Shown: in pieces, positions 1 through 64,000 of the stretch | Layout: the number at the start of each line of letters is the position of its first letter | Numbering within the stretch: the stretch's first letter is position 1 | DNA from: an uncultured Mycoplasmatota bacterium | Lineage (GTDB): Bacteria; Bacillota_I; Bacilli_A; Izemoplasmatales; Izemoplasmataceae | Direction of reading: 5' to 3' | NCBI GenBank assembly: GCA_913062645.1 | Contig: CAJXVW010000002.1 | Span: 489,433 to 553,432, forward strand | Length of the DNA: 64,000 nucleotides | Notes under the pieces: generated by a model | Seen by the model: only the letters and a program-made list of their open reading frames with translations | Databases searched by the model: none | What the model was told of the DNA's origin: nothing | Translations under genes and position numbers: made by a program

Positions 1-1
1 T

Positions 2-160
2 CGTGAGTTTCTGCTCAAGGGACTCTTCTGGACGGTTACACTCGGCGGCGGCATCATGCTCGATTTCGCCTCCATTGCATTGTCCCGTACCAAACTTGCA
101 CCCCGTGATACGATCAGCGGCATTTACGTGAAGTATCAGGGTGTGGATTACCCATTCTAA
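2..160 (+). CDS. C-terminal fragment of a hypothetical (probably membrane-associated) protein upstream of the SPFH gene
   Basis: Open frame from the window edge, ...REFLLKGLFWTVTLGGGIMLDFASIALSRTKLAPRDTISGIYVKYQGVDYPF*, ending 27 bp before the SPFH gene start. Confidence 0.5.
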   Translation, partial: REFLLKGLFWTVTLGGGIMLDFASIALSRTKLAPRDTISGIYVKYQGVDYPF

Positions 161-186
161 TCAGATAATAAAGGAGGAATCAACTA

Positions 187-1083
187 ATGGGTCCAGTAGG
201 AATTGGTGCTCTGATCGGATTATTCATCTTCATCATGATCTTGGCATCACAAGCAATCATCATCGTACAACAATCGAACCGCTATGTCATTGAACGTCTC
301 GGCGTATACTCCAAATCGCTGGATGCGGGGATTTCCGTCGTATGGCCGTTCATCGACCGCATTCGCAAAAAAGTATCGCTCAAAGAGCAAGTCGTCGACT
401 TCGCTCCGCAGCCGGTCATCACAAAAGACAACGTCACGATGCAAATCGATACCGTCGTCTTCTACATGGTAACCGATGCAAAATTGTTCACCTATGGTGT
501 CAATCACCCGATCCGCGCGATCGAAAACCTGACCGCCACCACGCTCCGTAACATCATCGGGGATCTCGAGCTGGATGAATCGCTCACTTCTCGTGACCAG
601 ATCAACAGCAAGATGCGCATCATCCTCGATGAAGCCACCGATCCGTGGGGCATCAAGATCATCCGCGTTGAAGTGAAAAACATCATCCCGCCCAAAGACA
701 TCCGCGAAGCGATGGAAAAACAGATGCGCGCCGAACGCGAACGCCGTCAGGCGATCCTGCTTGCCGAAGGGGAAAAGAAATCTGCGATTCTTACCGCCGA
801 AGGGGAAAAACAAGCGAAGATTCTGCGTGCCGAAGCCGACAAGGAAGCTCGCATCCGCGAAGCCGAAGGTCGCGCCCAAGCGATTCTGGAAGTCCAGAAT
901 GCAACCGCCAAAGGTATCGACATGATCAAGAAGGCCGGTGCCGACGAAGCGTTCCTGCGCCTCGAAGCATACAAGGCCATGGTCGAAGTCGCCAACGGAC
1001 AGGCCACCAAACTGATCATCCCGTCCGAACTCCAAGGCATGGTTGGTGTCGCCAGCACCATCGGCGAAGCACTCAAGAAATAA
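187..1083 (+). CDS. SPFH/band-7 (stomatin/QmcA-like) membrane protein
   Basis: N-terminal TM, QQSNRYVIERLGVYSKSLDAGISVVWPFIDR, Ala/Glu-rich coiled coil AEGEKKSAILTAEGEKQAKILRAEADKEARIREAEG. Confidence 0.92.
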   Translation: MGPVGIGALIGLFIFIMILASQAIIIVQQSNRYVIERLGVYSKSLDAGISVVWPFIDRIRKKVSLKEQVVDFAPQPVITKDNVTMQIDTVVFYMVTDAKLFTYGVNHPIRAIENLTATTLRNIIGDLELDESLTSRDQINSKMRIILDEATDPWGIKIIRVEVKNIIPPKDIREAMEKQMRAERERRQAILLAEGEKKSAILTAEGEKQAKILRAEADKEARIREAEGRAQAILEVQNATAKGIDMIKKAGADEAFLRLEAYKAMVEVANGQATKLIIPSELQGMVGVASTIGEALKK

Positions 1084-1091
1084 CCCAAATC

Positions 1092-1118
1092 AAGGCAGGC
1101 CATTGTCCTGCCTTTTTT
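1092..1118 (+). terminator. Rho-independent terminator of the SPFH gene
   Basis: GGCAGG-N7-CCTGCC followed by T6. Confidence 0.85.
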
Positions 1119-1255
1119 GTTTGCTGGATGCACTCTTTATTTATAATTAATACGTATAAATCATTTAATTTCGGCATGCGCACCGTTTCGGTGCTTGATA
1201 TTTTTATAAATAAGAGCGGTAATGACATAAAAAAACTCCCTTTTCGGGAGTTCTT

Positions 1256-2644
1256 TTAGAATTCACAATTGCGTGGTGTTCGTGGGAACGGGATCACGTC
1301 ACGAATGTTTTCAACACCGGTGACATACATCAACATGCGGTCGAATCCAAGTCCGAATCCGGCATGTTCGCATCCACCATACTTGCGCAGATCGAGGTAC
1401 CACCATAAGTCCTCTTTGGGGACCTTCATCTCTTCCATGCGACGAAGTAGATGATCCAGCCGTTCTTCGCGCTGCGAACCACCAATCAGCTCGCCGCTGC
1501 CAGGAACAAGAAGGTCCATGGCCGCCACGGTTTTCTGATCGTCGTTGAGACGCATGTAGAACGCTTTGATGTCTTTCGGCCAATCGATGATGAAGACCGG
1601 TCCGTCAAAATGTTTGACGAGGTACTTCTCATGTTCGGTTGCGAGATCAGCACCAAACTGTGGTTCGCGTTCGAATGTTTCACCGCTGGATCGCAGAATC
1701 TCGATCGCTTCCTTGTGCGGTATCCTGGCGAATGAAGAGTCCGCGACCTTGTTGAGTTTCGCAATCAAACCCTTTTGCACGAACTTGTCAAAGAAGGCCA
1801 TTTCTTCGGGACTGTGTTCCAGTACGTACCGAATCAGATACTTCACGAAGTCCTCGGCCAGATCCATGTCGTCATTCAGGTCGGCAAAAGCGATTTCCGG
1901 TTCAATCATCCAAAACTCGGACGCGTGCGTCGTGGTGTTGGAGTTTTCCGCACGGAACGTCGGTCCGAACGTATACACATCGCGAAACGCCAATGCGAAC
2001 GCCTCGGCCTCCAGCTGTCCGCTGACTGTCAGATTGGCCTTTTTCTGGAAGAAATCCTTGGTGTAGTCGACATCCCCATCTTCGGTTCGTGGCGGATCGC
2101 CGATGTCAAGCGTGGTGACTTTGAACGTTTCACCGGCACCTTCCGCGTCGGAAGCTGTGAAAATCGGTGCGGCGAGATGCACGAACCCGCGGTCCTGGAA
2201 GAACGTGTGCACCGCGTGAGTGAGCACGCTGCGCACGCGAAACACTGCGGTGAACAAATTCGTTCTGGCCCGCAGATGTGCGTTTTCCCGGAGAAATTCA
2301 CGGGTGTGTCGTTTGGGTTGAATGGGATAATCTTCGTCCGAATCACCAAGCAGTTCAACATGGCTTGCCTTGATTTCGAACGGTTGCTTGCGATCGGGGG
2401 TGAGAACCAAGGTTCCAATCACCCGCACCGCTGATCCGACCCGGTACTTTTGGACCTCTTTGAAGTCGTCGACCTTGTCGCTTTCGTAAACAACCTGGAC
2501 ACTTTCAAAGAACGTTCCATCGTTGAGATTGATGAAGCCGAACTCCTTTTGGCCCCGGTTGCTGCGAATCCAGCCGTGCAGGGTCACCTCCTGATCGGCA
2601 TGAGTCTCGGTGTTGCGATAGAGTTCTCGTACGGAGTGACGCAT
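1256..2644 (-). CDS. asnS: Asparaginyl-tRNA synthetase
   Basis: OB-fold N-terminus and class II motifs ([50 protein letters not shown]); T-box upstream. Confidence 0.95.
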
Positions 2645-2661
2645 GGGTATTCCTCCTTTGT

Positions 2662-2889
2662 CATAAAAAAATCGTCCTTAAACAGCGAGTTTAAGGACGA
2701 AATAGTTTCCGCGGTACCACCTTAGTTCCATTTCTGGCACTTGGTTCCGTTAACGCCGGATTACGGATGGTTCTACTGAATTCTTCCATCACTCAGGGTG
2801 TTGTTCGGACGCCTCTTGTGTTCCGGCTCACACCATCCCGGATTCGCTTGGCACGGGGTTGCGTCGTACTTGTCCCGTCGTCGTTTATA
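2662..2889 (-). promoter_or_regulatory. T-box leader (asnS)
   Basis: Minus strand carries GGTGGTACCGCGG (2709-2721), terminator hairpin TCGTCCTTAAAC/GTTTAAGGACGA + T-run (2672-2700), and AAC in the expected specifier position (2800-2802). Confidence 0.9.
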
Positions 2890-2894
2890 CCACT

Positions 2895-2922
2895 ATCATA
2901 TCACTACTTGGAAATTTGTCAA
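2895..2922 (-). promoter_or_regulatory. asnS promoter, TTGACA-16-TATGAT
   Basis: Minus-strand TTGACA (2917-2922), 16-nt spacer, TATGAT (2895-2900), just upstream of the T-box. Confidence 0.75.
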
Positions 2923-4098
2923 CTAATCTTCTTCGTTGCCGGGTTCTTCGAGTTCGATGTTGACGTGTGAGATCTTCTCGAAGCGCTTGCCGATCTTGTC
3001 GGACGTGACGTGAATGTCCTTGACGGACTTGCTGACGGTGTCAATGTTGCGCGACAGCTTGTCCCAGCGTTCCTGATAACGGCCGAATTCTTTGCCGAGT
3101 TTCACCAGTTCTTCTTGAATGATTTTGGCGTATTTGTCGCGTTCGACGTTGCGCAACAACACCTGAACCGTTGTCAACAGACTCATCAGGGTTGTCGGTG
3201 AGGCGATCCAAACGCGTTTGCTTTGGGCGTAATCGACGACATCTTGATAATAGGCGTTGATTTCGGCAAAAATCGCTTCGGCCGGAACAAACAGCACTGC
3301 CTGATCGCTGGTTTCGGCCGGAATGATGTATTTGTCGGCGATGGCGTCGATGTGTTTCTTCATGTCTGCCTTGAACGCCCGGGCCGCCAGTTCACGATCG
3401 CGCTCACTGAGTTCGCGATCAACCATTTTCTGATAGTTCTCAAGTGGGAATTTCGAGTCGATGGCAAGATTTCCCATCTCTTTGGGCAGATACAGCAACG
3501 CATCGACGATTTTGTTGTTGGACAGCGTCACTTGGGTGTCGTATACAAGTTTGTTGCTGTCTCCGAAAATGGCGGAAAGAATATGGTTGAGCTGAACTTC
3601 ACCGAACGTTCCTCGGGCTTTCTTGTCGGACAACAGGTGTTGCAGCGACACGACTTCGGTTGAGAGCTGTTCAATGTTTTTCTGAGCTTCGTCGATCTTA
3701 GTAAGTCGTTCGACGATGTTGGTGAATGTCTTGTTGGTCTTCTCGAACCCTTCTTCCAGGCGCATCTCGACTTTTTTATTGATGCGGTCCATCTGTTCTT
3801 CGATGCGCTTGTTCATGCGTTCGAAATGTGCGGCGATTTCTTTTGACAGCCCGTCTTTGAACTCGCCTAGGTCCTTGATGTTTTCTTTGGCGCTGTCGCC
3901 CAAAGACCGCGTCAACGCAACGTGCATCTCACCGAATTCCTTGATGAGGGCGTTGAGCGACTTGTTGTTCTCTTCTTTCATCTGATCGATGATGTCGTCG
4001 GTGGAGATGGCTTCTTGATTCGGTTTCAGCATGCGAACCACTTCGATGGCGAGCAACACCACCACCAGCACCAGACTGGCGATTTGTACGTATTCCAT
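2923..4098 (-). CDS. rmuC: RmuC-family DNA recombination protein
   Basis: N-terminal TM plus coiled coil, KARGTFGEVQLNHIL, AIDSKFPLENYQ, VWIASPTTLMSLLTTV. Confidence 0.93.
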   Translation of the reverse strand: MEYVQIASLVLVVVLLAIEVVRMLKPNQEAISTDDIIDQMKEENNKSLNALIKEFGEMHVALTRSLGDSAKENIKDLGEFKDGLSKEIAAHFERMNKRIEEQMDRINKKVEMRLEEGFEKTNKTFTNIVERLTKIDEAQKNIEQLSTEVVSLQHLLSDKKARGTFGEVQLNHILSAIFGDSNKLVYDTQVTLSNNKIVDALLYLPKEMGNLAIDSKFPLENYQKMVDRELSERDRELAARAFKADMKKHIDAIADKYIIPAETSDQAVLFVPAEAIFAEINAYYQDVVDYAQSKRVWIASPTTLMSLLTTVQVLLRNVERDKYAKIIQEELVKLGKEFGRYQERWDKLSRNIDTVSKSVKDIHVTSDKIGKRFEKISHVNIELEEPGNEED

Positions 4099-4108
4099 AA
4101 GATCCCCC

Positions 4109-4459
4109 TTACTTGTCCTCGATGTTCTGATACCAGATCTGCCAGCCCATCGTCAGCCGGTACAGCAACGGCCAGACGAAGAGAATGAGCACATACAAAT
4201 ACCATGGTACGAAGTCGAACCAAAAATTCATGGACAACATGATGCCGATGTAGACATACAGATACATTGATGTCTGCGAATTGAACACGAACGAGTAATA
4301 GAAAAAGGTCTTGCGGCGTTCTTCATAGTTGTCGACATTTTTCAGCCGATCGACCCAGAACAAATTGTGGAAAAACTGTCGAAACAAACGAATCTGAAAC
4401 AGGCCAAACGTAATCAGCACGGCAACAACCATCCAGATGACCGGTACGTATTGTTCCAC
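4109..4459 (-). CDS. Hypothetical membrane protein
   Basis: ORF with several predicted TM helices between rmuC and prs, same strand. Confidence 0.6.
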   Translation of the reverse strand: MEQYVPVIWMVVAVLITFGLFQIRLFRQFFHNLFWVDRLKNVDNYEERRKTFFYYSFVFNSQTSMYLYVYIGIMLSMNFWFDFVPWYLYVLILFVWPLLYRLTMGWQIWYQNIEDK

Positions 4460-4524
4460 GGTATCACATCCTTTCGTCCATTATACCATTTATTGCAGAA
4501 AAAAAGTAGGTGCGAACACCCACT

Positions 4525-5505
4525 TTATTGTCCTTTTGATGTCAACGCTTCATATTCGAACAATTTGCTCAGCGACTCGTTGTGAATGATGCTCATAACG
4601 CCTTTACCAAGCAGTTTCCCAACACTGAGTTGAACGACTTTATCGGATTTTTTGTACTCCGGTAACATGATCGTGTTGGTGCAGACAAGCTCTTTGATCG
4701 GTGAATCGTTGATGCGTTCAATGGCCGGTGGGCTGAATAGCGGATGGGTACATGCGCCATACACTTCCTTGGCGCCGGCTTTGACGAGGGCGCGGGCGGC
4801 GGCGGTGATGGTGCCGGCGGTGTCGATGATGTCGTCGATGAGAATGGCGATTTTATCTTTCACATCACCGACGATCCCCATTACTTCAGCGACATTGGGC
4901 GCTGGACGGCGTTTGTCGATGATGGCGATGTCACAATGCATGATGTCGCCCATCTTGCGAGCGCGAACGGCTCCACCATGGTCGGGTGCGACAATTACGA
5001 TGTCATCTTTGAATCGTTTATCAACAAAGTAGTTGACAAGCAATGGCATGGCACGGAAATTGTCGATTGGAATATCGAAGAACCCCTGAATCTGGCCGGC
5101 GTGAAGGTCCATGGCGATGACCCGCGTGGCTCCGGCGGTCTGAATCAGATTGGCAACCAGTTTCGCGGAAATCGGTTGCCGTGACTTGCTTTTGCGGTCT
5201 TGTCGGGAATAGCCGTAATAGGGCATGATGATGTTGATGTTCTTGGCTGACGCGCGTTTCAACGCATCGATCGTGATTAGCAACTCCATGATGTTCTCGT
5301 TCACCGGTTCGTTGGTCGGTTGAACCAGGAACACGTGGTGCCCGCGTACGGTTTCAGGGATGTTGATCATGATTTCGCCGTCGGCGAAACGGTTCAATTC
5401 AATGGGACTGAGCGGTATTCCGGTAGCTTCGGATATGTCTTTGGCCAGTTCCGGATTGGCGCTCAGGCTGAAGAGTTTGATGCTGTGTCCTTCGATGACT
5501 GCCAT
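4525..5505 (-). CDS. prs: Ribose-phosphate pyrophosphokinase
   Basis: [68 protein letters not shown]. Confidence 0.97.
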
Positions 5506-5613
5506 GCGATCTCTACCTCCAGGTGTGTGATGTCCTTCAATACATTACCATTTTACAGGGAAAATGGCAAAAAGAAAATGCAACTTCCAAAAAAAGTTGC
5601 ATTTGTGTTCGAT

Positions 5614-5898
5614 TTACTCCTCGTCGTCATCCGGTAATTGATGATATGCCTCAATCACCGCTTGTTCGATCAGATTGCGAGTCTCCTGGTTGATGGGATG
5701 TGCGACATCCTTGAATTCTCCATTCGGCATCTTCCGGCTTGGCATTGCAACAAACAGTCCCGCTTTTCCGTCGATTATACGCAGTTCATGAACCACAAAA
5801 CATTCGTCAATTGTGATCGCGGCTATGGCTTTCAATCTGTTCTGGCCGTGGAATTTCTTCACCCTAACGTCTGTTATGTTCACCGTACCACCTCGCAA
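5614..5898 (-). CDS. spoVG: SpoVG-family regulator
   Basis: NITDVRVKKF...LKAIAAITIDECFVVHELRIIDGKAGLFVAMPSRKMPNGEFKDVAHPI. Confidence 0.95.
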   Translation of the reverse strand: MRGGTVNITDVRVKKFHGQNRLKAIAAITIDECFVVHELRIIDGKAGLFVAMPSRKMPNGEFKDVAHPINQETRNLIEQAVIEAYHQLPDDDEE

Positions 5899-5928
5899 AC
5901 TTGTGAAGTTGTTTGACTATCTAACTAG

Positions 5929-5957
5929 ATTATATCACAGCGCCATAGGCGTTTCAA
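5929..5957 (-). promoter_or_regulatory. spoVG promoter, TTGAAA-17-TATAAT
   Basis: Minus strand TTGAAA (5952-5957), 17-nt spacer, TATAAT (5929-5934). Confidence 0.7.
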
Positions 5958-5983
5958 ACTATTTTTTGCGTAGATAAGGCTGT

Positions 5984-6838
5984 TTAACGGATTTTGGTGA
6001 GGGTTACAAAGTAGTTTTCATTCATGATCTGCATGACATTTTTGATGGCGTTCTTGTCCTGGGAGATGCCGAATACGGTGGACCCCGAACCGCTCATCAG
6101 AGCGCCGTCCATGCCCCAGTCGACCATCTGCGTCTTGATATCTTTGATAGTCGGTTCCATTTCAAAGACGATTTCTTCCAGAGAATTGTGCAGTTCCTGG
6201 GCGACGATGGGCAGGTTACGGTTGTAGATGCCAGCCGCCATCTGGGCGATCTTGTGCTCTTTCAGGTTCTCTTCACGAACCCGGGAGAACACATCTTTGG
6301 TGGAGATGCGGATATGCGGGTTGACAATCAGCACGGGAAAATTCAGTTTGTTGTCAAGAAATGCAAGTTCTTCTCCGCGTCCTTTGGCGATGCACAGCTT
6401 GTTGTATATGCAGAAGGGTATGTCCGAACCAAACTCCAGTCCAATTTTCGCCAGTTCATCGAGTGACAAATTTAGTTTCCATAACTTGTTCAAGCCCCGT
6501 AATGTCGCAGCAGCATCGGCACTCCCACCGGCTAGACCGCCGGCAATCGGGATGTTTTTTTTGATGTGAATGTCGGCCCCCATCTTGACTTCGAACAGTT
6601 GTTGGAGATGGGATGCGACCTGGTACACAAGATTTTCTTTCATGTCGTCGGTGATCGGCTTGTCGGAAGACACCGTTATCCCTTGATCCTTGCGCGCTTT
6701 GAATGACAATACGTCAAACAAATTGACGCTGGCCATGACCATTTCAAGATCATGGTAACCGTCAAATCGCTTGTTCACAACATTGAGAAACAAGTTGATT
6801 TTGGCGTAGGCTTTTTCCTTGGGCATGCGGATCACCAC
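5984..6838 (-). CDS. ispE: 4-diphosphocytidyl-2-C-methyl-D-erythritol kinase
   Basis: GHMP kinase; AYAKINLFLNVVNKRFDGYHDLEMVM, IPIAGGLAGGSADAAATL, ALMSGSGSTVFG. Confidence 0.95.
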   Translation of the reverse strand: MVIRMPKEKAYAKINLFLNVVNKRFDGYHDLEMVMASVNLFDVLSFKARKDQGITVSSDKPITDDMKENLVYQVASHLQQLFEVKMGADIHIKKNIPIAGGLAGGSADAAATLRGLNKLWKLNLSLDELAKIGLEFGSDIPFCIYNKLCIAKGRGEELAFLDNKLNFPVLIVNPHIRISTKDVFSRVREENLKEHKIAQMAAGIYNRNLPIVAQELHNSLEEIVFEMEPTIKDIKTQMVDWGMDGALMSGSGSTVFGISQDKNAIKNVMQIMNENYFVTLTKIR

Positions 6839-6874
6839 TTTTATTGTATCATAACGTCATTTACGCCAACAAGT

Positions 6875-7744
6875 TCATATCTGATCTTTTTGCTCAAGAA
6901 GACGATCCGCGATGCGAACGAAATCAGCAACGCTGAGATGTTCAGCGCGCACGGACGGATTCAGGCCCAATGACTCCAATGCGACGATGGTGGTTGCTTT
7001 GTCGATGCCAAGAGATGCTTGCAGATTGTTGGGAAGCGTCTTACGGCGCTGCACAAAACTACCACGAACCACCTTGTAAAACCATTCTTCATCCGTGGGA
7101 AACGGCTTTATTTGGTCTTTGACAAGCAACTTTACAACTGCGCTGTCAACGTTCGGTGCCGGTTCAAACACTTGCTTTGGAACCTTGAACAGGAAGGTCG
7201 CTTCGGTCTTAAATTGAATGAACACGCTCAGTGAATTGTAATCTTTGGTCGCGGGTGGAGAGGTGAATCTACGTGCGACTTCATACTGCATCATCACATG
7301 ATATTCACGGACCCGTTTGGACTCTTCTAGCAGTTTGGTGAGAATCGGGGTTGTGATGTAGTAGGGTAGATTCGCAATGACTAGAACACGAGAAAATGTC
7401 TTGGGGAGAACGTCGATGTCGGCATCCACGTTTCGTTTGAGGATGTCGTCGTGAATCAATGTGAATGGCTTGTCGCGGAATTGCTTCTCCAAAATCGGAA
7501 TCAATTCGTCGTCGATTTCGTAGGCGAGAACATGCCCCGCTTGTTCCAGCAACACTTCGGTTAGCCCACCAATTCCCGGTCCGATCTCAACAACCAGCGT
7601 GTCCGCATCCGGCGCGGCAAAAGACACGATTTTGCGCAACATGTTATGGTCCACCAGAAAATTCTGGCCATATCTCTTTTTGGCGCGTAAATCGTGTTGG
7701 TTTAAAATGTCACGGGTGCTGGATCTGGTTCCGATTTTACTCAT
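6875..7744 (-). CDS. rsmA: 16S rRNA dimethyladenosine transferase
   Basis: KKRYGQNFLVDHNML, VVEIGPGIGGLTEVLL, VIANLPYYITTPIL. Confidence 0.96.
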   Translation of the reverse strand: MSKIGTRSSTRDILNQHDLRAKKRYGQNFLVDHNMLRKIVSFAAPDADTLVVEIGPGIGGLTEVLLEQAGHVLAYEIDDELIPILEKQFRDKPFTLIHDDILKRNVDADIDVLPKTFSRVLVIANLPYYITTPILTKLLEESKRVREYHVMMQYEVARRFTSPPATKDYNSLSVFIQFKTEATFLFKVPKQVFEPAPNVDSAVVKLLVKDQIKPFPTDEEWFYKVVRGSFVQRRKTLPNNLQASLGIDKATTIVALESLGLNPSVRAEHLSVADFVRIADRLLEQKDQI

Positions 7745-7748
7745 GCTG

Positions 7749-8300
7749 TCACTCCTTCAAAAGATCGACAACGGTCTGTTTGGGAACGTTGAACATGTTC
7801 AGTTTGTGACACAGTGTTTTGCCATTAGCCAAGCCAATTCCCAGTTGTTCACAAAGGTTTTTTCGACGTTGTTTGGAGTCGGTTTCACCGAGTAGTCCCA
7901 GTTGATGCAAATCTCCCGTCGTCCATCGCAATGATGATGTTTCGGTTTCCTCCCAGATGTCCGACAAAGCAGCGATGATCGCTTGTTTGGAAGCATGTTC
8001 GACGCCAATTTTGCGACCATTTTTACTGATGCAGTCCGATTTGGCGAGAAATGCGTGGTCACAGGGTCCGACATGATCGACGATTCTTCGCCGGATCCGT
8101 TCCCCTTGGCCGTCGGGGTCGAGAAACAGAATCAGCCCACGTGCCTCATTCAGGTGTTTCAGCTCGTTCAACGTGGTGTCGGATATCTCACTGCCGTTGG
8201 TGATGACGACGTCGATGTCGGGATAAATGCGTCGCAATGCAGCAAGGTCGTGATGGCCTTCGACCACCACGACCTTGGATTGTTTGTCAGAGAATGCCAT
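7749..8300 (-). CDS. rnmV: Ribonuclease M5
   Basis: Toprim VVVEGHHDLAALRRIYPDIDVVITNGSEI...LILFLDPDGQGERIRR; adjacent to rsmA. Confidence 0.95.
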   Translation of the reverse strand: MAFSDKQSKVVVVEGHHDLAALRRIYPDIDVVITNGSEISDTTLNELKHLNEARGLILFLDPDGQGERIRRRIVDHVGPCDHAFLAKSDCISKNGRKIGVEHASKQAIIAALSDIWEETETSSLRWTTGDLHQLGLLGETDSKQRRKNLCEQLGIGLANGKTLCHKLNMFNVPKQTVVDLLKE

Positions 8301-9423
8301 TGTCTTTCAGATAATCATCGAATTCCGCAAGTCGGGTGGGGATTTCGATGTATTGCGGGCATTTGGGGATGCATTCGCCACAGTCGATGCAGGCATCGGC
8401 ATAGGCTTTATTGTCTTGGAGATTCTTGACGACCCATTTGGCGTGTCCGTCGTTTTGGTACATGGCGTGCGCGTTGTAGGTGCGGAAGTTGCCGGGGATA
8501 TTGACGCCGTGCGGACATGGCATGCAGTAGTTGCAGGATGTGCAATCAACCTTCGACAATTCTAAAATCTGTTTGCGCACCGATGTGATGATGGCTTGTT
8601 CCTCATCATTCAGCGGTTGGAAGTTGCGGAAGGTTTGGAGATTGTCTTCTACTTGTTCCATGGTACTCATGCCGCTGAGAATGACCTTGACGTTGGGCAG
8701 ACTTCCGACCCAACGGAAGGCCCATGAGGCAATCGATCGGTCGGGTGCGTAGGTTTTGAACTCCTTCTCGATGGTTTCGTTGAAGGAGGCCAGACTACCA
8801 CCCTTGATCGGTTCCATGATGATGACGGGAATGTCTTTTTCTGTGAGGATGTCATACCCTTCCATGCCTTGTTGGTGTTCGGTATCCATGTAATTCAGCT
8901 GAATCTGTACAAAATCCCAATCGTACAAGTCCGCCCACAGCTTGAACGCTTCCAAATCATCATGGAAGCTGAATCCAATGTTGCGGATTTTCCCTTCGTT
9001 ACGGTACCTTTCGAGAATGTTGAGAAGATCGAGTTTCTGAACTTGTTCGATGCGGTTCTTGTTCACGGCGTGAATCAGATAGAAGTCGAAGTAATCGACT
9101 CCGCACTTGGCGAGTTGTTCATGAAAAATCCGCTCGACATCGTCTTGGGTTTTGCAGTCCCAAATCGGTAATTTGTCGGCGAGAAAGAAACTGTCGCGAG
9201 GGAGATCCTTGATCACGTCACGTACAAACAATTCACTTTTACCGCCGTGGTATGGATATGCCGTATCGATGTAATTAACGCCATTTTCCAGTGCTTTCAA
9301 AACCATTTCACGAGCACGCTTTTCATCAATTTCACCGTCAATGGTCGGCAACCGCATGCACCCGAATCCCAACAATGAAACTTGCTCTTTTTTGCCATTG
9401 ACTTTGATTGTTCGTTGTTCCAT
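8287..9423 (-). CDS. Aldo/keto reductase with C-terminal Fe-S domain
   Basis: LGFGCMRLPTIDGEIDE, YIDTAYPYHGGKSE; Cys clusters CTSCNYCMPCPHG and CIDCGECIPKCPQYIEIP. Start set at MEQRTIKVNG rather than the longer track ORF. Confidence 0.92.
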   Translation of the reverse strand: MEQRTIKVNGKKEQVSLLGFGCMRLPTIDGEIDEKRAREMVLKALENGVNYIDTAYPYHGGKSELFVRDVIKDLPRDSFFLADKLPIWDCKTQDDVERIFHEQLAKCGVDYFDFYLIHAVNKNRIEQVQKLDLLNILERYRNEGKIRNIGFSFHDDLEAFKLWADLYDWDFVQIQLNYMDTEHQQGMEGYDILTEKDIPVIIMEPIKGGSLASFNETIEKEFKTYAPDRSIASWAFRWVGSLPNVKVILSGMSTMEQVEDNLQTFRNFQPLNDEEQAIITSVRKQILELSKVDCTSCNYCMPCPHGVNIPGNFRTYNAHAMYQNDGHAKWVVKNLQDNKAYADACIDCGECIPKCPQYIEIPTRLAEFDDYLKDNGIL

Positions 9424-9425
9424 GA

Positions 9426-10334
9426 TCACTGCTCCTTGAAGTACTTTTCTTTGATGCTTGGGGCGACGATAATTTTCAGCGCTTGTTTTTGAACCTGGAT
9501 GTTGAGGTTTCCACTGTCGGCTTCTTCGCCGTCCATATTCCATTTGTGGGGGTGATCGGTATAGATCTTCAACTTCGATGTTCGGAACTTGCGGACCCCA
9601 GGTAGGACTTTCGGGCTTAGGATGAACGAGATGAAGTAGAGTAGGTTGTTCAACAGCGGAATGTAACGGTATACGACCACATCTACCTTGCCATCGTCAA
9701 GAATCGGATGGTTGACGATGTTGAATCCGGCAACTTTTTTCGAATTGACGACTAGGATGAGCGAATAATACCCACGCAGAAAGCCGTGATCATGTTCGAT
9801 CTTGGTCTTGATCATCGGGATTGTGAAGAATTCCTTGATGCCCGTGACAAGATAAGCCAGATATCCAAGATATTTTTTCAGTTTTGAATCGGTTACGTAG
9901 GAAATGTCGACATAAGTCCCGATGGCGGTGACATATATGAAGCTCCCTTTGTTGGAATTGGTGTAATCCATCCGTACGACTTCTCCGGACAATAGAATGT
10001 CCAGCGCCTCGTCAACCTTTTTGGGAATCTTCAGCGTACTGGCAAGATCGCAGGCCGTTCCGGTGGGGAGATAGCCGATTACCGGGGAATGCTCCGAGTT
10101 GGCGATGCCGTTGAGACACTCATGGAACGTCCCGTCACCGCCGGCGATCACCAGGAGATCAACCTTGTTGCGACATGCATCTTTGGTAATGGAAATCGCA
10201 TGTTTGGGGCGTTCCGTTGAAAAAACCGTGGTTTCATACCCGTGTTCGTTGAGCCGGGAGGTCACGTAATCTAGATGTTGTTCAAAATCTTTTCTCCCGC
10301 TGGTGGGGTTGTATATGATGGCACAAGTCTTCAT
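9426..10334 (-). CDS. Diacylglycerol/lipid kinase family protein
   Basis: IYNPTSGRKDFEQHL, VIAGGDGTFHECLNGIA, GYLPTGTACDLASTL. Confidence 0.9.
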   Translation of the reverse strand: MKTCAIIYNPTSGRKDFEQHLDYVTSRLNEHGYETTVFSTERPKHAISITKDACRNKVDLLVIAGGDGTFHECLNGIANSEHSPVIGYLPTGTACDLASTLKIPKKVDEALDILLSGEVVRMDYTNSNKGSFIYVTAIGTYVDISYVTDSKLKKYLGYLAYLVTGIKEFFTIPMIKTKIEHDHGFLRGYYSLILVVNSKKVAGFNIVNHPILDDGKVDVVVYRYIPLLNNLLYFISFILSPKVLPGVRKFRTSKLKIYTDHPHKWNMDGEEADSGNLNIQVQKQALKIIVAPSIKEKYFKEQ

Positions 10335-10403
10335 GGAATCACCTAAACTCTCTTACGATGTATTATACCATAGAAAATTGCAAAAGAAAAAGCCGTTTCC
10401 GGC

Positions 10404-11375
10404 TTATTTCACAAGTGTTTGGGCGGCGGTGATGATCGCCGTGTTGTAGACGTCCTCGCTGTCGCAACCACGGGACAGATCATTCACCGGCTGATTCAGT
10501 CCGGCTAAAATGGGTCCCATGGCTTCGAAATTGCCTAGGCGTTGGGCAATTTTATAGCCGATGTTGCCACTGTTCAGGTCCGGGAAAACAAACGTGTTGG
10601 CGCGCCCAGCTACGGGACTTCCCGGATATTTCTTCGTGCCTACCGAAGGGACGAAGGCAGCATCAAACTGCATCTCGCCATCAATGACGAATCCAGAATC
10701 CGCGGCTTGTGCCAATTGGGTTGCTTTCTGTACTTTTGCGGTTTCCTCCGTTTCGGCGGATCCATTGGTGGAAAACGACAACATCGCAACCTTGGGTTCA
10801 ATCCCGAACATGGTCGCTGCCTTGGCGGACTCAATGGCAAACTCAGCCAGTTGCTCGGCCGTCGGATTGGGGTTGATCGCACAGTCCGCGAAGATGTATT
10901 TCTCTTCATTACGAACCATCAGGAAATAGCCGAACGTACGCGATATCCCAGGTTTTGTCTTAATGATTTGCAATGCCGGAAGAACGGTTTCTCCCGTCGA
11001 ATGACAAGCACCGCTGACCAAGCCATCAGCAAGCCCCATGTAGACCAGCATCGTTCCGAAATAATTCTCATCCAGCAACAGCTGTTTCGCTTCTTCTTTG
11101 GTCGCTTTTCCTTTGCGTCGTGCGACAAAGGCGTCGGTCATCTCGTCGAATTTGTCGAACTTCCGTGGATCGAGAATCGTGCATCCGGACAAGTCCTGTC
11201 CACCGGGAATCGGTTGTCCCGTTTGAATCAAAATGGGCTGAACGAGACCTTCTTCGGCTAATTGTACCGCGGCCCGGACGATGCGTTCGTCATTTGATTC
11301 CGGAAAGACGATGCGCAGTCCCTTTCCGGTGATGGATTGTTTCAATTGTTCGATGATGTTTGCCATGCATACCAC
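10404..11375 (-). CDS. pta: Phosphate acetyltransferase
   Basis: GLRIVFPESNDERIVRAA, MVYMGLADGLVSGACHSTGETVLPALQIIKTKPG, VFPDLNSGNIGYKIAQRLG. Confidence 0.95.
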   Translation of the reverse strand: MVCMANIIEQLKQSITGKGLRIVFPESNDERIVRAAVQLAEEGLVQPILIQTGQPIPGGQDLSGCTILDPRKFDKFDEMTDAFVARRKGKATKEEAKQLLLDENYFGTMLVYMGLADGLVSGACHSTGETVLPALQIIKTKPGISRTFGYFLMVRNEEKYIFADCAINPNPTAEQLAEFAIESAKAATMFGIEPKVAMLSFSTNGSAETEETAKVQKATQLAQAADSGFVIDGEMQFDAAFVPSVGTKKYPGSPVAGRANTFVFPDLNSGNIGYKIAQRLGNFEAMGPILAGLNQPVNDLSRGCDSEDVYNTAIITAAQTLVK

Positions 11376-11480
11376 TCCTTACCGTAATATATTGTACCTA
11401 ATTTACGCCAAAATACAATTGTTTTCAATCTGTTTTGATTAAAATTGGTGTTATGTTATAATTTTTCTAGGTGATTTGAT

Positions 11481-12143
11481 ATGAAAAAACTGGATACCAT
11501 CCTGTTCGACCTGGATGGAACCTTAATTGATACAAATGACATCATTGTCCGTAGTTTTCGGTCCACATTCGACCGCCACTTTCCTGATTTGGACATTACC
11601 GATGCCCAGATTCATTCCTTCATCGGTCCAACCTTGCAGCAAACGTTCAGCGATTATACGAACGATCCTTTTTTGATACAAGACATGATTGATTCGTACC
11701 GGGAATTTTACGTGGATTACGAAATTGGTAATTTTCACATCTATCCGGGTGTGCTGGAGGTTACAAAAGATTTGAAAGCACGTGGGTACAACCTCGGGAT
11801 CCTGACATCCAAGTTCTGTGTCGCAGCCTGGCCGAGTTTCACACACTACGGCTTGGAAACCGTCTTTGATTCGTTCACGGCACTCGATGACGTTGATCAT
11901 CCGAAACCGCATCGCAACGCGGTTGACACCGCCTTGAAAAACTTCCCGAACCATGGGTTGGCGATCATGATCGGAGACAACCAAGGAGACATTCTAGCCG
12001 CCAAGAATGCCGGTGTTTACTCCGCCGGAGTCGCCTGGTCACTGAAAGGCAGAGATCATCTTCTTGAAGTGGAGCCGGATTTCATATTGAACGACATGCA
12101 TGACATATATCGTGTCATTGATGAAATTGAAAGGATGGAATAA
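11481..12143 (+). CDS. HAD-superfamily hydrolase (PpaX/Gph-like)
   Basis: ILFDLDGTLIDTNDIIVRSF, LGILTSKF, PKPHRNAVDTAL, MIGDNQGDILAAKNAGVYSAGVAWS. Confidence 0.9.
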   Translation: MKKLDTILFDLDGTLIDTNDIIVRSFRSTFDRHFPDLDITDAQIHSFIGPTLQQTFSDYTNDPFLIQDMIDSYREFYVDYEIGNFHIYPGVLEVTKDLKARGYNLGILTSKFCVAAWPSFTHYGLETVFDSFTALDDVDHPKPHRNAVDTALKNFPNHGLAIMIGDNQGDILAAKNAGVYSAGVAWSLKGRDHLLEVEPDFILNDMHDIYRVIDEIERME

Positions 12144-12144
12144 C

Positions 12145-12555
12145 ATGGATTGCATTTTCTGTAAGATTCGCGACGGTGAAATCCCGTCATACAAGGTGTA
12201 TGAGGACGATCACGTCATTGCCTTCCTGGACATCACGCAGGGTACCAAAGGGCACACGCTCGTGATTCCCAAGAATCATGTTCCAAACATTTATGACGTC
12301 GACGAAGACACCGTTCACCATGTGTTTTCGGTTGTTCCAAAGCTGGCCAATGCGTTGAAATCCGCGTTCAATCCGATTGGACTGAACATCGTCAACAACA
12401 ACGACAAGCCCTTGCAAAGCGTATTTCATTTCCACGTCCACCTGATTCCCCGTTATGAAGACGATGGCATGATTTTGTCAACGGTAAACAATTACGGTAA
12501 GATCGATCCAACGACTTTTCAGGACATCACCGAAAAGATCAAAGCTCAGTTATAA
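12145..12555 (+). CDS. HIT-family hydrolase
   Basis: MDCIFCKIRDGEIPSYKVYEDDHVIAFLDI, histidine triad FHFHVHLIPRY. Confidence 0.95.
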   Translation: MDCIFCKIRDGEIPSYKVYEDDHVIAFLDITQGTKGHTLVIPKNHVPNIYDVDEDTVHHVFSVVPKLANALKSAFNPIGLNIVNNNDKPLQSVFHFHVHLIPRYEDDGMILSTVNNYGKIDPTTFQDITEKIKAQL

Positions 12556-12560
12556 GCAAA

Positions 12561-12588
12561 ACCGCACCCTTGACAGGTGCGGTTTTTT
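12561..12588 (+). terminator. Rho-independent terminator
   Basis: ACCGCACC...GGTGCGGT + T5. Confidence 0.85.
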
Positions 12589-12591
12589 CAA

Positions 12592-12792
12592 TCATTCGTC
12601 TTCATCAAAAATGAAGAGTTCTTCAATCGGCGTTTCCAATACGCGGGAAATCTGCATGGCGAGTTTCAGTGACGGGTTGTACTTTCCCTTTTCCAGGAAC
12701 ACAATCGTTTCTCGTCGTACTTTGGCCAAATCGGCCAATTCCTGTTGGGTGAGTTCCTTCAGTTGGCGGTATTTCTTGATGTTGGTGTTAAT
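12592..12792 (-). CDS. Small XRE/YozG-like HTH regulator, apparent ATT start
   Basis: Manual translation (absent from ORF track): [66 protein letters not shown]; in-frame TAA two codons upstream of ATT. Confidence 0.8.
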
Positions 12793-13213
12793 CTTTTAAC
12801 CCTGTAAATTGAATAATCAATGCATTGATCAGGAACACGACCGCCATGATGCCGATGCCGATGGCAATTTGAGAGACCGGTTCGGGTGCCAGATTATTGA
12901 GTGGACCTGCAAACCACAACATCGCCAACCAGGTGTAAAGGGTAATGTAGAAACTCCGTGCCGCCGCCACTTGCAACATTCGTTTGCTGAACTCGTCATT
13001 GACGACCGTATCCTTGCGATTCAGTATGAAACGAGGAATTGCGAACAACAAGAACAATGCCGTAATGATGATCACAAAATACGATTCGGTGTTGAATCCA
13101 CCTGCCAGAACAGTGAACAAGATCACACCGACGATGACCGAGACGAGTCCGATCAAAAACATGATCATGTGTTTCTTGCGATCCATTTCATCACTCCTTT
13201 TTGATATTTGCAT
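12788..13213 (-). CDS. Small membrane protein co-encoded with the HTH regulator
   Basis: Four hydrophobic segments; likely start [10 protein letters not shown]; stop overlaps the start of the HTH gene. Confidence 0.75.
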
Positions 13214-13250
13214 GAAATTTTGTGTTAGGTATTTTTAACCTTGTGTTAGA

Positions 13251-13279
13251 ATTATATAACATAAATCCACACATGTCAA
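13251..13279 (-). promoter_or_regulatory. Promoter TTGACA-17-TATAAT for the membrane protein/HTH operon
   Basis: Minus strand TTGACA (13274-13279), TATAAT (13251-13256), 17-nt spacer. Confidence 0.85.
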
Positions 13280-13313
13280 TAGTCCCAAATAAAAAAACCG
13301 CATTGGCGGTTTT

Positions 13314-14711
13314 TTAATTGTTATCAAACAGTTCGGTGAAGGTTTTTACCATGACCCCTGTTGCAGTGTGATCTTTGCTTGACGAGGTTCCTGCGATGTC
13401 GAGGTGGATCCATTTGATCCCGTCGTCGATGAAATTCTCGATAAAAGCCGCCGCGACCGACGCTCCCGCAAGCGGTCCCCCGGTGTTTTTCATGTCGGCC
13501 ACCTTGCTTTCCAAGAGTTTGTGATATCCCTTGTTTATAGGCATTTCCCAGAGTGGTTCGTTGGTCTTTTTGGATGCTTCCATCAACTCATTGAGGAACT
13601 CCTTGTCATTGGTGAAGGCTCCCGTATATTCTTTGCCTAAAGCACGAACCATCGATCCTGTCAGAGTCGCAACATCAATGATTTTACGGGCTCCCTGTTG
13701 TTGTGCAAACCATACGGCATCCGCAAGTGTAAGCCGTCCTTCCGCATCCGTTGAAATGATTTCAATGGTCTTGCCGTTGGCGGCTTTCAGGATATCGTCA
13801 GGAACAATGGCGCCGTCGCCGATGCGATTGTCGGTTGCCGCAACGATGCTCATGACATTGACGGGCAGTTTCAGCTTGGCGATTGCTTCAATGGCGCTGA
13901 TTACCGCTGCACCACCGGCCATGTCACCTTTCATGCCCGGCATTCCGGTTGGCGTTTTCAAGGAGTATCCGCCGGTGTCATACATGACCCCTTTGCCGAC
14001 AAGGGCAACCGGGTCGTCAAAGTCATCTTTCCCTTGGTATTGAATGAGAATCAGCCGCGGCTCGTCGGAAGATCCCTTGTTGACGCCGAGATACGCGCCC
14101 ATGTTCATCGATTCGATTTGCTTCTTGTTGTAGATTGTTACGGTGATGTTGTCGTAACGTTCAAGCAGTTTGGCGTAATTGGCGAGTTCTTCGGCATTGA
14201 GATGATTGTATGGCGTGTTAACGAGATCCCTGCATTTGTTGATCATTTCACCGAAAACATACCCTTTGAAGACGTGGTGGTAAATGTTTGTTTCCCCGTA
14301 ATAATGGAAATTCTTGTCTTCTTTGTCCACTTTGGATTTGAACAGGTCGAACGAATAATTGTCAGTAAGAATTCGCTCGCTGAGGTCTTGGACGATACTG
14401 AGGTAGTCAGGTCCTTCAAATGTGTCGATAAGAACACATAGTTCCCCCTTCAGCGCCGTGATTTTATTGAATATCTTGTTGCGTTTGGTTTCGTCTTCGA
14501 GGTCCTCGTGACGAGCCACATGAATGCGTTTCGCCTTGAGTTTCCCCATTGTGTGATAAGTGGTAAATGGCTCATTCTGGTCCTTTTGCAATAATCCACC
14601 CAACGTTTCGTTGATTTTTTTTACCAAAGGATGTTTGACGTTGTCAGCAAGAACAAGGTCCTTGGTTTCCGTGTCTAAATCAAATGTCTTTTGTTCGTGA
14701 ATGTCAACCAT
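13314..14711 (-). CDS. pepA: M17 leucyl aminopeptidase
   Basis: VALVGKGVMYDTGGYSLKTPTGMPGMKGDMAGGAAV, NTDAEGRLTLADAV-like motif (ISTDAEGRLTLADAVWFA). Confidence 0.94.
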   Translation of the reverse strand: MVDIHEQKTFDLDTETKDLVLADNVKHPLVKKINETLGGLLQKDQNEPFTTYHTMGKLKAKRIHVARHEDLEDETKRNKIFNKITALKGELCVLIDTFEGPDYLSIVQDLSERILTDNYSFDLFKSKVDKEDKNFHYYGETNIYHHVFKGYVFGEMINKCRDLVNTPYNHLNAEELANYAKLLERYDNITVTIYNKKQIESMNMGAYLGVNKGSSDEPRLILIQYQGKDDFDDPVALVGKGVMYDTGGYSLKTPTGMPGMKGDMAGGAAVISAIEAIAKLKLPVNVMSIVAATDNRIGDGAIVPDDILKAANGKTIEIISTDAEGRLTLADAVWFAQQQGARKIIDVATLTGSMVRALGKEYTGAFTNDKEFLNELMEASKKTNEPLWEMPINKGYHKLLESKVADMKNTGGPLAGASVAAAFIENFIDDGIKWIHLDIAGTSSSKDHTATGVMVKTFTELFDNN

Positions 14712-14720
14712 GATATCCTC

Positions 14721-15995
14721 CTATTTGATGATGTTCGTCTTCATGTATGGCTGTAAAACCCCGGGAACCAATACGGTGCCATCGGCTTGTTGAAAGTTTT
14801 CCAGGATGGCGACGACCGTTCGGCCGACCGCCAGACCGCTTCCATTCAAGGTGTGAACAAACTCGGCTTTGCTGTCGCGGGTACGTTTGAAACGGATGTT
14901 GCCTCGTCGGGCCTGGTAATCTTCGGCATTGGAAATGCTGCCGATTTCACGGTAGGTGTTGTACGACGGGAGCCATACTTCGATGTCGTAGGTCTTGCGC
15001 ATGCTGAACCCAAGATCACCGGTGCACAGCGTCACCACGCGGTATGGGAGATTCAGAAGTTGAAGCACGCGTTCGCTGTGCGCCAGCATTTCATCGAGTT
15101 CACGATACGAATCTTCTGGTTTGGTGAACTTGATCAGCTCGACTTTGTTGAACTGATGTTGGCGGATGATGCCCCGCGTGTCGCGGCCGGCACTGCCTGC
15201 CTCCTGGCGGAACGCCGTGGTGAAGGCGACATAACGAAGCGGCAACACATCGCCGTCCAGAATTTCATCGCGATACAGATTGATGGTCGGAACTTCCGCC
15301 GTGGGATTGAGATAGAGATCGCGTTCGTCGACAACTTTGAATGCGTCTTCCTTGAATTTAGGGAATTGGCCGGTTGCCGTCATGGAGTCGCCATTGACGA
15401 TGTACGGCGGGATGATTTCCGTATAGCCATGTTCAAAGGCGTGCAGGTCCGTCATGAAATTGATCAAGGCCCGTTCCAATCGCGCCCCCAGACCTTTGTA
15501 TACGGTAAACCGCGATCCACTGATCTTGGCGGCCCGTTCAAAATCGAGAATGTCCAAATTGACAGCCAGATCCCAGTGGGCGAGCGGGTCGAAATCAAAC
15601 GTCGTGGGAGCGCCTACTTTTTTGATTTCCCGGTTGTCCTCCTCGTCGCTTCCGACAGGAATGTCGGGGTGGGGTAGGTTCGGCGTCATCAACAGGGTGT
15701 GATGAATGTCATCCTCCAGCTGTTTCAGTTCCTTCTCAAGCTCCTTGACACCGACGCCCAGTCCGTTGATTTGCTCGAACAGTTCCTTGGGATCTTTCTG
15801 TTCGCGTTTGTACTGGCCGATCTGTTTGCTCAGTTCGTTGCGTTTCGCCTTGACTTGTTCCACTTCGCCGATGATGTCGCGACGGCGTTGGTCCTTGTCA
15901 ACAAGATCGCGCAGATAAGCGAAATCCCCGCCTCTACGCTGCAACAGTTCAATGCATTCTTCCAGTTGATCTCTGAGTAATTTGATGTCCAACAT
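14721..15995 (-). CDS. serS: Seryl-tRNA synthetase
   Basis: [70 protein letters not shown]. Start moved to the MLDIK codon. Confidence 0.96.
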
Positions 15996-16017
15996 GGGTA
16001 TTCCTCCTTTGTAATAA

Positions 16018-16223
16018 AAAGCGCCCTTGCATGCACAAGGGCGAACAATGTCCGCGGTACCACCTTCGTTTGGTTCTCTGTGGTCTGTAACGCGACCAGA
16101 CGGGAAGGGTTGGTTCCTCTCACGGGTGGATTCCTGTCGCCGCAGCATCGGTTCGCACCACCCACCGACTCTCTTGATCTGCGTCCTGACATTACTAGTC
16201 CCGTTCAACGATTTGATGTCTTG
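16018..16223 (-). promoter_or_regulatory. T-box leader (serS)
   Basis: Minus strand GGTGGTACCGCGG (16052-16064), terminator GCGCCCTTG...CAAGGGCG (16021-16043), GAA-TCC-A specifier context (UCC Ser at 16128-16130). Confidence 0.92.
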
Positions 16224-16252
16224 ATAATACCAAACTACCAGCGCTTTGTCAA
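16224..16252 (-). promoter_or_regulatory. serS promoter TTGACA-17-TATTAT
   Basis: Minus strand TTGACA (16247-16252), TATTAT (16224-16229). Confidence 0.8.
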
Positions 16253-16354
16253 TGTGCGATTGTGGTTTCGATCATGGTGCGAAACCCGATGGGACTGGAT
16301 TGTTCCATGTTCAAGAGAAAAGCGACACCCCCGCAAGGGTTGCCGCTTGATGGA

Positions 16355-18850
<2,496 letters not shown>

Positions 18851-18853
18851 CTC

Positions 18854-21835
<2,982 letters not shown>

Positions 21836-21839
<4 letters not shown>

Positions 21840-22051
21840 GAGGACACAATCCGGAATGTGCCGATGCCGGCGATTGCGATCTTGTCCCCGGGGTACAATT
21901 TGCGACCACGGCGATCTTCTCGCACGTCGTTGACGTGAATGGTGTATTCCTGTAGTACCATTTTTACCATTCCACCCGAGGGAATCAGGTCGGCGAATTT
22001 TAAGAATTGTCCCAGTGTTATGTACTCGCTGGTGATGGCTATTTGTTCCAT
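21836..22051 (-). CDS. yaaA: S4-domain protein YaaA
   Basis: ITLGQFLKFADLIPSGGMVKMVLQEYTIHVNDVREDRRGRKLYPGDKI; position between dnaN and recF. Confidence 0.93.
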
Positions 22052-22159
22052 AAAACACCACTGTCTTTCATATATATTATTATGTATAAATATATTATAT
22101 TATAAATTGCATAAAATAGCAACAAAATCCAGGCATAAAAAAAGCCCGCTGAGGGGCTT

Positions 22160-23284
22160 TTATTCGGTGCGGACGGGGAGGATCAACTGCAGCATGTTTT
22201 CATCGTATTCGCCCTTGATGATGAAGGGGCGGATTTCACCGGTGAAATTGATGCTTACTTCGCTGGAATTGAAGATTTTCAGAGCATCCAGGATATATTT
22301 GGAACTGAACGCGATTTTGAAGGGATGTCCGACGATTTCATCAACCGGATACACTTCTTCCAGAACTTTCCCGATTTCGGGTGAGTTCGATGTGATCTCG
22401 ACGATGTTGTCCTGGCGCAGTGCCAGTTTGACGATGGCGTTGTTGCCGTCACGGCTCGACAGCAAGCTGGCGCGTTCGATGGCGGTGGACAGGTTCTCTT
22501 TGTTGAACTTGATGACGGTTGGGAAATCGGTCGGAATCAATTTGGATGTTTCCGGGTAGTTTCCTTCGAGCAACCGTGATTGGAACAGTAAATTGTTGTA
22601 TTTGAAGAGAATCTTCGAGTGATCAAAGTGCAGTTCGACCTGGTCGTTGTTGTTTTCCAACACTTTGATCAGTTCTTCGAGACTGCGACCGGGGATGATG
22701 ATGTTGAGCGGCTCATAGGAATCGTTCAGTTCGATCTCTTTTTGGCTTAACCGATAGCTGTCGGTGGCGATTGCCGTCAGTTTCTTGCCATCGATTTTGA
22801 AGTTGACGCCGGTGAGAATCGGACGGTTTTCAATCGAAGACGTCGCGAACGCTGTCTGACGGATGATCGTCTTGAGGACGCGGACATTGATTTTGATTGA
22901 TTTGACTTTCTCGTTGAACTGCAATTCCGGATAATCTTCCAAATCCATCATATTGAGCGTGATGTCCGAGCGATCGGCTTCGATGCGCAACATGTTGTCC
23001 ATGGCCATCGACAGATTGACTTTCAATCCATCGAGCTTGCGAATGATTTCGACAAAGTATTTGCCGGGAATCAGCGCGGATCCTTCTTTGGTGACGTCAA
23101 GACTCGGGTCCTTGACGGTCAGTTTGATGGCGATATCGGAGTTGCTGGTGGTAATCACCAGGTGATCTTTCAATACATCTAACTTGATGCCCTGGAGGGC
23201 AGGATTCGGTGTTTTGTTCGACAAGGCTTTTTGTGCGACGATCAGGTTGTTCAGCAATGTGTCTTTGTTGATTTGAAAATTCAT
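22160..23284 (-). CDS. dnaN: DNA polymerase III beta clamp
   Basis: MNFQINKDTLLNNLIVAQKALSNKTPNPALQGI ... MLQLILPVRTE; next to dnaA. Confidence 0.97.
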   Translation of the reverse strand: MNFQINKDTLLNNLIVAQKALSNKTPNPALQGIKLDVLKDHLVITTSNSDIAIKLTVKDPSLDVTKEGSALIPGKYFVEIIRKLDGLKVNLSMAMDNMLRIEADRSDITLNMMDLEDYPELQFNEKVKSIKINVRVLKTIIRQTAFATSSIENRPILTGVNFKIDGKKLTAIATDSYRLSQKEIELNDSYEPLNIIIPGRSLEELIKVLENNNDQVELHFDHSKILFKYNNLLFQSRLLEGNYPETSKLIPTDFPTVIKFNKENLSTAIERASLLSSRDGNNAIVKLALRQDNIVEITSNSPEIGKVLEEVYPVDEIVGHPFKIAFSSKYILDALKIFNSSEVSINFTGEIRPFIIKGEYDENMLQLILPVRTE

Positions 23285-23409
23285 GTCCTCACCTCTAATT
23301 GACTATAATTTATATTGTTGATTATTATTGTGTCGTGTGGATTTGTGGAAACCTCGCAAAATCATACTCATATTATATCACATAACGCTGTTTTTAGCGA
23401 TTTATTTTT

Positions 23410-24792
23410 TCACTTTTGTCCACATTTTATCGTCAGTTTTTCCACGTCTTTCTTCACGTTTGGATCCATCTCCATCTCGTTGTTGATTTTCTCGACGGAA
23501 TGCATGACGGTGGAGTGATCGCGATTGCCGAAGAAGGTCCCGATTTTCTTGTAGGGAAGGTCATACAAGGTTTTGATCAGATACATTGAAACCTGTCTCG
23601 GAAAGACGTATTTGGCGGTTCGCTTCTTCGATACCAGATCACTGGTCGAGATGCGGTAGTAATCGCTGACGATGCTCATGATGTTTTTGATCTTGTTTTC
23701 GCTGAGGAAATTGTCGTTGATACGCGGTTTGACAAGTGTTTCCAACGCGGCTTCCGCATTTTTCACGGTGAACTCGAAATTGAATGCCGTGCAATAGAAC
23801 AACACGCGCTTCAGCGCGCCCTCGAGTTCGCGTACGTTGTTGTCAAACACACTGGCGATGTATTCGATCACGTCATCGGGAATCAAATCGGCGTTGGATG
23901 TTTCCGCCATCAGCTTTTTGCGCAGAATCTTGATCCGGTGATCGAGATCCGGACGATTGATGTCAACCGTGACACCCCACTCAAACCGCGACGTAAGGCG
24001 GCTCATGATGTCTTTCAGTTCGTTGGCGCTGCGATCGGAAGTAATGACGATTTGCTTCTGCTGGCCGTGCAACAGTTCGAACAATTTGAAGAACTCGTTC
24101 TGCGACTGGTCTTTGCCGGACAGAAATTGGATGTCATCGACCAGCAAGACGTCGACGTTGCGGTACTTGTCATAAAACTCATCGTATTTCTTTTTGGACG
24201 CGTGACGCACGTATTCCTCTACGAACTGATCGGTCTTGACGTACAGGACGCGGGCGTTCATGTCGCCTTCCAAGATGTAGTTGCCGACACACTGCATGAG
24301 ATGAGTCTTGCCCAGACCGACATCTCCGAAAATGTACAGTGGATTAGCGACGACACCTGGTTGATCGGCGACTTTGATGGCACTTGTGTAGGCCAAACGG
24401 TTGGAGTTCCCAACCACGAAACTGTCGAAGGTGTAACTGGTGTTCAGATTGCCTTGAATGTAGCGGTCCGTCAAGGAATCATCGGCCTGATTGACAGCGA
24501 ATTCTTTGTCATCGGCGAGTTCCTTAGATGCCTGGGATTCGGTCATGATCCGGAATTTGTGGGGATCGTCCAGTTTGAGTTCGAGATAACGGTTCAGTTT
24601 GTTCAAATACAACATTTCGATGCGGCGCTTGATGAAGTCGTTGGGAGCAACGAGATAGATGTAATTGTTTACCACTTTAAAAACTGTATTCACAGGATCA
24701 AAAATCTCCGCGAATACAACTTCGTCCAAATCGTCTTCCAACGATTGTTTGATTTCTTGCCAAATTGTTGTGTATTTTTCCATCGGGTTCAC
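23410..24792 (-). CDS. dnaA: Chromosomal replication initiator DnaA
   Basis: NPLYIFGDVGLGKTHLMQCVGNYI, VDVLLVDDIQFLSGKDQSQNEFFKLF, FGNRDHSTVMHSVEKI. Confidence 0.98.
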   Translation of the reverse strand: MNPMEKYTTIWQEIKQSLEDDLDEVVFAEIFDPVNTVFKVVNNYIYLVAPNDFIKRRIEMLYLNKLNRYLELKLDDPHKFRIMTESQASKELADDKEFAVNQADDSLTDRYIQGNLNTSYTFDSFVVGNSNRLAYTSAIKVADQPGVVANPLYIFGDVGLGKTHLMQCVGNYILEGDMNARVLYVKTDQFVEEYVRHASKKKYDEFYDKYRNVDVLLVDDIQFLSGKDQSQNEFFKLFELLHGQQKQIVITSDRSANELKDIMSRLTSRFEWGVTVDINRPDLDHRIKILRKKLMAETSNADLIPDDVIEYIASVFDNNVRELEGALKRVLFYCTAFNFEFTVKNAEAALETLVKPRINDNFLSENKIKNIMSIVSDYYRISTSDLVSKKRTAKYVFPRQVSMYLIKTLYDLPYKKIGTFFGNRDHSTVMHSVEKINNEMEMDPNVKKDVEKLTIKCGQK

Positions 24793-25157
24793 CTCAAAAA
24801 TCTATACCCATAATATACCACGAAAAAAAACAGAAATGAAACAAAACTTATACACGGAAATTGTGGAAAACTTTTCTAATCCACAACGTTTCCAGTAACA
24901 TGTTGTTGATGGTAAATCGCTAGTTATAGTTGTTAAAGTGGGTTATCAACAATTTTCACAAAGACGCCTTTCCAGTAAAACACATTTCCACAATGGCCAC
25001 CGTTGAAATCACGGAATCAAGCCCAAAACCAATGTGGAAAACTTTTGTGGTTTCCAACCTTTCAGGAAAAATCCATCAATTGTATTGACACACCTTTTTA
25101 TTGCATATATAATGTTATAGCATGGTTTTTCAACTATCGGACTAGGAGGTGTTGATC
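24793..25157. other. Replication origin (oriC) between dnaA and rpmH
   Basis: dnaA/rpmH divergence, strand-bias switch, cluster of near-consensus DnaA boxes: TTATACACG 24848, TGTGGAAAA 24862, TAATCCACA 24877, TTATCAACA 24943, ATTTCCACA 24984, TGTGGAAAA 25033. Confidence 0.85.
25085..25113 (+). promoter_or_regulatory. rpmH promoter TTGACA-17-TATAAT
   Basis: Perfect -35 (25085-25090) and -10 (25108-25113) with 17-nt spacer. Confidence 0.9.
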
Positions 25158-25304
25158 ATGTCGAAACGCACATATCAACCGAACAAACGCAAAAGAGCCA
25201 AAACGCACGGCTTCTTCGCCCGCATGAAAACCAAGGGCGGACGCAACGTTCTCGCCAGACGCAGAGCAAAAGGCCGTAAGAAACTCACCGTCGCCGACGA
25301 ATAA
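25158..25304 (+). CDS. rpmH: 50S ribosomal protein L34
   Basis: [48 protein letters not shown]; absent from track because short. Confidence 0.98.
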
Positions 25305-25399
25305 TACAATCGAATCGAACATATTATACTATACCTGAAACCACCTGAAAACTATAATATACGTTTTTGCGGTGGTTTTTATGTTTCCGAGGTGATGGT

Positions 25400-25732
25400 A
25401 TGAAAAAAGAGTATCGAATCAAACAAGGAAGCGACATCGAAGCGATCATGAAACTACGACAAAACGCTGGTAACCGCGATTTTGTCGTATACAAAAGAGA
25501 AAACCATGGCCAATCTCATTTTCGTTTCGCAGTCAGTGTTCCCAAGAAGTATGGAAAAGCGGTGAAACGCAACCGCATGAAACGTCAGATTCGCGCAATT
25601 GTCGCCGGACTTGACATCGTTGATCACGTCGACATCTTCATTGTCGTGAAACCCAGCGCCAGCACGTTGGAGTTCGCGCAAATCAAAGATAATGTGACGC
25701 GATTGATGGACAAATTGAAACTTTTGAGGTGA
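25400..25732 (+). CDS. rnpA: Ribonuclease P protein component
   Basis: FRFAVSVPKKYGKAVKRNRMKRQIRAIV; between rpmH and yidC; ATG at 25400. Confidence 0.95.
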   Translation: MKKEYRIKQGSDIEAIMKLRQNAGNRDFVVYKRENHGQSHFRFAVSVPKKYGKAVKRNRMKRQIRAIVAGLDIVDHVDIFIVVKPSASTLEFAQIKDNVTRLMDKLKLLR

Positions 25733-25736
25733 GAAC

Positions 25737-26672
25737 ATGAATCGAAACAGAAGAATTCAGTTGATCGTATTGACGTTGGTTCTTGTCGTGTTGCTTAGTG
25801 CCTGTAATAATGGCGATACGATGTACGACAAGCCGATTGGCGCCGAAGGTGGCTGGGGTTGGCTGCAATGGATCATTACCCAGATTGCCGAGTTCACATA
25901 TTGGCTCAGTCTTCAGCTGGGCGGACACTACTGGGTGGGTCTGATCGTGGTGACGCTGATTGTCCGTTCCGCGGGGTGGCCGATCTACGCCAAGAGCAAC
26001 GCAATGACGCTCAACATGCAACAGGCACAGCCGGAATTGAACAAAATCCAAGAGAAGTACAAAGGGCGCAACGACGAGGTTTCCCAGCGCAAGATGCAGC
26101 AAGAAACCCTTGAGGTATACCGCAAATACAACATCAATCCACTCGGATGTCTGTTGCCGTTTTTACAGATGCCGATCTTCATTGCGATGTACCAAGTTGT
26201 ACGTCGACTGCCACTGTCGGATGGAACCATAGACGGTGTGGTGGTGTCGGGAATCAAAGACTACAGCGCGTTGAACTTCACATTCCTCGGCATGGATTTG
26301 AAGAGTGGTGTTGAATTCTCGGTATTCGCATCGGATGGCTTTGGAGCCGGTATGGCTGCCATTTTCCCGGAAGTACTGCTGGCGATCATTGTCGGACTGT
26401 TGATGTTCGGATACCAGAAATACGCCCAAAGCAAACCGGAATATCTCCAGAACAAGAAGTACCAGTCGAAACAAGCTCAGGCCACGGCCAACCAGATGAA
26501 GTACATGTCGTATTTCATGGTGTTCATGCTCGTTTCGATCGCGATCACCAATAACGGTATCGCGCTGTACTGGATCGTCGGTAACTCATTCCAGTTCCTG
26601 CAGACCTACATCAATCGGCGTCAAAGCTACAAGAAACACTTGGAATCGCAAAACATAGTAAAAAGCATATAG
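25737..26672 (+). CDS. yidC: Membrane protein insertase YidC/OxaA (lipoprotein type)
   Basis: Lipobox LLSACNNGD; GGHYWVGLIVVTLIVRSAGWPIYAKSNAMTLNMQQAQPELNKIQEKYKGRND. Confidence 0.96.
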   Translation: MNRNRRIQLIVLTLVLVVLLSACNNGDTMYDKPIGAEGGWGWLQWIITQIAEFTYWLSLQLGGHYWVGLIVVTLIVRSAGWPIYAKSNAMTLNMQQAQPELNKIQEKYKGRNDEVSQRKMQQETLEVYRKYNINPLGCLLPFLQMPIFIAMYQVVRRLPLSDGTIDGVVVSGIKDYSALNFTFLGMDLKSGVEFSVFASDGFGAGMAAIFPEVLLAIIVGLLMFGYQKYAQSKPEYLQNKKYQSKQAQATANQMKYMSYFMVFMLVSIAITNNGIALYWIVGNSFQFLQTYINRRQSYKKHLESQNIVKSI

Positions 26673-26687
26673 AGGTGTGACTGACAT

Positions 26688-27296
26688 ATGAAAACATACG
26701 AATTCGAAACCAAATCGTTAGACGAAGCAAGTGCCGTCGCAGCGGAAGAAATGCGCGTCGGCAAGCAATACATCGACATCGAGGTACTCGATAAATCAGG
26801 ATTAATTTCCAAAACGTACAAAGTTCGGGCGACGGTGAATGTCGATCCCGCCGAAATCGGCTACAACGCGCTGAAAGACATGTTTGAAACCATGGGTGTC
26901 GAAGCGCAGATCGAGATGCGCCGCAAGTCGGACACGGAAATCTCCTATCGCATCAACACCGATGAAAACCCGTTGTTGATCGGCCGCAACGGCAAAACCC
27001 TGGAAAGCATCCAGTACTACATCCGCAATCTCATCAGTGTGTTCACCGATGAGCGCTTCATCGTGCTGGTTGACATCGGTGGCTACAAGGCCAACCGCAA
27101 ACGCCAGCTGGAAATTCTCGCCACCAAGACGGCGAAAAGTGTCGCACGCAGTAAAATCGAAGCCAAACTGGAACCGATGAACGCCTATGAACGGCGGATC
27201 ATTCATACCAAACTATCTGATTGGCGCGACGTCACAACCATCTCCGAAGGAGAAGGGAAAGAGCGTCACTTGGTCATCAAACCAAAGAGGAAATAA
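26688..27296 (+). CDS. jag: Jag/KhpB RNA-binding protein
   Basis: Jag_N, KH-type IGRNGKTLESIQYYIRNL, R3H-like MNAYERRIIHTKL. Confidence 0.93.
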   Translation: MKTYEFETKSLDEASAVAAEEMRVGKQYIDIEVLDKSGLISKTYKVRATVNVDPAEIGYNALKDMFETMGVEAQIEMRRKSDTEISYRINTDENPLLIGRNGKTLESIQYYIRNLISVFTDERFIVLVDIGGYKANRKRQLEILATKTAKSVARSKIEAKLEPMNAYERRIIHTKLSDWRDVTTISEGEGKERHLVIKPKRK

Positions 27297-27297
27297 C

Positions 27298-27846
27298 ATG
27301 AAACTCGTCGTCGGATTGGGAAATCCGGGCGCGAAGTACGAACGAACCAAACACAACATCGGGTTCATGTGTCTGGATTTCTATGCGAACAAACGTGGTT
27401 TGACATTCAAAATGGAACGCAAGTTTCATGGGGAAGCGCTGAAACAAGGCGATTTGATCCTTCTCAAACCACATACGTTCATGAACCTGTCCGGACAGAG
27501 CGTACGGGCCGTCGCCGATTATTACGACATCGCCATAGACGATATTCTCGTCATTTATGATGATTTCGTGTTGCCGCTGGGTAAAATCCGACTCCGCGAA
27601 CAAGGTGGAGCCGGTGGCCACAACGGCATGCAATCAACCATTGATCACTTGGGTACGGATACTGTGAAACGGCTTCGTTTCGGGATTGATTCCAATCCTT
27701 TGATGGACGCCAAAGACTATGTTCTGAGCAATTTCGGTAAAACCGAACTCGATGCCATTTTACCAAGTGTCAAGACGGTCACGGAAATCATCGACGCATT
27801 TGTCGAGGGAATGACATTCTCCAACATCATGAATCAATTCAATTAA
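27298..27846 (+). CDS. pth: Peptidyl-tRNA hydrolase
   Basis: MKLVVGLGNPGAKYERTKHNIGFMCLD, KPHTFMNLSGQSV, DDFVLPLGKIRLREQGGAGGHNGMQS. Confidence 0.97.
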   Translation: MKLVVGLGNPGAKYERTKHNIGFMCLDFYANKRGLTFKMERKFHGEALKQGDLILLKPHTFMNLSGQSVRAVADYYDIAIDDILVIYDDFVLPLGKIRLREQGGAGGHNGMQSTIDHLGTDTVKRLRFGIDSNPLMDAKDYVLSNFGKTELDAILPSVKTVTEIIDAFVEGMTFSNIMNQFN

Positions 27847-27965
27847 GCCCATTTGGGCTTTTTTGATTGAAAACAACCACTCTTTGTGCTATTCTATTAT
27901 CGCCTAAACCAAGCGAATACCCCCCTCTGTGGCGGGATTCGCTATCCGTGCGTGGGAGGTATCCG

Positions 27966-30900
27966 ATGAACAACATCCTGCAGTATTTCAAACAAACACC
28001 GTTTTTCCAATCCCTACAATCACAGTTCAGCAAGCGCGATGAGCTGCATCTTGTCAACACCAACGACAATTTCAGCATTCTCGCTCTTCTTTCGTTGTAT
28101 CACGATGTCGATCATAATGTCCTCGTCGTAACGCCCAACCTCTACAACGCCCAAAAGGTCTATGACAAACTGGCCGCCTACCTCGACGAACACCAGTTGG
28201 CATTCTTCCCGCAGGATGAGTTCATGACCACGGAAATGTTGGCGATGAGCACCGAATTCAAGGTGGAACGAATCAACACCGTCAGCAAACTGATGGACCA
28301 CGACAAATTGATCGTGGTGACAAACACCACTGGATTCATCAAGAATTTGATGCCGTTTTCGAAATGGGAAACGGCCATACTAAGACTAAAACTACAAGAT
28401 GTTCACGACGTGGACGGGGTCCTGGAAAAACTGGTTTCGATGGGGTATTCCCGAGAAGAAACCGTCGACAAACAAGGCGAGTTTTCCTATCGCGGAGGCA
28501 TTTTGGACATCTATCCGTTGAACGAAGTTCATCCCGTTCGCATCGAGTGGTTTGACGATGAGGTCGACTCGATACGTCAGTTTGACGTCGAAACGCAACG
28601 CTCGACGGTGAAAGTGAAACATGTCGAAATCTATCCGATGTACGAGTTCTATTACACCAACGAAGAATTCCAGGTGATTCGAGACAATGTCGAGCGACAA
28701 CTGCAACGGATCACGGTTGATGGCAAGGCCCACGATCGAATTGTGGACGATCTGATGAATCTCGAACACCACAATGACATCGACAAACTGTCGCGGTATC
28801 AACTGTTTTTGCCGGATAAACAAGAAACGATCAGTGATTATCTCGGCAACCAGACGGTTGTCTACTGGGAACACAAGCGCGTTCACGACAATTACAACGA
28901 TGTCGTCAACGACATCACCGAATGGTATCAGGATACCGGCGATTATCCGAAATTGGGCTTTGAGCTGGTTCGTGACATCGATCATATATTTAATGGAAAA
29001 TCGCTATACATGGACGTTTTTGGGGATGTCAAAATCACCGAAAAACACTTGAATGTACGCGTCAAGGAAGCAGTCTTGTACAACAATAACATCCACATGT
29101 TCCTTGGCGACATCAAGAAATACGATCGTTACACAACGATCATTCTGTCATTCCGACATCAACGCTCTTTGCATCATTTCACCGAATTGATTGAAGACAA
29201 GGTCCCGTATTACATTGTTGGACCAAAAGACTCCATCGTTCCAAAACGGCTGAATTTGGTCGTTAGCGACAATCGGTTGTCATTTGAACATCATGACACC
29301 AACACGATTCTCCTCAACGAGGACAACATCTACAAACAACAGGAACGCAAACAACCGAAATACCGTACCACAATGAAAGACGCCAAGAAGATTTCCACCG
29401 TGGAAGAGTTGAAAAAAGGCGACCTGGTCGTCCACTACAATCACGGTATCGGGCGGTTTCTCGGTGTTACACAGATGACATTGGGAGAGTTTACGAACGA
29501 TTACGTTCACATCGCTTACAAAGGTGACGATACGTTGTACATTCCAATTGAAAACATTCACCTGATTCAGAAGTACATCGGCAGTGAAGGGGTTCGTCCC
29601 AAGATTCACAAACTCAATAGTGGCGAATGGGCACGAACCAAACTGCGGGTTCGCAAGCGCGTTCGCGATATCGCTGACAAGCTGATTCAACTCTATGCCA
29701 TGCGGGAACAGGCGAAAGGGTTCGCGTTCAGTCCGGAATCGGATCTTCAGATGGATTTTGAAGCGGATTTTCCGTATCAGGAAACCCCCGATCAAGCAAC
29801 CGCGATCGAAGATGTCAAGCGCGACATGGAATCCGAACGCCCAATGGATCGCCTGATCTGTGGGGATGTCGGGTACGGCAAGACGGAAGTGGCGTTACGG
29901 GCAGCCTTCAAAGCTGTGTTGGACAATAAACAGGTAGCCTATCTGGCGCCTACTACAGTCCTTTCCCGGCAACATTACTATACGTTTAAGGAGCGCTTGG
30001 ACCGATATGGTATCAAGGTTGCGTTGTTGAATCGTTTCGTCATCAAATCCGTCCAGCGAGACGTGTTGGCGAAATTGTCCACAGGAGAAATCGACATTGT
30101 CATCGGTACACACCGCATTCTATCCAGAGACATGCAGTTTCACGATCTTGGCTTGTTGATTGTGGATGAAGAGCAGCGATTCGGTGTGGAACACAAAGAA
30201 CGCATCAAGGAACTGAAGGTGAACATCGATGTTCTGTCGCTCAGTGCGACACCAATTCCCCGCACCTTGCAGATGGCGATCACCGGTGTCAAGAGCATGT
30301 CGTTGCTGGAAACACCCCCCGCCAACCGGTATCCGATTCAGACTTATGTTTTGGAGCGAAACGACTCGGTAATCCGTGATGCGATTCAAAGGGAAATGGC
30401 TAGAAAAGGACAAGTATTCTATCTGTACAATCGCGTTGATGACATCAATGTGATTGCCAATCGCATCAAGCGACTGGTGCCCGAAGCACGCGTTGTGTTC
30501 GCCCACGGCAAGATGAGCCGCATCCGGATGGAAGAGGTCATTCAGGCCTTTTTGGACGGGGAGTATGATGTGTTGGTATCGACGACGATCATTGAGACCG
30601 GCATCGACATTCCCAATGCGAATACACTGCTGGTGCACGACAGTGATCGGCTCGGATTGGCGCAACTCTACCAGATTCGCGGTCGAGTAGGGCGCAGCGA
30701 TCGCATCGCTTATGCGTACCTCATGTATCAGAAAAACAAACAACTCACCGAAGAAGCATTGAAACGACTGCGTGTCATCAAGGAATTCACGGAACTGGGA
30801 TCGGGATTCAAGATTGCCGTCCGTGACTTGAGCATCCGCGGGGCTGGCGACGTCCTTGGCACCGAGCAATCCGGATTTATGGACAGCGTCGGGCTGGATT

Positions 30901-31418
30901 TGTTCTTGGACATGCTGAAAGAAGAAATTGATCGCCAACAAACGGGTGAAGAACCCTCTGATGAGAAACAGGAAACGGCTTCACCGCTGAAAATTCAAGT
31001 CAACAAATACATCGACGACAACTACATCAAGAACGATTATGTGAAGATGGAGATGCACCGGAAAATCACCAATATTCGATCCAAAGAAGACATCCGTCAG
31101 TTGATGGAAGAGTTCCAAGATCGATTCGGTCTGCCGCCCAAAGAAATCAACCTCTACATGTATGAGAAACTGTTTGAACATCTGGCGAAGGAAAAAGGAT
31201 TGGAAAAAATCCGTGAGTTGAAGAACAACGTCACATTCCGACTCAATCAGGAAGCATCGCGCAACATCAATGGTGAGTACCTTTTTGCCAAGGCCAATGA
31301 GATCAGTCCGTTCATCCGCTTCCAATACAAGGCGGAACGGTTGAACGTGATCATCGACACGATCAAATTGAACCGCCATTATTTGTACGTCATCGTTGAT
31401 TTGTTGGAATTGTTGTAA
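27966..31418 (+). CDS. mfd: Transcription-repair coupling factor
   Basis: GDLVVHYNHGIGRFLGV, LICGDVGYGKTEVALRAAFKAV, DEEQRFGVEHKERIK, LSATPIPRTLQMA. Confidence 0.97.
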   Translation: MNNILQYFKQTPFFQSLQSQFSKRDELHLVNTNDNFSILALLSLYHDVDHNVLVVTPNLYNAQKVYDKLAAYLDEHQLAFFPQDEFMTTEMLAMSTEFKVERINTVSKLMDHDKLIVVTNTTGFIKNLMPFSKWETAILRLKLQDVHDVDGVLEKLVSMGYSREETVDKQGEFSYRGGILDIYPLNEVHPVRIEWFDDEVDSIRQFDVETQRSTVKVKHVEIYPMYEFYYTNEEFQVIRDNVERQLQRITVDGKAHDRIVDDLMNLEHHNDIDKLSRYQLFLPDKQETISDYLGNQTVVYWEHKRVHDNYNDVVNDITEWYQDTGDYPKLGFELVRDIDHIFNGKSLYMDVFGDVKITEKHLNVRVKEAVLYNNNIHMFLGDIKKYDRYTTIILSFRHQRSLHHFTELIEDKVPYYIVGPKDSIVPKRLNLVVSDNRLSFEHHDTNTILLNEDNIYKQQERKQPKYRTTMKDAKKISTVEELKKGDLVVHYNHGIGRFLGVTQMTLGEFTNDYVHIAYKGDDTLYIPIENIHLIQKYIGSEGVRPKIHKLNSGEWARTKLRVRKRVRDIADKLIQLYAMREQAKGFAFSPESDLQMDFEADFPYQETPDQATAIEDVKRDMESERPMDRLICGDVGYGKTEVALRAAFKAVLDNKQVAYLAPTTVLSRQHYYTFKERLDRYGIKVALLNRFVIKSVQRDVLAKLSTGEIDIVIGTHRILSRDMQFHDLGLLIVDEEQRFGVEHKERIKELKVNIDVLSLSATPIPRTLQMAITGVKSMSLLETPPANRYPIQTYVLERNDSVIRDAIQREMARKGQVFYLYNRVDDINVIANRIKRLVPEARVVFAHGKMSRIRMEEVIQAFLDGEYDVLVSTTIIETGIDIPNANTLLVHDSDRLGLAQLYQIRGRVGRSDRIAYAYLMYQKNKQLTEEALKRLRVIKEFTELGSGFKIAVRDLSIRGAGDVLGTEQSGFMDSVGLDLFLDMLKEEIDRQQTGEEPSDEKQETASPLKIQVNKYIDDNYIKNDYVKMEMHRKITNIRSKEDIRQLMEEFQDRFGLPPKEINLYMYEKLFEHLAKEKGLEKIRELKNNVTFRLNQEASRNINGEYLFAKANEISPFIRFQYKAERLNVIIDTIKLNRHYLYVIVDLLELL

Positions 31419-31493
31419 TTAAGGGAAAGGGCCAATTTTGGCCCTTTTATTATAGTTATTCATATGGTGGTTGATCACGCTGAATGTCAAGTG

Positions 31494-31522
31494 TTGACAT
31501 CGAATTTACTCCGTGATATGAT
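31494..31522 (+). promoter_or_regulatory. purA promoter TTGACA-17-TATGAT
   Basis: -35 31494-31499, -10 31517-31522. Confidence 0.85.
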
Positions 31523-31528
31523 ACAAAT

Positions 31529-31606
31529 GGTTGTTTCCAAAACGGCGTACCAAACATGATGGATCGTACGCCATAGGTGTACCTTCCGGGTGCATTTTTT
31601 CTTTTT
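31529..31606 (+). promoter_or_regulatory. Candidate attenuator/riboswitch-like leader of purA
   Basis: Segments GGCGTAC (31544), GTACGCC (31566), GGTGTACC (31576), GGGTGCA (31588) with alternative pairing; T-runs from 31595; SD follows. Confidence 0.6.
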
Positions 31607-31620
31607 TAGGAGGAATTCGC

Positions 31621-32910
31621 ATGAAAGGCGTAGTAGTGATCGGAACCCAATGGGGGGACGAAGGAAAAGGCAAGGTAACGGACTTCCTGGCGGAACAGGC
31701 GGATGTCGTCGTCCGGTTCCAAGGTGGGAACAATGCGGGACACACGATCGTGTTCGATGACAGGAAATTCGCACTCCACCTGATTCCATCCGGGATTTTC
31801 CGAACCGAAGCAATCAATGTGCTGGCCAACGGCATGGTGATTGATCCAAAAGCGATGTTGGATGAGCTGGAAATGTTGAAACAAGGCGGAGTAACCGACT
31901 TTCAACTATACCTCAGCGATCGCGCACACGTCGTCTTGCCACAACACATTGAACTGGATGGATTGATGGAGGACATCAAGCCGCAGCACAAGAAAGTAGG
32001 CACAACCCGCAAAGGCATCGGTCCGGCATATACGGACAAATTCGCCCGCATCGGCATCCGCATTTGCGATTTGATCGATGAAGCTGCATTCAAGGACAAA
32101 CTCACTGACAATCTGAAGTATCACAATACGATCCTAACCGCATACGGAAAACCAGCCATCGACATCGAAGCGGTGTTTGACGAATACTACCAATACGGAC
32201 AACTCTTGAAACCTTATGTTACCGATACATCGCGGTTATTGAATGGTGTCTTGGAAGACGGCAAGAAAGTGTTGTTTGAAGGGGCCCAAGGAGCGTTGCT
32301 TTGTATCGATCATGGAACGTATCCTTTTGTCACTTCCAGTTCTCCAACAGCATCATCTGTTCCGCTTAACACGGGGGTTTCCCCGCAATATATCACGGAT
32401 GTGGTAGGGGTTACCAAAGCCTATTCAACACGAGTTGGCAGCGGCTGTTTCTTAACGGAGTTCAACAACGACACCGCCAGCAAGATTCGCGATGCCGGCA
32501 ATGAATATGGTACCACCACGGGTCGTCCGCGACGCATCGGGTGGTTGGATACGGTCGTATTGCGTCACACCAAGCGCGTTAGTGGCGTCACAGGACTCAG
32601 CGTGATGTTGTTGGATGTCTTGACGGGAATCGATCCGCTGAAGATTTGCGTCGCCTACCATCTGGATGGGAAGCGGATTGATTACATTCCGGCGTCAATC
32701 ACGGATTTGGAACGCTGCAAACCCGAATATGTGACCCTGCCGGGGTGGCATCAAGATATTACGAAAACAACCAAATTCAGCGATTTACCGGATGCTGCAA
32801 AGCAGTATTTGAATACCATTTCCGAGTTGGTTGGGATTCCAATATCGATGTTCAGCTTCGGACCGGATCGAACCCAGACCATCGTCCTAGACGATGTCAT
32901 GAACACATAA
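31621..32910 (+). CDS. purA: Adenylosuccinate synthetase
   Basis: MKGVVVIGTQWGDEGKGKVTDFLAEQADVVVRFQGGNNAGHTIV, GTTRKGIGPAYTDKFARIGIRI. Confidence 0.98.
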   Translation: MKGVVVIGTQWGDEGKGKVTDFLAEQADVVVRFQGGNNAGHTIVFDDRKFALHLIPSGIFRTEAINVLANGMVIDPKAMLDELEMLKQGGVTDFQLYLSDRAHVVLPQHIELDGLMEDIKPQHKKVGTTRKGIGPAYTDKFARIGIRICDLIDEAAFKDKLTDNLKYHNTILTAYGKPAIDIEAVFDEYYQYGQLLKPYVTDTSRLLNGVLEDGKKVLFEGAQGALLCIDHGTYPFVTSSSPTASSVPLNTGVSPQYITDVVGVTKAYSTRVGSGCFLTEFNNDTASKIRDAGNEYGTTTGRPRRIGWLDTVVLRHTKRVSGVTGLSVMLLDVLTGIDPLKICVAYHLDGKRIDYIPASITDLERCKPEYVTLPGWHQDITKTTKFSDLPDAAKQYLNTISELVGIPISMFSFGPDRTQTIVLDDVMNT

Positions 32911-32943
32911 AAAGCTTGCCCTTCGTGGACAAGCTTTTTTTAT

Positions 32944-33957
32944 TTATAGTTTTCGGCCCATCGCGTCGCCGATGATGGAGGCTTTGCGCATGAGTTCCTT
33001 GAAGTTCTTCGGTTTCAGCGATTGTGCGCCATCGCTCATCGCTTTTTCCGGTTCGTGATGGACTTCGATGATCAGACCATCGGCGCCGGCGGCAATGCTG
33101 GCGAGAGACAGGCTCTCAACAAGATCCCAATAACCGGCTGCGTGTGACGGATCGATAATGACTGGTAAATGGCTTAGTTTCTTGACAATCGGGACGGTGG
33201 AAATATCTAGTGTATTGCGTGTGTAGGGTTCGAATGTGCGGATTCCACGTTCGCACAGGATAACGTTCGGATTGCCACCGGCCATGATGTATTCGGCGCT
33301 CATGAGCCATTCTTCGATGGTATTGGAGAAACCGCGTTTGAGTAAAACGGGTTTGTTCGTTTTACCAAGTTCCTTTAACAACGCGAAATTCTGCATGTTG
33401 CGAGCCCCGATTTGGATGATGTCGACGTACTCCAAGAAGACGTCGATGTGCTCGGTGCTCATCAGTTCGGAAATCACCGGCATGCCGTATTTGAGGCCGG
33501 CGTCCTTCAGGATTTTCAATCCTTCCACACCCATGCCTTGGTAGGAATATGGCGAGGTGCGGGGTTTGAACGCTCCGCCACGGAGAATCTTGGCGCCGGC
33601 TTTCTTGACACTTGCGGCAATGATATCCACTTGTTCAGCGCTTTCCACGCTGCACGGTCCAGCCATCACAATCAATTCATTGCCACCGATCAAGACACCA
33701 CCGACATCAATGATCGTATCCTCGGGAGTGAACTTGCGGTTGACTTTCTTGAAGGGCTCCTGGACGCGAATGACGCTGTCCACGCACGGATAGGCGTACA
33801 AACTGCGGATGTCGAACTGAGCGGTATCGCCAACGACGCCGAAAATGCTGTAGTTGGCACCAACGCTGTCATGAATTTCGAATCCTTGGTTGATGAGATG
33901 GTCCCTTAGGTGTTTGATGTCCGTTTTTTTGGCATCACGCTTGAGTTTAACTATCAT
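32944..33957 (-). CDS. aroF: 3-deoxy-7-phosphoheptulonate synthase
   Basis: VMAGPCSVESAEQV, GGAFKPRTSPYSYQGMGVEGLKIL, IDPSHAAGYWDLVE. Confidence 0.95.
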   Translation of the reverse strand: MIVKLKRDAKKTDIKHLRDHLINQGFEIHDSVGANYSIFGVVGDTAQFDIRSLYAYPCVDSVIRVQEPFKKVNRKFTPEDTIIDVGGVLIGGNELIVMAGPCSVESAEQVDIIAASVKKAGAKILRGGAFKPRTSPYSYQGMGVEGLKILKDAGLKYGMPVISELMSTEHIDVFLEYVDIIQIGARNMQNFALLKELGKTNKPVLLKRGFSNTIEEWLMSAEYIMAGGNPNVILCERGIRTFEPYTRNTLDISTVPIVKKLSHLPVIIDPSHAAGYWDLVESLSLASIAAGADGLIIEVHHEPEKAMSDGAQSLKPKNFKELMRKASIIGDAMGRKL

Positions 33958-34391
33958 GTTTGATCACGACTTTCCAGTAAAATTTTGAGGCCCTCTTCAT
34001 AGCTTTGAAATCCCAATCCCATGACACTGTCGATACAGGCATCGCGGATTACCGAGATGGTGCGAAACGGCTCGCGTTTCGTCAAATCCGATAAATGGAC
34101 TTCAACAACGGGGATGGAGATTGCTTTTATTGCATCATACAGTGCGTAAGAATAGTGGGTAAAGGCTCCAGCATTGAGGATCACGCCATCGTAATGATCG
34201 TCGGCGTAATGAAGAATATCAATCAAAATACCTTCCAGATTGGATTGTTTGACATCAATCGAAACGGGGTATCGATCTGCGAATCCGTAGCAATAGTCTT
34301 CCAGATCCTGGTAGGATTTGGATCCGTAAATGTCAGGTTCGCGCCGACCCAACATGTTGAGATTGGGGCCGTTAAGAACTAAAATATTCAT
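33954..34391 (-). CDS. aroQ: Type II 3-dehydroquinate dehydratase
   Basis: MNILVLNGPNLNMLGRREPDIYGSKSY, GVILNAGAFTHYSYALYDAI, VVEVHLSDLTKREPFR. Confidence 0.96.
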   Translation of the reverse strand: MNILVLNGPNLNMLGRREPDIYGSKSYQDLEDYCYGFADRYPVSIDVKQSNLEGILIDILHYADDHYDGVILNAGAFTHYSYALYDAIKAISIPVVEVHLSDLTKREPFRTISVIRDACIDSVMGLGFQSYEEGLKILLESRDQT

Positions 34392-35622
34392 CTAGTTTCA
34401 CCTCAATGTCCCTTAGAATGGCTGTTTCATTGAAATTCGTTTTGGGAACGACAAGATCTGCGGCGGCTTCATACAAGTGGTGACGTTGTTCGTACAAGAG
34501 CACCAGATTGTCCTTGTCCTTCAACAAGGGGCGATCCTTGGGATTGATTTGTTTCAAAAACTCCAGGGGGGCGTCTAGGAATACGATGACCCCATTTTGT
34601 TTCAACCTTTGAATGTTATGGTTGTTCAAGACGACACCACCACCACAGGAAATCGCCAGATTGTGCCGTTTTGAGACTTTTTTAACAACCGAAGATTCCA
34701 ACGTTCGAAAGCCAGATTCACCGAGCGATGCAAACAAATCGGGGATGCTCATTTGGGCTGCCTCTTCAATTTGATCGTCAAGATCGACGAAGACTTTACG
34801 ATATCGATCTGCAATTTTGCTGGCATAGAAGGTCTTACCGCTCATGGGCATGCCGATGAAGATGATGTTCGTCATCGTTTTACGTAGATCCTGGTAATAC
34901 TGCAGTGCAGCATCATCGGAAATCAGTGTTTTATGGAACAATTCCATCGATTTTACTGCCTGGAATATCAGCATCATCAAGCCGTTAACCACCTTTATGT
35001 CGTTAGATTTGGCGGCCACCAGCAACGATGAGGAAAGAGGATTGTATATGACATCCACCACTGACTTCAAATGAGGGAGTCTGTCCAGACCAATCGGAAG
35101 CATTCCTTCATTGTCAGGAAACATACCCACCGGCGTAGCATTGAACATGATAGTTGCGGAAGAGAAGTTATCCACATCGCTGAAATGATGTTCATGATTC
35201 TTGGGATTGCGAGCAAGAACTGTGATTTTTTTCGCTGAATTTTGCTCGCAATAATATTGAATTGTTCTACTAGTGGAGCCGTTTCCCAGTATGATTACAT
35301 GTTTGTTTCGCACCGAGATATCGTTGTAGTGGAGCGCTTTATCGAGTCCATAGTAATCGGTATTGTAACCGCGAAGTTGTCCACCATGGCGGACAATGGT
35401 GTTGACGGCTTGTAATGCTTCTGCTACGGGGTCCAACCAGTCAAGGTGTTGAATCACCTCATGTTTATACGGAATTGTTACGTTTAACGCGGAAAATGTG
35501 GTCTTGGCAAAAAACTCTTCTAAATCAGCTGTTTCAAAGAGGTTATAATTATGATCGGTAAAATGCTCGTGTATTTGTTTGGAAAAGCTGTGAGACAACT
35601 GTTTGCCGAGAAGACCATACAT
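34372..35622 (-). CDS. Bifunctional shikimate dehydrogenase (AroE) - shikimate kinase (AroK) fusion
   Basis: AroE motifs LSHSFSKQIHEHF, NVTIPYKHEVIQHLD, GYNTDYYGL; AroK motifs IIFIGMPMSGKTFYASKIA, DLDDQIEEAAQMSIPDLFASLGESGFRTLES, ISCGGGVVL, DRPLL in one frame. Confidence 0.95.
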   Translation of the reverse strand: MYGLLGKQLSHSFSKQIHEHFTDHNYNLFETADLEEFFAKTTFSALNVTIPYKHEVIQHLDWLDPVAEALQAVNTIVRHGGQLRGYNTDYYGLDKALHYNDISVRNKHVIILGNGSTSRTIQYYCEQNSAKKITVLARNPKNHEHHFSDVDNFSSATIMFNATPVGMFPDNEGMLPIGLDRLPHLKSVVDVIYNPLSSSLLVAAKSNDIKVVNGLMMLIFQAVKSMELFHKTLISDDAALQYYQDLRKTMTNIIFIGMPMSGKTFYASKIADRYRKVFVDLDDQIEEAAQMSIPDLFASLGESGFRTLESSVVKKVSKRHNLAISCGGGVVLNNHNIQRLKQNGVIVFLDAPLEFLKQINPKDRPLLKDKDNLVLLYEQRHHLYEAAADLVVPKTNFNETAILRDIEVKLDEYFSS

Positions 35623-35630
35623 GGTGATTC

Positions 35631-35879
35631 CTACTTTCGCTGCAGTTTCTTACTCTCTTTCATGATTGTGGAATACACTTCTTTCATTTGTGGAAAATGG
35701 CTGAATGATGCTGTTTTGTCGAATATTGATTGTTCGCGATCAGCATCGTAGATCGGTAAATTGTTGGATACTTTGTAGGCACCGATCCGGTGCGCCAGAT
35801 CAAATCGTTCTTCCAATAAGGCCATGATGGTATCGTCGATGGCGTTGATGCGTTTGCGCATGGTCGTCAGATCATCCAT
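35631..35879 (-). CDS. Chorismate mutase (AroQ-fold)
   Basis: MDDLTTMRKRINAIDDTIMALLEERFDLAHRIGAYK. Confidence 0.93.
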   Translation of the reverse strand: MDDLTTMRKRINAIDDTIMALLEERFDLAHRIGAYKVSNNLPIYDADREQSIFDKTASFSHFPQMKEVYSTIMKESKKLQRK

Positions 35880-36955
35880 TTGGGGCCCTCCTGACGAACA
35901 ATCAGTTCAAGAATGGCATAACTGGTTATGGCGTTGATGACATGAATCACCCGGTGAACGATGGCGGGATCGTGACGACCCTTAAGTTCCAGGGTGATTG
36001 CCTCCATGGTATCGATGTTGACGGTTTGTTGTGGTTTGCCGATGGATGACGTGGGCTTGATGGCTGTTCGAAATACAATCGGCATGCCGTTGGTGATACC
36101 GCCTTGAAGACCACCAGAATGATTAGAAGACGTCTTTATTGAGCCGTTTTCCAGTATGAAAGGATCGTTTGTTTCTGATCCCAATTTACGCGTCATGGCA
36201 AATCCATCACCAAACTCCAACCCCTTGACGGCGGGAATACTGAACAGCAGGTGGGATAGAATGCTCTCCACTTTTTCAAAGAATGGGGTACCATAGCCGG
36301 CAGGAACACCGATGACTGCTGTTTCAATGGTTCCACCGACGCTGTCCTGGTTTGCTTTCGCATCAAGAATGATTTGTTGGTATTGATCAACGACAGCATT
36401 GTCAATTGTTGGAAAATCGCTAGAATTCAAGCTTTCTAGAACTTCTTTATTGAGCTCGATGGATGAAAATTCCGCATCGGAAACATCTTTGATGCTGGAA
36501 ATGTGACTGCCAATTTGAATTTCGTGATCATTCAAGATGGATTCGCATATCGCACCAAGAATTACGAGTGGAGCCGTTAGTCGTCCGGAAAAATGGCCGC
36601 CACCACGATAATCATGATATCCATCATAACGAATGTGGGCCGTATAGTCCGAATGAGATGGCCGCAGAATCTCGGGAGAATAATCCCTGGAGCGGGTATC
36701 GGTGTTTGGAATAATGATGGTTAATGGCGTACCTGTGGTCTTATCGTTAAAGTAACCACTGATGATCTGATACTCATCTTGTTCTTGTCTGGCGGTGGAT
36801 AATTTGGATTTCGGGCGGCGCTTGTACAACGCCTTGCTAATCCGCTCCTTGTCCAATTGAAGCCCCGCAGGCAAATTGTGAATGACCAACCCAATCGCTT
36901 CTCCGTGGGATTCACCAAACAAATCGATGTGGATAACTTGTCCAAAACTACTCAT
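35867..36955 (-). CDS. aroC: Chorismate synthase
   Basis: GESHGEAIGLVIHNLPAGL, RPKSKLSTARQEQDEYQIISG, HYDYRGGGHFSGR-like YHDYRGGGHFSGRLTA, GGLQGGITNGMPIVFR. Confidence 0.97.
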   Translation of the reverse strand: MSSFGQVIHIDLFGESHGEAIGLVIHNLPAGLQLDKERISKALYKRRPKSKLSTARQEQDEYQIISGYFNDKTTGTPLTIIIPNTDTRSRDYSPEILRPSHSDYTAHIRYDGYHDYRGGGHFSGRLTAPLVILGAICESILNDHEIQIGSHISSIKDVSDAEFSSIELNKEVLESLNSSDFPTIDNAVVDQYQQIILDAKANQDSVGGTIETAVIGVPAGYGTPFFEKVESILSHLLFSIPAVKGLEFGDGFAMTRKLGSETNDPFILENGSIKTSSNHSGGLQGGITNGMPIVFRTAIKPTSSIGKPQQTVNIDTMEAITLELKGRHDPAIVHRVIHVINAITSYAILELIVRQEGPKWMI

Positions 36956-36963
36956 GATATCAC

Positions 36964-37962
36964 CTACAATCTGGCTTTAAAATCTGACAATGAAATGGGC
37001 TTAATATAGCCTTTTCCCACTTCTTCAACAACAATCATGTTCAACGATGTTGACGATGCTTTCTTATCGGTGCGAACGTATTCGAACAATGCGGTTTTAT
37101 CATACTCATATGTATCCGGTAGATCATATTTATGCAACAATCGACGCAAATCGTCTTCAAACGGCATTCCAATCGACATCATTGCCATGCCGATTGCAAT
37201 GGCCTCACCGTGCAACAGAGCGTAATTCGAGAGCTGTTCCAAGGCATGACCGATGGTGTGACCATAGTTGAGAATCTGGCGTATTCCGGTATCGTATTCA
37301 TCTTCTGTAACGATGGTTTTCTTTATGATAACACAGGACTCGATGAATTCTTCCAGATTTGACTTGACGTCTTGCTTCAACAAGGCATCAAACAACGGTT
37401 TACTGGCGATCAAACCATACTTGATCATCTCCGCCATCCCATTGTTGAAATGGCGTGGTTCCAAGGTTTCCAGGGTCAGAGGGTCGATCAACACCAGCTT
37501 GGGTTGTTTGAATGCGCCAATTGCATTTTTCATGTGCGACGCATTGACGGCAACTTTGCCACCAACACTGGAATCAATCTGAGCGAGCAGGGTTGTGGGG
37601 ATTTGAATGTAATCGATGCCACGCATGTAGGTAGCTGCGACAAAACCAGCCAGATCTCCTACCACACCACCCCCAAGAGCAATCAACAAAGCATCTCTTG
37701 TGATGTTCTTTTCAATCATTCGATCAGTCAATGACAAAGCCATTTCCATGGATTTTGAGGACTCTCCTTCGGGAACTTTCAAGACCAAGGAAGATGGCAA
37801 TTTTGCGACAACGGTCTCTACATGAATGGAAGGGATGTTGTCATCGGTGATGATGACAATCTGTCGATTCGCATCAACAAAGTGATCAATGCGCTGAAGC
37901 AAGCCTGTTTCAATCACCACATCGTATGCTTTTCCAGGAATCGGTACGGATACGATTTTCAT
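36964..37962 (-). CDS. aroB: 3-dehydroquinate synthase
   Basis: ALGGGVVGDLAGFVAATYMRGIDYIQIPTTLLAQIDSSVGGKVAVN, LNYGHTIGHALE. Confidence 0.97.
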   Translation of the reverse strand: MKIVSVPIPGKAYDVVIETGLLQRIDHFVDANRQIVIITDDNIPSIHVETVVAKLPSSLVLKVPEGESSKSMEMALSLTDRMIEKNITRDALLIALGGGVVGDLAGFVAATYMRGIDYIQIPTTLLAQIDSSVGGKVAVNASHMKNAIGAFKQPKLVLIDPLTLETLEPRHFNNGMAEMIKYGLIASKPLFDALLKQDVKSNLEEFIESCVIIKKTIVTEDEYDTGIRQILNYGHTIGHALEQLSNYALLHGEAIAIGMAMMSIGMPFEDDLRRLLHKYDLPDTYEYDKTALFEYVRTDKKASSTSLNMIVVEEVGKGYIKPISLSDFKARL

Positions 37963-39239
37963 GATTCATCAACCCCTTCAAGGAACGATCCGCCAAGTTT
38001 TCTGAAGTCATCAAAAAAATGGGGATACGACTTTGTTACGGCGTTTGCACGATGCAATACGATGGGCTGTTCGGAGACAATTGAGGCAATCGCAACCATC
38101 ATTGCGATGCGATGGTCGTTGTATGAATCGACGGTGCCACCGGTAAGTGACGACTTGCCGTGGATGATGATCTCATCCCCCTTGCTTCGAATGTTCGCAC
38201 CAAGGGCCTGCAAGGTGGCCACGGTGGATTCGATGCGATCGGATTCCTTCAGTCGCAGGCGACCGGCGTTGACGATCGTCGTGGTGCCTTTGCTGAGAGA
38301 ACCCAAAAGCGCCACGATCGGACCTAGGTCCGGACAGTCGGCAATGTCAATCTTGGCCGCGTTGGTTGTTGATTTGTTCGCAATCAAGCCGTCTTCCATG
38401 AAAATCAAGCGGCCTTTCATGCGTTTGATGATGTCGATGATGGCCTGATCTCCTTGCCGTGATTCGTGAGACAGGTTGTGGACCGTCACGTTTCCGTTGA
38501 GAATGCCGCCTACAAGAAAGAATGCCGCTTGGGAGTAATCCCCCTCGACACGATAATCAAACGGCTCATAGGACTGATTTCCGGGTATGTAGTAGCCATT
38601 TTCTATCTCTGTCACGGTGACGCCGAAATGTTCCAGCATCTGAATGGTGAGTTGAATGTAGCTGCGGGACTCCAGATGCCCCTTAATATGGATGTAGGAA
38701 TCTTCATTCAAGAGTGGCAAAGCGAACATCAATCCGGTAAAAAATTGTGAGCTGACGGTGCCGTCGACAAAATATCTACGGGCTTTAATAGAGCCATTTA
38801 CCACAATTTTATCATCGTTGTGCTCGAAGAAAATATGATCTTGACGGAAGAGGTCTTCGTACACCGATTGGGGACGTCGGAGAAGCGACGGTTGTCCGGT
38901 AAAAACGACCTCTTTTCCGGTTAGAGATAAGAGGGGGATTAAAAACCGGAGCGTCGAGCCGGATTCATTACAATCAATCGCTTCATTTGGAGCTTTCAGG
39001 GATTTTATTCCTCGAATATCAACGGAATCATCATTGATTTCGATGCGAGCGCCGATCTGTTCCAACGCGGAGAGCGTGGCACGAATGTCGTCGGAGAGGA
39101 CCACATCGGAGATCGTACTCGTTCCTTTGGCCAACGCCGCACAAATCAATGCGCGATGGGTGAGACTTTTCGATGTGGGTACTTCCAATTGACCTTCCAA
39201 ACGAGCGGGAAACAGCGTAATGGAGTCGTATTTGTTCAT
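37959..39239 (-). CDS. aroA: 3-phosphoshikimate 1-carboxyvinyltransferase (EPSP synthase)
   Basis: VPTSKSLTHRALICAALAKGTS, NESGSTLRFLIPL, RLRLKESDRIEST, YNDHRIAMM. Confidence 0.97.
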   Translation of the reverse strand: MNKYDSITLFPARLEGQLEVPTSKSLTHRALICAALAKGTSTISDVVLSDDIRATLSALEQIGARIEINDDSVDIRGIKSLKAPNEAIDCNESGSTLRFLIPLLSLTGKEVVFTGQPSLLRRPQSVYEDLFRQDHIFFEHNDDKIVVNGSIKARRYFVDGTVSSQFFTGLMFALPLLNEDSYIHIKGHLESRSYIQLTIQMLEHFGVTVTEIENGYYIPGNQSYEPFDYRVEGDYSQAAFFLVGGILNGNVTVHNLSHESRQGDQAIIDIIKRMKGRLIFMEDGLIANKSTTNAAKIDIADCPDLGPIVALLGSLSKGTTTIVNAGRLRLKESDRIESTVATLQALGANIRSKGDEIIIHGKSSLTGGTVDSYNDHRIAMMVAIASIVSEQPIVLHRANAVTKSYPHFFDDFRKLGGSFLEGVDES

Positions 39240-40075
39240 TTGATGTTCCCTCGTTTCACCGTGGATTCACGCATCAATTCACGAAGCGATTCGCGATCTT
39301 TGCGGGCAAGCGCATCCTTCAATAAATCGAGCTGTTCCTCAAAGGCATTGATGCGTCTGGTTAGAAAGTCTTTGTTGCGAAGGAACAGTTCCGCCCACAA
39401 ATCGTCATTGATCATGGCAATCCGGGTAAGGTCTTTGTATGAGTCGCCGATGAAGCGACTGGTGTCGTACTTGTCGTCGTCGCTGTTGACGAGACTGATG
39501 GCGATGGCATGGGTTAGTTGCGATGTATAGGCAATGATGTCGTCGTGCTCGAAGTCCTGAATGCGGGCAACGGAAGAAAAGCCCATTTGACGAGCGAGCG
39601 TTTCGATCAGGTTCAACGCTTCTTCGGTGTTGTGTTTGGTGGGTGTGATGACAAAGTTTGCATTCTGGAAAATCGCTTCATCACTATGTTTTATGCCGAT
39701 TGTTTCACGTCCCGCGATGGGGTGGGCGAAGACCAGTTGAATGTCGTCTTTGTAAACCTCGAGTTGATCGATCATGTACCGTTTGATGCCGGCGACGTCG
39801 GAGACGATCGCATCTCGTTTGAACTGATTGATGTGTTTGCGCACGAAGTCCACGGCCCGATCCGGATACAGACAAAGAAATACGACGTCCAAGTCGCCTA
39901 AAACGGTTGTTGGATCGTCGGTCGCTTCATCGACAATGTTGTTGTCAAGCGCGTATGCGATCGCTAGAGGGTCGATGTCGATGCCAACCAGATGGTAGCG
40001 GTAGGGTCTCAGGCTTTTGGCGTATGTGCCCCCAATAAGGCCGAGTCCCACAATTCCTATCTTCATTTCCATCAC
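39236..40075 (-). CDS. tyrA: Prephenate dehydrogenase
   Basis: KIGIVGLGLIGGTYAKSLRPYRYHLVGIDID, FAHPIAGRETIGIKHSDEAIFQNANFVITP. Confidence 0.93.
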   Translation of the reverse strand: MMEMKIGIVGLGLIGGTYAKSLRPYRYHLVGIDIDPLAIAYALDNNIVDEATDDPTTVLGDLDVVFLCLYPDRAVDFVRKHINQFKRDAIVSDVAGIKRYMIDQLEVYKDDIQLVFAHPIAGRETIGIKHSDEAIFQNANFVITPTKHNTEEALNLIETLARQMGFSSVARIQDFEHDDIIAYTSQLTHAIAISLVNSDDDKYDTSRFIGDSYKDLTRIAMINDDLWAELFLRNKDFLTRRINAFEEQLDLLKDALARKDRESLRELMRESTVKRGNIK

Positions 40076-40214
40076 CTTTGCTCGTGGTATGCCATCATTA
40101 TACTACATATTGAAATGAATGTTTACTGATAATTTTGTAAGCGTTTTAGGTAATTCGGTTGATTTTGGTCCTTAAAAGTGAGAAAATGAAATCAGACCAA
40201 AGAGGAGGCTTATC

Positions 40215-41888
40215 ATGGAAAACATTGACTTAAAAATCGCCCAACAAGCGGATATGAAACCCATACGCGAGATTGCATCGACACTCGGCTTGAATGAAGA
40301 TGACATCGAGCTGTATGGTAATTACAAAGCAAAAATCTCTCTGGATGCCATGAAGCGCATGGCCGACAAGGAAGATGGAAAGGTCATTCTTGTCACCGCC
40401 ATCAACCCGACACCGGCCGGGGAAGGCAAATCCACAACGACAGTGGGGCTTGGCCAGGCATTCAAGAAAATCGGCAAGAATGCGATCATCGCCTTACGCG
40501 AACCCTCGTTCGGTCCGGTCATGGGAATCAAGGGAGGCGCCGCCGGAGGTGGCTACAGTCAAGTGGTTCCGATGGAAGATTTGAACCTCCATTTCACCGG
40601 CGACATTCATGCCATCACCACAGCCAACAACGCCATCAGCGCCATCATTGACAACCATATTCACCAGGGAAACGAACTGAACATCGATCCGCGACGCATT
40701 TCCTGGAAACGCTGTTTGGACATGAACGACCGGGCGTTGCGTCAGGTTGTTGTCGGCCTTGGCGGTACCGGTAACAGCATCCCTCGTGAGGATGGATTCA
40801 ACATCTCGGTTGCCTCGGAAATCATGGCGGTGCTTTGTTTGGCCGATGATCTGGAAGATTTGAAAACGCGTGTGCGGCGCATCGTGGTCGCATATACCTA
40901 CGATCGCAAACCCGTCACCGTAGGCGATCTTCAAGTCGAAGGCGCGGTTGCGCTGATCCTGAAAGACGCAATCAAACCAAATCTTGTTCAAACATTGGAA
41001 AATACACCGGCGCTGGTTCATGGCGGACCGTTCGCGAACATCGCGCATGGATGCAACAGCGTCATCGCAACCAACATGGGACGCAAACTGGCGGACTACG
41101 TCATCACCGAAGCGGGATTCGGCGCCGATCTTGGTGCGGAAAAATTCCTCAACATCAAAACACTGCAAGGACATTTCACACCAAGTGCGGTTGTCATCGT
41201 AGCAACTGTACGGGCACTGAAAATGCATGGAGGTGTCAACAAAAAAGAACTCGATCAAGAAAATGTCGAGGCGTTGCAACAAGGGATTGAAAACTTGGAA
41301 CGACACATCGAAACCATACAGAAATTCGGGCTCCCCTATGTCGTCGCAATCAATCATTTTACCGGCGATACCAAACGGGAAACGGCTGCATTAGAGGAAT
41401 ATCTCAAATCCAACAAACATCCGTACAGCCTTAGTGAAGTATGGGCGAAGGGTGGCGAAGGCGCTGTCGATCTCGCGACCAAAGTGGTTCAAGAAATCGA
41501 AACCAAAGAGAATCATTTCCAACGTCTCTACAAACCGGAAGACTCACTTCAGAAGAAGATTGAAACCATCGCCAAGGAAGTTTACGGGGCCGATGGTGTC
41601 GAGTTCTCCTCAACGGCGCGCATCCAGTTGCGCCGATTCCGCCGATTCGGCTGGGACGATCTCGGAGTCTGCATGGCGAAAACACAATACAGCTTGTCGG
41701 ACAACCCGAAATTACTGGGACGACCGAAGGGGTTTACGATAACGATTCGAGAACTCACTCCCTCGATCGGAGCTGGTTTCATTGTCGCATTGACGGGCGA
41801 CGTCATGACCATGCCGGGACTTCCGAAAGCCCCTGCGGCGCTAGAAATGGACATTACAAAAGATGGAGAAGCAAAGGGACTGTTCTAA
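40215..41888 (+). CDS. fhs: Formate-tetrahydrofolate ligase
   Basis: [60 protein letters not shown]. Confidence 0.98.
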
Positions 41889-41903
41889 AACAGTCCTTTT
41901 TTT
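41877..41903 (+). terminator. Terminator overlapping the fhs stop codon
   Basis: GGACTGTT-CTAA-AACAGTCC + T7. Confidence 0.85.
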
Positions 41904-41962
41904 CATTTAGGTATTGTGTCGCGCACAGTAGTGTGTTAAGATGGGTATAGGAGGTCGATATC

Positions 41963-42334
41963 ATGAACGCGCAATTCAAGCGGGGAATCATTGAACTATG
42001 CGTCCTGAGCGAGCTGGTTCAAGAGGACATGTACGGGTACATGATCATCAACAACATTTCCCAACATCTGGATGTGAATGAAAACACCATTTACCCGATT
42101 CTCAGGCGATTGACGAAGGAGGGCTACTTCACTACCTATTTACAAGAGTCGAACGTCGGAGCACCGCGCAAGTACTATCGCATCACGAAACAAGGATTCC
42201 GGTATTACCTCGAACTGCGGGATTCATGGGATCAATTCATTGGTGGCGTATATGAGATTTTGAACAAGGGAGGCAAGAAGCATGAAGACATTCTTAGACG
42301 ATTTGAAAAAAGAACTGAAACGACTAAACTTTAG
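41963..42334 (+). CDS. PadR-family transcriptional regulator
   Basis: LCVLSELVQEDMYGYMIINNIS...ENTIYPILRRLTKEGYFTTYLQESNVGAPRKYYRITKQG. Confidence 0.93.
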   Translation: MNAQFKRGIIELCVLSELVQEDMYGYMIINNISQHLDVNENTIYPILRRLTKEGYFTTYLQESNVGAPRKYYRITKQGFRYYLELRDSWDQFIGGVYEILNKGGKKHEDILRRFEKRTETTKL

Positions 42335-43241
42335 CAAAGACGAGATCAAGGAAATTCTCGCCGATCATGAAGAAATGATTGAAACCGCCCAAAAAGAAGG
42401 ACTGTCCGATGACGAGCTGACAACAAAATTCGGAGATCCCGCCAAACTGGCCCAGGATCTCAAGGATAATCTGGCCGACACCGTGACCGTCGAAAAAGGA
42501 GGAACCATTGTGGAAGGATACACCTTATGGAAAACATTCCCAGTAGTGGACAAGGAGTTCGACATCAGCATCGCACTCGTCAGTGAAGACGTGAAGTACG
42601 TCATTTCCGATGCCGAATCGATCGAAGTTCACTACAAGAACATCGATGACACCGACGATTACGAAGTGACGTTTGACAGCGAATTGTTCTCGCTCAAACG
42701 TCTCAGTGACAAAACCCGTTTCCGTCTCTCCCGAGACGCCGGAAAATTTATGGTAAAAGTACCGCAAAACATCAAAAGCAAGCTCTTTTCCATCAAAATC
42801 GTCAGCGGCGATGCCAAACTCGAGTCGATTGAAACCGAAACATTCGACATCAAAACCACCAGCGGCGACGTCAAGATTCACAAATTCACCACCAATGCAG
42901 CCAACTTCTCTACCGTAAGTGGGGATTTGAAAGTTGAAAACGGAATCCTCGGCTCCCTGAAAATGTCCATGGTAAGCGGAGATGCATCCCTCACCGACAC
43001 CAAGATTGACGGCCCGATCGATCTCAACACCGTCAGCGGCGATTTGAAAGTCGAACAGACCGAAGCGAAATCGCTGGACTTCAAGACCGTCAGCGGCGAC
43101 TGCAAAGGAAAGGACTTCTACCCGGAAACCGTGAAGCTTCGCTCGGTGAGTGGGGATGTTAAAATCGAGAACTCCGACAAATCCCGTGAAATCCAAGTTT
43201 TACTCAAAAAAGCCCTCAGCGGAAAGGTGAAAATCAAATGA
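42282..43241 (+). CDS. DUF1700/HAAS-like N-terminus plus DUF4097-like beta-repeat protein
   Basis: MKTFLDDLKKELKRLNFSKDEIKEILADHEEMIETAQKEGLSDDELTTKFGDPAKLAQDLK; repeated [T/V]SGD[LVA]K motifs. Confidence 0.85.
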   Translation: MKTFLDDLKKELKRLNFSKDEIKEILADHEEMIETAQKEGLSDDELTTKFGDPAKLAQDLKDNLADTVTVEKGGTIVEGYTLWKTFPVVDKEFDISIALVSEDVKYVISDAESIEVHYKNIDDTDDYEVTFDSELFSLKRLSDKTRFRLSRDAGKFMVKVPQNIKSKLFSIKIVSGDAKLESIETETFDIKTTSGDVKIHKFTTNAANFSTVSGDLKVENGILGSLKMSMVSGDASLTDTKIDGPIDLNTVSGDLKVEQTEAKSLDFKTVSGDCKGKDFYPETVKLRSVSGDVKIENSDKSREIQVLLKKALSGKVKIK

Positions 43242-43285
43242 TTTTCGCCTTTTTCATGATATAATTGAGCAAAGGAGTGATCACA

Positions 43286-44776
43286 ATGGATTTGATGCAA
43301 CAATTTCGCGACATGCGGAAGAAACAAGAAGCGTACTCGTATGTCATGAGTGTCGTCGGCTGGGACAGCCAGACCGAAGCCCCCCGCGGCACATTTCCAC
43401 GACGGGCGGATATGCTTGGGTTGATCAGTGCCGAACTGTTCAAACTCAGTACATCACAAGAATACCAAGATGCGGTATATGGCTTGTTTGAGCGCTTGGA
43501 TGAACTGGACGATTTGAGCGCGAGAGAAATCAAACGCGCCAAAAAGGAACTGGACAAAGTTGTCAAGATCCCCGAAAACGAGTACGTCGAATATGGGAAA
43601 CTCGTCAATCTGTCGCAACGACTCTGGGAAGACGCCAAAGCCAACAACGACTGGGATTCGTTCAAAGGCAATCTGGCCAAATTGATTGAGTTCAACCGGA
43701 AATTCGTTAAGTATTACGATCCGGTAAGCCCAGCCTATAATGTCTTGCTGGACGACTTTGAAGAAGGCATGACGATGGAACTTTACGACGAGTTCTTCGG
43801 CACCTTGAAACGTGACCTGGTTCCCTTTGTCAGACAAGTGTTGAAGGAAGGGAAACCGCTAAAGAACGACTTTACGCTGAACTCGTTCGATCCCGAAAAA
43901 CAAAAAGAATTCTGCGATTATCTGATCGATGTGTTGGACTTCAATCGGGATCATGGACTCATGAAAGAAAGTGTTCATCCATTCACATGGAACACCCACC
44001 CCAGCGATGTTCGATTCACCACGAGGTATCTGGAGAATTTCGTGTTCTCATCGATCTTTGCCGCTATCCATGAGTTGGGACATGCCACCTATGAGCAACA
44101 AGTCGACCCCAAATGGACCGACACCGAATTGTCGGGTGGCGCATCGATGGGCGTACACGAATCGCAGTCACGCTTTTATGAGAACGTACTCGGCCGCAGC
44201 AAGGCCTTTTGGGAAGCGCATTATCCAAAGTTCCAGGAACTGTTCCCAGAGGAAACCAAAGGCATTTCTCTGGATGATTTCCATCGCGCGACGAACAAAG
44301 TCGAGGCGTCGTTCATTCGCGTCGAAGCAGATGAACTCACATACCCGATGCACATCATGATCCGCTATGAAATCGAACGGATGCTGTTCAGCGATGAGTT
44401 GGAAGTCGATCAACTCCCCGAAGTATGGAATCAAAAAATGGTGGAATACCTCGGTATCGAGCCGAAAACGGACAGTGAAGGCGTTCTTCAGGACGTCCAT
44501 TGGTCGGCCGGGCTTTACGGGTATTTCCCGACCTATGCACTCGGCAGTGCCTATGCCGCTCAGTTCTACTACAAGATGAAAGAAGACCTCGATATCGATG
44601 AACTGGTTCGCACCAACAACATCAAGGCCATCAACGCCTGGTTGCAAGAACACATCCATCAGTACGGCAAAAGCAAAACACCGAAGGAACTTCTTCTCGA
44701 TGTCACCGGCGAAGAATTTGATCCACAGTATTACGTCAAGTATCTGAAGGAAAAATACAGCGCTCTGTATCTCTAG
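43286..44776 (+). CDS. M32 carboxypeptidase (Taq)
   Basis: HPFTWNTHPSDVRFTTRYLENFVFSSIFAAIHELGHATYEQQV (HELGH), GVHESQSRFYEN. Confidence 0.95.
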   Translation: MDLMQQFRDMRKKQEAYSYVMSVVGWDSQTEAPRGTFPRRADMLGLISAELFKLSTSQEYQDAVYGLFERLDELDDLSAREIKRAKKELDKVVKIPENEYVEYGKLVNLSQRLWEDAKANNDWDSFKGNLAKLIEFNRKFVKYYDPVSPAYNVLLDDFEEGMTMELYDEFFGTLKRDLVPFVRQVLKEGKPLKNDFTLNSFDPEKQKEFCDYLIDVLDFNRDHGLMKESVHPFTWNTHPSDVRFTTRYLENFVFSSIFAAIHELGHATYEQQVDPKWTDTELSGGASMGVHESQSRFYENVLGRSKAFWEAHYPKFQELFPEETKGISLDDFHRATNKVEASFIRVEADELTYPMHIMIRYEIERMLFSDELEVDQLPEVWNQKMVEYLGIEPKTDSEGVLQDVHWSAGLYGYFPTYALGSAYAAQFYYKMKEDLDIDELVRTNNIKAINAWLQEHIHQYGKSKTPKELLLDVTGEEFDPQYYVKYLKEKYSALYL

Positions 44777-44880
44777 GAAATCGCATAACAAAGACGAAAG
44801 ACAATCGACCATGAGCGGTTGTCTTTTTTTTCTCTCAAGCAAACAGAAACTAATGTTATAATGGATTTGGAGGCGATAAC

Positions 44881-45399
44881 ATGGAATACACCACACAGAA
44901 CTGGTACGATCAATCGGATCAGGCTCTGGATCAGTTGATGACGGGAGCGTTCGTAACAACCAAGAAGGGCGACAAGGTCAACACGATGACCATTGCCTGG
45001 GGTGGCATCAACGTCATTTGGGGACGGCCCGTATTCGTCATTTACATTCGTTATTCCCGAGATACGTACGACATGTTGGAAGACAACGACGAATTTACCA
45101 TCAGCATCCCCACAACGGCCGATTTGCGCAAAGAGCTTGCTTATTGCGGAACCCGTTCGGGACGCGATACCGATAAGATCGAAGATTGCAAGTTGACGCT
45201 CGTTCCCGGTCGCAAGGTAACCACGCCGGTTCTTGGCGAATGCGACCTGCATTATGAATGCAAGATCATCTATCGTCAGGCCATGGAAGCCAACATGGTA
45301 CCGAAGGACGTCAAGGAACGTTACTATAAAACCAATAATTATCACATGATATACTATGGCGAAATCATTGACGCATATCAAATCAAAGGAGTGAAATGA
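44881..45399 (+). CDS. Flavin reductase-like (FMN-binding) protein
   Basis: GAFVTTKKGDKVNTMTIAWGGINVIWGRPVFVIYIRYSRDTYDMLEDNDEFTISIP. Confidence 0.85.
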   Translation: MEYTTQNWYDQSDQALDQLMTGAFVTTKKGDKVNTMTIAWGGINVIWGRPVFVIYIRYSRDTYDMLEDNDEFTISIPTTADLRKELAYCGTRSGRDTDKIEDCKLTLVPGRKVTTPVLGECDLHYECKIIYRQAMEANMVPKDVKERYYKTNNYHMIYYGEIIDAYQIKGVK

Positions 45400-46250
45400 T
45401 GGGCGAAATCATCAGCGGAAAAGAACTCTCAAAAGAGATTCGCGAACAAGTGAAACAACGGGTATCGGAACTGAAGGAAACGTATGGGAAAGTGCCACAT
45501 TTGGCCGTTGTTCTGGTTGGCGAAGACCCCGCTAGCCAGAGTTATGTTCGAGGTAAGGAACGTGCCTGCAAACGGGCCGGCATGGACAGCACCGTGATTC
45601 TCAAGAACGACGAGATCACCGAAGACGAACTGCTTCAGATCATCGGCACCTTGAACAAGGACGATGACGTCCACGGCATTCTCGTTCAGTTGCCGCTTCC
45701 CAAACACATCGATGAAAACAAAGTCATCGATGCCATCGACATTCGCAAGGACGTGGATGGATTTCATCCCCTGAACGTAGCGTACATGCACCTGGGACGG
45801 GATGCGATTCTTCCGGCGACGCCAAAAGGCATTCTCACCATGATTCACAGCAAAAACATCGAACTCAAAGGCAAAGACGCCTTGATCATCGGACGCAGCA
45901 ACATCGTCGGGAAACCCGTTGCGATGTTACTGATGAAAGAACATGCGACCGTGACGATCGCTCACAGCCGAACGCAAGATCTGAAGAGCAAATGCCTGCG
46001 CGCCGATATCATCGTCGCCGCTGTCGGACGCCCCAATACCGTCACCACTGACATGGTGAAAGACGGAGCCGTTGTCATCGACGTCGGTGTCAACCGTGTT
46101 GACGGGCACCTCGTCGGTGATTGCGATTTCGATGCGATCAAGGACAAAGCCAGCTATATCACGCCGGTTCCCGGTGGTGTCGGACCGATGACGATCACAT
46201 CACTGTTGCAGAACACCGTGGAGTGTTTTGAAAGGATCATGAAACAATGA
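45396..46250 (+). CDS. folD: Bifunctional methylenetetrahydrofolate dehydrogenase/cyclohydrolase
   Basis: LAVVLVGEDPASQSYVRGKERACKRAGM, DVDGFHPLNVAYM, IIGRSNIVGKPVAMLLMKEHATVTIAHSRT. Confidence 0.97.
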   Translation: MMGEIISGKELSKEIREQVKQRVSELKETYGKVPHLAVVLVGEDPASQSYVRGKERACKRAGMDSTVILKNDEITEDELLQIIGTLNKDDDVHGILVQLPLPKHIDENKVIDAIDIRKDVDGFHPLNVAYMHLGRDAILPATPKGILTMIHSKNIELKGKDALIIGRSNIVGKPVAMLLMKEHATVTIAHSRTQDLKSKCLRADIIVAAVGRPNTVTTDMVKDGAVVIDVGVNRVDGHLVGDCDFDAIKDKASYITPVPGGVGPMTITSLLQNTVECFERIMKQ

Positions 46251-47542
46251 TCGAGCGTTATCGTCGCGAGACGATGCATCGACTGTTCACCGACGAAGCG
46301 AAGTTTCATGCTTATTTGGAGGTCGAAATCCGCACCTTGGAAGCATGGAGTGAACTCGGCGTCATTCCTCGAAAAGACGTTGAAAAAATCCGGGAAAAGG
46401 CTTCATTCAGCGTTGCAAGGATTCAAGAAATCGAAGCCGAAACCCGCCATGACATCGTAGCATTCACACGCGCGGTGAGCGAGTCGCTCGGCGACGAAAA
46501 GAAATGGGTACACTATGGGTTGACGAGCACGGATGTCGTCGACACTGCACTGGGGCATTTGTACAAACAGGCCAACGACATCCTTTGGGACGGACTGGTC
46601 GCCTTTGGTGAAACCCTGAAGCAAAAAGCGCTACAATACGCGGATACACCGTGCATCGGCCGTACGCACGGCATTCATGCCGACATCACGTCATTTGGAT
46701 TGAAGTGGGCGCTGTGGTATGACGAATGGCAACGCCATCTGCATCGATTCCAAAACGTTCGCAAAGACATTGAAGCCGGCAAGATCAGTGGTGCCGTCGG
46801 CAATTTCGCCAATACGCCACCATTCGTTCAAGATTATGTATGTGACAAACTAGGCTTGACATCCGCCAACATATCCACGCAGACATTGCAACGCGACCGG
46901 CATGCCGCATACATGGCGGAAATCGCTTTGATTGGAGCTACAATGGAAAAAATAGCTCTGGAAGTACGCCACCTGCAACGGACCGAAGTTCGGGAGGTGG
47001 AGGAACGATTCCATGCCGGACAAAAAGGGTCCAGCGCAATGCCGCACAAGCGCAATCCGATTGCCTCGGAAAACATCACCGGATGTGCCCGCATCCTGCG
47101 CGGCTACATGGTGAGCGCATACGAGGATGTTCCACTCTGGCACGAGCGGGACATTTCACACTCGTCGGTGGAACGCGTCATCTTCCCGGATGCGATGATG
47201 CTGCTGGATTACATGCTGCATCGCTATCGACGCGTGCTGGAAGACCTGACCGTATTCGAAGACAACATGCGGGCCAACATATACAAGACCAACGGGGTCA
47301 TCTTTTCACAACGGATTCTCACCAAGCTGATTGAATCCGGCCTGGCTCGTGAAACCGCCTACGATCTCGTTCAACCGTTGGCGATGCAGGCGTGGCAAGA
47401 AGGAGATGACTTCAAACGACTGCTGCTTGATGATCCGGAGGTATGCAAGCACCTCAACAAAGCCGATATCGAGAGTGCATTTGAGATGTCATATTTCCTC
47501 AAACATGTTACAACTATATACAAGAGAGTGGGAATTCTCTAA
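46247..47542 (+). CDS. purB: Adenylosuccinate lyase
   Basis: RYRRETMHRLFTDEAKFHAYLEVE, YGLTSTDVVDTALG, GRTHGIHADITSFGLK, KGSSAMPHKRNPIASENITG. Confidence 0.97.
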   Translation: MIERYRRETMHRLFTDEAKFHAYLEVEIRTLEAWSELGVIPRKDVEKIREKASFSVARIQEIEAETRHDIVAFTRAVSESLGDEKKWVHYGLTSTDVVDTALGHLYKQANDILWDGLVAFGETLKQKALQYADTPCIGRTHGIHADITSFGLKWALWYDEWQRHLHRFQNVRKDIEAGKISGAVGNFANTPPFVQDYVCDKLGLTSANISTQTLQRDRHAAYMAEIALIGATMEKIALEVRHLQRTEVREVEERFHAGQKGSSAMPHKRNPIASENITGCARILRGYMVSAYEDVPLWHERDISHSSVERVIFPDAMMLLDYMLHRYRRVLEDLTVFEDNMRANIYKTNGVIFSQRILTKLIESGLARETAYDLVQPLAMQAWQEGDDFKRLLLDDPEVCKHLNKADIESAFEMSYFLKHVTTIYKRVGIL

Positions 47543-47563
47543 ATCCATACACCAGGAGGCGCC

Positions 47564-48205
47564 ATGAGACTGATTCGCATCATCATCAACATCACGATTC
47601 CGTTTTTTCTTGTCATTCTATTCGCTTCCTTGCTCACAACAAAGCCGTATCTGATGTTATCCAAGGGATTGTATGATTCGCACGATGACATCACCTTCGA
47701 TCACGAATACGCCATTGAACGGGTCATCGGTTACCTGAATTACCGCTACGATGATTTGGATTTCGGTGCCACGCCCGAGGATGACGACATCATCATGCGC
47801 GATACCGAACTGCGACACATGGTGGACGTGAAGAATTTGTATACGTATTTGCGCCTGGCGGCACTCGGTGCGCTGCTCATCGGAGGATCGCTCAGTTACT
47901 ATCTGTACCGCAAGGACAAAAACGAGTTGTATCAAACATATCGCACGATGCCGCTGTTTCCCATCTTTTTCATCCTATTCGTGGGCGGTTACATGATCAT
48001 TGATTTCGATACGGCCTTCACCGCGTTTCATCTCATCTTCTTCAACAATGACGATTGGATTTTGTACGCCGACGACGTGTTGATTCAGATGTTGCCGCAG
48101 ATGTTCTGGATGGTGAGCGGACTGATCATTTTGGCATTGTTCTCGGCAACCATCGCCGGACTGTATGCATTAAACGAAAAAATTGTAAAAAAGCGCACAA
48201 TGTAG
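47564..48205 (+). CDS. DUF1461/TIGR01906-like membrane protein (candidate Lit, lipoprotein intramolecular transacylase)
   Basis: TM-rich; DTELRHMVDVKNLYTYLR and FTAFHLIFFNNDDWILYADDVLIQMLPQMFW resemble the conserved His-containing motifs of this family (from memory). Confidence 0.75.
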   Translation: MRLIRIIINITIPFFLVILFASLLTTKPYLMLSKGLYDSHDDITFDHEYAIERVIGYLNYRYDDLDFGATPEDDDIIMRDTELRHMVDVKNLYTYLRLAALGALLIGGSLSYYLYRKDKNELYQTYRTMPLFPIFFILFVGGYMIIDFDTAFTAFHLIFFNNDDWILYADDVLIQMLPQMFWMVSGLIILALFSATIAGLYALNEKIVKKRTM

Positions 48206-48276
48206 CGCTTTTTTTATGAAAGTGTTTTCATTGTATTGCGCCGAATTTCAAACTTCGGTACACTAGAAACTGGTTG

Positions 48277-48347
48277 GTATTATATATGATCGATGATATG
48301 GTTCGATTGTCTCTACCCCGACGCCGTAAATGTTGGGACTATAGTAC
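48277..48347 (+). ncRNA. Guanine-class purine riboswitch aptamer
   Basis: P1 GTATTATA/TATAGTAC; GATATGG loop 2; TCTCTACC; P3 CCCGAC-GCCGTAAAT-GTTGGG; GACTAT (C at the position equivalent to xpt C74). Confidence 0.93.
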
Positions 48348-48436
48348 TGTTTTTATGTTTTGAGAGAATTCTCCCATTTTTTGATTTGTATATGATCCCA
48401 ACCGGACAAAAATCTAAAATACGGAGGATTTTTTTA

Positions 48437-49756
48437 ATGGATTTCATCAAACAGTTTTTCAAGCTTGAAGAGCGCGGTACGAACCTGAAGACCGAGTTCT
48501 TGGCCGGATTGACGACGTTCCTGGCCATGGCCTACATCCTGTTCGTCAATCCCAACACCTTGTCGGTTGCTCCCGAACTGGAATGGGGACCGATCTTCAC
48601 CGCCACCGCCATCGCGGCGATCGTCGGTACGCTGATCATGGGTCTGTACGCCAATTATCCGGTCGCGCTCGCGCCGGGTATGGGGATGAACGCATTTTTC
48701 ACCTACACGGTCGTTCTCACCTTGGGATATTCGGCATGGCAAGGATTCGCCGGTATCGTCATTTCCGGTATTTTGTTCCTGTTGTTGAGCATTTCCGGCC
48801 TTCGCAAACGCATCATCAACGCCATTCCGAAAAACTTGAAATTGGCCATCGGGGCCGGTATCGGGTTCTTCATCGCCTTCATCGGTCTGCAGAACGCCGG
48901 TTTGATCGTTGACAATCCCGCCACCTTGGTCGGTCTCGGCGATTTGTCGGACCCGGGTGTCCTGCTTGCGGTATTCGGACTGCTTGCCACGGTATTGCTC
49001 TATGTCCTGAAGGTTCGTGGCGCCATTCTGTATGGAATCATCATCACTTCGATCGTCGGCATCATTTTCGGACTTGTCGGTCTCCCGACCGGAGTGGTAT
49101 CCGCTCCTCCTGCACCATATTTCTTCGAATTCACCAAAGGGTTCACCGATGGAACTTGGGATTTCCAGTTCTTCATCGTCATCTTCGCGCTGTTGTTCAT
49201 TGATTTCTTCGATACGGCCGGTACGCTGGTAACCGTTGGTCATGCGGCTGGTCTGCTCGACGAAACCGGAGAACTCAAAGACAACGGCAAAGCGCTCCTC
49301 GCCGATTCAACGGCAACGATCGTCGGTGCCGTCGCCGGTACGTCCTCGACCACGTCCTACATCGAATCGCTCGCTGGCGTCGAAGTCGGTGGACGGACGG
49401 GTCTCGCATCGGTGTTCACAGCGTTCTTCTTCCTCGTATTCATGTTCTTCAGCCCGCTACTCAGCGTCGTCACCGGCCAAGTCACCGCTGCCGCGCTGAT
49501 CATGGTCGGCGTACTGATGGCAACCCAGCTCAAGGACATCGAATGGGACGACAGCGTGGTCGCCGTCTCGGCCTTCCTCGTCATTCTTGTCATGCCGCTC
49601 ACCTATTCGATCGCCGAAGGCATTGCCGTCGGGTTCCTGTTCTACCCCTTGACGATGCTGGTATCGCGGCGTCACAAGGAAGTCAGCCTCGAAATGTGGG
49701 TACTCGCCGTCGTATTTGTTGTGTACTTCGTCATCAAGGCTGCAACAGCACTGTAA
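48437..49756 (+). CDS. NCS2/AzgA-type purine permease
   Basis: MDFIKQFFKLEERGTNLKTEFLAGLTTFLAMAYILFVNP, ALAPGMGMNAFFTYTVVLTLGYSWQ-like, GTSSTTSYIESLAGVEVGGRTGLASV; riboswitch upstream. Confidence 0.94.
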   Translation: MDFIKQFFKLEERGTNLKTEFLAGLTTFLAMAYILFVNPNTLSVAPELEWGPIFTATAIAAIVGTLIMGLYANYPVALAPGMGMNAFFTYTVVLTLGYSAWQGFAGIVISGILFLLLSISGLRKRIINAIPKNLKLAIGAGIGFFIAFIGLQNAGLIVDNPATLVGLGDLSDPGVLLAVFGLLATVLLYVLKVRGAILYGIIITSIVGIIFGLVGLPTGVVSAPPAPYFFEFTKGFTDGTWDFQFFIVIFALLFIDFFDTAGTLVTVGHAAGLLDETGELKDNGKALLADSTATIVGAVAGTSSTTSYIESLAGVEVGGRTGLASVFTAFFFLVFMFFSPLLSVVTGQVTAAALIMVGVLMATQLKDIEWDDSVVAVSAFLVILVMPLTYSIAEGIAVGFLFYPLTMLVSRRHKEVSLEMWVLAVVFVVYFVIKAATAL

Positions 49757-49891
49757 GTATCACAAAAAGGCATCGCCCTGGGCGCTGCCTTTTTTATTGG
49801 TTTTGTTTCTAAATTAAAATAATAATAAATAGTGCGTGTGGTTTGAGTTGATTTTCTCGATTTGATAGAATACGGTAAAAGGAGTGATATC

Positions 49892-50794
49892 ATGAAAAAA
49901 CTTGCATCGATTATGGTAATCGCGGTACTGGCCTTTTTGGGGGCTTGTTCTACGTCTGACACCACCAATGACAATAGCGCCTTGGATACCGAAAACATCG
50001 GAAACCAGTTGGCGACAACCATTTACATTTCACAAGGGTTGCTGGAGAGCGACATGATGATGTCCAACGCCAGATTTGCGTTCCTTTCTACGGAAACCAC
50101 ACAACTGGAATCACGCATGGATGAAATGATGATGTACTTCAATCGCATCAACGTGTTCATAGACTCGAACCCCGAGACGGCATTGAGCATCTCCCAGGAA
50201 GAATCGACCATGGAAGGGTATGAATCTCAAGTAAGTTACGAGGTGGATGGCACGACCTATACCATCTACTACAACATTGTCGACGCCATGGAAAACGACG
50301 ACTTGGATGAAACCGAGTTTATACTTGAAGGTTTGCTGGAATACGGCACGAACTCGTTTGAAATCACCGGCGGAACCGAGTTGGAGGACGGGGAACTGGA
50401 AATGTTCTTCGAGACCAGCGAAAGCGCATCGGATGATTATGTCCGTGTTGAAATCGAGCAGGAATCAACCGAACAATATTTTGAAATCGAATCCAGCCTT
50501 GGCGGCGTTGAATCCTACTCTGAAATCAGACTGGAAAAAGACGGTGTTGATGGCGCGATTGAGATTTATATTGAGGAAAACGGCTTGGACACCTACTATG
50601 AAATCACCAAAGAGATTGATGGTGAACTTACCATTTACGTGTTTGAATACAGCATTGGTGACACGTCAGGATCGCTGCAATTAACGGAATACACCGTGGA
50701 CGGGCAAGACATTCAACATTTCATCATTGAAGAAGATGACGTCTACAAAGAATACACCGTCCCTGCGAATGCGGTAACGCCGGACGACATGTAA
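49892..50794 (+). CDS. Hypothetical lipoprotein
   Basis: Lipobox MKKLASIMVIAVLAFLGACSTSD; acidic, no family recognised. Confidence 0.75.
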   Translation: MKKLASIMVIAVLAFLGACSTSDTTNDNSALDTENIGNQLATTIYISQGLLESDMMMSNARFAFLSTETTQLESRMDEMMMYFNRINVFIDSNPETALSISQEESTMEGYESQVSYEVDGTTYTIYYNIVDAMENDDLDETEFILEGLLEYGTNSFEITGGTELEDGELEMFFETSESASDDYVRVEIEQESTEQYFEIESSLGGVESYSEIRLEKDGVDGAIEIYIEENGLDTYYEITKEIDGELTIYVFEYSIGDTSGSLQLTEYTVDGQDIQHFIIEEDDVYKEYTVPANAVTPDDM

Positions 50795-50840
50795 TCAACC
50801 CATTCAAACAAAAGGAACAACATCACGTTGTTCCTTTTTT

Positions 50841-51527
50841 TCATGCTTTTTGCTTGTTGGATTTGCCACAGGTGACTTTGTCGCAATTGACGCACCACAG
50901 GGTTTGGTTCGAGATGCGGTAGAATCGTTCGGGATGGACCCAGTGCTGGTATTCCCAGTACAGGAAGATGAGTACACCGAGAACGAAGATTGTGATGGTG
51001 TAGAAATTGGGGATGAAGATGAGGATCGAAAACTTCATGATGCGGTCCCAATTGGAAATCCGACAGGTGTTGCAACACGAGTTCTTGAGGAACCATTGAC
51101 GGAACGGACACCACAGCATGATGCAGAAGTAATCGGCGAAGTTGAGCCCGAAGAACACAAGATACAGCAATTTGCGATCAAACCAGGTGAAGTTGAGGAA
51201 CGACAATCCGATGAGCGCGATCATTCCGAAGTACAAGACGAATATGACAACGGCGACGCGATTGTTGCGCCGTGCTTCTTGACGCAGTTTATCCACATCG
51301 TAGTCGGGAACCTCCTTGAACTGTCGCTTCTGCATTTTCGAGCTGTAGATGGAATCGTTGAACATCGGCAGAATGACACCGAAGGAATCAAAAATGAAGT
51401 ACAGGAAAAAGAGCGGGAACAAATAATCCTCCACCACATAGATGAGATCTTCAAAAAAGACCACGAAAATAATCGTATTGAGAAGCAATACCAACGACAG
51501 GGCGAATTTGAAGAAGATTTTGTTCAT
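50841..51527 (-). CDS. Hypothetical multi-TM membrane protein with Cys clusters
   Basis: Multiple TM segments; CPFRQWFLKNSCCNTCRISNWDRIMKF and C-terminal CVNCDKVTCGK; opposite strand to the Asp/Glu-rich artefact ORF 50850..51563. Confidence 0.75.
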   Translation of the reverse strand: MNKIFFKFALSLVLLLNTIIFVVFFEDLIYVVEDYLFPLFFLYFIFDSFGVILPMFNDSIYSSKMQKRQFKEVPDYDVDKLRQEARRNNRVAVVIFVLYFGMIALIGLSFLNFTWFDRKLLYLVFFGLNFADYFCIMLWCPFRQWFLKNSCCNTCRISNWDRIMKFSILIFIPNFYTITIFVLGVLIFLYWEYQHWVHPERFYRISNQTLWCVNCDKVTCGKSNKQKA

Positions 51528-51596
51528 CGAATCACCTTGCGTTTATTATACTATCGAATATAATGGTTTACAACCCATCGATTATTTACTACAATA

Positions 51597-52136
51597 TTGA
51601 TAGGAAACGAGAAGGTGATTGTTTTGCGAAAACTGATTGATCAAGATAAGATGATGCGCACCATACGGCGCATTTCTCATGAAATTATCGAACGCAACAG
51701 CGAGTTGGACAACCTGGTGTTGCTTGGCGTGCTCAAGAACGGAGTACCGCTTGCGGAAGAGATCCGCGACAACATCAACAAGATCGAGCACGTCGATGTT
51801 CCCATGCATGCGCTCGACATCTCCGGATATCGCGACGACATCCGTGTGGAATCGTTCACCCGACTCGATGTCGATCTCACCGGAAAAACCGTTGTCATCG
51901 TCGATGACGTGCTGTATACGGGACGAACCGTCCGCGCCGGCATGGATGCGATCATCGATCTCGGTCGTCCAGCCAAGATTCAACTGGCGGTCCTCATCGA
52001 TCGCGGCCATCGCGAATTGCCGATTCGTGCCGATTATGTCGGCAAGAACATGCCCACCAGCCAAACGGAAAAAATCAAGGTTCGCTTTGATAACGAGCCC
52101 GGGGTCTACATCATTCAAACGGAGGACGAATCATGA
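51597..52136 (+). CDS. pyrR: PyrR bifunctional regulator/uracil phosphoribosyltransferase
   Basis: [56 protein letters not shown]. Confidence 0.94.
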
Positions 52137-53374
52137 GTCACATCAAACAACAAGACATCGAATTATTCCAAGCGATATCGGATGAACTGCATCGTCAGCA
52201 ATCTCACATTGAATTAATCGCCTCGGAGAACTTCGTCAGCGAGGCGGTTTTGGAAGTTCAAGGCAGTGTGTTGACGAACAAGTACGCCGAAGGATATCCC
52301 GGTCGCCGCTACTATGGCGGATGCGAATACGTCGACGTCGCGGAAAATCTCGCACGGGACCGCGTGAAGGAACTGTTCCATGTCAAATACGCCAATGTGC
52401 AGGCCCACAGTGGCTCGACCGCCAACATGGGGGCCTACCGTGCTTTGCTCAAGCCTGGCGACACCGTTTTGGGAATGAGTCTGGATCATGGCGGTCATCT
52501 AACGCATGGACATCCGCTCAATTTCAGCGGCATCGATTACCGCTTCGTCAGTTACGGCGTGGATGCCAAGACCGAGACGATTGATTACGATGAATTGGAA
52601 CGACTGGCGATCGAACACAAACCGGCGCTCATCGTTGCCGGAGCAAGCGCCTATCCGCGCATCATCGATTTCAAACGGATCAAAGATATCTGCGATGCCG
52701 TCGAAGCCAAGTTCATGGTCGACATGGCTCACATCGCCGGTCTCGTCGCCGCCGGCCTTCATCCCAACCCCTGCGATTACGCCGACGTGGTGACGTCGAC
52801 AACGCACAAGACGCTGCGCGGACCGCGTGGCGGCATCATTCTCACCAACAATTTCGAACTGTACAAACAAATCAACCGCGTCATCTTCCCCGGCATCCAA
52901 GGCGGACCGCTGATGCACGTCATCGCCGCCAAGGCAGCTGCGTTCAAGGAAGCGCTGGAACCGTCCTTCGTCACGTATCAGAAACAAGTTGTCGCCAACG
53001 CTGCGGCGCTTGCGGACGAATTGTCGAAACTTGGCTTCCATGTCGTGTCCGGTGGAACGGACAATCATCTGATTCTGGTGGAAGTCAAATCGCTTACCGG
53101 ACGTACCGGCAAAGATGCCGAACAACTGCTTGATCAGGTCCGGATCACGTGCAACAAGAACACCGTACCCAACGATACCGAAAAACCGTTCATCACCTCC
53201 GGCATTCGACTGGGATCCCCCGCCGTTACGACCAGAGGATTTCAGCCGGAAGACATGCGTCACATTGCGCATTTGATTTACAAGACGCTGATGAACCCGG
53301 ACGATGAGACCATTCTTGAGGAAGTCCGTCAGGACGTCGCAGCATTAACCGCAACATACCCGCTCTATCAATAA
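52133..53374 (+). CDS. glyA: Serine hydroxymethyltransferase
   Basis: [62 protein letters not shown]. Confidence 0.98.
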
Positions 53375-53410
53375 CCTGCATCCCCGCTCTCGTCACAAAG
53401 GAGTGATATC

Positions 53411-53962
53411 ATGAGAGTAGCAATCATTTCCACCGGGGGATATCTGGACAAGCGCATCGTGCGGCTTCTGTCACAGCACGGCATCAATGGCGATGTCGTG
53501 AATCGCATCAACCGACAGACGCTCCGTCAATACGACGCATTGATCGCATCGGACAAACTTGATATTCCCAATCTTCCGGTCGTTCTTGAGCGAATCATCC
53601 TCGAACAGACGACCCAAGTTGTCTACATAACCAACTCCACCGCCATCGGCCATCTGCACAGTGTGTATGGGGACATCCGGTTCCATATCGTCAACGAAAC
53701 GACGATGGACGTCGAACTGCCGCTTGCCCTGACGCTGATCGGCAAGTTCGACCGCGCCCTTCGCACGCTTTTCAAAGAGCGTGATCAGGCGCAGGATCAG
53801 CTTGATACGATGCGGCTGACAAACCGCGCCAAACGAGTCTTGATCGACCGTGGTTACAGCGAGGAGGCGGCCCATCAGTTCATTCAGAAAGAAGCCATGG
53901 ACCGGCGTCTCTCCAAGCGACAAATTGTAAACCTTATCATTGAAGAAAAGATTGACTTTTAG
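53411..53962 (+). CDS. ANTAR-domain (RNA-binding antiterminator) regulator with degenerate receiver-like N-terminus
   Basis: C-terminus LTNRAKRVLIDRGYSEEAAHQFIQKEAMDRRLSKRQIVNLIIEEKIDF fits the ANTAR pattern (AKxxL..G.SE..A...I...AM..R.). Confidence 0.85.
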   Translation: MRVAIISTGGYLDKRIVRLLSQHGINGDVVNRINRQTLRQYDALIASDKLDIPNLPVVLERIILEQTTQVVYITNSTAIGHLHSVYGDIRFHIVNETTMDVELPLALTLIGKFDRALRTLFKERDQAQDQLDTMRLTNRAKRVLIDRGYSEEAAHQFIQKEAMDRRLSKRQIVNLIIEEKIDF

Positions 53963-53980
53963 ACGACCGTTATTTATAAT
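53952..53980 (+). promoter_or_regulatory. glnA leader promoter TTGACT-17-TATAAT
   Basis: -35 53952-53957 (overlaps the ANTAR stop region), -10 53975-53980. Confidence 0.85.
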
Positions 53981-53989
53981 TTGATTTGT

Positions 53990-54063
53990 AGACAACGACG
54001 TCTCGAAAAACAACCAAGTAAGTGGTGTCAATGCAGACAAGCATTTTTTGACACCACTTTTTT
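53990..54063 (+). promoter_or_regulatory. glnA leader: two hexaloop hairpins overlapping an intrinsic terminator (candidate ANTAR target)
   Basis: P1 AGAC-AACGAC-GTCT (53990-54003); P2 ACCA-AGTAAG-TGGT (54013-54026); terminator AAGTGGTGTCA...TGACACCACTT + T-run (54020-54063). Confidence 0.7.
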
Positions 54064-54084
54064 ATATTTTAAGGAGGAAATGAC

Positions 54085-55425
54085 ATGGCCACATTCACCA
54101 AAGAAGCAATATTGAAAAGCGCAAAGGAAGAGAACGTCAAGTATGTCCGTCTGTGCTTCACCGACATCAACGGTGTGTTGAAGAATGTCGAGATTCCCGC
54201 CAGCAAGCTGGAGGAAGCGATCGACAACGAAGTGATGTTCGACGGATCGTCGATAGACGGATTCGTCCGCATCCAGGAAGCCGACATGTATCTTCGCCCC
54301 GACTACGACACATGGTTGATCTCGTCGTGGGAACAGACGACCTACGGCAAAGTCGCACTGCTCATCTGCGACATCTACCTGCCCAATGGAGAACCGTTCT
54401 CAGGTGATCCGCGTCAGGTGCTCAAGCGCAATCTGAAACGAGCCAACGACCTTGGGTTTGGCGCATTCAACGTCGGTGTCGAGCCGGAATTCTTCTTGTT
54501 CAAACTCGATCACGACGGTCGTCCGACACTGGATTTCAACGACGATGGCGGGTACTTCGATCTCGCCCCCGTCGACGGCGCGGAAGATTGTCGTCGCGAC
54601 ATCGTGCTGGAACTGGAGAAGATCGGCTTCAACATGGAAGCGTCGCACCATGAAGTCGCCCCAGGGCAGCATGAAATCAACTTTGAGTACTCCAACGTCG
54701 TCGAACTCTCCGACAAACTGCAGTTGTTCAAGCTCGTTGTCAAGAATGTCGCCAAACGGCACGGCCTGCACGCCACCTTCATGCCGAAACCGATCGCCAA
54801 GATCAACGGATCCGGCATGCATACCAACTGTTCGCTCAGTGATTTGAAAGGCAACAATGCGTTTTACGACCCCAAGGGAGAAATCGAACTCAGTGATGTC
54901 GCCAAATACTGGATCGCCGGCATCATGAAAAACGCCCGTGCCTTCACGGCCGTCACCAACCCGACGGTAAACTCCTACAAACGTCTCGTACCGGGATACG
55001 AAGCCCCTTGCTACGTATCGTGGAGCGACGCCAACCGCAGCGCAATGATCCGCATTCCAGCCAAAAAAGGACGTGCCACCCGAACCGAAATTCGCAGCGT
55101 CGATCCCAGCGCCAATCCGTATCTGGCCCTCAGCGCGATTCTTGCGTCCGGGCTTGAAGGCATCGAGAAGAAACTCGAATGCGCACCGCGTGTTTACATC
55201 AACCTCTATGAACTGACACGCGAAGAACGCGAATCGATGGGCATTGACAATCTTCCTGAGAATTTGAAGGATGCCGTCAAGGAACTGAAACACAGCGACG
55301 TCATGAAAGAAGCGCTCGGCGATCATGTGTTCAACAAGTTCATCGAAGCCAAGAAGACCGAATGGGATGATTTCCGCACCAGCGTCACCGAATGGGAGAT
55401 TGCCCGATATCTAAAGACAATGTAA
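54085..55425 (+). CDS. glnA: Type I glutamine synthetase
   Basis: [69 protein letters not shown]. Confidence 0.98.
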
Positions 55426-55486
55426 TCTGATTCATACAGTCAAAAGACTCCGCGTGACGGGGTCTTTTTCTTAGGTACAAGGATAT

Positions 55487-55565
55487 CTTATTTAGAAAAA
55501 TGTTCGCTGTCGAACTATCAAATTCGAGTTTGAGCTGTCGATTAACAACAAAAATTCTAAATAAG
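55487..55565. repeat. 11-bp perfect inverted repeat enclosing two small hairpins (candidate structured RNA or small element)
   Basis: CTTATTTAGAA (55487-55497) / TTCTAAATAAG (55555-55565); internal GTTCG-CTGT-CGAAC and TCAAA-TTCGAG-TTTGA. Confidence 0.6.
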
Positions 55566-55678
55566 CAGAGGTAAAATTGAATTCTATTACTTTGTTTTGA
55601 ATGAAACATCAAACGGAAACAGGTTTCTTGTGGGATTCTGTCCCGGAAGAGGGTATAATGATACAAAGAGGTGATTTC

Positions 55679-56566
55679 ATGCGATATTTGGTGCTTGGTA
55701 CCAGTGCATACGATACGCTACTTCATGTTTCCACGGAGTTGAACGACATTTCCGACGACATGTATTTGTGGGCGGATTCAACCGTACAGACGATTGGCAG
55801 TACCGGAGCCGGCAAGGCGTTGGCTTTGGATGCGCTCGGTGCGGATGTCGATTTAATCACCGACATCGCAACGGACGCAGCCGGGAACTGGATCCGGACG
55901 TTCTTTTCTAACACCAATGTCGGACTGCAAGTGGTGGATGTTGACAAGACGACGCAACACACCAACATCATGCATGGCGCAGACAAACGCATCAGCATTG
56001 TTACGGCAGTGCCCACAATTGTACCAAAACGGCTCATTCAAGCCGACAAGCTGATTGAGAGCGCCGATTTTGTGTTTCTCAACATCAATGATTACTGTCG
56101 GGACTACATTCCCCAATTGAAAGCAAAAGGAAGCACGATCCTTGTCGATATCCATGATTATGATCCGCCCAATCCATATCATGCGGAGTTCATCGAGGCT
56201 GCGGACATTCTTGTAGCAAGCGGGGTGAAACTCCCCGATCATGAAGCGTTTTTGGAAGAACAGATCAATCAGGGCAAACAATTGGTTGTCATCACCAAAG
56301 GAAAACGCGGACTGATTGCGATGGATCACAAACGCAATCGATACGAGTTACCAGGATACAACGATGTGCCATCGGTGGATGCGAATGGCGCTGGTGACAG
56401 TTTCTGTGCCGGATTGGGGATGCGACTGGCGGAAGGTGCGGATTATAAGGAAGCGCTAGAATTCGCGACCATTTGCGGTGCGGTCGCGTGTACGGATTAT
56501 CCACTCTACAACCGCGCATATGACAGAAAGCGCGTGGAAACCATTAAAAAAAGCTTCTTCGGGTGA
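55679..56566 (+). CDS. PfkB-family carbohydrate kinase
   Basis: GSTGAGKALALDALGADVDLITDIATDAAGNW, DANGAGDSFCAGLGMRLAEG. Confidence 0.92.
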   Translation: MRYLVLGTSAYDTLLHVSTELNDISDDMYLWADSTVQTIGSTGAGKALALDALGADVDLITDIATDAAGNWIRTFFSNTNVGLQVVDVDKTTQHTNIMHGADKRISIVTAVPTIVPKRLIQADKLIESADFVFLNINDYCRDYIPQLKAKGSTILVDIHDYDPPNPYHAEFIEAADILVASGVKLPDHEAFLEEQINQGKQLVVITKGKRGLIAMDHKRNRYELPGYNDVPSVDANGAGDSFCAGLGMRLAEGADYKEALEFATICGAVACTDYPLYNRAYDRKRVETIKKSFFG

Positions 56567-56583
56567 AGAAGCTTTTGTTTTGA

Positions 56584-57462
56584 TTACTTCGGCTGTTTGG
56601 TTTCCTTCATCAAGGCGTCGAGATCGTCGGCCGAGAAGTGATATTTGGTATTGCAGAAGTGACAGACGGTTTCAATCTGGCCGTCTTCTTCCTTCAGGGT
56701 CTTGAGTTCATCGTAGCCGAGAGAAATGAGACCGGATTCGAATTTCTCCTTGGTGCAGTTGCACTTGTAGGACAGTTCAAGATGTTCGAGGAGTTTGTAA
56801 TCGTCATCTGCGAGAAACGCAATGATGTCTTCGGGAGTGGCATCTTCTTGAATCAACTCACTGACGGGTTTCATGTCTTTTAGAATGGTTTCGATGCGTG
56901 CTATCGACTCTTCCTTGCATCCAGGCATGACTTGGAGAATGAATCCGCCACTGGCGAGGATCGTATTGTCGTCATTCACCAGAACACCAAGACCGACAGC
57001 GCTGGGGATCTGTTCGCTCATGGTGAAATAATATGCGAAATCTTCGCCGAGTTCACCGGTTTGGATTTGGGCGCTGGACGTGAACATGTCGCGCACCTTC
57101 AAATCTTTTGTGACGTGAATGAAGCCATTTCCGACTGCTTGGCCGACGTTCAGCTTGCCACTGTCATATTGCAGCATGACATGCGGATTGCCAACGTAGC
57201 CACGGACTTCGCCATGGGCGTTGGTGGTCGTCACCATGCCTCCGATGGGGCCATCGGATTCGATGCGAATCGTCAGCTCCTGGTCGCCTTTGTACATGGC
57301 GCCCATCACGACGGTCGCGGTCAACAAACGGCCAAAAGCGGCGGCGGCAGTCGGCCACAAATCGTGAATTTTTTGCGCGTGATGGACCAGATTGGTCGTG
57401 GAAGCGGCGTAAATGCGAACCGTTCCATCGTATGCATATGCTTTTACAAGATAATCGTTCAT
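56584..57462 (-). CDS. hslO: Hsp33 redox chaperone
   Basis: MNDYLVKAYAYDGTVRIYAASTTNLV; C-terminal CNCTKEKFESGLISLG...VCHFCNTKYHF (CxC...CxxC). Confidence 0.96.
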   Translation of the reverse strand: MNDYLVKAYAYDGTVRIYAASTTNLVHHAQKIHDLWPTAAAAFGRLLTATVVMGAMYKGDQELTIRIESDGPIGGMVTTTNAHGEVRGYVGNPHVMLQYDSGKLNVGQAVGNGFIHVTKDLKVRDMFTSSAQIQTGELGEDFAYYFTMSEQIPSAVGLGVLVNDDNTILASGGFILQVMPGCKEESIARIETILKDMKPVSELIQEDATPEDIIAFLADDDYKLLEHLELSYKCNCTKEKFESGLISLGYDELKTLKEEDGQIETVCHFCNTKYHFSADDLDALMKETKQPK

Positions 57463-57575
57463 CAGTATCACCGGAATCATTATACCACTATTTATCGAAT
57501 TTCAAAGCGATTATGATTTGCATTTCAAAATTACTTTGTGTACAATATTACATACCGAACAAACAGGTGATCAGG

Positions 57576-58562
57576 ATGTTTCGAATCGGACCCATAACAC
57601 TGGATAATCAAATCGTGATCGCACCGATGGCAGGCGTCAGCAACATCGCCTTCCGCACGATCATGAAAGAGTTTGGAGCAGGTCTTGTCTACGCCGAAAT
57701 GGTGAGCGACAAAGGTCTTGTTTTCGGCAGCGAGAAATCCCACAAGATGCTTGAAGTTGTTGATGCCGAGCGCCCCCTCTCCCTACAGGTGTTCGGGGGC
57801 GACAAGGAATCGATCGTCGCTGGTGCGAAGATCATTGATACGCAATCGAACTGCGACATCATCGACATCAACATGGGGTGTCCCGTTCCGAAAATCGTCA
57901 AAAACGACGCCGGAGCCAAGTTGTTGTTGGAGCCGGACAAGATCTATGACATCGTCAAGGCGGTCGTCGAGGCCGTCAGCAAACCGGTTACGGTGAAAAT
58001 CCGCATCGGCTGGGATCAAAACACGATATACGGTGTGGAAATCGCCAAACGGTGCGAAGAAGCTGGTGCGAAGGCCATCGCTGTTCATGCACGTACGCGC
58101 AAGCAGATGTACTCCGGTCATGCCGATTGGAGATACATCAAAGAAATCAAAGAAGCGGTTTCGATTCCCGTCATCGGCAATGGTGACGTCAAGACCCCCG
58201 AAGATTTCAAGCGGATGCTCGATGAAACCGGCTGTGACGCGGTCATGATCGGCCGGGGCGTGCTCGGCAATCCCTGGTTGGTATCGCAAATCATCGATTA
58301 CATGGAAACCTGGCACTACGATCCCGTTGTCACCGAAGAACAACGCATCGATCGCATCATACACCACATGGATCAGCTGATCGAACTCAAAGGGGAGAAG
58401 GTGGCGTTGCTGGAAATGCGCAGTCATGCCCCGTGGTACATGAAGGGAATGAAGGGTGCCGCAACGGTGCGGAGGGCTTTGTCACAAGTAAAAACCCGTG
58501 CTCAACTGATATCCATATTGAATGATTATCAAACGTATTTAAAAGAAGGACCTGCGTCATAG
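57576..58562 (+). CDS. dusB: tRNA-dihydrouridine synthase
   Basis: MFRIGPITLDNQIVIAPMAGVSNIAFRTIMKEFGAGLVYAEMVSDKGLVF, DINMGCPVPKIVKNDAGAKLL. Confidence 0.96.
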   Translation: MFRIGPITLDNQIVIAPMAGVSNIAFRTIMKEFGAGLVYAEMVSDKGLVFGSEKSHKMLEVVDAERPLSLQVFGGDKESIVAGAKIIDTQSNCDIIDINMGCPVPKIVKNDAGAKLLLEPDKIYDIVKAVVEAVSKPVTVKIRIGWDQNTIYGVEIAKRCEEAGAKAIAVHARTRKQMYSGHADWRYIKEIKEAVSIPVIGNGDVKTPEDFKRMLDETGCDAVMIGRGVLGNPWLVSQIIDYMETWHYDPVVTEEQRIDRIIHHMDQLIELKGEKVALLEMRSHAPWYMKGMKGAATVRRALSQVKTRAQLISILNDYQTYLKEGPAS

Positions 58563-58573
58563 GTCCTTCTTTT

Positions 58574-59815
58574 TTACTGAATGTAGTCGACGTATTTGGC
58601 TTTTTGAACCTGTGACAGTTCCAGCGTCAGCACGGTGCCGTCGTTGGTATAATCCTGAGATAGAATATGGTTGTTTTCGTTGAGATGATGGACCAGTTCG
58701 CCTTCATCAAACGGAATCAGAAGCGTTACGGTTTCGTAGTCCTTGAACATTTCTTTTTCGATGAAGTCAAGAACCCGGGAAACCCCGTTTTTATCTAGTA
58801 AACTAACAATGATATTGGGGAAGTGAGTGGGTTCGATGGCGTGATCGATCAAGTCGTATTTGTTGTAGATGTAGAGGGTCGGAATGTCGTGCACGCCGAT
58901 TTCCTCGAGGGTTTGATTGGTGACGTCGATCTGTTGCTCGTAAAAGGAGTTGCTGGTGTCGACGACATGAATCAAATAGTCGGCCTCGGTAATTTCTTCC
59001 AGCGTTGATTTGAAGGATTCTACAAGATTATGGGGCAGGTTCGATACGAAGCCGACCGTGTCGGTGACAATGAAGTCCTTGTTGTTGTCGAGAACGATGT
59101 GACGGGTCGCCGTTTCCAATGTGGCGAACAACATGTTGTGGGCGAACACCTGTTTGTCCTTGTTGTCCGAGGTGATATCCACAAGGGCATTCAAGAGGGT
59201 TGATTTGCCGGCGTTGGTATAACCAACGATGGCGACTTTCTTGATGTTGGTGCGATTTCGGGTTCGGCGCTGAATCTGGCGCGATTTGACGATCTCATCC
59301 AGCTCGTTTTGTAATTTGCTGCGCTCGCGGATGATGCGGCGGCGGTCGAGTTCCAGTTTCTTTTCACCGGGGCCGCGCGAGCCGATTCCGCCTTGTTGGC
59401 GATTGAGGCTGTCGCGGAGCCCGACCAGGCGCGGCAGCATGTATTCCAGCTGGGCGATTTCCACCTGAAGCATCGCCTCTTTGGTTTTGGCTCGTTTGGC
59501 GAAGATGTCGAGGATGAGAAGCGTCCGATCGATGACACGACAATCAAGAACTTGTTCGAGATTGCGAATCTGAGAACCGGACAACTCGTTGTTGAACACG
59601 ACAAGATCAGCCTCAAGATTGCTCACGAATCGCTTGATTTCATCCACTTTGCCGGATCCGATGTAATAGTTCGGTGTGATGCGGTTCAATGACTGGGTCA
59701 TCGAATACACCACGTCCAAATCGCTGGCGACGGCCAGATTGCGTAATTCTTCCATGTAGTATTCGATCATGTCATCGTTGTTCAAATCGGCACCCACCAG
59801 GATTGCCTTGTACAT
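58574..59815 (-). CDS. hflX: GTPase HflX
   Basis: QQGGIGSRGPGEKKLELDRRRIRER-like, VAIVGYTNAGKSTLLNAL, TDTVGFVSNLPHNLVESFKSTLEE. Confidence 0.96.
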   Translation of the reverse strand: MYKAILVGADLNNDDMIEYYMEELRNLAVASDLDVVYSMTQSLNRITPNYYIGSGKVDEIKRFVSNLEADLVVFNNELSGSQIRNLEQVLDCRVIDRTLLILDIFAKRAKTKEAMLQVEIAQLEYMLPRLVGLRDSLNRQQGGIGSRGPGEKKLELDRRRIIRERSKLQNELDEIVKSRQIQRRTRNRTNIKKVAIVGYTNAGKSTLLNALVDITSDNKDKQVFAHNMLFATLETATRHIVLDNNKDFIVTDTVGFVSNLPHNLVESFKSTLEEITEADYLIHVVDTSNSFYEQQIDVTNQTLEEIGVHDIPTLYIYNKYDLIDHAIEPTHFPNIIVSLLDKNGVSRVLDFIEKEMFKDYETVTLLIPFDEGELVHHLNENNHILSQDYTNDGTVLTLELSQVQKAKYVDYIQ

Positions 59816-59889
59816 TGAATCACCTCATATTGGTCTGTCTTCCAGTTCCATTATACAAAAAAAGGCGCGAAAATGCGCCTTTTATTTTG

Positions 59890-62421
59890 TCATAATCCAC
59901 ATTTCAATTGAGCGTTGCAGTTGGTGCAGGTATGACAACCGCCGATGTTTTCCACGGTGCCTTCCAGGCAAATCGGGCAGATGTCGCCGGCCTCGACGCC
60001 GATGTTACGGTCTTGGCGATCGCTGCGCAGTCCCGGACTCTTGGGCTCGCGGGGTTCTTTCTTCTCTTCGGCGAGTTCGACGCCCAGTTCTGCGATATCC
60101 ACTTGTTTGGGCGAGGAGATTTTCTCATCCTCGTCCTTGGACAGTGAAAGAACTTGCGAATCCCGTGATCCGTCCACATAGACGGTACCACCTTTTGCGC
60201 CACCTTTGTAGAGACGCATATAGACTTGTTCGACTTCCTCGACACTGTATCCTTTTGGTGCGTTGACGGTTTTGCTGATGGAGGAATCAACCCAGTTCTG
60301 AATGGCGCATTGGATGTCAACATGTTCTTCGGGGGTGAGTTCCATGGCGCTCACGAACGTTTCAGGCAAGCGCTCTTTGGTCATGCCAGGATGAGCTTTC
60401 AAGTACTGATCGACAATGGGAGCGTTGACTTCGATGAACTTGCCAAGTCGTCCACTGCGGAAGTAGGAGAACCCGAAGTAGGGTTCCAATCCGGTGGATA
60501 CGCCGACCATCGTTCCAGTTGAGCCAGTCGGGGCAATTGTGAGCAGATGCGAGTTGCGGATGCCGTGTTTGAGAATGTCTTTACGGATGTATTCCGGGAG
60601 TTTTTTGATGTAGCCGCTCTCGATCAACGCTTCTCGACTGCCGTGTTCGTCGAGGAACGGGAAGGATCCCTTTTCCTTGGCGATTTCGATCGATGCCTCA
60701 TAGGCATTGGTGGCGATGAATTTGAATAGTTTGTCTACAAGTTCATTGCCTTCTTTCGATCCATAGCGGCGGTTGGTCCAGATCAGCAGATCATGCAAGC
60801 CCATGATGCCAAGGCCGATGCGGCGTTCTCCGAGGGCCTGAACACGGTTTTCTTCCAGGAAGTAATGTGTCTTATCGATGACGTTGTCCTGAAGCCGTAT
60901 GGCGGTCTTGATGGTGTTTTGCAGTTTGTCCCAGTCGACGATGGCGTTGTCCCGGTCGACCATGTTGGCCAAGTTGATGGCAGCCAGGTTGCAGACTGAA
61001 TACGGTGCGAGCGGTTGTTCGCCACAAGGGTTGGTGCAGACGACCTTCTGGCCGTATCCTTGGGCATTGGTCATTTCGTTTGCGTTGTCGATGAAGAAGA
61101 TGCCAGGTTCCGCGGAGTATGTGGCGCAGATGTTGATCAGGTTCCACAGTTCGCGGGCACGGATGGTGCGATAGGTTTTCACACGATGGCCCATCGCTTC
61201 CCAGGTTCGGACGTCGCCGACTTTTACCCACAGGTCGTCGTATATGTCTTTCTCTTCTTCGCTGTAAGTATCGACATCCGGGAATCGTAGAGGATAGTCT
61301 TCGTCGTTCTCGACGGCATCCATGAACTCTTTGGTGACGGCAACGGAGATGTTGGCGCCAGTCAGGAAATCCGGATTGTTGACGTCGTATTGGCCCCCTT
61401 TGTTGATGCGTTCGAAGGCGGTGTCTACAATTTGTTTGGAAAATATGTCGGGGGTAAGACGGGCTTGTTCGAGGATGTATTCGTTGATCTGAATTTCACT
61501 TTCGCTCAATGGGATGAACTTGAGTTTGGCCTTGGCGGCGTTGACGATGGAGTCATCCTTGATGTTTTCAATCAGGAATTGGAGAATTTTCGGGTTCTGC
61601 ATTTTGGAAACGATGAACTCGACAATGTCGGGATGCCAGTCGGCAAGCATGATCATCTGGGCGCCACGACGCGATCCACCCTGTTCGACAAGGTGGGTTA
61701 GTTCACTCAGGTCGTGTAGCCAGCTGACGGCGCCGCTGGATTTCCCGTTGACGCCTTTGGCAAGAGCGTTTTTGGGACGTAGCGTGGATCCGTTGGTACC
61801 GACGCCACCACCACGACTCATGATTTCCATGACTTGCTTCCGATGGTCACTGATACCACCGCGTGAATCGTGCACAAACGGCATGACAAAGCAGTTGAAG
61901 TACGTAACGTTGGTATTGCTGCCGGCACCGAACAATACTCGTCCGGCAGGAACGAGATTCAGCGAGGCAACTTCATTGTAGAACCGTTCCACCATCTCTT
62001 CTGTTTCGTCTTCGCCCAGATGATGAGCAAGACGCTTGGCAATCTGCTCGAAATACAGCTCGAGCGGCTTGTCAAGTAGACGCAAAGTACGTACGATGCA
62101 GCCTTTTGCATCGGCATCTTCTGCTTGAGCAAGCGATTCTTCTTCCAGTTTAACGGTTATGGTATCGCCATCAATGGCCTCGACGTAGCCGATGCCACGG
62201 GCGGGGAATTTCGGGTCGTTTCGAACAACGGTGATAACCAAATCACCGATTGACAATGTTTTGAGAGTCAAGTCCTTCTGAGTGTAGCGATCCAACATGA
62301 CAAGACGCGACACGCCTTCGAACGTCGTCTTCATGTCATCGGTTATCGGAAAGAGGTGAGTGAACCCCCTTTTGATGTCCTCGTTGATTTTTTGTTTGAG
62401 TTTCTTGCTATATTCAATCAT
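59890..62421 (-). CDS. nrdJ: Adenosylcobalamin-dependent (class II) ribonucleotide reductase
   Basis: NVTYFNCFVMPFVHDSRGGISDH, GGVGTNGSTLRPK, NPCGEQPLAPYSVCNLAAINL, C-terminal CPICLEGTVENIGGCHTCTNCNAQLKCGL. Confidence 0.94.
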   Translation of the reverse strand: MIEYSKKLKQKINEDIKRGFTHLFPITDDMKTTFEGVSRLVMLDRYTQKDLTLKTLSIGDLVITVVRNDPKFPARGIGYVEAIDGDTITVKLEEESLAQAEDADAKGCIVRTLRLLDKPLELYFEQIAKRLAHHLGEDETEEMVERFYNEVASLNLVPAGRVLFGAGSNTNVTYFNCFVMPFVHDSRGGISDHRKQVMEIMSRGGGVGTNGSTLRPKNALAKGVNGKSSGAVSWLHDLSELTHLVEQGGSRRGAQMIMLADWHPDIVEFIVSKMQNPKILQFLIENIKDDSIVNAAKAKLKFIPLSESEIQINEYILEQARLTPDIFSKQIVDTAFERINKGGQYDVNNPDFLTGANISVAVTKEFMDAVENDEDYPLRFPDVDTYSEEEKDIYDDLWVKVGDVRTWEAMGHRVKTYRTIRARELWNLINICATYSAEPGIFFIDNANEMTNAQGYGQKVVCTNPCGEQPLAPYSVCNLAAINLANMVDRDNAIVDWDKLQNTIKTAIRLQDNVIDKTHYFLEENRVQALGERRIGLGIMGLHDLLIWTNRRYGSKEGNELVDKLFKFIATNAYEASIEIAKEKGSFPFLDEHGSREALIESGYIKKLPEYIRKDILKHGIRNSHLLTIAPTGSTGTMVGVSTGLEPYFGFSYFRSGRLGKFIEVNAPIVDQYLKAHPGMTKERLPETFVSAMELTPEEHVDIQCAIQNWVDSSISKTVNAPKGYSVEEVEQVYMRLYKGGAKGGTVYVDGSRDSQVLSLSKDEDEKISSPKQVDIAELGVELAEEKKEPREPKSPGLRSDRQDRNIGVEAGDICPICLEGTVENIGGCHTCTNCNAQLKCGL

Positions 62422-62503
62422 CTTTTCAGACCTCCCGGAAAAGTGTAGTATCATTATATAACAAAAGAAATTTGAATTGTAGTCTTGACATTTGATGTAT
62501 ACT

Positions 62504-62531
62504 GTGAAATCGCTAGAAATAGCCATTTCAC
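62504..62531. repeat. 28-nt imperfect inverted repeat with GAAA loop upstream of nrdJ
   Basis: GTGAAAT-C-GCTA-GAAA-TAGC-C-ATTTCAC. Confidence 0.7.
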
Positions 62532-62703
62532 TATACAAAAAAATCGAAAAAAATTCCAGCGATTTTTACGATTTTCCACCATTTGAATTATAGCAATTTT
62601 TTCAAAAAAATGCTCATCAAACGCAATATGATGTTGAATAAAAATAAATAATCCCTTATGCCCAAAAACAAACTATGCTATAATATACGGGAGGAGTGGT
62701 TTT

Positions 62704-63435
62704 ATGTCCAACTTCGATGTGCTGATCATCAATGTCTATCTGCTGGCGATTTTCACCAACCTGATCAAGACAAAAACGATAACCCAGATTTATCGTTTCT
62801 TTAAACTTCTGGTGGTTGTGTTGATTGTATTTGTCATCATCGCCGCATTTCAGGATGGCATACCATGGCACGAGCTCTTACTTAAGGGATTACCACTACT
62901 TCTGTTGTTTGTTGTAACCGTGCAAACGGAAGTCCTGCTGATCCTAAAGAAGATGGGTGTCAAGGGAACCAACTTCTTCAGTAACACCATAGAAGACACC
63001 GTAAAGATTGAACTAATCAAAAGCATTGATTACCTTTCTAGCAAGAAAATAGGCGCTTTAATCACTTTTGAGAAGACGAGCTCCCTGGATGAGTTCATTG
63101 CCACAGCGTATCCCATCAACGCCCAGTTGAACCATGAACTGTTGTCAACGATTTTCTTTCCCAGCACACCACTTCATGATGGTGCAGTCATCGTTCGCGT
63201 GAACAACATCATATGTGCCGGAGCTTATTTTCCGCCGACCGAACGACTGGACATTCCCAAATCGCTTGGATCGCGGCACAGAGCCGCTATCGGCATTAGC
63301 GAAATTACTGATTCACTCACTATCGTGGTATCCGAAGAGACAGGAAAAATCAGTGTTGCGGTAGGTGGATATCTGGATTTCGATGTTACCAAGGAATCTC
63401 TCTTGTTGTATTTGGAAAAACACCTGCAATCCTAA
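62704..63435 (+). CDS. CdaA-like membrane diadenylate cyclase (DisA_N domain)
   Basis: N-terminal TM segments; FPSTPLHDGAVIVRVNNIICAGAYFPPTE (DGA) and LGSRHRAAIGISEITDSLTIVVSEETGKISVAVGG (RHR). Confidence 0.92.
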   Translation: MSNFDVLIINVYLLAIFTNLIKTKTITQIYRFFKLLVVVLIVFVIIAAFQDGIPWHELLLKGLPLLLLFVVTVQTEVLLILKKMGVKGTNFFSNTIEDTVKIELIKSIDYLSSKKIGALITFEKTSSLDEFIATAYPINAQLNHELLSTIFFPSTPLHDGAVIVRVNNIICAGAYFPPTERLDIPKSLGSRHRAAIGISEITDSLTIVVSEETGKISVAVGGYLDFDVTKESLLLYLEKHLQS

Positions 63436-63457
63436 GTCGCCCAAGGCGACTTTTTTA
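63434..63457 (+). terminator. Terminator after the diadenylate cyclase gene
   Basis: AGTCGCC-caa-GGCGACT + T5. Confidence 0.85.
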
Positions 63458-63925
63458 TATCAAAAATGAGAATCATGATTAGCGTCGAACAGGATTGATT
63501 TGTTCGATTGACCACCTTGATGACTAGTAGTGAATTTATACCCAAAATCGATCAAAAAAAACTCCGCATCAAAAATTCCACTCGCACCGATATTCGGAGA
63601 GAGGCCCACAGAAAAAAATATGGTCATATGATTGTTGTGACAATATTTCAAGAATCATAGTCACACGAGAAAAATGAATATTTTTAGAATGGTGGTAAAT
63701 CGCTATAAATCAACGTTTAGATTATGTGGATAACTTTCATTATATGAGTTGTTTTACCTTGATCAACGTACTGAATCTTAGTGAAACAACAGTGTACCAA
63801 GCCTGAAATTGATTGTTGGAATCAAATAATCAGGACCAACAACTCATGATTCGGCAATTTATTTTTTGTAGTGAATGGAAAACATATTATGTTATAATAT
63901 AACGTAGTGAGAAACGGGTGATATT

Positions 63926-64000
63926 GTGGAAAAATACGATGTCGTCATCATCGGTGGGGGGCTAGGTAGCCTGACAACCGCCACATACCTATCCAAGCGA
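63926..64000 (+). CDS. N-terminus of an FAD/NAD-dependent oxidoreductase (Rossmann), GTG start, truncated by window end
   Basis: (M)EKYDVVIIGGGLGSLTTATYLSKR..., GxGxxG dinucleotide-binding motif. Confidence 0.75.
   Translation, partial: MEKYDVVIIGGGLGSLTTATYLSKR

Follow-up and report, generated by a model that had tools for sequence, protein, structure and literature searches.

How is purA, which acts at the IMP branch point, controlled in bacteria without PurR? In Bacillus subtilis, deletion of purR raised purA about 100-fold (PMC4223553). The locus described here concerns control of the same gene, but PurR is a DNA-binding repressor, and PurR (PurR_N) did not score above the cut-off in any of 90 genomes of the order, on which ground it was rejected as the regulator. 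In the window (the whole analysed stretch of 64,000 nucleotides, part of a 2-Mb genome; four genomes of its genus were compared), purA is preceded by a compact, conserved RNA element that is absent from databases and tied to this one gene.

The anatomy of this leader is well supported (Table 1). The promoter, segments A to D, the U-tract and the AGGAGG motif that the first-pass annotation had listed were all recovered from the sequence, the segments, T6CT6 and AGGAGG lying within about 90 nt after the promoter. The promoter is strong, matches the consensus at 11 of 12 positions and aligns in the congener G001 and in other family members, with transcription expected to start around 31529-31530 (GG). 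Relatives also carry a terminator at the position of the mfd terminator. As a separate observation, purA-operon promoters throughout the order show a -10 box, six bases and then GG at the expected start (31517-31530 in the window, and aligned loci), so that transcripts would begin with GTP, a nucleotide that PurA also uses.

Table 1. Features of the purA leader and adjoining elements; positions refer to the window.
Feature	Position	Strand	Remarks
Terminator of the upstream gene mfd	31425-31448	+	sets mfd apart from the purA unit
purA promoter: TTGACA (31494-31499), 17-nt spacer, TATGAT (31517-31522)	31494-31522	+	TG precedes the -10 box
A-rich flank AAAAC, 5' of A	31539-31543	+	within conserved (C)AAAAAC; unpaired in fold T
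Segment A, GGCGTACC, with GGCGTAC at 31544-31550	31544-31551	+	partner of B; also complementary to D over 5 bp
Segment L (TGGA), 3' part of the A:B loop	31560-31563	+	partner of M; lengthens the B:C hairpin
Segment B, GTACGCC	31566-31572	+	pairing, alignment
Segment C, GGTGTACC	31576-31583	+	highest conservation of all segments, 0.99
Segment M (TTCCG), terminator loop	31584-31588	+	partner of L
Segment D, (G)GGTGCA	31588-31594 (GGTGCA 31589-31594)	+	3' arm of the terminator
U-tract, T6CT6	31595-31607	+	sequence
Shine-Dalgarno, AGGAGG	31608-31613	+	sequence
purA, adenylosuccinate synthase, regulated gene; ATG at 31621	31621-32910	+	NCBIfam NF002223, E 6.9e-178

The pairings proposed in the first-pass annotation were confirmed in each particular. 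Segments A and B form a perfect 7-bp stem (-10.5 kcal/mol), B can pair with C over 7 bp with one G-U and a 3-nt loop (-8.6 kcal/mol), and the terminator pairing C:D (TGTACC:GGTGCA) comprises 6 bp with one G-U (-8.5 kcal/mol) and is extendable into the U-tract through G-U pairs. The combination of A:B with C:D and the alternative B:C are mutually exclusive and lie upstream of the U-tract, which is the general arrangement of a three-segment attenuator. In dinucleotide-preserving shuffles of 31523-31594, the joint occurrence of a perfect 7-bp A:B stem, a B:C partner and an overlapping C:D stem adjacent to a U-tract was found in 0 of 20,000 sequences, and the terminator part by itself in 295 of 20,000. 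The overall fold energy is ordinary (z -1.5); the case for the leader is thus one of arrangement and conservation, not of stability.

A first ortholog survey seemed negative: most relatives have another gene directly abutting purA on its 5' side, with no gap between the two. The same leader is found immediately 5' of purA in G001, and a covariance model built from only these two sequences (R1) then detected the element in G002, G003, G046, G049-G057 and G082, where a flavoprotein gene stands between it and purA. Matches in the 15 genomes reached E values down to 1e-17 with model R2 and of 3e-5 or better with R1. The alignment of the 15 leaders (A5) was the source of a later covariance model, which scored strongly once, and only once, in each of the 15 genomes, all of the same family (Izemoplasmatales) and always 3' of mfd, before purA or before the flavoprotein gene and then purA. 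No other convincing site was present in 49 genomes of the family, where only the purA-operon sites were strong; among the matches listed for 395 genomes of the class, those outside the family were chance-like (e.g. AT-rich terminators), and the remaining matches of a pattern search for A:B-like palindromes did not share the leader. Judged by sequence, conservation of the element extends to at least 15 species of a marine wall-less bacterial family; absence from orthologous leaders had been named beforehand as an observation that would speak against it.

Comparison of gene order indicates which gene the leader serves. In relatives (G002 and G003 were compared) a gene for a flavoprotein of 470 amino acids is located between mfd and purA; it is absent from G000 and G001, which have lost it and kept the leader before purA. 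Retention of the leader in front of purA despite this loss identifies purA as the target, so that the dedicated link to AMP synthesis suggested from the window holds.

The degree of conservation differs strongly along the element. In alignment A5 the mean major-base fraction is 0.91 for the 5' A-rich flank, 0.93 for A and 0.99 for C, as compared to 0.61 for L and 0.65 for the B-C linker (L, M and linker span 0.61-0.66). Conserved unpaired bases border A on both sides, (C)AAAAAC on the 5' and CAAAA on the 3' side, and conservation of the A-rich flank at the level of A and C, unlike that of L, M and the linker, suggests that A and its surroundings are recognised, or that the A-tract pairs with the U-tract. 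In A:B and C:D, 91.9% of cells hold standard pairs; slid controls reach 26-61%. The A:B pairing survives a double change from G-C to A-U in G050/G054, and C:D shows one C-G to U-A change, in G046. Covariation in related purA leaders, which the first-pass annotation had proposed to look for, is modest for A:B and C:D (two pairs changed on both sides, a count reached by 91 of 500 shuffles), since A, B, C and D constrain one another and hardly vary.

A clearer signal came from a helix that was first spotted by inspection and tested afterwards. Segment L, on the 3' side of the A:B loop, is complementary to segment M in the terminator loop, and pairing of the two lengthens the B:C hairpin; both segments drift in sequence yet stay complementary within each species. 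The summed pairing energy of own-species L:M combinations was -45.0, compared to -19.6 (sd 5.6) for permuted combinations (0 of 20,000 permutations), whereas the 5' part of the same A:B loop, used as control, gave a null result; with dereplicated sets the test returned 8 and 1 of 50,000. A kissing contact in which L and M join the A:B loop to the C:D loop is disfavoured: only 0-2 nt separate L from B, and M runs straight on from C and makes use of the final C of that segment, which is what one extended hairpin would predict. We call the fold with A:B and terminator C:D fold T, and that with B:C extended by L:M fold N. At the level of aligned sequences, the species-specific L:M pairing is the strongest evidence for N as a selected structure and provides independent support for an alternative fold. 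A drifting L:M helix beside a locked four-way A/B/C/D core forms a clear evolutionary signature, and signatures of this type could help to find other attenuators that single-structure searches miss.

In constrained ensembles, T and N are at most 5 kcal/mol apart in 12 of the 15 species. According to equilibria computed for the growing transcript, A:B is the first helix to form in 13 of 15, B:C is dominant before D emerges in 10 and C:D is dominant at the U-tract in 10; a nested fold with A:D persists at the U-tract in G051, G053, G056, G057 and G082 (5 of 15). In the folding model, B:C forms poorly in G050, G054 and G046. Segments A and D are complementary in 97.3% of cells, in part because A and C nearly repeat each other, and with this complementarity N is perhaps not wholly terminator-free: in the models, the alternative fold can set a short A:D helix beside the U-tract, which might itself terminate. 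The first-pass annotation had assigned termination to A:B and readthrough to B:C. Its terminator/antiterminator switch is supported; clean readthrough is less certain in view of the A:D complementarity.

We regard the element, with good confidence, as a predicted transcription attenuator in which a terminator (A:B with C:D) alternates with an antiterminator (L:M with B:C). As the RNA emerges, A would pair with B first; once C and then M have emerged, B together with L could switch to C with M, and the extended hairpin of B:C and L:M would keep C off D and so act as antiterminator. If A:B is held, C would be free to form C:D, and we infer that RNA polymerase would then stop in the U-tract before purA. 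Since T and N are nearly balanced, a slight stabilisation of A:B, or a factor occupying A, would decide the outcome. As to which way control runs and what is sensed, adenine-nucleotide sufficiency may stabilise A:B via the conserved A-rich flanks and lead to purA termination as a form of feedback; a role of the end-product state (adenine nucleotides) in stabilising A:B is proposed tentatively, by analogy with PyrR and the uridine nucleotide signal at pyr genes. Taken as a whole, a predicted attenuator dedicated to purA is the likely and best explanation. That it constitutes a new small class of orphan riboswitch or RNA-protein switch, sensing adenine-nucleotide status and controlling only purA in a lineage without PurR, is rather doubtful. 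The first-pass interpretation is thereby supported in part: binding of a ligand or protein and termination at 31595-31606 are putative, and it lacked the lengthening of the antiterminator by L:M, the conserved A-rich stretches that border segment A and the family-wide conservation of the leader.

The logic of the leader is already known from PyrR-type attenuators; the element itself is uncatalogued in Rfam. A scan of the purA leader with Rfam 15 gave no match at gathering score and only chance-level scores at a relaxed threshold, in line with the first-pass statement that no known class was recognised; at the 15 homologous loci the relaxed threshold yielded only sub-threshold matches, none of them common to the loci. 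The purine riboswitch (RF00167) and the T-box (RF00230) are absent from the purA leader at gathering score, and the only Rfam matches in the window are one of each, a purine riboswitch at 48260-48361 and a T-box at 2690-2890 on the minus strand. The former aptamer precedes a gene which we named by eye from its sequence as an NCS2-type purine permease; the latter is barely above its gathering threshold (95.5 versus 93 bits). The purA leader has purine metabolism and control by leader RNA in common with the RF00167 family, but does not match it. In the literature searched, no paper dealt with a purA attenuator of this type or with riboswitches in Izemoplasma.

Among the closest known systems are the PyrR-controlled pyr attenuators of Bacillus, in which an anti-antiterminator A:B, an antiterminator B:C and a terminator C:D operate and stabilisation of A:B switches the gene off (PMC4347634). 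The purA leader has the same three-way logic, likewise in a leader of nucleotide synthesis, and a PyrR homologue is encoded in the window at 51597-52136, which raises the possibility that PyrR or a paralogue binds A:B. However, neither a PyrR-site nor any other Rfam model matches the leader in the window or at the 15 homologous loci; the leader is present without PyrR above cut-off in G053 and G055 (99% complete), and genomes such as G059-G061 carry PyrR without a leader match. This mismatched occurrence argues that PyrR is not the general regulator and largely refutes it as a general mechanism; we consider binding by PyrR or a paralogue very improbable. The purA leader further differs from pyr attenuators in its target and in its occurrence, which is not tied to that of PyrR, and its A:B loop is not conserved and its antiterminator is lengthened by the drifting L:M helix. 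The PyrR homologue in the window scores 208 bits, over the NCBIfam cut-off, and is located directly 5' of glyA and some 4 kb beyond purB; two copies occur in some relatives (G002, G049, G050 and G054).

Other explanations differ in what they leave unaccounted for. If the A:B hairpin with its A-rich flanks were a small aptamer for a purine metabolite (AMP, ATP, IMP, adenylosuccinate or GTP), the conserved unpaired motifs on both sides of A and the single dedicated target would fit, as would the purine riboswitch elsewhere in the genome, but conservation is poor in the A:B loop (11-21 nt) and in the B-C linker, and a pocket would have few conserved unpaired bases to draw on, so that an orphan riboswitch seems unlikely. 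The same flanks are left unexplained by a factor-independent kinetic switch, in which nucleotide levels would act through polymerase speed and pausing; speed would matter since the advantage of B:C is confined to the time before D has been transcribed. This interval, with M out and D not yet, favours B:C in 10 of 15 species, followed by C:D in 10 of 15, yet the transient is missing in several (G001, G046, G050 and G054), and we rate such a switch as somewhat less likely still. A plain unregulated terminator, in which D pairs with A or C and always ends transcription while a fixed fraction reads through, would suit the pervasive A:D complementarity and the hairpins of G062-G065 and G071, which are of the A:D type only; it gives no reason for B or for the species-specific L:M pairing and is an improbable reading. 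Attenuation by a leader peptide, in which A would be covered by a ribosome translating a short frame close to the 5' end, could be imagined for G000, where ATG...TGA (MVVSKTAYQT) spans A. No conserved translated leader peptide with a ribosome site was found in the 15 leaders: a Shine-Dalgarno sequence is missing, with no ribosome site so near to the expected start, the position of the frame relative to A varies among species (starts at -17, -18 and -19), the encoded peptides show no conservation, none is encoded in one species, and in several the frame stays open without a stop. This explanation is extremely improbable.

The hairpins in G062-G065 (one genus) and G071 occupy the same place as the purA leader. 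By eye, they are simpler and consist of an A-like segment with its complement beside the U-tract; an inner hairpin is present, and B and C are absent. These variants may be ancestral or reduced forms of the element. In G062 and G063 the flavoprotein gene is also missing between mfd and purA. That different and simpler terminator hairpins stand at the leader position of these genomes (loci L097, L155, L188, L191 and L136) suggests that the type of attenuator turns over at one locus.
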